Positions 1 to 36,534 of a DNA stretch of 36,534 nucleotides are shown piece after piece. The stretch's first letter is position 1, and each line of letters starts with the position of its first letter. The notes under the pieces were generated by a model. That model did not search any database and had not been told where the DNA came from. It was given only the letters and a program-made list of their open reading frames with translations. This DNA comes from an uncultured Ruminococcus sp. (lineage in GTDB: Bacteria; Bacillota; Clostridia; Oscillospirales; CAG-272): positions 1 to 36,534 of the forward strand of contig CACZZA010000007.1 in assembly GCA_902785485.1 (NCBI GenBank), read 5' to 3'. A program made the translations under genes and the position numbers.

Positions 1-390
1 ATTTGTGTTGATGAAAACGGACGTGTTTTGCTGGGGAAACGTTCGGACAATCACATGTGGGGATATTCAGGCGGTGCAATAGAAATTGACGAATATGTCG
101 AAGAGTGTGCAAAAAGAGAATTGTTCGAAGAGATGGGGCTGGTTGCAGAAGAACTTGAATTCTTTTGCGTGAATTCGGGACCGGAAGCTCATTATATCTA
201 TCCAAATGGAGACGAAGTTTCAAATTTTGAAATCGTCTATATTTGCAGAAAATGGCATGGCGAACCGAAATTTCAAGATGGTGAAATGGAAGATTTGCGT
301 TTTCTGTCAGTCAGTGAAATCGTTCTTTCCGAAATCTCTCCACCAATCCGTTCCGTCGTCGAGAAGTATATATCACAAGCACACGTGTAA
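1..390 (+). CDS. NUDIX hydrolase, 3' part (5' end outside window)
   Basis: The reading frame is open from base 1, so the true start lies upstream; in-frame codons before base 28 read ICVDENGRV, a normal N-terminal strand of the fold. The complete NUDIX box GX5EX7REUXEEXGU is visible from GAIEID through RELFEEMGL, with the acidic residues that bind the catalytic divalent cation. The family hydrolyses nucleoside diphosphates linked to another moiety. The motif does not define the substrate; this short single-domain type is often called an 8-oxo-dGTP/MutT-like hydrolase without proof. The coding sequence is AT-richer than the downstream operon and ends with its own terminator, so it is a separate unit. 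Confidence 0.85.
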   Translation: MCVDENGRVLLGKRSDNHMWGYSGGAIEIDEYVEECAKRELFEEMGLVAEELEFFCVNSGPEAHYIYPNGDEVSNFEIVYICRKWHGEPKFQDGEMEDLRFLSVSEIVLSEISPPIRSVVEKYISQAHV

Positions 391-446
391 ATTCAAATTT
401 GTCGGGATGACAAGCGTGTATCATTATGGCGCTCTTATACAAAAAG

Positions 447-478
447 AAAAAGTCGCATCAGCGGCTTTTTTCTTTTTC
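447..478 (+). terminator. Rho-independent terminator after NUDIX gene
   Basis: AGTCGC (451-456) pairs with GCGGCT (461-466) around loop ATCA, extended by A-T pairs on both sides and followed by a T-rich tract. It separates the partial NUDIX gene from the glycerate kinase operon. Confidence 0.8.
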
Positions 479-508
479 CGCACTTGTCCTCTTTTTCTTC
501 CGATATAC

Positions 509-537
509 TTGACTTTATCGGCTTTTGAAGGTATTAT
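509..537 (+). promoter_or_regulatory. Sigma-A-type promoter of glycerate kinase operon
   Basis: TTGACT (509-514), a 17-base spacer and TATTAT (532-537), about 50 bases before the first start codon. Confidence 0.65.
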
Positions 538-588
538 AAAAGTGGGATAGTATGAAAAATGATCAGATAATTTCACAAGCGGGGTGAT

Positions 589-1749
589 ATGATGAAAGTC
601 GTTATCGCTATGGATTCGTTCAAGGGCAGTCTGTCCGCGGTCCAGGCGGGCAACGCCGTCGCGGAGGGGATACGCCGCGTATTCGGAAAAGACGAGTGCG
701 AGATCGTCGTGCGTCCGCTCGCCGACGGAGGCGAGGGCACCGTCGAGGCGTTTTCCATGTGCAGTGAGGTCGAATCGGTCGACGTTCGGGTCCACGGACC
801 GTTGTTTGAAGAGATGACCTCCTCGTACGCGATATTTGAAAGCGACACCGCGTTTATCGAGATGGCGTCCGCTTCGGGACTTACTCTCGTCCCGCAGGAA
901 AAACGCGATCCGCTCGTCACGACGACCTACGGCACGGGCGAGCTTATAATGGACGCCGTTCGCCGCGGGATACGCAAATTCGTAATCGGTATCGGCGGGA
1001 GCGCCACGAACGACGGAGGCGTCGGTATGCTCCAGGCGCTCGGATTTTCGTTCCTTGACGAAAGAGGAGAGGAGATCCCCTTCGGAGCCGCGGGACTTGA
1101 AAAACTCTGCGAGATCTCGGACGACGGAGTTTCTCCCGAACTGCGCGAGTGTTCGTTTGAAGTCGCGTGCGACGTCAAAAATCCGCTCTGCGGAAAGAAC
1201 GGCGCTTCGCGCATATTCGGTCCGCAGAAGGGCGCTGACCCCGAAATGACAGAAAGAATGGACAAAGCGCTCGGACGTTACGCCGTTCTGACGAAGGCCT
1301 TCGCTCCTTCGAGCGACCCCGACGCGGCGGGCGCGGGAGCGGCGGGAGGACTCGGATTTGCGTTCCTCTCATATCTCGGAGGCAAGCTGCGCAACGGCGC
1401 GGAGCTTGTTATCAAGCTGACCGAGCTTGAACGTTACGTCAAGGACGCCGATATAGTCGTGACGGGCGAGGGAAGACTCGATTCGCAGAGCGTGATGGGC
1501 AAGGCTCCGACGACTGCCGGAAGCCTCGCAAAAAAATACGGCGCGAAGGTCATCGCGTTCGCGGGGTGCGTCTCCGACGACGCGCGCAAGTGCAACGCGG
1601 GCGGCATCGACGCCTACTTCCCGATCCTGCGCCGGCCCTGTACGCTCGACGACGCGATGGATATTGAAAACGCCTATACGAATATGAGGTCCGCCTCGGA
1701 GCAGGTGTTCCGTCTCATAGGTCTGTACGAAAAGAAAGAGAGAATCTGA
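589..1749 (+). CDS. Glycerate kinase (glycerate 2-kinase family)
   Basis: A 386-residue cytoplasmic enzyme that phosphorylates glycerate with ATP, feeding it into lower glycolysis. Family landmarks are DSFKGSL near the N-terminus, LADGGEGT around residues 43-50, the glycine-rich GIGGSATNDGG stretch near residue 135, GAGAAGGLGFAF near residue 250 and VTGEGRLD near residue 290. The length matches the glycerate kinase type 1 (GarK/GlxK) family. ATG at 589 is followed directly by a second in-frame ATG at 592; GGGGTG just upstream could serve either. It is the first gene of a four-gene operon: the next gene begins one base after its stop. No glyoxylate or glucarate genes are nearby, so the source of glycerate is not evident. 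Confidence 0.95.
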   Translation: MMKVVIAMDSFKGSLSAVQAGNAVAEGIRRVFGKDECEIVVRPLADGGEGTVEAFSMCSEVESVDVRVHGPLFEEMTSSYAIFESDTAFIEMASASGLTLVPQEKRDPLVTTTYGTGELIMDAVRRGIRKFVIGIGGSATNDGGVGMLQALGFSFLDERGEEIPFGAAGLEKLCEISDDGVSPELRECSFEVACDVKNPLCGKNGASRIFGPQKGADPEMTERMDKALGRYAVLTKAFAPSSDPDAAGAGAAGGLGFAFLSYLGGKLRNGAELVIKLTELERYVKDADIVVTGEGRLDSQSVMGKAPTTAGSLAKKYGAKVIAFAGCVSDDARKCNAGGIDAYFPILRRPCTLDDAMDIENAYTNMRSASEQVFRLIGLYEKKERI

Positions 1750-1750
1750 A

Positions 1751-2308
1751 TTGAACGACGAAATGCTTATAGAGAAAAGAATAAGCGGCGAAAAACGGTT
1801 TGAAGGCAAGATCGTCGATATCGAGTGCGACTCCGCGCTCCTTCCCGACGGCAAGACCGCCTACCGTGAAGTCGTCCGCAAAATACACAACGGAGTGTGC
1901 GTCGTGCCGCTGACCGACGACGGGAACGTCGTCATCGTGCGGCAGTACCGCTATCCTTACGCGGAGATACTCCCCGAGGCGCCCGCCGGGAAGTCCGAAA
2001 AGGGCGAGTCGCCCGAAGAGTGCGCCGTCCGCGAGCTGTCCGAGGAGACCGGCTACACGGCGGAAAAGCTCATTCCGCTCGGCGAGTTCTATCCCTCGCC
2101 CGGTATTATGGACGAAGTCCTCTACCTCTATGCGGCGACGGGACTCACCAAAGGACAGACCCACCCGGACGAAGACGAGTTCGTCGAGGCGTCGCTCGTT
2201 CCTCTTGAAAAAATGGTAGAGCAAATAATGAACGGAGAGATCCGCGACGGCAAGACGCAGACCGCGATCCTCAAAACGTACTTAAAAAAACAAAGAGGCG
2301 AGTTATGA
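1751..2308 (+). CDS. NUDIX hydrolase, ADP-ribose pyrophosphatase type
   Basis: A 185-residue NUDIX enzyme of the ADP-ribose pyrophosphatase (NudF-like) group, which splits ADP-ribose to AMP and ribose 5-phosphate. The NUDIX box is complete (GKSEKGE then RELSEETGY, residues about 77-99). The preceding QYRYPY and downstream FYPSPGIMDE segments are typical of ADP-ribose hydrolases, where the region after the box helps set substrate choice. The start is probably TTG at 1751; the alternative is ATG at 1763. The gene overlaps the next by four bases (ATGA), implying translational coupling with the NAD(P)H-hydrate dehydratase, so both may handle damaged or broken-down nicotinamide nucleotides. The pairing is seen directly; the shared role is inference. 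Confidence 0.9.
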   Translation: MNDEMLIEKRISGEKRFEGKIVDIECDSALLPDGKTAYREVVRKIHNGVCVVPLTDDGNVVIVRQYRYPYAEILPEAPAGKSEKGESPEECAVRELSEETGYTAEKLIPLGEFYPSPGIMDEVLYLYAATGLTKGQTHPDEDEFVEASLVPLEKMVEQIMNGEIRDGKTQTAILKTYLKKQRGEL

Positions 2309-3180
2309 GCGAGCTTTCCGTGACGAGCCTGCTCCGCAAACGCAGGAGCGACGGGAATAAATATGATTTCGGCTATCTGCTCTGCGTATGCGGCAGTTCG
2401 CTTTACCGCGGAGCGTCGGCTCTCGCCGTCAAGTCCGCCCTGCGTTCGGGTGTGGGACTTTGCTGTCTCGCGTCGATCGAAAAAGTCGTCTCGTCCGTTG
2501 CGGCAAAGCTCGACGAATGTACTTTTCTTCCTTTGAGGGAAAGCCCGAACGGCGCGATCTCGTCGGACGGTCTGCAAGCGATACTCGAAAAAAGCCACAG
2601 GGCGACCGCTGTTTTAGCCGGACCGGGTCTTACGCTCGACGACGAGGCGGTAAAGCTGGTCTACGGGATCATCGAGGGCGCGGACGTTCCGCTCGTACTC
2701 GACGCGGACGCGCTGAACGCCGTCAGCATCGACCGCTCCGTTCTGTCAAAACACAAAAAAGGAGCGGTACTGACTCCTCATTTCGGCGAGATGGCGCGGC
2801 TCTGCAAGGCGTCGGTGGCGCAGATCGCGGAGTCACCGGGAAAATACGCTTCGGAGTTCGCATCAAAACACGACTGCGTCGTCGTGCTGAAATCACATAC
2901 GACCTGCATCGCGTCACCGGAAGGCGAGGTCTTTACCTGCGGAAGACCAAATTCCGGACTCGCGAAAGGCGGGAGCGGAGACGTCCTGTCGGGACTTATC
3001 GCCTCGCTGCTCGCGCAGGGGTATCCTCCGCTTGACGCGGCGAGACTCGGAGTTTATATCCACTCCGAGGCGGGCGGAATGCTTTGCGAAAGCCTCGGAG
3101 AAAGGGCGCTCCTGCCGTCAGACCTGCCGGATGTGTTCCCGGAGGTCTTCCGTTCGCTCGAGACCCCGGCGCGGCTCTGA
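2305..3180 (+). CDS. nnrD: ADP-dependent (S)-NAD(P)H-hydrate dehydratase
   Basis: A 291-residue ribokinase-fold enzyme that repairs hydrated NADH/NADPH using ADP or ATP. Diagnostic stretches are AGPGL near residue 108, DADALN near residue 134, LTPHFGEMARL near residue 157 and KGGSGDVLSGL near residue 221, the last carrying the catalytic-base aspartate and anion hole. Many bacteria fuse this domain to an N-terminal NAD(P)HX epimerase (NnrE); here the N-terminus is only about 40 residues before the kinase-like core, so the epimerase must be elsewhere or absent. The start codon lies inside the end of the NUDIX gene (ATGA overlap). Confidence 0.93.
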   Translation: MSELSVTSLLRKRRSDGNKYDFGYLLCVCGSSLYRGASALAVKSALRSGVGLCCLASIEKVVSSVAAKLDECTFLPLRESPNGAISSDGLQAILEKSHRATAVLAGPGLTLDDEAVKLVYGIIEGADVPLVLDADALNAVSIDRSVLSKHKKGAVLTPHFGEMARLCKASVAQIAESPGKYASEFASKHDCVVVLKSHTTCIASPEGEVFTCGRPNSGLAKGGSGDVLSGLIASLLAQGYPPLDAARLGVYIHSEAGGMLCESLGERALLPSDLPDVFPEVFRSLETPARL

Positions 3181-3223
3181 AAAGACGCTTAGAACGCAGA
3201 ACCAACCAAAAACCGCAAGAAAG

Positions 3224-5626
3224 ATGAAAACGATGAAAAAATTACTTCTATTAACGGCGCTTTGTCTGCTCGTCGCTCTTACCGCGGCGTTCACCGTTAC
3301 CGCGGACGCGGCGGGTGAAGAGAACCGGAAAATCATTGAGGTCGAAGTCGAAAAATACGCGAGCGCCCCGAGATCGGAAACTCTGTCCGAGTACGTCGGG
3401 AATATGGAAAAGTTCACCGCTTATCTCAAAGACTGTCTGATGAACAGGAAAGCGACCATAAACCTGAAATTTTATCCCGACGGATCGCCGATCTGCAAGG
3501 TCGGAAAGGAGCTTCCGTTCACACAAGAAATGATCAAAGAAATCGCCGAGTTCTGCGACGGTATCGTCGAGGCGTTCGATCTTTGTAATAACTTCTCAAG
3601 CGAGAGTTTCGGCGGCGAGTTGACCTCGCTTACCGTGGGATATCGTTACTCTCAGGAAGAATACGAGGCTAAGCTCGCCGAGTGCGAAGCGGCGGCGGAT
3701 AAGCTGCTCGCCGGAATAAGCGGGAACGACTCTCTGAGCGACCTTGAGATCGCTCTGCTCCTGCACGACAGACTTGTCTTGTGGAACGAGTACGACAACA
3801 GACTTTTTGATCCCGAGTTCGAAGGAAAAACGAATGAGTTCAGCTCAGTTTATCCGGAGTCTTTCACGATGTACGGCGCGCTTGTCAATCATATTTCGGT
3901 CTGTCAGGGTTACGCGAGGGCGTATTCCTTCCTGCTCGATAAAATGGGAATCGAAAACTATCTTGTGACCTCCGACGCGCTCAACCACGAGTGGAATATC
4001 GTTTATATCGACAACAAACCTTATCACGTAGACGTGACCTGGGACGACGGCGCGATAAACGGTTGGAACGCCGCGGGACGCGTCGCTCACGATAACTTTT
4101 TGCTTTCCACCGCTCAACTGAGAGCGGGGGTGAACGGGTCAACACCTCATAATGCGAGCGATTATGACTCATCGCCGGTCGATACGACCTACGACACTTA
4201 TTTCTGGCAGAACGTCGATTCTATGTTCGTTCTCGTCGAATCGAACGTCTATTACCTCGATAACTCGACCGGTGTGATAAGGGCGTTCGGTGACCATAGC
4301 GCGGTCTTTACGATCAGCGACGGCACGACCGAGTCGGGACAGACGACCTGGTCGGCGGTCGGAGGAGGATTTTATCCCGGAAATCATTCAAAGATCGCGA
4401 CCGACTGGACTTATATTTTCTTCAATACCGCGAACGCGATCTGGAAAGTCGCTCCCGGAGACGTAAAAGCGACGAAGATCTCGGAAACTGTCAACGACGC
4501 GTCTGCGGGACACTGTGTATACGGACTTTCGTACGACGGCAGCAAGTTTATTTACGACGTCAGCACAACTCCGGTCTTCGGCGGAGAGGATGTAAGATAC
4601 ACACTCGACTACGCCGCCGAAGTCAGGATCACGGGCATCTCCGTTCAGTCTAACGTCGGATATAAATTTGAATACGGTGAGGACGTCAAGCTCGACGAGA
4701 TCGTTTTAGGCGTTGAGTATTCCGACGGAAGCTCCGTTTCGGTCCACGAAGGATTTACCACGAACGTTGACGGAACGCTCCCGGGAATGCACGTCGTGAA
4801 GGTGACCTATGAAGGGTTTGAGGCTTATTTCGAGATCGAGATAACCAAACGGAGCGTGACTTCATTACCCGAGTTTTCCGCAGAGAGCGTCACGGATACC
4901 TCCGTCACCCTGACCCTTGTCGAAAACGCGGAATATTCGTCGGACGGCGAAAACTGGCAGGACTCGAACGTGTTTGAAGACCTTGTTCCGGGAAAGAAAT
5001 ATTTCTTCTATGCGAGATATAAAGAAAACGATACCGACTTTGCCGGAAGCGCCGGCGACGGACTCGAAGTTACCACCGAGCGTACGGAAGTCGAATTTAC
5101 CGCTGTAATAAAGGGTGGAAACAAGGCGGGAGATACGCTCAAGGTCGAGTTTACGGGACTTCCCGAGGGAGTTTCCCCGGCAGTCACCTGGTACGTCGGA
5201 AATTCAGAGGTCCAAAGCGAAACGTTCGATCTTACCGAGGATCACGCCGGAAATTACGTTTACGCCATAGCGACGCTCGATACGGAGTCTTATAAGGGTA
5301 GTGCTGAAACGAACAGAGTATGGGTCGTCTCCGCGCAGGTCGTCTGGGGTGACGCCAACAACGATCAAGTCGTCACCGCGCTTGATATAGTCAGACTTAA
5401 AGTGTATATTGCGTCGGGACTGAATTCCGTCAGACTCGGAAGCGGCGCTGACGCAAACGGAGACGGGATGGTCGACGCTTTGGACGTCGTAAGGCTGAAA
5501 AGATTCTTTGCCGAATACGATTATCCGAACGGCGGGAGTCCGGTCAGACTCGGACCCGAGCCGAACGAAAATACCCCGGAAGATCCTCCCTCCGAAAACG
5601 AAGGCTGGTCCAAAGACATAAGATAA
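3224..5626 (+). CDS. Secreted transglutaminase-like protein with C-terminal dockerin
   Basis: ATG at 3224 (or 3233) is preferred over longer upstream starts because it begins a clear signal peptide: basic MKTMKK, then a leucine-rich core and an Ala-rich cleavage region. The product is about 800 residues. A transglutaminase-like core has a Cys-His-Asp triad: Cys227 in SVCQGYARAY, His255 in NHEW and Asp270 in HVDVTWDD. Next come a beta-rich region, an Ig-like bacterial domain (about 467-545), an FN3-like stretch (about 546-622) and a type I dockerin (about 708-770). The dockerin has two calcium-loop repeats, GDANNDQVVTALDIVRLK and GADANGDGMVDALDVVRLK. Dockerins bind cohesins on cell-surface scaffolds; none is encoded here. 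The gene lies 44 bases after nnrD and ends in a strong terminator. Catalysis (protease versus crosslinking) cannot be told from sequence. Confidence 0.88.
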   Translation: MKTMKKLLLLTALCLLVALTAAFTVTADAAGEENRKIIEVEVEKYASAPRSETLSEYVGNMEKFTAYLKDCLMNRKATINLKFYPDGSPICKVGKELPFTQEMIKEIAEFCDGIVEAFDLCNNFSSESFGGELTSLTVGYRYSQEEYEAKLAECEAAADKLLAGISGNDSLSDLEIALLLHDRLVLWNEYDNRLFDPEFEGKTNEFSSVYPESFTMYGALVNHISVCQGYARAYSFLLDKMGIENYLVTSDALNHEWNIVYIDNKPYHVDVTWDDGAINGWNAAGRVAHDNFLLSTAQLRAGVNGSTPHNASDYDSSPVDTTYDTYFWQNVDSMFVLVESNVYYLDNSTGVIRAFGDHSAVFTISDGTTESGQTTWSAVGGGFYPGNHSKIATDWTYIFFNTANAIWKVAPGDVKATKISETVNDASAGHCVYGLSYDGSKFIYDVSTTPVFGGEDVRYTLDYAAEVRITGISVQSNVGYKFEYGEDVKLDEIVLGVEYSDGSSVSVHEGFTTNVDGTLPGMHVVKVTYEGFEAYFEIEITKRSVTSLPEFSAESVTDTSVTLTLVENAEYSSDGENWQDSNVFEDLVPGKKYFFYARYKENDTDFAGSAGDGLEVTTERTEVEFTAVIKGGNKAGDTLKVEFTGLPEGVSPAVTWYVGNSEVQSETFDLTEDHAGNYVYAIATLDTESYKGSAETNRVWVVSAQVVWGDANNDQVVTALDIVRLKVYIASGLNSVRLGSGADANGDGMVDALDVVRLKRFFAEYDYPNGGSPVRLGPEPNENTPEDPPSENEGWSKDIR

Positions 5627-5630
5627 CAGA

Positions 5631-5661
5631 AAACGGAGCAACAGGGTCTGCTCCGTTTTTT
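5631..5661 (+). terminator. Rho-independent terminator of glycerate kinase-dockerin operon
   Basis: AAACGGAGCA (5631-5640) pairs with TGCTCCGTTT (5649-5658), followed by a T run. The rest of 5662-5828, between this and the convergent WYL gene, shows nothing recognisable. Confidence 0.88.
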
Positions 5662-5828
5662 CGTTATGTCATGGGTCCGGCGTGTTTTTTCAAGCGGACC
5701 GGGGAGAATGCGCGAGCCGTCGTATCAAAGCGGAGGGGCGGGCGTGAGATCTTCCTTACTCCGGTCATTCTTTCCATTTATATTATATTTCGTATCCCGT
5801 TGCTGAAAATGACCGTCCGACGGGGGTA

Positions 5829-6818
5829 TCAGACGTTCTGCTCGTAATCCTTTGAAGCGGAGGCGAGGCGTTCCTTTATTTTGTCCGCGAGGGGCGCGGG
5901 AGAGACTACCCTGACGCGTCCGGCGTACTGCATCGCCCAGTGTTCCATCGCCATCGGACTGACCGTTACCGAGACGCGGTACGTTTCTTCGCCTTCCTTA
6001 GTGATCCTTACGTCTTTGCCGAACCAGTCGATAACGTCGTCTATCACGTTTTGTCCGGCGATGAAGTCGACTCTCTCGGGTTTGTCGTGGTACATATAGG
6101 GAAGGGCGGTCGAGAGATTTTTATAATTTATCCCGTTTTTATACCCTTCTACCTCCGTGATGGGGACGAGCTTTTCGTCGGTCAGCTTCATATTCGTTAT
6201 GCGGTCGAGACGGTAGAACGTGATGTTCTCCCATTTCTCGTTGCGCGCCATAAGATAATACCGCTGATTGTGCAGGATAAGCTGGTAGGGACTGACCTTG
6301 TGGGTGTGAGTCAGCCGCAGCTTTTTGTCCGCGCCGTATTTGTTATAGTCGAAAACGATCTGCCTGTGAGCCTCGATAGCCTCGTCCACAAGCTCGATAT
6401 TGTTGAAAAACGCGTAGTTTTCGGTCTTATCCCAGTCGTTCAGCGAGTGGATGTGCTTTACGTGCGAGCGGAAATACTTGTTCGACAGAGAACAGAGCTT
6501 GTCGATCAGCTCCTTTGAGAACGACGCCGTGATGTATTTGCTCGACAGTACGCCGTCTATGAGGACGCGAAGCTCCGCGTCGGTGAAATCCCTCACCGCA
6601 AGATAACTCCCGTCGCGTCCGGACTCGATCTCGTATCCCGCGTCCTTGAGCAGGGCGACGTTGCGCCCTATCGCTTTGCGTTCGATATATATGCCGTAGT
6701 CCGCTTCAAGGTATTTCGCTATGTCCTCCTGTTTTAGCGGATGCTCTTCGTCGCTGTACCTGCGAAGTATCTGAAGTATGCGTAACAGCGCGAGCTTTTT
6801 CGGTTCAAACCCGTCCAT
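5829..6818 (-). CDS. WYL-domain transcriptional regulator
   Basis: A 329-residue DNA-binding regulator. Residues about 1-70 form a winged helix-turn-helix of the HTH_11/DeoR-like type (ILRRYSDEEHPLKQEDIAKY, then RKAIGRNVALLKDAGYEIE). Residues about 140-230 form a WYL domain with the basic/aromatic ligand-binding pattern, seen as SPYQLILHNQRYYLMAR and FYRLDRI. WYL domains sense nucleic-acid or nucleotide-like ligands in several bacterial systems; the ligand here is unknown. GGAGGGATAAG precedes the ATG. It is transcribed divergently from the peptide-transporter operon with about 330 bases between start codons, so it may control that operon, itself or distant genes; this is not shown by sequence. 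Confidence 0.92.
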   Translation of the reverse strand: MDGFEPKKLALLRILQILRRYSDEEHPLKQEDIAKYLEADYGIYIERKAIGRNVALLKDAGYEIESGRDGSYLAVRDFTDAELRVLIDGVLSSKYITASFSKELIDKLCSLSNKYFRSHVKHIHSLNDWDKTENYAFFNNIELVDEAIEAHRQIVFDYNKYGADKKLRLTHTHKVSPYQLILHNQRYYLMARNEKWENITFYRLDRITNMKLTDEKLVPITEVEGYKNGINYKNLSTALPYMYHDKPERVDFIAGQNVIDDVIDWFGKDVRITKEGEETYRVSVTVSPMAMEHWAMQYAGRVRVVSPAPLADKIKERLASASKDYEQNV

Positions 6819-6857
6819 CTTATCCCTCCGTTTGCCTGCTTTTACGTTTCGCTTATA

Positions 6858-6886
6858 AATATATCATATAATGAAAATAAAATCAA
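6858..6886 (-). promoter_or_regulatory. Promoter of WYL regulator
   Basis: Reading the minus strand: TTGATT (6881-6886), 17 bases, TATATT (6858-6863), about 40 bases before the ATG. Confidence 0.6.
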
Positions 6887-7002
6887 CCCCGTGAAAAAAG
6901 GAGAGCGGTTATTTATAATCTCAAAACGTGGTTTGTAATTGTGAAAACCTTATAAAAATACCATAAAAAAGCTTTTGAGAGAATTTTTTATCAAAAAAAG
7001 TA

Positions 7003-7031
7003 TTTACAAAGTCAAATTGATGTGATATAAT
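7003..7031 (+). promoter_or_regulatory. Promoter of peptide-transporter operon
   Basis: TTTACA (7003-7008), a 17-base spacer and consensus TATAAT (7026-7031). The predicted transcription start is near 7038, leaving a leader of about 110 bases before the lipoprotein gene. Confidence 0.75.
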
Positions 7032-7037
7032 AACCCA

Positions 7038-7150
7038 TAGTCTCTGTAAAGGGATTATTATACGGTCCCGGACTTTAGAGATAGTTGATCACGGCATAAA
7101 ACCGTTTTCAAATAAATTTTATATTTATATTTTTTAAGGAGGAATCCACA
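7038..7150 (+). promoter_or_regulatory. 5' leader of peptide-transporter operon with a small imperfect hairpin
   Basis: TCTCT and AAAG (7041-7051) can pair with CTTTAGAGA (7073-7081), with GGA/TCC pairing inside. The leader ends in an excellent ribosome binding site (AAGGAGG) eight bases before the ATG at 7151. It matches no riboswitch class that I recognise; it may only stabilise the message. Confidence 0.35.
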
Positions 7151-9352
7151 ATGAAGAAGTTTTTAGCGCTTCTCCTCGTTGCCGTTATGGTGCTGGCTAT
7201 GCTCGCAGCTTGCGGCGATGAGAAACCGTCAAATGAGACGGAAAAGCCCGGTGAAACCGACAAACCGGGAACTCCCGTCGAAATGACCGATCCGTACGCG
7301 GGCAAGACCCACGCGGAGATTTCCGACGATCTTTACGAGAAGGTCCTCGGCGACTTCGACAAGCTCTATGCACAGGCTAAAGAGGCAAAGAGCATTTCCG
7401 AGAGATTCGCTCTCATGGCTATCGCAGAAGCGAAGCTCCTTGAGTCCGGCGTTATGCTTCCGTCTTCTTCCAAGGGCGGCAACTACGCTATCTCCAAGGT
7501 AGCTCCCTACACCGTTACCCCTGTTCTTTGGGGCAATGACTCCGACAGATTCTACAATGCCATCATCGTTGGCGGCGAGAATGCCATCAAGGCTTCCGAG
7601 AGAGACGAACTGAAGGCTCTCTGGGCTGAGACCAAAGGCACCGGCACCTACCTTGCAAAGGCTAAAGAATACCTCACCGGCAAGGGCTACACCTTCGTTG
7701 ACACCTACGAGCTCGGATACACTTCCGATCCTCAGACTTGGGACGCGCTCAACACCTACAGAGCCGCTGACTCCGAAGCTATCGTCAACACCTACACCGG
7801 TCTGCTTGAGTACAACGTAGAAAATACTCAGGTTCCCGCACTCGCAGAAGCTCTCCCGACCGTCTCCGCTGACGGCCTCACCTACACCTTCAAGATCCGC
7901 AAGAACGTCAACTGGGTCGACTCTCAGGGCAAGGTCCTTGAACCCGTTACCGCTAAATCCTTCGTCGCCGGCATGCATCACATGCTCGACGCACAGGGCG
8001 GACTTGAGTACCTCGTTTCCGGTATCATCAAGAATGCAGATCAGTATATGAGCGGCGAGATCACCGACTTCTCGCAGGTCGGCGTAAAAGCTGTTGACGA
8101 TTATACTCTCGAGTATACTCTCGAAGCTCCCTGCCCCTACTTCCTCACCATGTTCGGTTACAACATCTTCGCTCCTATCAGCGAAGTCCAGTTCCAGGCT
8201 AAGGGCGGCGTATACGGAGTAGAAGAGTTCAAGGAAACAAAAGAGAAAGCTTCTTACACCTACGGTAAGACCCCCGATGACATCGGCTACAACGGAGCTT
8301 ACATCGTAACCTCCAACACTGCTGAAAACTCCATCGTTTTCGAAGCCAACCCCGAGTTCTACGCTCCCGAGCTTCTCAACGTCAAGAAGATCGTCTGGAC
8401 CTTCCTCGACGGTAAGAACCCCACCGCTTCCTATGACTTCTTCAAGGAAGGCAAGTTCGCGGGCGCGGGTCTGAACACTCAGGCTCTCGCGAAGTGCAAA
8501 GAAGACAAACTCTTTGACGATTACGCATACGTTTCTTCCACCGACGCTACCTCGTACCCGATGTTCCTCAACCTTTACAGAGCACAGTACGGCAACTATG
8601 ACGATCCGACCATCGCTCCCACTACTCTCAGCGACACCGATAAGGTCCGCACCAACCTCGCGATGGGCAACCAGATGTTCCGTCTGGCGGTCGTTACCGC
8701 TCTTGACCGCGGCGCGTACAACGCTACGACTCAGGGCGACGAGCTCAAGCTCACCAACCTCGTCAACTCCTACACTCCCGGAACCTTCGTAACTCTTCCC
8801 GAAGACGTTACCGTCAAGATCGGCGACGCTGACAAGAAGTACGAAGCAGGCACGTTTTACGGTCAGATCATGCAGGATCAGATCGTTGCAGACGGATTCT
8901 CCATCAAGGTTTGGGATCCGCAGGCTGACGGCGGCATCGGTTCTTCCGCGGGCTTTGACGGCTGGTACAGCCCCGAAGCTTCCAAGCAGTATCTCGCATC
9001 TGCGGCAGATCAGCTCAAGGAACTCGGCGTCGAGATCTCCAAAGAGAACCCGATCAAACTCGAGCTCCCCTACTACGACATCAACGAGACCTATACTCAG
9101 AGAGCTAACGCTCTGAAACAGTCCATCGAAACTTCCACCGACGGCCAGATCGAGGTCGTTCTCGTTAAGACCGGCGGCTCCAATGCCAAGAACTGGTACA
9201 ACGCAGGTTACTATCCGGAATCCGGCGACGGCATGAACTATAACATTGTCGACGTTTGCGGTTGGGGTCCTGACTTCGGCGATCCTCAGACCTACCTCGA
9301 CACCATGCTCGGCCAGCCCGGCGGTATGGCGAAGAACATTGGCTTGTATTGA
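7151..9352 (+). CDS. Peptide ABC transporter substrate-binding lipoprotein (OppA-like, apparently permuted)
   Basis: A 733-residue lipoprotein: signal peptide with lipobox LAAC (acylated Cys21), then a Glu/Pro/Thr linker to about residue 45. The extracellular part belongs to the SBP_bac_5 (OppA/DppA) family, which delivers oligopeptides to the membrane channel. The family's usual N-terminal part is seen from about residue 185 (GYTSDPQTWDALNTYRAAD, then a tract ending LTYTFKIRKNVNWVD). The usual late segment GWGPDFGDPQTYLDTML lies only about 25 residues from the stop. The segment normally following it (helical ERFALMAIAEAKLLESGVMLP, then VAPYT) is instead at residues 84-121. The order therefore looks circularly permuted. 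Codons favour C-ending forms (TTC, AAC, ACC) more than in neighbours, suggesting high expression. Confidence 0.9.
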   Translation: MKKFLALLLVAVMVLAMLAACGDEKPSNETEKPGETDKPGTPVEMTDPYAGKTHAEISDDLYEKVLGDFDKLYAQAKEAKSISERFALMAIAEAKLLESGVMLPSSSKGGNYAISKVAPYTVTPVLWGNDSDRFYNAIIVGGENAIKASERDELKALWAETKGTGTYLAKAKEYLTGKGYTFVDTYELGYTSDPQTWDALNTYRAADSEAIVNTYTGLLEYNVENTQVPALAEALPTVSADGLTYTFKIRKNVNWVDSQGKVLEPVTAKSFVAGMHHMLDAQGGLEYLVSGIIKNADQYMSGEITDFSQVGVKAVDDYTLEYTLEAPCPYFLTMFGYNIFAPISEVQFQAKGGVYGVEEFKETKEKASYTYGKTPDDIGYNGAYIVTSNTAENSIVFEANPEFYAPELLNVKKIVWTFLDGKNPTASYDFFKEGKFAGAGLNTQALAKCKEDKLFDDYAYVSSTDATSYPMFLNLYRAQYGNYDDPTIAPTTLSDTDKVRTNLAMGNQMFRLAVVTALDRGAYNATTQGDELKLTNLVNSYTPGTFVTLPEDVTVKIGDADKKYEAGTFYGQIMQDQIVADGFSIKVWDPQADGGIGSSAGFDGWYSPEASKQYLASAADQLKELGVEISKENPIKLELPYYDINETYTQRANALKQSIETSTDGQIEVVLVKTGGSNAKNWYNAGYYPESGDGMNYNIVDVCGWGPDFGDPQTYLDTMLGQPGGMAKNIGLY

Positions 9353-9418
9353 TCTCCCGAACTTAAAAAAGGAAAACCACATACAAGTAATTACAGATGG
9401 TTGATTAATCATTGTACG

Positions 9419-9449
9419 GTAAGAGGATGAATGACCTTCATCCTCTTAC
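9419..9449 (+). promoter_or_regulatory. Intercistronic stem-loop between binding-protein and permease genes
   Basis: A perfect 13-base-pair inverted repeat: GTAAGAGGATGAA (9419-9431), loop TGACC, TTCATCCTCTTAC (9437-9449). No U-tract follows, so it is more likely a 3'-end stabiliser or partial terminator than a full terminator. Such hairpins allow more binding protein than permease from one transcript. Confidence 0.75.
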
Positions 9450-9493
9450 TTGTCAATGATGAAACGACAAATCCAAGCAGGAAGAACTTAATT

Positions 9494-11137
9494 ATGACAA
9501 AGTATCTACTCAGACGTCTGTTGCACGGGCTGTTTTCGGTCATAGTGGTCGTCGCCGTGGTAATGCTGTTGGTCTATTCCCTGACGGACCGTGAAAAAAT
9601 ATTCGGCAGCGATCCTTTGTTTTCAAAGAAAGCGAGCAACGTAAGAGAAACATATAAATACGAGCAGTGGGAAAAGTACGGATACATCGATTACGTAACA
9701 TATAACGAATACCTTATCTCTCTCGTCCGTTCCGGCGAGATCACCGAGGAGCAGAGGGCGAAAGCCGTCGACATCGCTCCTACCGCCGACAGGAATGAGA
9801 TCGACGGGAATTACGTCGTCGACATCCATTCCAAAGACGACTCTCCCGCGGCGGCGGAAATGATCGGCCGCTTCGAAGAGTATTATAAATCTCAGGGATA
9901 TACCGTCGTGCGCCTCAACGCCGACTATTACTCAGTCCGTACCAAAAAGCTCAATAACGGCGGCAAACAGGTGCTTTTCACCTATAAAGACAGACCGCTC
10001 ATTTCAAGATTACTTTCTTATTTCGGAAATATTTTCTCTGTTGACAACATTCATTACGTTGACGCCGAAAACGACATAGGTGAAAGAAAACTCACCTTCA
10101 CCCTGCACGACCCCGCTTATACCGATCCGGAGACGGGCAAAGCTCCGTTCTCTCCCGCTATAATCGGTAACGGAACCAGGCACAAATATCTTTTATACGT
10201 TGACGGATCCTTCCCGTTCGTTCATCAGAACCTGCTGAACATCAGCATGGGAACTTCCTACTCCGTGAACCAGGGCGTCGACGTTTACGATACGATGACT
10301 CTGACGCAGGGCAAATACGTCAAGCGCGTGATAACCTATCCGACGGGACTCGTCGAAGACAGCGCGGACGATCTGCACAGCGCAACGTATGTCGCCGGCT
10401 CGCACGAGCTCAGCCAGACGATCTCCGACCGTTTCACCGACGATTATTCAAACGTTTCGACCGTCAAGGCGAGCAAGTCGAAGATAGGCTTCTCGTTCGT
10501 CATCGGTATCATATCGGTCGCTCTCGCGTACGTGCTCGGCGTTCCGCTCGGAATACTCATGGCGAAGCAGAAGGACAAGCTGCTCGACAAGATAGGTACC
10601 CTTTACATCATCTTTATCATAGCCGTCCCGAGCCTTGCGTACATTTTTATGTTCCAGGCTATAGGACGGAGCATGGGACTTCCCAGCATCATGGACGTCA
10701 ACAACGAATCGTGGAAGATGTATATCCTCCCGATCGTTTCGCTCGCGCTGCCCTCCGTTGCGAACTTGATGAAGTGGCTGCGCAGATATATGATAGATCA
10801 GATGAACTCCGATTACGTACGGTTTGCAAGATCCGGCGGTCTTTCGGAGGGCGAGATCTTCACAAAGCACATACTTAAAAACGCCGCGATACCGATCATC
10901 CACGGTATCCCCGGATCGGTGCTCGGCGCGCTCGTCGGCGCGATCATTACCGAACGCGTTTATCTCGTTCCCGGCGCGGGCAACCTGCTCACGAACGCGA
11001 TCAACGCGAACGACAACGGCGTTATCGTGGGTCTGACCCTGTTCTACGCTCTGCTTTCGATCATATCGCTGATACTCGGCGATATCCTGATGGCGACGGT
11101 CGACCCGAGAATTTCGTTTACCAACAAAGCGAGGTGA
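9494..11137 (+). CDS. oppB: Peptide ABC transporter permease, OppB-like, with large extracytoplasmic loop
   Basis: The start is set at ATG 9494 because AGGAAG lies about nine bases upstream and the product begins MTKYLLRRLL, the usual OppB opening; earlier codons run through the intercistronic hairpin. The product is 548 residues, against about 306 for E. coli OppB. One helix (about 12-30) is followed by about 295 hydrophilic residues, then the conserved permease domain from about residue 328. The coupling-helix region reads RSGGLSEGEIFTKHILKNA, and GAIITERVYLVPGAGNLL is typical of the family. With the next gene it forms the membrane channel. The next start is six bases after the stop. Opp versus Dpp specificity cannot be told. 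Confidence 0.93.
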   Translation: MTKYLLRRLLHGLFSVIVVVAVVMLLVYSLTDREKIFGSDPLFSKKASNVRETYKYEQWEKYGYIDYVTYNEYLISLVRSGEITEEQRAKAVDIAPTADRNEIDGNYVVDIHSKDDSPAAAEMIGRFEEYYKSQGYTVVRLNADYYSVRTKKLNNGGKQVLFTYKDRPLISRLLSYFGNIFSVDNIHYVDAENDIGERKLTFTLHDPAYTDPETGKAPFSPAIIGNGTRHKYLLYVDGSFPFVHQNLLNISMGTSYSVNQGVDVYDTMTLTQGKYVKRVITYPTGLVEDSADDLHSATYVAGSHELSQTISDRFTDDYSNVSTVKASKSKIGFSFVIGIISVALAYVLGVPLGILMAKQKDKLLDKIGTLYIIFIIAVPSLAYIFMFQAIGRSMGLPSIMDVNNESWKMYILPIVSLALPSVANLMKWLRRYMIDQMNSDYVRFARSGGLSEGEIFTKHILKNAAIPIIHGIPGSVLGALVGAIITERVYLVPGAGNLLTNAINANDNGVIVGLTLFYALLSIISLILGDILMATVDPRISFTNKAR

Positions 11138-11143
11138 GAGATA

Positions 11144-12124
11144 ATGAACGAACTTACAGATATCAGTTCTCTCGGATTGAGTGAAGAAGAGCTCTTCTCG
11201 CGCGTTGACAATGACAGTCTTGCCGCGGAAAAGATCACGGCGCCCCGTTACAGCTACTGGCACTCGGTCTTCCGCGTGTTCTTCCGCAAAAAGATCAACA
11301 TCGTCATTCTCGCTCTGCTCGCTATCATAATCGCGTTCGCGTACATCTATCCGATGTTCTCGAACTACGACAGATTTGCGCACGTTCTCGTGGAGGGCGG
11401 CAAACATCTGACACCTCAAAAGGCGCTTGAAATGCACCCGGACGACAGCGCCATCCACTGGATCCTCGGCTCCGGCGGAGCCGGCGAATCCACGTTCGAT
11501 GCCATCTGGGTCGGCTCGCGCATCTCGCTGTCGCTCGCGTTCGTCTGCGCGCTTATCAATATGACGATAGGCGTCATCGTGGGCGCGGTCTGGGGTTTCT
11601 CGAAAAAAGTCGATATGGTGATGCAGGAGGTCTATAACATCATAGGCAACGTTCCGTACATCCTGCTCATCTCAGTCGTCGTCATGATACTCAGCGCCAG
11701 CTTCTGGTCGCTTGTTTTCGCCCTGACCGTCACGGGATGGCTCGCAATAGCGTACTTTATCCGTACGCAGGTCGTCATCATCAGGGACCGCGAGTACAAC
11801 CTCGCGTCGCGCTGCCTCGGCACGTCGACTCTGCGCATCGCCATGAAGAACATCATGCCCTTTATGGTATCCGTCATAGTCACGCTCGCGGCGACGGAGA
11901 TACCGTCGTACATTTCATACGAAGTATTCCTGAGCTACATCGGTCTTACGATGTCCGATATTTCTCTCGGTAAGCTCATCGGAACGGCTCAGCCGTCGAT
12001 GTTCACACCCGGTATGCAGCTCGAGTTCTGGGCTCCCGTCGCGATAGCGTCGATAATCACTGTCGTGCTTTACGTCGTCGGACAGAACCTCGGAGACGCA
12101 TCCGACCCGAGAACGCATATGTGA
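11144..12124 (+). CDS. oppC: Peptide ABC transporter permease, OppC-like
   Basis: A 326-residue partner of the preceding permease. A cytoplasmic N-terminus of about 50 residues leads into a first helix (INIVILALLAIIIAFAYIY), then an extracytoplasmic segment holding GSGGAGESTFDAIWVGSR, a degenerate form of the family's GTD.GRD.F.R motif, then five further helices. The cytoplasmic coupling region (YNLASRCLGTSTLRIAMKNI) contacts the ATPase subunits. Its six-base spacing from oppB and ten-base gap to the ATPase gene place it firmly in the operon. Confidence 0.94.
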   Translation: MNELTDISSLGLSEEELFSRVDNDSLAAEKITAPRYSYWHSVFRVFFRKKINIVILALLAIIIAFAYIYPMFSNYDRFAHVLVEGGKHLTPQKALEMHPDDSAIHWILGSGGAGESTFDAIWVGSRISLSLAFVCALINMTIGVIVGAVWGFSKKVDMVMQEVYNIIGNVPYILLISVVVMILSASFWSLVFALTVTGWLAIAYFIRTQVVIIRDREYNLASRCLGTSTLRIAMKNIMPFMVSVIVTLAATEIPSYISYEVFLSYIGLTMSDISLGKLIGTAQPSMFTPGMQLEFWAPVAIASIITVVLYVVGQNLGDASDPRTHM

Positions 12125-12134
12125 GGGCAAGACG

Positions 12135-13886
12135 GTGGAAAACAAAAAAGTAATCTTGTCCGTAAAGGACCTTGAAGTTAAATTTCACGTCAGAGGCAGG
12201 ATCCTGACCGCGATACGCGGCATTTCCCTCGACATATACGAAAACGAATCCATCGCCATTGTCGGCGAGTCCGGTTCCGGAAAATCCGTATTCACCAAGA
12301 CCTTTGCCGGAATGCTTGATTCAAACGGCTTTATCAGCAAAGGAGATATCATTTTCAACGACGACGAGCTCGTCGTGACCGACGTCGTCAATTCAGCGCG
12401 CAACAAGAGGCTCATAGGTTCGATCAACGCAAAGCTCGACGCCAAGGCGGCGGAGGAGCACGCGTCGGGCATCTGGCGCGAGCTCAAGGAGCTCGAGTCG
12501 GAGAACAAGAGGCGTTTTACCCTTACCGACGAAGACGAAAAGGCGTTTGACGAACGTCTGCACGACCTCAACTTTGCAAAAGCCGAGGCGTACAACACCA
12601 AGCTGACGTTAGACTCCTCGAAGGAAAAAGCCGAGATCAAAAAGAAAGAGGCTGAAATAGCCGAGCTGGAAAAGCAGATCAAGGCGATCGAAGGCGAAAA
12701 GAAGGCGAAGATAGCCGAAAGGAAAAAACAGGCTGACTCCGACACAAGTTATATTTCGTCCTTCAATACCAAAAAATCGGAGCTTGAAGCCCGTTATTCC
12801 AAGGAAGTTTCTTCCTATAAGATCACTCCGGAGGTCTCCGAACGTAACAAGGTCATCGCCAAGGAGATCGTCCTTTCGACCGATCACATCGGCGGTATCC
12901 ACGGCGGCAATCTTCGCCGTTCGCTCGTAAAAAGCGTGCTGAAGGCGATGAAGATGGGCGTCGATCTGAATAACGAGAACGAGCGCAACAAGGTGTTCGA
13001 TACCGTCATCTTCCGCGTGCGTTACATCAGTGAGGACGAGAAGTGGCTCCACGGCGAATGTGTCGTCAACCTCGCCAAGATCAACGAGTCCGCGTATTGG
13101 ACTCAGATCCGCGGTAAAAAGATCGCCACGGTCTTCCAGGACCCCATGACCTCTCTCAACCCGATCATCCCGATCGGCAAGCAGATCACCTCGATAATCC
13201 TCAAGCACCAGAAATGCACGGAGGTCGAGGCGAGAGAGCGCGCGCTCGTGCTGATGAAAAAGGTCGGCATCCCGAACGCGGAGAACCGTTACGACGATTA
13301 CCCGTTCCAGTATTCCGGCGGTATGCGTCAGCGTATAGTCATAGCGATCGCGCTTTCGTGCCAGCCTAAGATACTGATCTGCGACGAGCCGACTACCGCT
13401 CTTGACGTTACGATCCAGACGCAGATACTGACCCTGCTGAAGGACCTTCAGAAAGAGTTCAACTATACGATAGTATTCATCACGCACGACCTCGGCGTCG
13501 TCGCCAATATAGCGGACCGCGTTGCGGTGCTTTACGCCGGACAGATCGTCGAGCTCGGCAACGTGGACGAGGTATTCTTCGATCCGCGCCACCCGTACAC
13601 CTGGGCTCTGCTTTCGTCGCTTCCTCAGCTCGCGCAGAGGAACACGAAGCTTTACTCGATCACGGGTACTCCCCCGAGCCTTTATAATACCATCGTGGGA
13701 GATCCCTTCGCGCCGAGAAACCCGTATTGCCTCAAGATAGACACGCTCAAAGAGCCGCCCGTCTTCAAGGTGACGGAGACCCACTTCGCGAAGACCTGGC
13801 TGCTCGATCCGAGGTCCCCGAAGATCGAAAAGCCCGAGGCGATCTGCGACATCCATGAAAAGCTTATGAAAGCGTTCAATATCTGA
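12135..13886 (+). CDS. oppD: Peptide ABC transporter ATPase, OppD-like, with ~235-residue charged insertion
   Basis: A 583-residue ATPase starting at GTG 12135. Walker A is GESGSGKS (44-51), the Q-loop VFQDP (Gln335), the signature YSGGMRQR (393-400), Walker B ILICDEP (413-419) and the switch His451. The C-terminal tail has the family's oligopeptide/dipeptide domain pattern (RHPYTWALL and a PPSL...PFAPR-type segment), but only one Cys (YCLK) in the place where Fe-S-type relatives have several. In ordinary OppD the Q-loop follows Walker A by about 50 residues; here about 235 extra residues intervene. Of these, about 110-225 are Lys/Glu/Ala-rich and heptad-like, a probable coiled coil. Catalytic motifs are intact, so it should be active. 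It pairs with the next gene. Confidence 0.93.
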
Positions 13887-13902
13887 AAGGAGGTCTCTAA
13901 GT

Positions 13903-15231
13903 ATGTTCGGCAAAAAGAAAAATGACAAACTCGGAAAGACCTCCGAACTCGGCGCCACCGCAAAGCACCTTCCCGAAAAGGGTCCGATAGCCGAGAACGG
14001 CAAGGAGATACTCCTGTCGCTCAAAAACGTCGACATCACGTTCGGCAAGGGCGATCGCGCGGTGCATGCGGTAAAGGACGCAACGTTCGATATTTACAAG
14101 GGCGAGACCTTCTCTCTCGTCGGCGAGTCCGGTTCCGGCAAAACGACGATAGGGCGCGCGGTCATCCGCGTCAATCCCTGCGCCGCGGGAGAGATCGACT
14201 ACAAGGGCGTCCGTATCTCCGGAAAGATCCCTCATTCGCTCGACAGAGAGGTCATACGCAATATACAGATGGTCTTCCAGGATCCCGCGGCGTCGCTGAA
14301 CGAACGCGCGACCGTAGACTACATCATTTCGGAAGGACTTTATAACTTCCACCTCTACAAGAACGAGGCAGACCGCGTCGCCAAAGTCGAAAATATGATC
14401 GACGAGGTCGGACTTCTCCCGGAGCATCTGACGAGATACCCGCACGAGTTTTCGGGCGGTCAGCGTCAGAGGATCGGTCTTGCGAGGGCGATGGTAATGG
14501 AGCCCGAACTCGTCGTAGCCGACGAGCCGATCTCAGCTCTCGACGTTTCGATCCGCGCGCAGGTGCTGAACCTTCTCAAAAAGTTCCAGCAGGAGCGCGG
14601 CACGACCTACCTGTTCATAGCGCACGACCTTTCGATAGTCCGTTTCATTTCGGACCGTATAGGCGTTATCTACAAGGGAAATATCGTAGAGATCTCGACG
14701 GCGGAAGAGCTTTTCGACTACCCGCTCCATCCGTACACCCGTTCGCTGATCTCCGCGATCCCGATCCCCGATCCGCTGCTTGAAAAGAACAAGGTACCGT
14801 TCATATACGATCCATCCGTTCACGATTACAGCGAGGAAACGCCCGAGCTGACCTACATCGGACACGATCATTACGTCTACGGCAGCAAGTCCGAAATAGA
14901 GGAATACAAGAAGATCCGCGAGGCGGGAGTTCCGCTCAAATCGGTCACGATCCGCGACCCCGACGCTCCGGAAGAGGAGAAAAAGACCGAGGACGCGAAC
15001 GTGTCCAGGGAGCCGATCCTCGATACTCCTGTCCACGATACGGGAAGCATCTGGCTTTCGATCCTGGCGTTCCTGCTTCCGATCATCGGACTTATCACCG
15101 GCGGCATATTCCGAAAACACAATTATATGCGCAACCGTAAGTCCTGTATCAAAGGCGCAATCGTCGGATTTGTGGTCCGCGGCGTGATACTCGCGCTGTT
15201 CGGTCTGCTGCTCCTGCTCTCGATAGTCTGA
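13903..15231 (+). CDS. oppF: Peptide ABC transporter ATPase, OppF-like, with C-terminal membrane tail
   Basis: A 442-residue ATPase preceded by a near-ideal AAAGGAGG. Walker A is GESGSGKT (74-81), Q-loop VFQDP (Gln126), signature FSGGQRQR (183-190), Walker B VVADEP (204-209) and switch His241. The nucleotide domain ends with the family pattern [13 protein letters not shown]. An acidic linker follows, then a hydrophobic module from residue 381 with two predicted helices (about 383-403 and 418-441) separated by a basic loop ([15 protein letters not shown]), resembling the small DUF4190-type two-helix domains. OppF proteins are normally peripheral; this tail would anchor the ATPase. The stop lies six bases before the next start. 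Confidence 0.93.
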
Positions 15232-15237
15232 TAAGAT

Positions 15238-16425
15238 ATGATGAACAAAGAGCAAGATCCGAACGACAAAAGCATATTCAACAAAAAAACTCTGATTCGT
15301 TTGGTGACCGTGATCGCTCTCATAGCGCTCGCGGTCGCCGCGTTTACCTACGCTATCGGCAAGCTCGTAACGGCTGAAAGCGGATACCGCGAGGTCGAGT
15401 GTACGGCGAACGCCACGAACTGCTCGTCGGAGTTCATATTCACCTACAACCTCGGCGTTTCGGGAATGTCTCCCACCGCCGAACTAAAAGCGGTGACCAA
15501 CCTTTACAACGAAAGAGCGATGTTCTACTACCGCGTGTTCCATCCGACGCAGGAGTTCGACGGGATGAAAAACGTCGCGTCGCTCAACACGCGCCCGAAC
15601 GAAACGCTTACGGTTCCCGCGGAGCTTTATGCGTCGCTTGAAAAGGCCGCCGCTGACGGGGAGCGCAATATTTATCTCGCTCCTTTTTTTGCGTACTATG
15701 AAACTCTGTTCGCGTCGTCGTACGACGAGGACGCCGCCACCTGGGATCCCGCGCGGAACGCGGAACTCAAAGCCGAGTACGAAAAAACGCTCTCGTTCGT
15801 TTCCGATCCCTCTCACGCGGAACTTACGTTCGGAGGGGAGAACAAGGTCACTCTGAAGGTCAGCGACGCCTATCTCGCTTACGCGAAGGAAGTCGGCATC
15901 ACGACGTTCATTGACTTTTTCTGGATGAAAAACGCTTTTATAGCCGATCTTTTCGCTTCCGACCTGATCGCGGGAGGGTACGTTTACGGCTCCATTGCTT
16001 CGCGCGACGGTTACGTGCGCAACCTCGATGAAAGCAGCGCGGAATACGCCTTTGACTTTTTCGATCTGAGAGACAATGCGATCACTCATTCGGGAAAACT
16101 CGTTTATAAGGGAAAGGCGGCGCTCTGCTCGTTTCATTCGTTCATACTCGACGACGTCGACAAGCTCTATACCTACTACTACTCGAACGGCGACGTCGTG
16201 ACGAGATACGTCTCCCCTGAGAACGCGCTGACTGACGGTCAGGGCAGCGCCATGCTCGTCTATTCGAGGGATATGGGGTGCGCGGACCTTCTGTTTGCGG
16301 GACTCGAATGTTACCGTTCCGGCTCGCTCACGAAGTTTGAGGCAAATAACGCCGGAGCCGTCTTCTCATCCGGAGGAAAAACCGAGAAAAAGAGTTTTGA
16401 CGGCTTCAGCTTTACCGAGGGCTGA
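15238..16425 (+). CDS. Membrane-anchored protein resembling a divergent ApbE (FMN transferase) fold
   Basis: A 395-residue protein with one N-terminal helix (about 21-42) and an extracellular body. Its order of segments follows ApbE: SLNTRPNETLTVPAELYASL (ApbE: start-of-domain Asn and ..VS..m), YLAPFFAYYETLF (for DiTvGPLvnlWgf), NAFIADLFASDLIAGGYVY (for GYAADhlarlL..G), AITHSGKLVYKGKA (for iSTSGsYrnyyeldGk), SFHSFILDD (for HvIDPqtG) and AMLVYSRDMGCADLLFAGL (for vtViAptaleADgwdTgl). Residues that bind FAD and Mg2+ in ApbE are largely changed, so flavin transfer is doubtful. ApbE attaches FMN to extracytoplasmic redox proteins. Similarity is by eye and could be wrong. It is embedded in the peptide-transporter operon and may act as a binding or scaffold protein. 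Confidence 0.55.
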   Translation: MMNKEQDPNDKSIFNKKTLIRLVTVIALIALAVAAFTYAIGKLVTAESGYREVECTANATNCSSEFIFTYNLGVSGMSPTAELKAVTNLYNERAMFYYRVFHPTQEFDGMKNVASLNTRPNETLTVPAELYASLEKAAADGERNIYLAPFFAYYETLFASSYDEDAATWDPARNAELKAEYEKTLSFVSDPSHAELTFGGENKVTLKVSDAYLAYAKEVGITTFIDFFWMKNAFIADLFASDLIAGGYVYGSIASRDGYVRNLDESSAEYAFDFFDLRDNAITHSGKLVYKGKAALCSFHSFILDDVDKLYTYYYSNGDVVTRYVSPENALTDGQGSAMLVYSRDMGCADLLFAGLECYRSGSLTKFEANNAGAVFSSGGKTEKKSFDGFSFTEG

Positions 16426-16448
16426 TCTCGCCGCTCCGACCGAAGAAA

Positions 16449-18071
16449 ATGGGTGAAAATATGAAAAACAAGAACGCAAAGATCGTTTCCGCGTCAAGCC
16501 GCGCGGTATTCTTTCTTGCGTTCTTTTTACTTTTGCTCCTGACCGTATCATGTTTTTTATACACGACTTTCGTGGATAAAGAAAACGAGTACCTCGAACG
16601 GGTCACGATAGAAAGCGGTAACGTCGGCGTGTCGTTGCTATTCGTGACGGCGTTGTTCGTTATCCTGTTTTTCATCACGAAGCTCGTGAGAAAACTGCAA
16701 TTCAAGAGGCTCATTCTGCTGTTCGAACTTTACGCTTTGACGTCCGGCATAATATTCGTTTTTATGGCGCGTTCCTATCCGACTAACGATTCCTACGCCG
16801 TTACCGCCGCCGGCGCGGGTCTGGCAAGGGGAGACACCGGAGAACTGATACGCCACACCGATTATTTTACGCGTTATCCTTTCCAGCTCGGATACGTTTT
16901 GTGGACCGAGATCTTCAGCTTTCTGACGGGGACGGGCGACGGCTTTCTGGCGCTCGAAGTCGTGAACGCCGTTTGCCTCGCGTTCGCGGAGTGCGGACTT
17001 ATCGCGCTGAGCCGCTTTCTCTCCGAAAAAGACGGAGTACCGTCGGTATGCGCCCTGTTTTTGATCCTCTTTCCGCAGGCGACTTTCTATTCGGTCTTTT
17101 TGTACGGGAACATCCCGTCGCTCTGCTTTGCGGTCTGGAGCGTGTATTTCTTTTTCCGCTATCTCAAAAACGGCAAAAGGACGTTCGTCGCTTTGTCCGC
17201 GCTCTTTTTGCTCGTCGGAGTGTGGCTCAAGCTGAACACGCTGATCGTGTTCGTCGCTTTGATGATCGTCTACGTTCTGCATATAATAAAAGAAAAGAAA
17301 TGGCTTGAATGCGTTCCGGCTCTCTGCTTCTGCCTTTTGATAATTTTCGGCAGGGGACTGCCTCAGAAGTTTTACGAGGCGAGGTACGGACTTGACTTCG
17401 GAGACGGGATCCCGATGGTCAGCTGGGCGGCAATGGGACTCGGCGATTCATCGCCTATTTTCCGCGGTTGGTACGATCCCGGGCCTACCGTACAGAATTT
17501 CAGCGCGGCGGGCAAAGACAGCGAAAAGGCGGCGGAGAAGTCGCGCGAACAGATCGCGGAGAGACTTTCCGAAATGTTGAAAGAACCCTCGTCAACGCTC
17601 ATTTTCTTTAAGAATAAGACGGTAAGCCAGTGGGCGGAGCCGACTTATCAGTCGGTCTGGAATATCGACGTGCGCGGCGTATATCCCGGAGAGAGAACGG
17701 GCATCGCCGAATTTGCGGTCGGGCATCAGCGGGAGACCGCGGAGGCGCTCGACGTTTCGGTCATCCTGCTTTACGGTATGGCGTGCGCCGGATGCGCAGT
17801 GTTTCTGCTTCGCAAAAAGAGAGAAGAAACTCTTTTCGCGGCTCTTCTCGCCCTGATATTTCTGGGAGGATTTTTCTATCACCTCATTTTCGAGGCAAAA
17901 TCGCAATATATTCTGATCTACGCGCTTTGGCTGACGCCGCTTTCGGCGGTCGGCGCGGACGCGTGCTTTGAAAAATTCGGGATCATCGTCCGCAAGGCGG
18001 GAAAACTGATCGGCTCCCTCAAAAGCCGTTCCGGAGACGCCGGGGAAAAGCCGGAAGAAAGGGAAGAATGA
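16449..18071 (+). CDS. GT-C-type membrane glycosyltransferase (ArnT/PMT-like), putative
   Basis: A 540-residue polytopic protein with about ten to twelve hydrophobic segments and an early extracytoplasmic loop carrying an acidic motif (YPTNDSYAV, about residue 112), the position where GT-C enzymes keep a catalytic Asp. GT-C enzymes transfer sugars from polyprenyl-phosphate donors to wall, lipid or protein acceptors outside the membrane. The DYFTRYPFQLGYVLW segment is typical of clostridial members of this broad group. ATG 16449 is given; ATG 16461, four bases after GGGTGA, is an alternative. The C-terminus is basic and acidic and cytoplasmic. It overlaps the next gene, so the two are probably co-translated. 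Donor and acceptor are unknown. Confidence 0.7.
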   Translation: MGENMKNKNAKIVSASSRAVFFLAFFLLLLLTVSCFLYTTFVDKENEYLERVTIESGNVGVSLLFVTALFVILFFITKLVRKLQFKRLILLFELYALTSGIIFVFMARSYPTNDSYAVTAAGAGLARGDTGELIRHTDYFTRYPFQLGYVLWTEIFSFLTGTGDGFLALEVVNAVCLAFAECGLIALSRFLSEKDGVPSVCALFLILFPQATFYSVFLYGNIPSLCFAVWSVYFFFRYLKNGKRTFVALSALFLLVGVWLKLNTLIVFVALMIVYVLHIIKEKKWLECVPALCFCLLIIFGRGLPQKFYEARYGLDFGDGIPMVSWAAMGLGDSSPIFRGWYDPGPTVQNFSAAGKDSEKAAEKSREQIAERLSEMLKEPSSTLIFFKNKTVSQWAEPTYQSVWNIDVRGVYPGERTGIAEFAVGHQRETAEALDVSVILLYGMACAGCAVFLLRKKREETLFAALLALIFLGGFFYHLIFEAKSQYILIYALWLTPLSAVGADACFEKFGIIVRKAGKLIGSLKSRSGDAGEKPEEREE

Positions 18072-18712
18072 TGTCAAAAAAGACAAAACGTCCGAAGAAA
18101 GTCATTGAGCCGGAAGAGACCGGAAAGAAAGACTTTACGCGCCTGATCTCCGGTGTGCTGCTCGGTCTTTACGGACTCGTTTCTCTCATTCTCGACTGGA
18201 CCGAGCGTCTCAGCGACCTCTCCGTCGAGGCGTATTCCGAAATAATCCTTCACGCGGCGTTTCTCGTACTCGGTGTCTCGCTTGCGATCGGAGCGAGATA
18301 CGCTTATCTGTTCATACTCTTGCTCGTTTCGGCGATAAGACTGTATCTCATCGTGTACGACGTAGTGCTTCCGATGGCTCGCGATCCCCTCGTTATGCTG
18401 ACCGAGGAGGAGTTTTTCCTCGCCGCGGGACATCTCGTTTCTGCGGCGGGAACGGTATTGCTTTTCCTGTATCTGCTGTCTCCGCGATTTATCGAAAAAG
18501 CGGCGCAAAGGCTGTTTTATCTGCCCGCGGCACTGATCGCGGCGTCGGTCGTCCTGTCCGCTTTGTCGTTCGGATTCAGCGCCGGCGCGTCCGGAGTTGG
18601 AGATGCGTTTATCGACTTTTTGAAAAACCTTCCGCTGACGCTCCTTCTCGCCGGAGGATATTTTCTCGCGGGAATAAACGCAAAACGCGGAAGCCGGAGT
18701 ACCGAAGATTGA
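18068..18712 (+). CDS. Multi-spanning membrane protein of unknown function
   Basis: 214 residues; the first ATG (18068) overlaps the stop of the glycosyltransferase gene, and a second ATG at 18071 is equally plausible. A basic N-terminal tail (KKTKRPKKV) precedes five or six hydrophobic segments, starting with LISGVLLGLYGLVSLILDW, and the end is again basic (NAKRGSRS). I recognise no family. Overlap with the glycosyltransferase suggests a functional link such as an accessory subunit. A terminator follows, making this the last gene of the transporter-led operon. Confidence 0.75.
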   Translation: MMSKKTKRPKKVIEPEETGKKDFTRLISGVLLGLYGLVSLILDWTERLSDLSVEAYSEIILHAAFLVLGVSLAIGARYAYLFILLLVSAIRLYLIVYDVVLPMARDPLVMLTEEEFFLAAGHLVSAAGTVLLFLYLLSPRFIEKAAQRLFYLPAALIAASVVLSALSFGFSAGASGVGDAFIDFLKNLPLTLLLAGGYFLAGINAKRGSRSTED

Positions 18713-18723
18713 CCGTATCGAGC

Positions 18724-18754
18724 CGCCCCTTTACGAGGGGCGCTTGCTTTTTTT
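18724..18754 (+). terminator. Terminator of peptide-transporter operon
   Basis: CGCCCCT (18724-18730), loop TTACG, AGGGGCG (18736-18742), then a T-rich tract. The remaining bases up to 18846 contain nothing recognisable. Confidence 0.85.
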
Positions 18755-18846
18755 AATCGGACCTGCGTTGCCCCGGGGGGGTTATCTTTGTTTTCTTAAC
18801 AAAACGGAGAAAAAACGGCTCATTATTCAAAAACTTCCGCCACGTA

Positions 18847-18875
18847 TTGCTTTTTCAGATATACGGGACTATACT
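18847..18875 (+). promoter_or_regulatory. Promoter of ornithine cyclodeaminase family gene
   Basis: TTGCTT (18847-18852), 17 bases, TATACT (18870-18875), 38 bases before the start. Confidence 0.6.
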
Positions 18876-18913
18876 TTATTTGAAAATAAACGCTTTTACG
18901 GAGGACGGTAAAA

Positions 18914-19969
18914 ATGGGAAAAACGGAGATAAAATATCTCACCTTATCACAGGAAGACCTCATCAACGCGGGAGCCTTTGATCTCAAAATGGCAAAAGAC
19001 GCTCTGCAGAAGTCCCTCTTCAAGTTCAGGGACGGAAGGATCCTGTTTCCGGACAAGATAGTACAGATCTTCAACGACGAGACTCAGGAAAGGATCAACT
19101 GCCTGCCCGCGACGCTTTGCGACGACAAGATCTGCGGCGTCAAGTGGGTATCGGTATTTCCGCCCAACCCGCGCAGATACGGCACGCAGAACCTCTCAGC
19201 GATCATCGTGCTTTCCGAGTTGGAAAAAGGATACCCGATATGCGTAATGGACGGGACTCTCTGCTCGAATATGCGTGTTGCCGCCATGGGCGCTTCCGCC
19301 GCTGAAGTCCTCGCGAGAGAAGACAGCGAGACCATCGGTTTCATCGGCGCCGGAGAACAGGCGAAGATGCACCTGCTCGGTATGAAGGCGGTACGTCCCG
19401 GACTCAAGGTCTGCAAGGTGTCCGCTAAAGAAGAATACGAGGAAGAGGGCTTTATCAACGACCTTTCCAAGATACTTCCCGATATGAAGTTCGTTCAGTG
19501 CCACACAAAGTCTCAGGACGCCATCGAAGGAAGCGACATCATCGTCACCGCGACGAGCGCGCAGGCTCCTCTGCTCAAGGCGGCGTGGATCAAGGAAGGC
19601 GCTTTCTACAGCCATATCGGCGGGTGGGAAGACGAGTACGCCGTAGTGAAAAAGGCGTCCAAGATCGTCGTCGACGACTGGGGCACTGTCAAGCACCGCG
19701 CGCAGACCGTCAGCCGCGCTTATAAAGACGGGGTCATCACCGATTCCGACATATACGCCAACCTTATCGACATCCTTTCCGGAGAAAAGAAGGGCAGAGA
19801 AAACGACAAAGAGTTCATCTATTTCAACGCGGTAGGTCTTGCTTACACCGACGTTTCGATAGCGTACGCCATGTACAGGAGAGCGGTCGAGGCGGGAGTC
19901 GGAACGCAGTCTTATCTCCAGGAAAAGATGATTTTCGAGAAGGATCTTACCGGCAAGATCAAATTCTGA
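18914..19969 (+). CDS. Ornithine cyclodeaminase / mu-crystallin family protein (TynB-like)
   Basis: A 351-residue cytoplasmic enzyme of the ornithine cyclodeaminase family. The Rossmann NAD(P)-binding motif is clear (GFIGAGEQAKMHLLGM, about residues 136-151). Upstream KWVSVFPPNP and CVMDGTLCSNMRVAAMGA match the substrate region, and the catalytic-type Asp lies in VVDDWGTVKHRAQ. Members include ornithine and lysine cyclodeaminases, alanine dehydrogenases and proteins annotated as tyramine oxidase subunit B; my impression is that this sequence is nearest the last group. The reaction is uncertain. It is monocistronic, with its own promoter, GGAGGA site and terminator. No amine oxidase partner is encoded in the window. 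Confidence 0.88.
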   Translation: MGKTEIKYLTLSQEDLINAGAFDLKMAKDALQKSLFKFRDGRILFPDKIVQIFNDETQERINCLPATLCDDKICGVKWVSVFPPNPRRYGTQNLSAIIVLSELEKGYPICVMDGTLCSNMRVAAMGASAAEVLAREDSETIGFIGAGEQAKMHLLGMKAVRPGLKVCKVSAKEEYEEEGFINDLSKILPDMKFVQCHTKSQDAIEGSDIIVTATSAQAPLLKAAWIKEGAFYSHIGGWEDEYAVVKKASKIVVDDWGTVKHRAQTVSRAYKDGVITDSDIYANLIDILSGEKKGRENDKEFIYFNAVGLAYTDVSIAYAMYRRAVEAGVGTQSYLQEKMIFEKDLTGKIKF

Positions 19970-19986
19970 TCCGCGATCAACGGCAT

Positions 19987-20028
19987 AAAACGGGGAATAC
20001 CGCCTGAACGGTCTCCCCGTTTTTTTTG
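19987..20028 (+). terminator. Terminator of ornithine cyclodeaminase family gene
   Basis: A strong stem, AACGGGGA (19989-19996) with TCCCCGTT, with inner ACC/GGT pairs, followed by a run of T. Confidence 0.9.
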
Positions 20029-20047
20029 ATTTTTTTTGAAAAAACTA

Positions 20048-20076
20048 TTGACAATAGTACGACAGCGGACTATAAT
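20048..20076 (+). promoter_or_regulatory. Consensus sigma-A promoter of feo operon
   Basis: TTGACA (20048-20053), exactly 17 bases, TATAAT (20071-20076): full consensus at both boxes. The -35 box sits inside a 13-base palindrome, CTATTG-A-CAATAG (20045-20057). A promoter this strong would be expected to need repression. Confidence 0.88.
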
Positions 20077-20082
20077 GACAAT

Positions 20083-20100
20083 GGTTAGCAAGGGCTAACC
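20083..20100 (+). promoter_or_regulatory. Palindromic operator 1 (DtxR/MntR-like) at the feo transcription start
   Basis: GGTTAGC (20083-20089), spacer AAGG, GCTAACC (20094-20100), at about +1 of the predicted transcript, where a bound repressor would block initiation. The half-site resembles metal-dependent DtxR-family boxes (TTAGGTTAGCC type). Assignment to a particular regulator is inference. Confidence 0.65.
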
Positions 20101-20116
20101 ATATAAAATCGTATCG

Positions 20117-20134
20117 GGTTAGCATACGCTAATC
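20117..20134 (+). promoter_or_regulatory. Palindromic operator 2 in feo leader
   Basis: TTAGC (20119-20123), spacer ATAC, GCTAA (20128-20132), a second copy of the TTAGC-N4-GCTAA pattern. It is centred 34 bases after the first, about three helical turns, so two repressor dimers could sit on the same face. Confidence 0.6.
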
Positions 20135-20180
20135 GAATGGCTCGCTTGCCCGGACAAACGTATGAAAAGAGGGAATGACA

Positions 20181-20393
20181 ATGCTTCCGCTGACGCTGGG
20201 AACGGTCGGAGAAGAAAACATAATAAAGAAGGTAAGCGGTAATCCGGAGGTGAAAAAGCACCTTGAGGATCTCGGTTTCGTAGCGGGAGGCTCCGTGACG
20301 GTGATCTCGGAGATCGCGGGAAACGTTATCGTTAACATCAAGGATACCCGCGTCGCCATCAGCAAAGAGATGGCGCAGAGAATCATGATATAA
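20181..20393 (+). CDS. feoA: FeoA-domain protein, first copy
   Basis: About 70 residues. Two ATGs occur (20175 and 20181). AAGAGGG ends at 20173, too close to the first and seven bases before the second, so 20181 is preferred. The SH3-like FeoA core is visible as VKKHLEDLGFVAGGSVTVIS, then GNVIVNIKDTRVAISKEMA. FeoA is a small cytoplasmic partner that binds and modulates the FeoB ferrous-iron channel. The sequence differs clearly from the second FeoA 36 bases downstream, so this is an old duplication, not a recent copy. Confidence 0.92.
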   Translation: MLPLTLGTVGEENIIKKVSGNPEVKKHLEDLGFVAGGSVTVISEIAGNVIVNIKDTRVAISKEMAQRIMI

Positions 20394-20429
20394 AATGAAT
20401 AATATACACTCACAAAAGGGGGAAAGACG

Positions 20430-20651
20430 ATGAAAACGCTGAGAGACGCGAAGATCGGATCGACGGTCAAAGTGGTCAAGCTCCACGGAGAGGGCGCCAT
20501 CCGCCGCAGGATAATGGATATGGGCATCACCAAGGGTGTTGAGATCTATATCCGCAAGGTGGCTCCGCTCGGAGACCCGGTCGAAGTCAACGTTCGCGAC
20601 TATGAGCTTTCGCTCCGCAAAGCGGACGCGGAAATGATCGAGATCGAATAA
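20430..20651 (+). CDS. feoA: FeoA-domain protein, second copy
   Basis: 73 residues with ribosome binding site AAGGGGG. Typical FeoA elements are IRRRIMDMGITKGVEIYI and GDPVEVNVRDYELSLRKADA, ending in MIEIE. It is closer to the standard FeoA consensus than the first copy. Two separate FeoA proteins before one FeoB are common in Clostridia and may interact with different faces of FeoB. The gene lies 48 bases before feoB. Confidence 0.95.
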   Translation: MKTLRDAKIGSTVKVVKLHGEGAIRRRIMDMGITKGVEIYIRKVAPLGDPVEVNVRDYELSLRKADAEMIEIE

Positions 20652-20699
20652 GGATCCCGGATCTTTTTCTCAAATGAATCATCAAGAGAGGATAACCGT

Positions 20700-23216
20700 A
20701 TGAATATCAGAATAGCCCTCGCGGGCAACCCTAACTCGGGTAAAACGACTCTGTTCAACGCTCTGACCGGTTCCAATCAGTTTGTCGGAAACTGGCCCGG
20801 CGTCACGGTCGAGAAAAAGGAAGGAAAACTCAAAAAGCACGACGGAGTGACGATCACCGACCTTCCCGGTATCTATTCGCTTTCTCCGTACACGCTCGAG
20901 GAGGTCGTCGCAAGAAACTACCTCATCAGCGAAAGACCCGACGCGATACTCAACATCGTCGACGGTACAAACCTTGAAAGGAACCTCTACCTCACGACTC
21001 AGCTCGTCGAGATAGGCATCCCGGTCGTCGTAGCGATCAATATGATGGACGTCGTCCGCAAGAACGGCGACAAGATCGACGTGAAAGCGCTGAGCGAGGC
21101 GCTCGGTTGCAAGGTCGTCGAGATCTCCGCTCTTAAGGGAACGGGCATCAGCGAGGCGGCGGAAGCGGCTATCGACGCGGCGCAGAACACCAAGACGGTG
21201 CCTCAGCACACGTTCTCCGGAGTCGTCGAGCACGCCATCGCGCACATCGAGGAAGCCGCCGTCCATAATCTTCCCGAGGCTCAGCAGCGTTGGTACGCGA
21301 TCAAGATCTTTGAGCGTGATTCCAAAGTCATCGAAGATCTCGGAATAGACAGAACGACCCTCGACCACATCGAAAAGGACATCGCGGCGGCTGAAAAAGA
21401 ACTCGACGACGACGCCGAAGCGATCATCACCAACGAAAGATACGTCTACATAGGCGAACTCACCAAAAAGTGCTATAAGAAAAAGAACAAGGGCAAGCTG
21501 ACGACCTCCGACAAGATCGACAAGATAGTGACGAACAGATGGCTCGGACTCCCGATCTTCGCAGTCATCATGTTCCTCGTCTACTATATCTCGATGGTCA
21601 CTGTAGGCTCGTGGGCGACAGACTGGGCGAACGACGGACTGTTCGGCGACGGCTTCCACCTGTTCGGCATAGGCTCTTCGGCTTACGAGGAAAAGGTAGA
21701 AGAATACGACTCGGCGTCAAAAGCGCTCGAAGCGTATGAATTCGAGTTCGACACCGAAGACGAAGAATTCGACTCAGACGCCTTCCTCGGTGAGATCACC
21801 GAAAAAGCGAACGCGGGCGACGAGAACGAGAGCGTCGTCATAACGGTCGAAGACGAAGAAACGCTCGAAGAGAGCGAGTTGACCGTTTACTTCGGCGAAG
21901 TTCCTTCCGATGCGAAAGACGACGTCAACGCGATGTCGTTCAAGGACGCCGTCGAATATTTCAAGGAAAAAGGCTTTGACGAGCCCGATCCCGCCGACGA
22001 CGGAGTCTGGGTCCCCGGTATTCCGGTACTCATCGGCGATCTGCTTGACAAGGCGGGCACGCCCGACTGGCTTAACGGACTCATCCTTGACGGTATCGTA
22101 GCCGGCGTCGGCGCAGTCCTCGGATTTGTTCCTCAGATGCTCGTTCTGTTCCTGCTCCTCGCGTTCCTCGAGGCTTGCGGTTACATGGCGCGTATCGCGT
22201 TCGTCCTCGACAGGATCTTCCGCCGCTTCGGTCTCTCCGGCAAGTCCTTCATCCCGATCCTTATCGGTACGGGCTGCGGCATCCCCGGTATCATGGCTTC
22301 GCGTACGATCGAAAACGAGCGTGACCGCCGTATGACGATCATGACGACGACCTTCATCCCCTGCGGAGCGAAAGTTCCGTTCATCGCGATGATCGCGGGC
22401 GCCATCTTCGGAGGCTCGGCCTGGGTCGCCACCTCGGCTTACTTTATCGGTATGGCGGCGATAATCGTCTCCGGTATCATCCTTAAGAAAACAAAGATGT
22501 TCGCGGGCGAGCCTGCTCCGTTCGTTATGGAGCTTCCCGCGTACCACATGCCCACCGTCGGCAACGTTCTCCGCTCGATGTGGGAGCGCGGCTGGTCCTT
22601 CATCAAGAAGGCGGGCACCATCATCCTGCTCTCGACCATCGTGGTCTGGTTCCTGTCGTTCTTCGGCTGGGCTGACGACGGATTCCGTATGCTCTCCGAG
22701 GACGAGATGGAGTTCTCCATCCTCGCTAAGATCGGATCGGCTGTCGCGTGGATCTTTGCTCCTCTCGGCTGGGGCAACTGGCAGGCGGCGGTCGCGTCCT
22801 TCACCGGACTCGTCGCAAAAGAGAACATCGTCGGTACTATGTCCATACTCTACGGCGGCGGAGAGGTCTCGGCGATCCACGCCATCGGAGATGCTTTCAC
22901 CGGCGTCACCGGCTTCAGCTTCCTGGTATTCAACCTGCTCTGCGCGCCCTGCTTCGCGGCTATCGGCGCTATCAAGCGTGAGATGAACAACCGCAAGTGG
23001 ACCTGGTTCGCTATCGGTTACGAGTGCGGATTTGCGTATCTCATCGCTCTTATGATCAACTCCTTCGGAAGCCTGTTCACCGGCAGCCTTGACGGAGCGC
23101 TCGGGATCATCTCCCTCATCGTTTCGATAGCTGTTCTCGCGTGCGGCGTCTATATGCTCTTCTTCAAGAAGTACAAAGAAGCGACCACTCTTACGAGCGA
23201 CGTAAAGATAAAATAA
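20700..23216 (+). CDS. feoB: Ferrous iron transporter FeoB with acidic extracytoplasmic insertion
   Basis: An 838-residue inner-membrane Fe2+ transporter. The N-terminal G domain has G1 GNPNSGKT (9-16), G3 DLPG (54-57), G4 NMMD (114-117) and the G5-like SAL (143-145), followed by the helical switch region to about residue 275. The membrane part has the two Gate modules, with GCGIPGIMASR around residue 521 and FIPCGAKVPF around residue 557. Between the first helix (284-303) and the next helical pair lies an unusual stretch (about 323-437), very rich in Asp and Glu, which by topology faces outside. The C-terminus ends in a hydrophobic segment and a short basic tail. Regulation is probably by the promoter palindromes. 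Confidence 0.97.
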   Translation: MNIRIALAGNPNSGKTTLFNALTGSNQFVGNWPGVTVEKKEGKLKKHDGVTITDLPGIYSLSPYTLEEVVARNYLISERPDAILNIVDGTNLERNLYLTTQLVEIGIPVVVAINMMDVVRKNGDKIDVKALSEALGCKVVEISALKGTGISEAAEAAIDAAQNTKTVPQHTFSGVVEHAIAHIEEAAVHNLPEAQQRWYAIKIFERDSKVIEDLGIDRTTLDHIEKDIAAAEKELDDDAEAIITNERYVYIGELTKKCYKKKNKGKLTTSDKIDKIVTNRWLGLPIFAVIMFLVYYISMVTVGSWATDWANDGLFGDGFHLFGIGSSAYEEKVEEYDSASKALEAYEFEFDTEDEEFDSDAFLGEITEKANAGDENESVVITVEDEETLEESELTVYFGEVPSDAKDDVNAMSFKDAVEYFKEKGFDEPDPADDGVWVPGIPVLIGDLLDKAGTPDWLNGLILDGIVAGVGAVLGFVPQMLVLFLLLAFLEACGYMARIAFVLDRIFRRFGLSGKSFIPILIGTGCGIPGIMASRTIENERDRRMTIMTTTFIPCGAKVPFIAMIAGAIFGGSAWVATSAYFIGMAAIIVSGIILKKTKMFAGEPAPFVMELPAYHMPTVGNVLRSMWERGWSFIKKAGTIILLSTIVVWFLSFFGWADDGFRMLSEDEMEFSILAKIGSAVAWIFAPLGWGNWQAAVASFTGLVAKENIVGTMSILYGGGEVSAIHAIGDAFTGVTGFSFLVFNLLCAPCFAAIGAIKREMNNRKWTWFAIGYECGFAYLIALMINSFGSLFTGSLDGALGIISLIVSIAVLACGVYMLFFKKYKEATTLTSDVKIK

Positions 23217-23240
23217 CAAGACCGAAAGGAGCGTGCGAAA

Positions 23241-23432
23241 ATGCTTGAATTCATTTCCAACAACGTAGGTACGATAATCGTTCTCGCCGTACTGTTTTTG
23301 ATCGTCGGAGCGATCCTCGTCGGTATGCTGCGCGACAGAAAAAAAGGCAAGCATATCTCCTGCGGCGGAAACTGCGGAAACTGCGGAGCGTGCGCTTATT
23401 CGGGAAAATGTCCCTCCAAGAACAGTAAATAA
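23241..23432 (+). CDS. FeoB-associated Cys-rich membrane protein
   Basis: 63 residues: one membrane helix (about 9-29), a basic stretch (RDRKKGKH) and a Cys-rich cytoplasmic tail with five cysteines in 17 residues (CGGNCGNCGACAYSGKC). This matches the Pfam family named FeoB-associated Cys-rich membrane protein, found after feoB in many Firmicutes and possibly playing the part that FeoC plays in enterobacteria (a proposed role, not established). A GAAAGGAG ribosome binding site precedes the start, and the gene lies 24 bases after feoB. Confidence 0.93.
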   Translation: MLEFISNNVGTIIVLAVLFLIVGAILVGMLRDRKKGKHISCGGNCGNCGACAYSGKCPSKNSK

Positions 23433-23441
23433 TATACCACT

Positions 23442-23476
23442 CGGACGGGAAACGCGGTTTTCGCGTTTCCCGTTCG
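23442..23476 (+). terminator. Hairpin at end of feo operon
   Basis: ACGGGAAACGCG (23445-23456), loop GTTTT, CGCGTTTCCCGT (23462-23473), extendable to 15 pairs. No long U-tract follows, so termination may be partial and the next ABC operon may be partly read through. Confidence 0.7.
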
Positions 23477-23510
23477 TCCATCTGACGGTAAATCGAAAGG
23501 CTATAATTAT

Positions 23511-24212
23511 ATGAATATGATCGAACTTAAAAACGTTTCGCGCGTTTACACCGCGGGCGACCATACGCTGCGCGCGCTCGACCGCGTGTCGCTTGAGCTT
23601 GAAAAAGGAAAATTCATCGTCGTACTCGGACAGAGCGGCGCCGGGAAAAGCACACTGCTGAATATGATAGGCGGACTCGACAGTCCGACCGAGGGCGAGA
23701 TCGTCGTCGACGGAAAGGATATATCCAAGCTCGGGCGCGACGGACTTGCCGCTTACAGGGCGGAAACCGTAGGATTTGTCTTTCAGTCGTACAATCTCAT
23801 CCCGACCCTGACGGTAAAGGAGAACGTCGCCCTCGTCAAAGAGATCGTCAAGGATCCGCTCGACGCGGAAAAGATACTTGACGAAGTGGGTCTGCTCGAC
23901 CATTTGAACAACTTTCCTTCCGAGCTTTCGGGAGGGGAACAGCAGAGAGTATCCATCGCGCGCGCTCTCGCGAAAAACCCCAAGATCCTCCTCTGCGACG
24001 AGCCGACGGGCGCTCTCGACTCCGAAACGGGAGTCACGGTACTCAAGCTCCTGCTGAATATGGCGCGCGAACACGGAAAGACGATAATCATCGTAACTCA
24101 TAACCAGAACATCGCCAAGATGGCGGACGTCGTTATCCGCGTCAAAAACGGAAAGATCAAGTCGTACGAAACGCAGGACCATCCTCTGACGGCGGACGAA
24201 GTGGAGTGGTGA
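23511..24212 (+). CDS. ABC transporter ATPase, MacB/LolD-like
   Basis: 233 residues. Walker A is GQSGAGKS (about 42-49), the Q-loop FVFQSYNL, the signature [15 protein letters not shown], Walker [13 protein letters not shown] and the switch His in IVTHN. The GxLDxPTEGE and [11 protein letters not shown] segments are hallmarks of the type VII (MacB/LolD/FtsE) group, which drives mechanotransmission through FtsX-like permeases, not channel transport. The starts at 23511 and 23517 (MIEL) are both possible. The permease gene begins two bases after the stop. Gram-positive members act in antimicrobial-peptide resistance, lipoprotein release or wall hydrolase control; which applies is unknown. Confidence 0.94.
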
Positions 24213-24213
24213 T

Positions 24214-26484
24214 ATGCTTTTCCGTAAACTGCTTCGTACCGCGCTTCGTTACAAAGCGCAATTTATCTCCATGATAATAATGATCGGACTCGGACTCGGC
24301 GTATTCGTCGGTTTCAATATGGAGTGGGTCAGTATAGAGAAGAACATCGACTACGCGTTCAAGGAGACCGGCTTTGCCGACTTCCGTCTTGTCAACGAGA
24401 GCGGCTTTTCCGAGGAAGACGCGAAGAGCGTCGCCTCGATCCCCGGAGTCGAAGACACGACCCGATTTCTCGCGGTCAATACCGTCGTCAAGGGCGGGAC
24501 CGACGTCATCACGCTGACCGTCAGCGAGAACATAAACGTTTCCGGTTTTCTGACGACTTCCGGAGAGGGGTACGACGGAGAGTCTTCCGACAAGATCTGG
24601 CTTTCCGATCAGTACGCGGAGCGCAACGGGATCAGCGTAGGCGACCAACTGTCGCTGTCATACCGCGACGTTACGCTCGAAACCAAGGTCGCGGGACTCG
24701 TCAAATCCGGCGAATACCTGATCTGCCTACCCGACGACAGTCTGCTTATGCCGGACTTTGACTCTTACGGTTTTGCGTATGTTTCGCCTGCCGCGTTCAA
24801 AAAAGCCGCGGGATATGAGTTTTATACGCAGATAAACGTCATTTCCGACCTCACAAAGGAAGAGTTTTCCGAAAAGGCTAACGGGGCGCTGGGCAGAACG
24901 ACGCTCGTAGTTTCAAAAGACGACACGGTCTCGTACTCCGAGGCTATGGGCGAGAGCGAAGAGGGAAAGACTATGGGGTCTGTCCTGCCCGTGCTGTTCA
25001 TCGCGATCGCGGTGCTGACGATGGTCACGACGATGCACCGTATCACCGCTAACGAGAAAACGCAGATAGGTACGCTCAAATCTCTCGGCTTCACCGACAG
25101 ACGGATACTCGTACACTATTCGTCATACGCGCTGTTTATCGGCGTCGTAGGCACGGTCCTGGGCGCGGGGATAGGCTACGGACTCGCTTATTACATAATG
25201 AACCCGAACGGCGCGATGGGAACATATCTCGATATGCCGCAGTGGAAGCTGTATATGCCGTCGTTTGCGTATATCGTGATCGTCGGCGTGATAGCGTTTT
25301 TAACATTCATAGGCTTTCTGTCGGTCAAAAAAATGCTCAAAGGCTCGGCGGCTGACGCCCTGCGTCCGTATTCGCCCAAGGCGATGCGTAAGCTCCGGAT
25401 CGAAAACACCCGTCTCTGGAACAAATTCGGCTTCGGCACGCGCTGGAACCTGCGCGACGTGCTTCGTCACCCCTCGCGGTCGCTGATGACGCTGTTCGGA
25501 GTCGTCGGGTGTACGGTCCTGCTCGTCGGAGGACTCGGGATGCGCGACACGATGGACGACTTTGTCGGCGTTTTCTACGACAAAGCGATAAATTACGAAT
25601 ATCGGCTGAATATTTCAAAAGACGCGGACAACGCAGACGCTATTGCCGCGGCGGAGAAGTACGAGGGTGACTGGTCCGCTCAAAGCTCCGTCGAAATAGG
25701 CGACGAAGCGGTACTTCTTGAAATATACTCGGTCAAACACGACAAGGTGCGGTTCATCGACGAAAAAATGAACGTCGTTCCGCTATCGGACGACGGCGCG
25801 TTCATCTGCCGCCGCATTGCGAACGAGAACGGACTCAAAGCGGGAGACGCGGCGGTCTTCTCTCCGTACGGCACGGACAAAAAATACGAGGTCAGGGTCG
25901 CGGGCGTGACGTCCTCGCTTTCAAAAAGCATAGTTCTTTCGGACGCGCTTGCGGAAAAACTCGGGATAGAATACGACGTTACGTCGGTCTATACCGACAA
26001 AGCGGGCGTCCCGACAGACGGGGTCGTCTCGTCGGTGCAATCCAAGGCGAGCATCATCGGGAGCTTCGACGCGTTTATGGAGATAATGAACGTGATGGTC
26101 TTCCTGCTCATCGCGGCGGCGGTCATCCTCGGACTCATCGTGCTGTATAACCTCGGTGTTATGAGTTACGTCGAACGCTACCGCGAAATGGCGACGCTCA
26201 AGGTGATCGGCTTCAACGACCGGAGCATAGGCCGTCTGCTCGTATCGCAAAACCTCTGGCTTTCGGTCATCGGCACGCTGATCGGTATGCCTCTCGGCTG
26301 GGCGGTGCTTGAATACCTGATCACGGCGCTCGGAAGCGAATACGAACTTCGGGTCTATATCGGACCTCTGACGTATATCATATCCGCTTTGCTGACCCTC
26401 GGAGTCTCTGTCGTCGTATCGAAGATCATCTCTGCGAAGAACAAGAAAATAGATATGGTATCGGCTCTCAAGACCGAAGAATAG
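24214..26484 (+). CDS. FtsX-like ABC permease (MacB-type, duplicated permease domain)
   Basis: 756 residues. An N-terminal helix (about 15-33) is followed by an extracellular MacB-type domain of roughly 220 residues. Three helices of the first FtsX unit follow (about 255-275, 305-325, 350-370), then a linker, a second N-terminal helix, a second extracellular domain of about 160 residues, and three final helices. The cytoplasmic TLKSLGFTDRRI and TLKVIGFNDRSI are the paired coupling motifs of the two halves. This eight- to ten-helix layout matches large Firmicute FtsX permeases that work with a separate ATPase, here the preceding gene. The substrate is not indicated. Confidence 0.92.
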   Translation: MLFRKLLRTALRYKAQFISMIIMIGLGLGVFVGFNMEWVSIEKNIDYAFKETGFADFRLVNESGFSEEDAKSVASIPGVEDTTRFLAVNTVVKGGTDVITLTVSENINVSGFLTTSGEGYDGESSDKIWLSDQYAERNGISVGDQLSLSYRDVTLETKVAGLVKSGEYLICLPDDSLLMPDFDSYGFAYVSPAAFKKAAGYEFYTQINVISDLTKEEFSEKANGALGRTTLVVSKDDTVSYSEAMGESEEGKTMGSVLPVLFIAIAVLTMVTTMHRITANEKTQIGTLKSLGFTDRRILVHYSSYALFIGVVGTVLGAGIGYGLAYYIMNPNGAMGTYLDMPQWKLYMPSFAYIVIVGVIAFLTFIGFLSVKKMLKGSAADALRPYSPKAMRKLRIENTRLWNKFGFGTRWNLRDVLRHPSRSLMTLFGVVGCTVLLVGGLGMRDTMDDFVGVFYDKAINYEYRLNISKDADNADAIAAAEKYEGDWSAQSSVEIGDEAVLLEIYSVKHDKVRFIDEKMNVVPLSDDGAFICRRIANENGLKAGDAAVFSPYGTDKKYEVRVAGVTSSLSKSIVLSDALAEKLGIEYDVTSVYTDKAGVPTDGVVSSVQSKASIIGSFDAFMEIMNVMVFLLIAAAVILGLIVLYNLGVMSYVERYREMATLKVIGFNDRSIGRLLVSQNLWLSVIGTLIGMPLGWAVLEYLITALGSEYELRVYIGPLTYIISALLTLGVSVVVSKIISAKNKKIDMVSALKTEE

Positions 26485-26495
26485 AAGGTGATTAT

Positions 26496-26753
26496 ATGGT
26501 AAAAAACGTATTCAAGATCGACGGGATGTACTGTTCGATGTGCGAAAGTCACGTCAACGACGCCATCCGCGCGGCGTTTCCCGGAGTAAAGGTCAAATCG
26601 GATCACGCGTCCGGGGTATGCGAAGTCCTGTCCGAAAACGGGATCGACCCGGAAAAAGCGGCGGAAGCGCTCGGAAAGACGGGATATAAGGTAATATCGA
26701 GTTCGTCCGGACCTTACGAGAAAAAATCGTTTTTCAAAAGATTGTTCAAATAA
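26496..26753 (+). CDS. Small heavy-metal-associated (HMA) domain protein
   Basis: 85 residues with ATG 11 bases after the permease stop and a GAAGGTGA ribosome binding site. The fold is HMA: FKIDGMYCSMCESHVNDAIR holds the GMxCxxC metal-binding motif (CSMC), usual for Cu+ or Zn2+ chaperones, and the betas continue through VKVKSDHASGVCEV. A linker then leads to a short basic-hydrophobic end (KKSFFKRLFK) that could dock on membranes. Operon position after a MacB-like pair and close to feo suggests metal handling; direct evidence is lacking. Confidence 0.88.
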   Translation: MVKNVFKIDGMYCSMCESHVNDAIRAAFPGVKVKSDHASGVCEVLSENGIDPEKAAEALGKTGYKVISSSSGPYEKKSFFKRLFK

Positions 26754-26757
26754 AATA

Positions 26758-26782
26758 CGCGCCCCTGTTTTTCAGGGGCGCG
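26758..26782. terminator. Bidirectional hairpin between convergent genes
   Basis: A perfect 10-base-pair stem, CGCGCCCCTG (26758-26767), loop TTTTT, CAGGGGCGCG (26773-26782). It lies between the HMA gene (+) and the DUF308-like gene (-) and can serve both. Confidence 0.8.
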
Positions 26783-26801
26783 CGGCTTTCTTGACGGCAC
26801 G

Positions 26802-27395
26802 TTATTCTTTTGTTTCCTCGGCGGGTACGACGGCGTTTTCTTTTTTCTTCGGATTGTAGAAGACGGAGACGATGTCGAGTATCGCGAGAACGGTAAGCAC
26901 TATTCCTGTATAGATCATAAGGTTCTCGTTGGGGTTGTCTCCCGCGGCGGTGCCGAAAGGATTGATAACTGCGACGACTCCTCCGGCTATCGAAAGGAAA
27001 GCGGAGATAAGCAGAAAGATCGAGAGAGGGATGCCTCCGTTTTTCGCGTCGAAATACGCCTGGAGCTTGAACACGCCGGAGCCGATGAGTATGATCCCGT
27101 ATGCTATCGGAACGATGATCCCGTTATCCGCGATCGCGTTCGAAAGCACGCCGCAGAGCAGACCCACGATAAACAGGATTATCGCAAGAGAGAGCGAAAA
27201 GACGTTCACCTTGCCCGCTTTTTTCGTTTTGATGAAACGGACGAAATAAACTATGCTGATAAGGACGCAAACCACTCCGAACACGATGAACAGGGTAGAA
27301 TTGAACTCCTGCGACGCCTTGAAGAGCATTACGCCGACTCCAAGCTCAAACAGAGCGACGAGCAGCATGGGAAGATTTTGCTTGAAGAATTTCAT
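26802..27395 (-). CDS. DUF308/HdeD-like membrane protein
   Basis: 197 residues from the ATG at 27395, chosen because GAGGT lies eight bases upstream; a longer frame starting at 27437 runs across the promoter -10 region. Six hydrophobic segments are seen in three pairs, e.g. LLVALFELGVGVMLF, LFIVFGVVCVLISIVYFV and VFSLSLAIILFIVGLLCGV, with a hydrophilic charged C-terminus (NPKKKENAVVPAEETKE). This is the six-helix pattern of the DUF308 (HdeD, acid-resistance membrane protein) family. Function in Clostridia is not known. It is monocistronic with its own promoter. Confidence 0.7.
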   Translation of the reverse strand: MKFFKQNLPMLLVALFELGVGVMLFKASQEFNSTLFIVFGVVCVLISIVYFVRFIKTKKAGKVNVFSLSLAIILFIVGLLCGVLSNAIADNGIIVPIAYGIILIGSGVFKLQAYFDAKNGGIPLSIFLLISAFLSIAGGVVAVINPFGTAAGDNPNENLMIYTGIVLTVLAILDIVSVFYNPKKKENAVVPAEETKE

Positions 27396-27425
27396 ATTTT
27401 TGTACCTCACTATCGTACTGATATG

Positions 27426-27454
27426 ATTATAAACCAATTACTGAACTTTTTCAA
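27426..27454 (-). promoter_or_regulatory. Promoter of DUF308-like gene
   Basis: Minus strand: TTGAAA (27449-27454), 17 bases, TATAAT (27426-27431), about 30 bases before the ATG. Confidence 0.8.
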
Positions 27455-27484
27455 GACTTAGCGACGTTTTTTTCGGCGGTCTGA

Positions 27485-27522
27485 CAAAAAAAGCGTCCCG
27501 CTGCCGTACGGGCAGCGGGACG
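27485..27522 (-). terminator. Terminator of YegP-like gene
   Basis: CGTCCCGCTGCC (27494-27505), loop GTACG, GGCAGCGGGACG (27511-27522); on the minus strand a run of seven T follows shortly after the stem. Confidence 0.9.
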
Positions 27523-27539
27523 GAGCTTTTTTCGCTCGC

Positions 27540-27908
27540 TTATTCGGCTTTTTCGACGGGAGCTTCGGGAGCGTTCTTCTTGATGCTCTCGATGCCGTTC
27601 AGGCAGCTCTTTTTGGCTTTGTAGCCTTCGCCGGTCGCGATGATCTCGCCGTTCTTCGCTTTGAGACGGAAACGGAATTCACCGGCTTTATCCGTGTAGA
27701 CTTCGAACTTGGGGTTCTTCTTGGTCTCAAATCCCTCTGCGGTCTGGTCTTCGATCTCGGCTGCGCAGTTTTTTCTGACGCTTTCGATGCCGTTCTTGCA
27801 GGCGGTCTCGGTCGTGTAGGTCTCGCTGGTCGCGATGATCTCGCCGTTTCCTGCCTTAAGGTTGAACTTGAAACCCGATTTGGTCTCTTTGATCTCGAAT
27901 TTTCCCAT
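27540..27908 (-). CDS. YegP-like protein with two DUF1508 repeats
   Basis: 122 residues, starting at the ATG at 27908 where GAAAGGAAC gives a good ribosome binding site. Two tandem DUF1508 units are plain: GKFEIKETKSGFKFNLKAGN followed by GEIIATSETYTTETACKNGI, and the second with PKFEVYTDKAGEFRFRLKAK followed by GEIIATGEGYKAKKSCLNGI. Each is a short beta hairpin pair plus helix. E. coli YegP has the same tandem form; no biochemical role is established. The high Lys/Glu content, strong promoter and terminator suggest a free-standing, well-expressed cytoplasmic protein. Confidence 0.9.
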   Translation of the reverse strand: MGKFEIKETKSGFKFNLKAGNGEIIATSETYTTETACKNGIESVRKNCAAEIEDQTAEGFETKKNPKFEVYTDKAGEFRFRLKAKNGEIIATGEGYKAKKSCLNGIESIKKNAPEAPVEKAE

Positions 27909-27976
27909 GGTATTGTTCCTTTCTTTATTCAGGATTATTTCCGTTCGCACAACGGATAAACACTTGCTACACTATT

Positions 27977-28005
27977 ATAATACCACAAAGAAGCGGAATA
28001 ATCAA
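27977..28005 (-). promoter_or_regulatory. Promoter of YegP-like gene
   Basis: Minus strand: TTGATT (28000-28005), 17 bases, TATTAT (27977-27982), about 70 bases upstream of the start. Confidence 0.6.
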
Positions 28006-28043
28006 CAATTTTTTTCAAAAAACGGGGGATTTTTGCCCGCGTA

Positions 28044-28080
28044 AACAAATACCTTCCGGACCTTGAAGATCCGGAAGGTA
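28044..28080 (-). terminator. Terminator of heterodimeric ABC exporter operon
   Basis: TACCTTCCGGA (28050-28060) pairs with TCCGGAAGGTA (28070-28080). On the minus strand the stem is followed by ATTTGTTT. It lies seven bases after the exporter stop codon. Confidence 0.8.
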
Positions 28081-28087
28081 TAGGCTG

Positions 28088-29986
28088 TTATGAGTTTTCG
28101 GTCTGCGATATGAGCTCCTGCTTCGTGAACTGGAGCATATACAGCTTGTGATAGTGCCCGTGCTTTGCAAGAAGAGCGTGATGGTCGCCCTGTTCGAGTA
28201 TCTTGCCGTGATCGAGGACTATGATGTTGTCCGAGTGCTGGATCGTCGACAGACGGTGCGCGACTATCAGCATCGTTCCGATGTTCTTGATGCGTTCGAG
28301 CGAATCCTGAATGAGCGTTTCGGTCTCCGTGTCGATGTTGGCGGTCGCCTCGTCGAGTATGATGACGGACGGCTTGTGTATTATCGTGCGCGCGAACGAG
28401 ATGAGCTGGCGCTGTCCCGCGGAGAAGTTGTTTCCGCGTTCAAGGACCTTTTCGTCAAGTCCGTGTTCGAGCTTGCCTATGAAACGGTCGGCGTTGACGT
28501 AACGGCACGCCTCCATGATCTCCTCGTCGGTGAAGCTCTCTTCACGCAGAACTATGTTCGAGCGTATGTCGCCCGAGAAGAGGAACACGTCCTGAAGCAT
28601 CTGTCCGAAGTGGCTCCGCAGAGACGCGATCTTGTAGGAGCGTATGTCACGCCCGTCGATGAGGATCTGTCCCTTCTGTATCTCGTAATTGCGGCAGATA
28701 AGCGAGAGGATCGTCGTCTTTCCGCTTCCCGTGGCGCCTACGAAAGCGACGGTCTGACCGGGATCGACGTGGAACGACACGCCTTTGAGGACCCATTCGT
28801 CCTCTTTGTAGGCGAACCACACGTCGCGGAATTCAATCTCGCCTTTGATCTCGTCGACTTCGATCGCGTCGGGAGAGTCTGTGATCTTCGGCTCGATGCC
28901 CATCACGGTAAATATCTTTTCCGCCGCGGCGAACGACTTTTGCAGTGCGTCAAACTGTTCGGCAAGGGATTGGATCGGGTTGAAGAAACGCGAGATGAAC
29001 AGATAGAACGAGACTATCGTTCCCGACGCTATCACCTGTCCGAGTACCGTGCCGCCCGAGATGACCGCGCGTCCTCCGAAATAGAACAGGCAGAGGGTCG
29101 TCGAGACGTAAAGCATATACACGAGCGGGCGGAAGATACCGAACACGAGAAGCTCGCGGCGTCTTGCGCGGCGCAGCGTGCGGCTCTTGACAAGGAAGTC
29201 TTTGAGCTTTTTGTCCTCACGGTTGAATATCTGAGTTATCTTGATGCCCGAAAGGTTCTCCGAAAGGAAGGTGTTGATGTCGGTCGTCGCGTCGTTGACT
29301 TCGCGGTAGGATTTACGCGAGAAATGACGGAATATCACCGTGAACAGAACGACGAACGGCACAAAGCAAAGCACCATAAGAGTCAGCGCGTAGTTGAGAA
29401 GAAGCATCGCGCCGAGAACTCCGAATATCACCATCACGTTCTTTGCGAGCGTGACAAGAATGTTCGTGAACATATACGATATGGAGTTCGGGTCGTTGGA
29501 TACCCTCGTGACGAGCTTGCCGACGGGCATCCCGTTCAGCTGTTCCTGCGACAGGCTCTCGATATGCGTGAAAACGTCTTCACGCAGTTTAGACAGTATC
29601 TTCTGTCCCGTCTTCTGGAGTATCATCGCCTGGAGATAGGTGCAGACCAGCGAAACGACGAGGATCGACGCGTAGATTGCGACGTATATCCAGAGCTTCG
29701 TCAGTGAGAACTCGCCCTTGACCGTTTCCTCGATACTGCCTATCAGGAGCGGCGACGCGATCTCGTAGCCTATCGACAACAGCATAATGAAGAATACAAG
29801 GATGAAGTTCTTTTTGTACGGCTTTGCGTACGCAAGCAGATCGCGGATGAGTTCTTTGTCGGAGATCTTGCGTTCGCGTTCGTCCTTTTCTCCGCGTCGT
29901 TTGTCTATCAGAAAAGCAAGGATGAACAGTATGGCGAACGTTCCGATGACTCCGCCTACTATAAGGATGGGAAGGTAGTCTCTCAT
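28088..29986 (-). CDS. ABC exporter half-transporter, consensus ATPase site subunit
   Basis: 632 residues: an extra N-terminal helix (about 7-27), a six-helix ABC exporter domain (about 60-345) and a nucleotide domain. Walker A is GATGSGKT (417-424), Gln465, signature FSAGQRQL (521-528), Walker B VIILDE with catalytic Glu546, and His577. It starts at ATG 29986, overlapping the stop of the other subunit (ATGA), after GAGGGGGTG. It matches the BmrD/LmrD/TM288-type partner of heterodimeric multidrug exporters, although substrates cannot be told from sequence. Its normal Walker B Glu contrasts with the Asp in its partner, so the pair should have one competent and one degenerate ATP site. Confidence 0.94.
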   Translation of the reverse strand: MRDYLPILIVGGVIGTFAILFILAFLIDKRRGEKDERERKISDKELIRDLLAYAKPYKKNFILVFFIMLLSIGYEIASPLLIGSIEETVKGEFSLTKLWIYVAIYASILVVSLVCTYLQAMILQKTGQKILSKLREDVFTHIESLSQEQLNGMPVGKLVTRVSNDPNSISYMFTNILVTLAKNVMVIFGVLGAMLLLNYALTLMVLCFVPFVVLFTVIFRHFSRKSYREVNDATTDINTFLSENLSGIKITQIFNREDKKLKDFLVKSRTLRRARRRELLVFGIFRPLVYMLYVSTTLCLFYFGGRAVISGGTVLGQVIASGTIVSFYLFISRFFNPIQSLAEQFDALQKSFAAAEKIFTVMGIEPKITDSPDAIEVDEIKGEIEFRDVWFAYKEDEWVLKGVSFHVDPGQTVAFVGATGSGKTTILSLICRNYEIQKGQILIDGRDIRSYKIASLRSHFGQMLQDVFLFSGDIRSNIVLREESFTDEEIMEACRYVNADRFIGKLEHGLDEKVLERGNNFSAGQRQLISFARTIIHKPSVIILDEATANIDTETETLIQDSLERIKNIGTMLIVAHRLSTIQHSDNIIVLDHGKILEQGDHHALLAKHGHYHKLYMLQFTKQELISQTENS

Positions 29987-31758
29987 GCGTTCACCCCCTC
30001 TTCCTCGAGCTTTTGCAGGTCGACGGTGCGGCGGTATGCCGGAACGCGCGAGTACAGCTCCGCGTGGCGTCCGACGTCTACGACTTTCCCGTCTTCGATA
30101 AAGATTATCTTGTCCATATTCTCGATTGTAGAGATGCGGTGCGCGATGAGGATCGTGGTCTTGCCTACGCGCGTTTTCCGCAGGTTGTCGAGGATCGTGC
30201 GCTCCGTGTCCGTGTCGACGGCGGAGACCGAATCGTCGAGAATGAGGATCGGCGCGTCCTTCATCAGCGCGCGGGCGATGGAGATACGCTGTTTCTGCCC
30301 GCCCGAGACCGTGACTCCGCGTTCTCCGAGGATAGTCGCGTATTTGTCGGCGAACTCGTCGACGTTGGAATGAATATCCGCGTTTTTGGCTGCCGATACG
30401 ACTTTTTCGCTGTCGGGAGCGTCAAACGCGAACGCTATGTTGTTCTCTATCGTGTCGGAGAACAGGAAGTTGTCCTGCGGTACGTACGCGCATCCGGCGC
30501 GGAGCGAACTGATAGTTATATCGTTCACGTCGTGTCCGTCGACGAACAGAGTGCCGTCGGGAACGTTATACGTGCGAAGGATAAGGTCTACGACCGTCGT
30601 TTTTCCCGATCCCGTCCGTCCGACGATGCCGACCGACTCTCCGGGTTCGATCTTGAACGAAACGTCGTTCAGGACGTTGTTTTCGCCGTCGGGATATTTG
30701 AACGTGAGATGGCGGAACTCGATCCCGCCTTTGATCTCGGGAAGCGCCTCTGCGCCTTCTCTGTCCTTTACGGCGGGGCGCGCGTCGAGCAGTTCGCCTA
30801 TACGGTTGATGGAGGCTCTTCCGCGGGAAGTCATGTCGATCAATTCGGATACCGCCATTATGGGCCATACTATCGAGTTGAAGTAGCCGATAAACTCGAC
30901 GAGCTGACCGGCGTTGAAGGTCCCGAGGTAGACGAGGTATCCGCCGTAGCCGAGTATGATGCAGATAACGCTCTCGACGAACAGGCTGACGAGAATGCGG
31001 AAAAGGACCGAAGTTTTGGTAAGATCGATGTTTGCGTTCTCGTTCTCAACGTTGAGTTTTTTGAACGCCCACAGTTCTTTCGCCTCTTTGACGAACGCCT
31101 TGATCACCGCGATCCCGGAAAACGACTCCTGAGAAAAATCGGACAGGCGGGAGAACGCCTCCTGTCTTGCGTCCCATTTTTTGGTCAGCGTCTTGCCTAC
31201 GACCGTCGCCGCCGCAAGGAGCAGAGCCATCGGAACGAGCGAGAGCAGAGCCAGAAAGACGTTCATGCGGAACATCTTGACAAGCGACAGGACGCCGAGG
31301 AGCAGGGCGTCGAAGAACATCATGACTCCCCATCCGAAGCAGTCCTGGACGGTCTCGAGGTCGTTTGTGAACAGCGACATCAGGCTTCCGACTTTGTTGA
31401 CCTGGTAGTATTCGCGGCTGAGGTTTTTCGCGTTGTCGAACATACTGTTCCTTATGTCTTCTTCGACTCTTATCGCCGAGCCCCAGAACGCGATGCGCCA
31501 CAGAAAACGCCCGACGACTATCGCGATGACCACTTTGATCATCGGCATACAGATATGTTCAAGCAAAAAATCAAAGTCGAACGGTACGTTCTGTCCGTTA
31601 TAGAGAACGTGTCCGTCGTTTACGCCGTTGATAAGCAGCTGATAAAGATTGGGTATTATCAGTTGCAGATAGTCGACCATTGCGAGAGCCGCGAGTCCCA
31701 TCAGCAGAAGAGGCGCGTATTTGAGATAATATTTGTTGATATGTCTTCCGAATATCAA
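29983..31758 (-). CDS. ABC exporter half-transporter, degenerate ATPase site subunit
   Basis: 591 residues from a TTG start at 31758, well placed after AGGAGGA. A six-helix exporter domain (about 18-305) precedes a nucleotide domain with Walker A GRTGSGKT (380-387), Gln428, signature VSGGQKQR (484-491), Walker B ILILDD (504-509) and His540. Residue 509, normally the catalytic Glu, is Asp, as in the BmrC/LmrC/TM287 subunit of heterodimeric exporters. The four-base overlap with the next gene supports 1:1 synthesis. A promoter lies nearly 190 bases upstream, leaving a long leader. Confidence 0.94.
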   Translation of the reverse strand: MIFGRHINKYYLKYAPLLLMGLAALAMVDYLQLIIPNLYQLLINGVNDGHVLYNGQNVPFDFDFLLEHICMPMIKVVIAIVVGRFLWRIAFWGSAIRVEEDIRNSMFDNAKNLSREYYQVNKVGSLMSLFTNDLETVQDCFGWGVMMFFDALLLGVLSLVKMFRMNVFLALLSLVPMALLLAAATVVGKTLTKKWDARQEAFSRLSDFSQESFSGIAVIKAFVKEAKELWAFKKLNVENENANIDLTKTSVLFRILVSLFVESVICIILGYGGYLVYLGTFNAGQLVEFIGYFNSIVWPIMAVSELIDMTSRGRASINRIGELLDARPAVKDREGAEALPEIKGGIEFRHLTFKYPDGENNVLNDVSFKIEPGESVGIVGRTGSGKTTVVDLILRTYNVPDGTLFVDGHDVNDITISSLRAGCAYVPQDNFLFSDTIENNIAFAFDAPDSEKVVSAAKNADIHSNVDEFADKYATILGERGVTVSGGQKQRISIARALMKDAPILILDDSVSAVDTDTERTILDNLRKTRVGKTTILIAHRISTIENMDKIIFIEDGKVVDVGRHAELYSRVPAYRRTVDLQKLEEEGVNA

Positions 31759-31944
31759 ACTGTTTTCCTCCTCCTTTTGTGAAAGGTCTTCCGTTCGTTT
31801 TCACCGGATACGGGGTGACGGTCCGCCTCCTGAGAACTAAAACGGAGATACTGTTTTTCGGCGGAAAAAGAAACGGTGTTTCCCGCCTCGCGTATGTAAA
31901 AGTGAGTAACTTCTCTTTGACCCGGGCAAAAAGCCCGTTCGGTT

Positions 31945-31973
31945 ATTATAGCATATATAATTTTATATTTCAA
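31945..31973 (-). promoter_or_regulatory. Promoter of ABC exporter operon
   Basis: Minus strand: TTGAAA (31968-31973), 17 bases, TATAAT (31945-31950). The leader of about 180 bases (31759-31938) starts with a small CGGGC-TTTTT-GCCCG hairpin and otherwise shows no riboswitch that I recognise. Confidence 0.75.
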
Positions 31974-32014
31974 CAATTTAATGAAAAAATAAACAACTGC
32001 GATCGCAAAAGAGA

Positions 32015-32050
32015 AAGTGAGGACTTTCCCGCTTGAAAAAGTCCTCACTT
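32015..32050 (-). terminator. Hairpin after beta-helix protein gene
   Basis: A perfect 12-base-pair stem, AAGTGAGGACTT (32015-32026) with AAGTCCTCACTT (32039-32050), 18 bases after the minus-strand stop; the downstream minus-strand bases are pyrimidine-rich. Confidence 0.75.
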
Positions 32051-32067
32051 GTTTTTATACGGCGATC

Positions 32068-33510
32068 TTATTTTCCCGGGGAGAATACGACGTGCGTCGA
32101 CGGCTCTCCGCCGTCTCCGAGAACGGTGTGATCGTAAACGTCGCCTGTCGACGTGACAAATCCCTTGCCGGGGACGGGCTGATCGAACGTCTGTTCCGTC
32201 GGCGAGCTGTGCGCCGCTTCTCCGCCGTCCGTTCGTATCGGCTTCAGAGTGCAGATACCCGTATCGAGGAGCGAGTCCGCGATGAGTATCGCGGGATCTC
32301 CGAACACTTCGACGGTCGCCTCTCTGTCGATCATAAGGCAGGATTTACTGCATTCGCACGCAAAATATATGCCCGAGCCGGAAGAGGAATTGCCGCTTTC
32401 GTTGATCCTGATGCTTCCGTCACCGGTGAAGGTAACGCTGCAGCCGTACATCGCGCCCCACATCATCAGTTCGTCGATCTCCGAATTGCCGGCGAGCTTT
32501 ATTTTGAAGCCGTTGCCCATCAGGTTGCCTTCGATCCGCGTGCCGTGAAAGTCCGTCAGCGTCAGCGTGTTGGTCGCCTTGTCGTATGACGCTCCGTCGA
32601 CGCTTCCTACGGAGGCGCCGGAATTCGTATATACCGTTCCGGCGACAAGGAACACTCCGTCGACCGTCAGATATTCTTCCGTTCCCCCGGTAAATCCGGG
32701 TTGGGGAGCAAGCAGGCTCCACGCGTAGTTCCCCTCAAAATCGGGATCCGGGTTGGGGAGGTCCGGAAAAGCGTCGTCGTATTTTTCCGTCACGGGAGCT
32801 GACGTCCCTTTGGCGTAGCCCTCGTACCACACTTCCAGAATATAGGTATCGACTATCGTTCCGCTGATGATATAGGCGTTCTCGAGATCATCCATATCTC
32901 CGACCATAACGAAGTCGTCGCTCGTTTCCTTTCCCGTAGCCGTAAGGTCGTAGTCGTACAGTACGAGCGAATCGGGATCGCCGCCTTTTGTGACGATCCA
33001 CGACCGGGCGGAGGAATACATATCTTTTTCGGTATATTCGGTCCCTGAATAGGTGTCTCCGTCGGGAGCGTAGGTCACGTGATAGTTATAGGTGACTTTG
33101 CCGTTTAACGTCGGCAGAGTGACCGACGTTTTCTTCACCGTAGAAGGAGAGGACGGGACCGAAGGAGAAGACGGAGAAGACGGAATGACAGCGGCGCTCC
33201 CCGAGTTCAGAAAATCGTTTCCGAGAGGGTCGATCCCCGACGCGGCGAACAGTATCGACAGCGCGGCGATGACCGCCGTGACGAAGAAGAACGCGAGCTT
33301 TTGTAAGAGCAGAGGCGACGTTTTTTCGCCGTCTTCCTCTTTTGAACGAACTCCGGAAACGAATTCTTCCGCGGCAGAGTCTTCGGGGGCGGTGAAAACC
33401 GTCTCGTCCGGAAGAAACGCAAACTCGTTCGCAGAGGAAGTTTCGGACGGCGTTCTTCCGTCTTCAAGCGACGGATCGAACGGATACTCGTCTTGTTTCA
33501 AGTGTTGCAA
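32068..33510 (-). CDS. Membrane-anchored extracellular protein with beta-helix-like region
   Basis: The start is TTG at 33510 because AGGAGG lies nine bases upstream; a frame extending to 33534 would translate that ribosome binding site. The product is about 480 residues. An acidic cytoplasmic segment (about 70 residues) precedes one helix (71-91). A Ser/Pro linker leads into an extracellular part ending in a beta-rich region with SYDKATNTLTLTDFHG, IEGNLMGNGFKIKLAG and CSVTFTGDGSIRI. That repeating pattern resembles the beta-helical Cthe_2159-type carbohydrate-binding proteins of Clostridia. I recognise no enzyme motif. It is 42 bases downstream of the mechanosensitive-channel gene, probably on one transcript. 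Confidence 0.65.
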   Translation of the reverse strand: MQHLKQDEYPFDPSLEDGRTPSETSSANEFAFLPDETVFTAPEDSAAEEFVSGVRSKEEDGEKTSPLLLQKLAFFFVTAVIAALSILFAASGIDPLGNDFLNSGSAAVIPSSPSSPSVPSSPSTVKKTSVTLPTLNGKVTYNYHVTYAPDGDTYSGTEYTEKDMYSSARSWIVTKGGDPDSLVLYDYDLTATGKETSDDFVMVGDMDDLENAYIISGTIVDTYILEVWYEGYAKGTSAPVTEKYDDAFPDLPNPDPDFEGNYAWSLLAPQPGFTGGTEEYLTVDGVFLVAGTVYTNSGASVGSVDGASYDKATNTLTLTDFHGTRIEGNLMGNGFKIKLAGNSEIDELMMWGAMYGCSVTFTGDGSIRINESGNSSSGSGIYFACECSKSCLMIDREATVEVFGDPAILIADSLLDTGICTLKPIRTDGGEAAHSSPTEQTFDQPVPGKGFVTSTGDVYDHTVLGDGGEPSTHVVFSPGK

Positions 33511-33552
33511 AAGGATGTGCCTCCTTTCCCGCAAAATCGGAGATCAGGTCTT

Positions 33553-34446
33553 TCAGTTTTTGTCCGTATGGACGTCGACCTGCGGGAAGGGACATTCGAC
33601 TCCGAGCGAGCGGAAGCCGAGCAACAGATCGCGGTTGAGCAGACGCGCGCCCGAGTAGATGTCTTTTTCGTCGACGTTTACGACGAATTTGAGGACGACC
33701 GAGCTGTCCGCAAGCGCCTGGACTCCGAGATATTTCGGGGGCGCCTTGAATACGTTCGTTCTGCCCGCGTAGATACGTTCCATAAGTCCGGGGATCTCGT
33801 TCTCGAGCTTTTCGAGGTCGGTGCCGTAGGGGATCGCGATCTCGCTGACGCTGCGGGAGAGCTTGTCCGAGCGGTTGAGGATGTTCTTCATCGCGGAATT
33901 GTTGACGATCTTGACGTTGTCGCCGGGATCGGTGATCGAGGTCGTGCGGATACCTATGTTCGTGACCGTGCCTCTGAAACCGTCCACTTCGACGATGTCG
34001 CCGACGTTGTACTGATTTTCAAATATCATAAAGGCTCCCGTCACGACGTCAGAAATGAGGCTCTGCGCCGAAAATCCGACGATCAGAGCAAGGATGCCGA
34101 CGCTCGCTACGATGGTAGACACGTTGACGCCGAGAATCGTGAGTCCCCAGCAGAGAATGACTATGAACGCCACGTATTTCAGCAGGCTCGAGATTATCGA
34201 AAGGAGCGTGCGGAGCCTGTGATTTTTAGGATTAGGCAGGCTGAGCAGAAGCGAGAGCAGGGCTTCGACCGCGATGACGGAACACGCCATCACGACGACC
34301 TTCAACAGGGCGGTAAAGTCGAACTTGATCTCTTTCAGAGCGTCCGTGCTGAAAACTCCCGCGAGGAACCCTATGAGTACCGCCACCGCGAGTACCGCCA
34401 CGCAGACGATGAGCTTGATGACTAAACTGGCTTTTGAAGTCTTCAT
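33553..34446 (-). CDS. MscS-family small-conductance mechanosensitive channel
   Basis: 297 residues with three to four N-terminal helices. The pore-lining helix and beta domain are plain: VASVGILALIVGFSAQSLIS, then GAFMIFENQYNVGDIVEVDG, FRGTVTNIGIRTT and the NSAMKNILNRS segment. The C-terminal alpha/beta domain follows. MscS channels open under membrane tension to release solutes during osmotic downshock. Length and layout match the ordinary YkuT/YnaI-scale family. ATG at 34446 has AAGGAG ten bases upstream and its own promoter. It is followed by the beta-helix surface protein gene at operon spacing. Confidence 0.95.
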   Translation of the reverse strand: MKTSKASLVIKLIVCVAVLAVAVLIGFLAGVFSTDALKEIKFDFTALLKVVVMACSVIAVEALLSLLLSLPNPKNHRLRTLLSIISSLLKYVAFIVILCWGLTILGVNVSTIVASVGILALIVGFSAQSLISDVVTGAFMIFENQYNVGDIVEVDGFRGTVTNIGIRTTSITDPGDNVKIVNNSAMKNILNRSDKLSRSVSEIAIPYGTDLEKLENEIPGLMERIYAGRTNVFKAPPKYLGVQALADSSVVLKFVVNVDEKDIYSGARLLNRDLLLGFRSLGVECPFPQVDVHTDKN

Positions 34447-34496
34447 GTTGTTGTCTCCTTAAAACTCGATTTTTTGCGAATTTTTACGATAGTAAT

Positions 34497-34525
34497 ATTA
34501 TATACCATAAAACGCCTTTTTTCAA
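34497..34525 (-). promoter_or_regulatory. Promoter of mscS-family gene
   Basis: Minus strand: TTGAAA (34520-34525), 17 bases, TATAAT (34497-34502). It lies between the hairpin array and the gene, so mscS has its own promoter and does not depend on read-through from the array. Confidence 0.75.
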
Positions 34526-34576
34526 TATGTTTTATATCATTTTTCAGTAGAAAAGAAAAACGGGAAGGAGATGGGG

Positions 34577-34797
34577 ATGATATATCGCCGTACGGCGATG
34601 TGATATACGGATTACCCCCGTATGATATACACTTTACTTCATTACGCGTATGATATGATATCCGTTCCTTCATACGCCCGCAGGCGTATATCATCGCACG
34701 AAGTGCGATATCATACCGGAGGTATATCATCCGTTCCGATCAGGAACGGATATCATTGAAAGAAACCTGATTTGTCTGCCAAATCAGGTTTCTTTTC
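34577..34797. repeat. Hairpin array, copy 1 (ATGATAT/ATATCAT-separated stem-loops plus terminator hairpin)
   Basis: From left to right: palindrome ATCGCCGTACGGCGAT (34584-34599); ACGG/CCGT; a degenerate unit ending ACGCGT; ATACGCC-CGCA-GGCGTAT; CGCAC-GAA-GTGCG; ACC-GGA-GGT; CCGTTCC-GATCA-GGAACGG; and the long hairpin AAAGAAACCTGATTTG (34759-34774) with CAAATCAGGTTTCTTT (34780-34795). Units on the left are separated by ATGATAT or GTGATAT, those on the right by its complement ATATCAT. Bases 34651-34796 are repeated almost exactly at 35941-36085. On the minus strand the long hairpin comes first, downstream of the methyltransferase gene, where it can act as its terminator. Confidence 0.93.
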
Positions 34798-34859
34798 TGT
34801 ATAAGAGCGCCTAAAAAGTACAAATCCAAGCTAAAAGTGCCTAAAAGAACACTACAGAG

Positions 34860-35456
34860 CTATTTCTTTGCCGAGAACAGATAAGCGGCTACTGTTTCCG
34901 TTATGCTTTCAATAGCAAATCCGACATTTTGCAGGTATGTTTTTGTGGTATCCGGGTCATCCGGATATATCTCAACAGTTCTTCCGTTACACTCAATATA
35001 TTTATTTTTGTTTTTATCGATAGATAAAACAAAGACTCCGTTTGGAGTAAGCAACGAATAGATCTTTGCCATCGTATCAACTTTGTTTTTAAAATGCATA
35101 AAAGTCAATGAAGAATAGATCACATCATATTTTTCGGAAAAATCAAAAGTGTTGAAATCACCGTAAATCAATGTAACGTTGTTGAATCTCTTTAAGTTTT
35201 GCTTTGCTTTTTCAACAGTTTTTTCTGATATATCAATTCCAGTAAATGCTCTGCAAAGAGGTGCGGTACGTATTGCCAATCTGCCTGTACCAACGCCTAT
35301 TTCAAGGACCGATTTGCTCACACTTAATCCCAACAAATCAATAAACGCGGCGCCATCCCAACGGTCCATGTATATTTTTAACGGCTCGGGATCAAAAACA
35401 GGATCGTTGTTTTCATCGATCAATGAGTCGTAGTGCGACGAAACGTTATTGATCAT
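34860..35456 (-). CDS. Class I SAM-dependent methyltransferase
   Basis: 198 residues. Motif I is VLEIGVGTGRLAI (about residues 51-63), with the acidic strand-2 end at FTGIDISE (about 77) and a motif II-like YGDFNTFDF (about 99) plus YDVIYSSLTFMHF. This is the small Methyltransf_25/11 type that methylates small molecules, proteins or nucleic acids; the target is not indicated. Start ATG 35456 follows GAAAGGAAT and overlaps the end of the four-helix-bundle gene by 11 bases, so the two are coupled. Base composition is clearly AT-richer than in the flanking mscS and transporter genes, a sign of acquisition. The pair is bracketed by the two hairpin arrays. Confidence 0.93.
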   Translation of the reverse strand: MINNVSSHYDSLIDENNDPVFDPEPLKIYMDRWDGAAFIDLLGLSVSKSVLEIGVGTGRLAIRTAPLCRAFTGIDISEKTVEKAKQNLKRFNNVTLIYGDFNTFDFSEKYDVIYSSLTFMHFKNKVDTMAKIYSLLTPNGVFVLSIDKNKNKYIECNGRTVEIYPDDPDTTKTYLQNVGFAIESITETVAAYLFSAKK

Positions 35457-35808
35457 TTTTTGAGATTCCTTTCGCGGTAGAACATGAGGCGATCAGAAGT
35501 CTGCGAATATTGCCGCATATTTTTTCGGTGCTTTTGTACTGTTCTTCATCGATTCTTCCGGTTTCAAACATCAACTTCAGCCAATAGCTTGTCTCATTTG
35601 ATTCTTTTAAAGCGATTTCGAGTTTAGCAATAAAATCCGCTTTACTGTGTGCATATTGGGCTTCGTGAATGTTAGCGCCGACAGATGTTCCCGCGCGGGC
35701 AAATTGATCTATTATATATGAACTTTTCGGCATTTTTATTCTGTCAGAAAGGTTTACGACAGCTACGGCAAATTCGAAAGATAGATCAAGCAGTTTGTTA
35801 TCGGACAT
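35446..35808 (-). CDS. Four-helix-bundle protein (S23/Avd-like family, TIGR02436 type)
   Basis: 120 residues. The family signature is clear: SSYIIDQFARAGTSVGANIH followed by EAQYAHSKADFIAKLEIALK and ESNETSYWLKLM, in a basic, all-helical protein. Relatives are encoded in intervening sequences of 23S rRNA genes (S23 proteins) and as the accessory variability protein Avd of diversity-generating retroelements, which binds nucleic acid and reverse transcriptase. No reverse transcriptase is present here. AGAGGTAAG precedes the ATG. It is first in a two-gene operon with the methyltransferase and starts about 60 bases from hairpin array copy 2. A role in recognising the array is an attractive but untested inference. 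Confidence 0.92.
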   Translation of the reverse strand: MSDNKLLDLSFEFAVAVVNLSDRIKMPKSSYIIDQFARAGTSVGANIHEAQYAHSKADFIAKLEIALKESNETSYWLKLMFETGRIDEEQYKSTEKICGNIRRLLIASCSTAKGISKNDQ

Positions 35809-35840
35809 TTTTTCTTACCTCTGGAATTATTACTGACCGA

Positions 35841-35869
35841 ATTATACCAGAAAACACGGAAAAAGTCAA
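35841..35869 (-). promoter_or_regulatory. Promoter of four-helix-bundle/methyltransferase operon
   Basis: Minus strand: TTGACT (35864-35869), 17 bases, TATAAT (35841-35846). The first bases of the -35 box are also the outer end of hairpin array copy 2 (ATATCATTGA), so structure or protein on the array could affect transcription. Confidence 0.8.
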
Positions 35870-36085
35870 TGATATACGGCTGCGCCGTATGATATGCCGC
35901 GCTTACGCACGGCATGATATATTGCTCCTTCGTCGCAATATGATATAATATCCGTTCCTTCATACGCCGCAGGCGTATATCATCGCACGAAGTGCGATAT
36001 CATACCGGAGGTATATCACCCGTTCCGATCAGGAACGGATATCATTGAAAGAAACCTGATTTGTCTGCCAAATCAGGTTTCTTTC
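35866..36085. repeat. Hairpin array, copy 2, abutting tRNA-Arg
   Basis: Left half: ACGGC-TGC-GCCGT, ATGCCG/CGGCAT and ATATTGC/GCAATAT, separated by ATGATAT. Right half: as in copy 1 (ATACGCC/GGCGTAT, CGCAC/GTGCG, ACC/GGT, CCGTTCC/GGAACGG), separated by ATATCA(T/C), then the same 16-base-pair hairpin (36048-36063 with 36069-36084). Differences from copy 1 over about 145 bases are one indel in the first stem-loop and two substitutions. The outer ends TCAATGATATACG (35866-35878) and CGGATATCATTGA (36036-36048) are inverted repeats with one mismatch. The long hairpin ends two bases from the tRNA CCA end and so can terminate the tRNA transcript. Confidence 0.93.
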
Positions 36086-36086
36086 A

Positions 36087-36163
36087 TGGCGTTCCCGAGG
36101 TGATTCGAACACCCGACCTACCGCTTAGGAGGCGGTCGCTCTATCCTGCTGAGCTACGGAAAC
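36087..36163 (-). tRNA. tRNA-Arg (anticodon CCU), CCA encoded
   Basis: On the minus strand: acceptor GTTTCCG pairing with CGGGAAC, D arm GCTC...GAGC, anticodon stem ACCGC/GCGGT around loop CTCCTAA (anticodon CCT), and a T arm with TTCGAAT between GGGTG and CACCT. Discriminator G and an encoded CCA end at 36087. All stems fold with only a T-G pair in the acceptor. It reads AGG codons. Confidence 0.97.
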
Positions 36164-36179
36164 ATTCTTTTGCCCGTAT

Positions 36180-36208
36180 AGTATAGCACTTATTTTTCCG
36201 AATTTCAA
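36180..36208 (-). promoter_or_regulatory. Promoter of tRNA-Arg
   Basis: Minus strand: TTGAAA (36203-36208), 17 bases, TATACT (36180-36185), about 17 bases before the tRNA 5' end. Confidence 0.75.
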
Positions 36209-36227
36209 GTATTTTCAAAAATAAGTC

Positions 36228-36256
36228 TTGAAAAGGTAAAACTTTTATACTATAAT
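36228..36256 (+). promoter_or_regulatory. Promoter of the last gene in the window
   Basis: TTGAAA (36228-36233), 17 bases, TATAAT (36251-36256), divergent from the tRNA promoter. Confidence 0.75.
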
Positions 36257-36293
36257 CTATAATACGAAAGATAGAGTCAGGAGGTGTATCCTA

Positions 36294-36534
36294 ATGAAAT
36301 CTGTCTGGATCTTCGTTATTACGCTGATCGTCATACTTGCGGCGGCGGGGATCATAATTTACAACACGGTCGACCCTTCAGAGGTGTTCGGCGAGACTGC
36401 GGCGCACGAGACCGAAGCCGAGCCTGTCCCGGAGACCGCGGACAGCACGGAAAAGAAGGCAGCTGAGGAAAAGCAGGACCGGCCAGCTCAGAATGGCGGC
36501 AGGCAGCACAAACCAGGCCTCTTCTACAATATCA
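36294..36534 (+). CDS. Membrane-anchored protein, N-terminal part (runs off window)
   Basis: A strong CAGGAGGTG ribosome binding site precedes ATG 36294, and the frame stays open to the end (80 residues). One hydrophobic segment (about residues 4-23, VWIFVITLIVILAAAGIIIY) is followed by a Glu/Ala/Pro/Thr-rich linker (about 30-60), the usual build of an extracytoplasmic protein tethered by its N-terminus. The functional domain lies beyond the window. Such starts are common in TlpA/redoxin-like proteins, but nothing here proves that. Confidence 0.7.
   Translation, partial: MKSVWIFVITLIVILAAAGIIIYNTVDPSEVFGETAAHETEAEPVPETADSTEKKAAEEKQDRPAQNGGRQHKPGLFYNI

Follow-up and report, generated by a model that had tools for sequence, protein, structure and literature searches.

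Sequence comparison indicates that the two hairpin arrays at the tRNA-Arg end of the window (positions 1 to 36,534 of contig CACZZA010000007.1, from an uncultured Ruminococcus sp.) are probably the folded DNA ends of mobile elements that combine heptamer repeats with a 23S rRNA-intervening-sequence protein (IVP). The full unit contains a long hairpin (H0), four hairpins (H1-H4), a centre, and three further hairpins (H5-H7), arranged as two complementary halves of heptamer-spaced hairpins. The finding is larger than first noted, as anchoring at tRNA genes, an IVP gene, and a gene-cassette context are added to the arrays.

Layout of the arrays and relation to Gut-1

On the minus strand, the order is tRNA-Arg(CCT), H0, array 1, promoter-like site, IVP gene, methyltransferase gene, H0, array 2, promoter-like site, and MscS gene (Table 1). 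The preliminary description had reported two near-identical arrays here. Both are real (34577-34758 and 35869-36047), and each has a near-identical long hairpin before it. The shared part, put at about 145 bases, measures 147 nt. As was also claimed, other hairpins stand beside a constant linker. Specifically, H5-H7 differ between the copies and ATGATAT/ATATCAT is kept, with the variant GTGATAT/ATATCAC at one place in each array. The centre was assigned by alignment, the aligned row being the window's other array copy.

H0 at 36046..36086 is absent from the output of a terminator scan. A promoter scan gave 6 sites versus 5.2 in shuffled sequences, and the promoter-like sites are consensus matches only. 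Both cargo genes have counterparts at other loci: at L042, an array is followed by a methyltransferase whose N-terminal sequence, read by eye, is similar to that of the window methyltransferase, and at L174 an MscS gene likewise follows an array. An Rfam search found no rRNA match in the window.

Table 1. Features at the tRNA-Arg end of the window, in minus-strand order
Feature	Coordinates	Strand	Evidence
tRNA-Arg (CCT), anchor gene	36087..36163	-	ARAGORN; Rfam RF00005, 63.4 bits
H0 copy 1, 18-bp terminator-like hairpin directly 3' of the tRNA	36046..36086	-	inverted repeat, 100% over 18 nt
tRNA-side array, L0-H1-H2-H3-H4-centre-H5-H6-H7, ATGATAT/ATATCAT linkers	35869..36047	-	Gut-1 match 35972-36047
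Centre, second copy of H1 3' arm; can pair with L0 + H1 5' arm	35947..35963	-	alignment columns 106-117
Promoter-like (sigma-70 type) TTGACT-17-TATAAT, begins at last linker, reads into IVP gene	35841..35869	-	11/12 consensus matches
IVP gene, 23S rRNA-intervening-sequence protein, four-helix bundle, 120 aa	35446..35808	-	PF05635 E 5.7e-25; PDB 2rld_A E 1.9e-26
Cargo gene, SAM-dependent methyltransferase, 198 aa	34860..35456	-	PF13847 E 3.6e-20
H0 copy 2, before second array	34757..34795	-	inverted repeat; near-identical to copy 1
Second array, same L0-H4-centre, other H5-H7	34577..34758	-	147 nt at 98% to first; Gut-1 match 34683-34758
Promoter-like TTGAAA-17-TATAAT after second array	34497..34525	-	consensus match only
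Likely second cargo gene, MscS-type mechanosensitive channel, 297 aa	33553..34446	-	PF00924 E 2.3e-13

Three hairpins of each window array match Gut-1 (Rfam RF01706, filed as sRNA), at 59.0 and 55.8 bits with a cut-off of 50. The Gut-1 model corresponds to L0-H1-L-H2-L-H3-L, about half of each array. The statement that no named element has this layout is partly wrong, as it fails for the half that carries the Gut-1 name; the full unit is larger than Gut-1. Compared with the Gut-1 RNA (Weinberg 2010, PMC2864571, available in part), the array adds H0, H4, the centre, and an inverted second half, and the evidence given below points to DNA. A single paper on Gut-1 was found in the literature searched, and the available text on Gut-1 mentions neither these neighbours nor a partner protein.

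The genome of the window contains at least 25 Gut-1 matches, at least 7 of them over cut-off (150 of 224 candidates scored). Matches occur in at least 23 of 39 genomes of the order sample, the window's own included, and exceed the cut-off in at least 21 (90 candidates scored per genome). They are frequently opposite-strand pairs, because the second half of the array resembles an inverted first half. Merging of such partners among the 138 hits with locus sequence, within the matches listed, gave 123 arrays, many on metagenome-assembled contigs. By a stem test, at least 65 of the 120 listed GTDB stretches that match the linker pattern are true arrays. Only 5 of 92 viral stretches with this pattern are, and a phage-borne origin was rejected; one of the five adjoins an IVP gene, and another adjoins what looks by eye like an IVP remnant.

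Among the 120 of 123 arrays with at least 150 nt upstream, 34 begin 29-81 nt after the 3' end of a tRNA or tmRNA gene (14 tRNA isotypes and tmRNA), and 86 have no close tRNA. Counted separately over fetched loci, the distance from the tRNA 3' end is 34-70 nt for the first half, apart from one case of 128 nt, and 122-160 nt for the second. Several arrays lie directly 3' of protein genes, and H0 is non-terminator there. Copies of the tRNA 3' end were seen clearly only at tRNA-Gly (L093), tRNA-Tyr (L332), tRNA-Thr (L058), and tRNA-Cys (L061); because they are clear at just four sites, they are a side observation, and such a copy as the general right end was rejected.

Pairing within the array

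Folded as single-stranded DNA, the tRNA-side array with H0 reaches -68.4 kcal/mol, compared with -29.9 ± 3.4 kcal/mol for shuffled sequences (z -11.3). The pairing was analysed in an alignment of 33 first halves, taken from 64 non-redundant first-half candidates; the 31 omitted were second halves, solo halves, or rows dropped by eye. In this alignment, L0 and the 5' arm of H1 pair with the centre to form a long helix, and L3 pairs with the linker that opens the second half. Together these two pairings are formed in 96.5% of 604 cells, and RNAalifold recovers the long helix unaided. The same L0 and H1 5' arm columns also pair with the 3' arm of H1, in 94.2% of that alternative helix. The three-strand relation is therefore maintained, and one stretch has two mutually exclusive pairings, a built-in switch.

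Two-sided changes number 127, versus 40.4 ± 5.4 in shuffled alignments and 10-23 with slid partners. Covariation of stems and linkers in the 33 relatives lies above the six slid versions on all five measures and above every shuffle on four of them; the exception is the measure of further pair types, where 13/500 and 63/500 shuffles reach the observed value. The linkers of the two halves are mutually complementary (0/2000 permutations; 1/5000 with one row per dialect pair), a test that rests on the 47 of 123 arrays readable by an automatic parse of both halves. The selection on pairing beside a conserved linker, proposed from the window alone, is supported by these results. Simple tandem slippage is excluded because the changes are two-sided, and chance origin was rejected in view of the heterogeneous stems with such changes. 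CRISPR, set aside in the preliminary description, was likewise rejected, as there is no single fixed repeat, only the heptamers recur, the spacers are hairpins with heterogeneous stems and two-sided changes, and no Cas match was found among six window proteins scanned.

G-T wobble is absent from the core of the long helix (0/264 cells) and from the H1 core (0/165). Over all columns, it occurs in 11/373 cells of the long helix, 1/208 of H1, and 3/231 of the linker pair, compared with 53/931 in acceptor stems and 71/665 in T stems of the tRNAs of the same loci. On one side of the array is a terminator-like hairpin and on the other a promoter-like site. This placement and the core pairs without wobble point to pairing kept at the level of DNA rather than RNA. 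The same zero-wobble signature would result if one strand were copied from the other.

Heptamers fall into dialects, among them GTGAAAT, ATGATAT, GTGATAT, GTTATAT, GTGATGT, GTGAAGT, and ATGAAAT, and are nearly uniform inside one array. Since ladder pairing alone would let the rungs drift separately, this uniformity suggests a protein reader.

IVP genes and their heptamers

The order sample contains 64 IVP hits in 21 of 39 genomes. Among the matches listed, 18 genomes have both Gut-1 and IVP, 5 only Gut-1, 3 only IVP, and 13 neither. By automatic tests, heptamer repeats accompany 56 of 62 evaluable IVP genes, as a hairpin array at 35 and as plain tandem repeats at 21; three IVP-like hits below cut-off (L457-L459) were excluded from these tests, and phylum hits were limited to those given a locus. 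By eye, four of the remaining six loci (L026, L322, L412, L426) have degenerate hairpin-heptamer stretches, L326 has short heptads, and L407 has nothing. The period of seven stands out at IVP genes, as lags of 5, 6, 8, and 9 were found at 1, 1, 0, and 0 of 62.

Among control ORFs, heptads and array-like stretches were found at 2/184 and 12/184 in loci of the window's own genome, and at 22/750 and 64/750 in viral stretches, which had been chosen by linker pattern and gave 22 for lag 9 and 14 for lag 6. Non-IVP ORFs inside IVP loci gave heptads at 28/192 and an array-like stretch upstream at 20/125. Controls near arrays are not clean.

By eye, several plain-type loci follow the plan of the arrays without hairpins between the heptamers. 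One hairpin comes first and the IVP gene last; between them lie heptads, then the 3' arm of the hairpin once more, then heptads complementary to the first set. L415 is an example and folds at z -10.2. From such loci, the centre copy may also be read as a target-site duplication or a guide. An automatic search found a three-copy arm at 20/62 IVP loci versus 11/130 control ORFs. In the phylum sample, 17 of 25 IVP loci qualify by the automatic heptad and array tests, and 8 show no heptads by them. The qualifying loci include IVP insertions inside 23S rRNA (five) and inside RNase P RNA (two), all confirmed by Rfam. Matches occur in 27 plasmid and phage records; of the 10 that were fetched, 9 qualify (Bacteroidota, Cyanobacteriota, Spirochaetota, and two faecal phages), and the one miss is a Monoglobus plasmid (20 of 28). 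On a Nostoc plasmid, TAATTCG heptads precede the IVP gene and their complement follows it.

The heptamer varies with the relatedness of the IVP. On a tree of 52 of the 64 IVP hits (sequences that were too short, contained stops, or lacked a flavour were omitted), the plain or hairpin flavour, assigned by eye, changes 2 times, versus a shuffled mean of 15.1 (0/500 shuffles). Dialect classes, set by eye after the tree was seen, change 12 times for 12 classes, and all of 300 shuffles give at least 22 changes. These tests were repeated with automatic motifs in 31 readable rows. Motif distance falls as IVP identity rises (Mantel r -0.34, 0/5000 permutations), and the nearest IVP from another genome has the same motif in 24/31 cases versus 5.3 expected. 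The nearest relatives of the window IVP (in G014 and G038) also have the ATGATAT heptamer. Arrays without an IVP share the heptamer with an IVP of their own genome in 40/90 cases, with a permuted mean of 41.9, giving no sign of a cognate IVP in trans. The association can partly be joint inheritance of whole elements. Because array parts swap between elements of the window's own genome, the sequences argue for more than hitch-hiking.

Heptamers have been described before in several settings. Tandem heptamers precede the S23p ORF of the Coxiella intervening sequence, which has terminal inverted repeats, according to the available part of PMC4990558. The window element is like 23S rRNA intervening sequences in its IVP gene, self-complementary ends, and heptameric repeats before the ORF. 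Intervening sequences proper lie inside a 23S rRNA gene and are cut out of the rRNA by RNase III. It differs in that its site is downstream of tRNA-Arg, outside 23S rRNA; in general, the sites follow tRNA, tmRNA, or other genes, hairpins lie between the heptamers, and other genes travel along. Tandem intergenic TAACTGA heptamers occur in Beggiatoaceae, with a repeat-binding protein considered as a possible mobile element (PMC4679880), and tandem intergenic heptanucleotide repeats occur in Nostoc and Xanthomonas (PMC4692102); the available parts of both papers name no partner protein, in contrast to the IVP partner proposed here from co-variation. In the literature searched, in part as excerpts and with preprints and subscription journals outside its coverage, we found no statement of a general link between IVP and heptamers.

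Cassette movement and competing explanations

The same array with the same DUF3885 gene is found after tRNA-Val in G016 (family f1) and after tRNA-Ala in G034 (family f12). The two align over 581 nt at 89%, with nearly identical promoter and gene; H0 and H5-H6 differ, and identity starts at L0. At its end, the G016 element has a further H0 and part of L0-H1, so that its left junction recurs there as a direct repeat; this terminal H0 is nearly that of G034. Among between-genome matches (at least 85% identity and 100 nt), 87 of 92 fall in array windows, which make up 4.3% of the 870 kb compared, all in loci selected with the Gut-1 model; 41 of the 87 join different families. In the window's own genome, the tRNA-Gln and tRNA-Arg arrays match from L0 to H7 (171 nt at 95%, up to the contig end) and differ in H0, and two further arrays share H4-H7 and the promoter leader and carry different genes. 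One promoter leader precedes four different genes in two genera (two of the genes named by eye). The array's own core is repeated downstream at 6/34 loci, upstream at 0/34, and in a reversed control at 0/34, several downstream stretches ending at the contig end. No empty site was found, the genus searched being represented by one genome.

Cargo is diverse. Twenty hand-picked proteins encoded downstream of arrays comprise three methyltransferases, two HTH proteins, a GNAT protein, a histidine phosphatase, an S51 peptidase, a nucleoside phosphorylase, DUF3885, MscS, IVP, one SecY match below cut-off, and seven without family.

Integrons have folded-DNA attC sites that flank unrelated small genes in tandem cassettes, and the arrays are alike in this respect. 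They are unlike integrons in that no IntI was found, no platform was seen, eight hairpins have uniform heptamers, the elements are anchored at tRNA genes, and cassettes have their own promoter-like site. An integron was rejected, as IntI (TIGR02249) exceeds the cut-off in none of the 39 genomes, the window's own included. A looser version treats the arrays as folded single strands that, like attC, are used by a tyrosine recombinase in trans (host Xer would be one candidate), with IVP as no more than one frequent cargo. It would account for the cassette behaviour, the folded DNA, the cargo of methyltransferases, GNAT, phosphatase, and unknowns, the direct-repeat core at both ends of L039, and the tRNA 3'-end copies at a few sites. 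We consider it unlikely, as it leaves unexplained the tracking of IVP relatedness by the heptamer and the plain heptamers that flank IVP genes in other phyla, besides the lack of IntI in the sample. The partner core motif of attC is GTTRRRY, which, by reading, the linkers ATGATAT, GTGAAAT, and GTGATGT do not fit. The attC core motif is given as RYYYAAC in the available part of PMC8632094.

A rough motif search of the region -4 to +6 kb around the arrays identified no strand-transfer enzyme. It gave a single Xer-like gene, a single ORF with a motif like that of serine recombinases, and some 30 hits to a loose reverse transcriptase motif, taken as unspecific. Tycheposons and other tRNA-targeting elements also land at the 3' side of tRNA genes and carry cargo, as the arrays do; unlike them, the arrays are small units with no integrase seen in the element and with a hairpin array.

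Two further explanations have about equally poor prospects. In one, Gut-1 is a small structured RNA transcribed from intergenic DNA, and its neighbours are incidental. Half of the array matches RF01706, and bistable pairing resembles that of regulatory RNAs. This account is improbable in view of the core without wobble, compared with about 6% in tRNA acceptor stems of the same loci, the location of the array between terminator-like hairpin and promoter-like site, and the heptamers that track IVP. Among the three functions suggested in the preliminary description, the evidence agrees best with a recombination-type end or a protein-binding array and least with a folded RNA, because of the missing wobble and this placement. 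In the other explanation, also improbable, the arrays are intergenic multi-palindromes like REP or BIME that are spread by a transposase and bind nucleoid proteins or stop transcription, with IVP hitch-hiking. REP and BIME elements go with a RAYT (Y1) transposase linked to the palindromes. Gene-less copies after gene ends and counts that reach at least 60 matches in one genome (90 scored candidates per genome) are consistent with this explanation; promoters and genes in some elements and the match between heptamer and IVP speak against it.

Diversity-generating retroelements (DGRs), which combine a reverse transcriptase with a template and a variable repeat, have a DNA hairpin or cruciform before avd. 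In the available part of PMC10053308, DGR Avd is described as resembling PF05635. Retro-mobility, in which IVP would partner a reverse transcriptase as Avd does and the arrays would be copied via RNA, is nevertheless very improbable, given the core without wobble, the lack of a PF00078 (reverse transcriptase) match in the window's own genome, a 94% complete assembly, and in G000, G011, G014, G022, G026, and G034, which have at least 24-60 Gut-1 matches each, and the occurrence of reverse transcriptase in 7/23 Gut-1-positive versus 6/16 Gut-1-negative genomes, so that it is not tied to the arrays and a retroelement was rejected.

The mobile-element reading, with heptamers read by IVP, suggests the following mechanism. 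IVP would bind the heptamers, whether these are single-stranded, in a cruciform, or double-stranded. Once extruded, the array may be recombined or inserted by a strand-transfer enzyme that acts in trans and probably belongs to the host or is already resident. Genes behind the array's promoter would travel as cassettes, and the elements appear to deliver cargo a short distance 3' of tRNA and tmRNA genes. Arrays without IVP may be derivatives, and 23S rRNA intervening sequences and RNase P RNA insertions may be relatives with plain tandem heptamers.

Possible, though short of probable, is a wider proposal, namely that PF05635 IVP is the sequence-specific partner of bacterial heptamer repeats, and that the two form widespread minimal mobile elements, a heptamer code with its cognate reader, landing in or behind tRNA, tmRNA, 23S rRNA, and RNase P RNA. 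In gut Clostridia, the code would be built into a DNA fold with a three-strand switch that moves cassettes, and the Gut-1 'RNA' would be half of this fold. IVP/S23p proteins and 23S rRNA intervening sequences have a history of decades, and their function and origin are described as unclear in the available part of PMC4990558, and heptameric repeats as over-represented in many bacterial genomes without detailed study (2015) in that of PMC4692102. The co-variation of heptamer and IVP connects these proteins with heptamer repeats and makes both testable, since the heptamer might be predicted from the protein. An orphan Rfam RNA, Gut-1, becomes a likely DNA element, and small genes have an apparent route between families of gut bacteria at tRNA loci. 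If the arrays are the folded ends of such cassettes, this would give a role to the IVP family and to seven-letter repeats.

IVP genes in RNase P RNA, cas and defence loci

Two genomes carry a gene for the 23S rRNA-intervening-sequence protein (IVP; PF05635), together with heptamer repeats, within their RNase P RNA gene. On a plasmid from Anabaena, cas2 and cas1 are separated by an IVP gene that is flanked on both sides by heptads (plain tandem heptamer repeats). IVP genes also lie between member genes of defence operons, specifically between the restriction subunit S and HsdR genes in Monoglobus, and between drmD and an MmeI-type enzyme gene in Planktothrix. The PF05635 matches at L457-L459 are weak and, as judged by eye, lie directly 3' of the apparent variable region of a diversity-generating retroelement; short repeats precede the gene, which resembles that of the retroelement accessory protein Avd.

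Coordinates of features within the compared loci
Feature	Locus	Position
IVP gene with heptamer repeats within RNase P RNA gene	L448	1229-2003
	L450	1229-2003
cas2 / IVP gene / cas1	L466	412-2028
Subunit S / IVP / HsdR genes	L465	1-3318
drmD / IVP / MmeI-type enzyme genes	L464	1-2157
tRNA-Gly 3'-end copies	L093	7700-8700
tRNA-Tyr 3'-end copies	L332	1040-1260
tRNA-Thr 3'-end copies	L058	2530-2800
tRNA-Cys 3'-end copies	L061	12990-13340
Conserved 60-nt post-array stretch	L090	7788-7848
	L076	8107-8168
	L386	
	L038	
	L081	

Repeated tRNA 3' ends

Downstream of tRNA-Gly, tRNA-Tyr, tRNA-Thr, and tRNA-Cys, repeated stretches of about 19-29 nt duplicate the 3' end of the tRNA and resemble att sites. 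At the tRNA-Gly site, they form two tandem units of about 410 bp without genes, plus further scars.

Array parts and distribution

A 60-nt stretch 3' of the array is conserved in several genomes and families, and is perhaps part of the element or a decayed gene. Solo first halves at L082, L340, L343, and L369 lack the second half and end in or near TTAAGGA. True arrays are also present on contigs binned as Akkermansia or Akkermansiaceae (L096, L099, and L170), reflecting either wide transfer or mis-binning.
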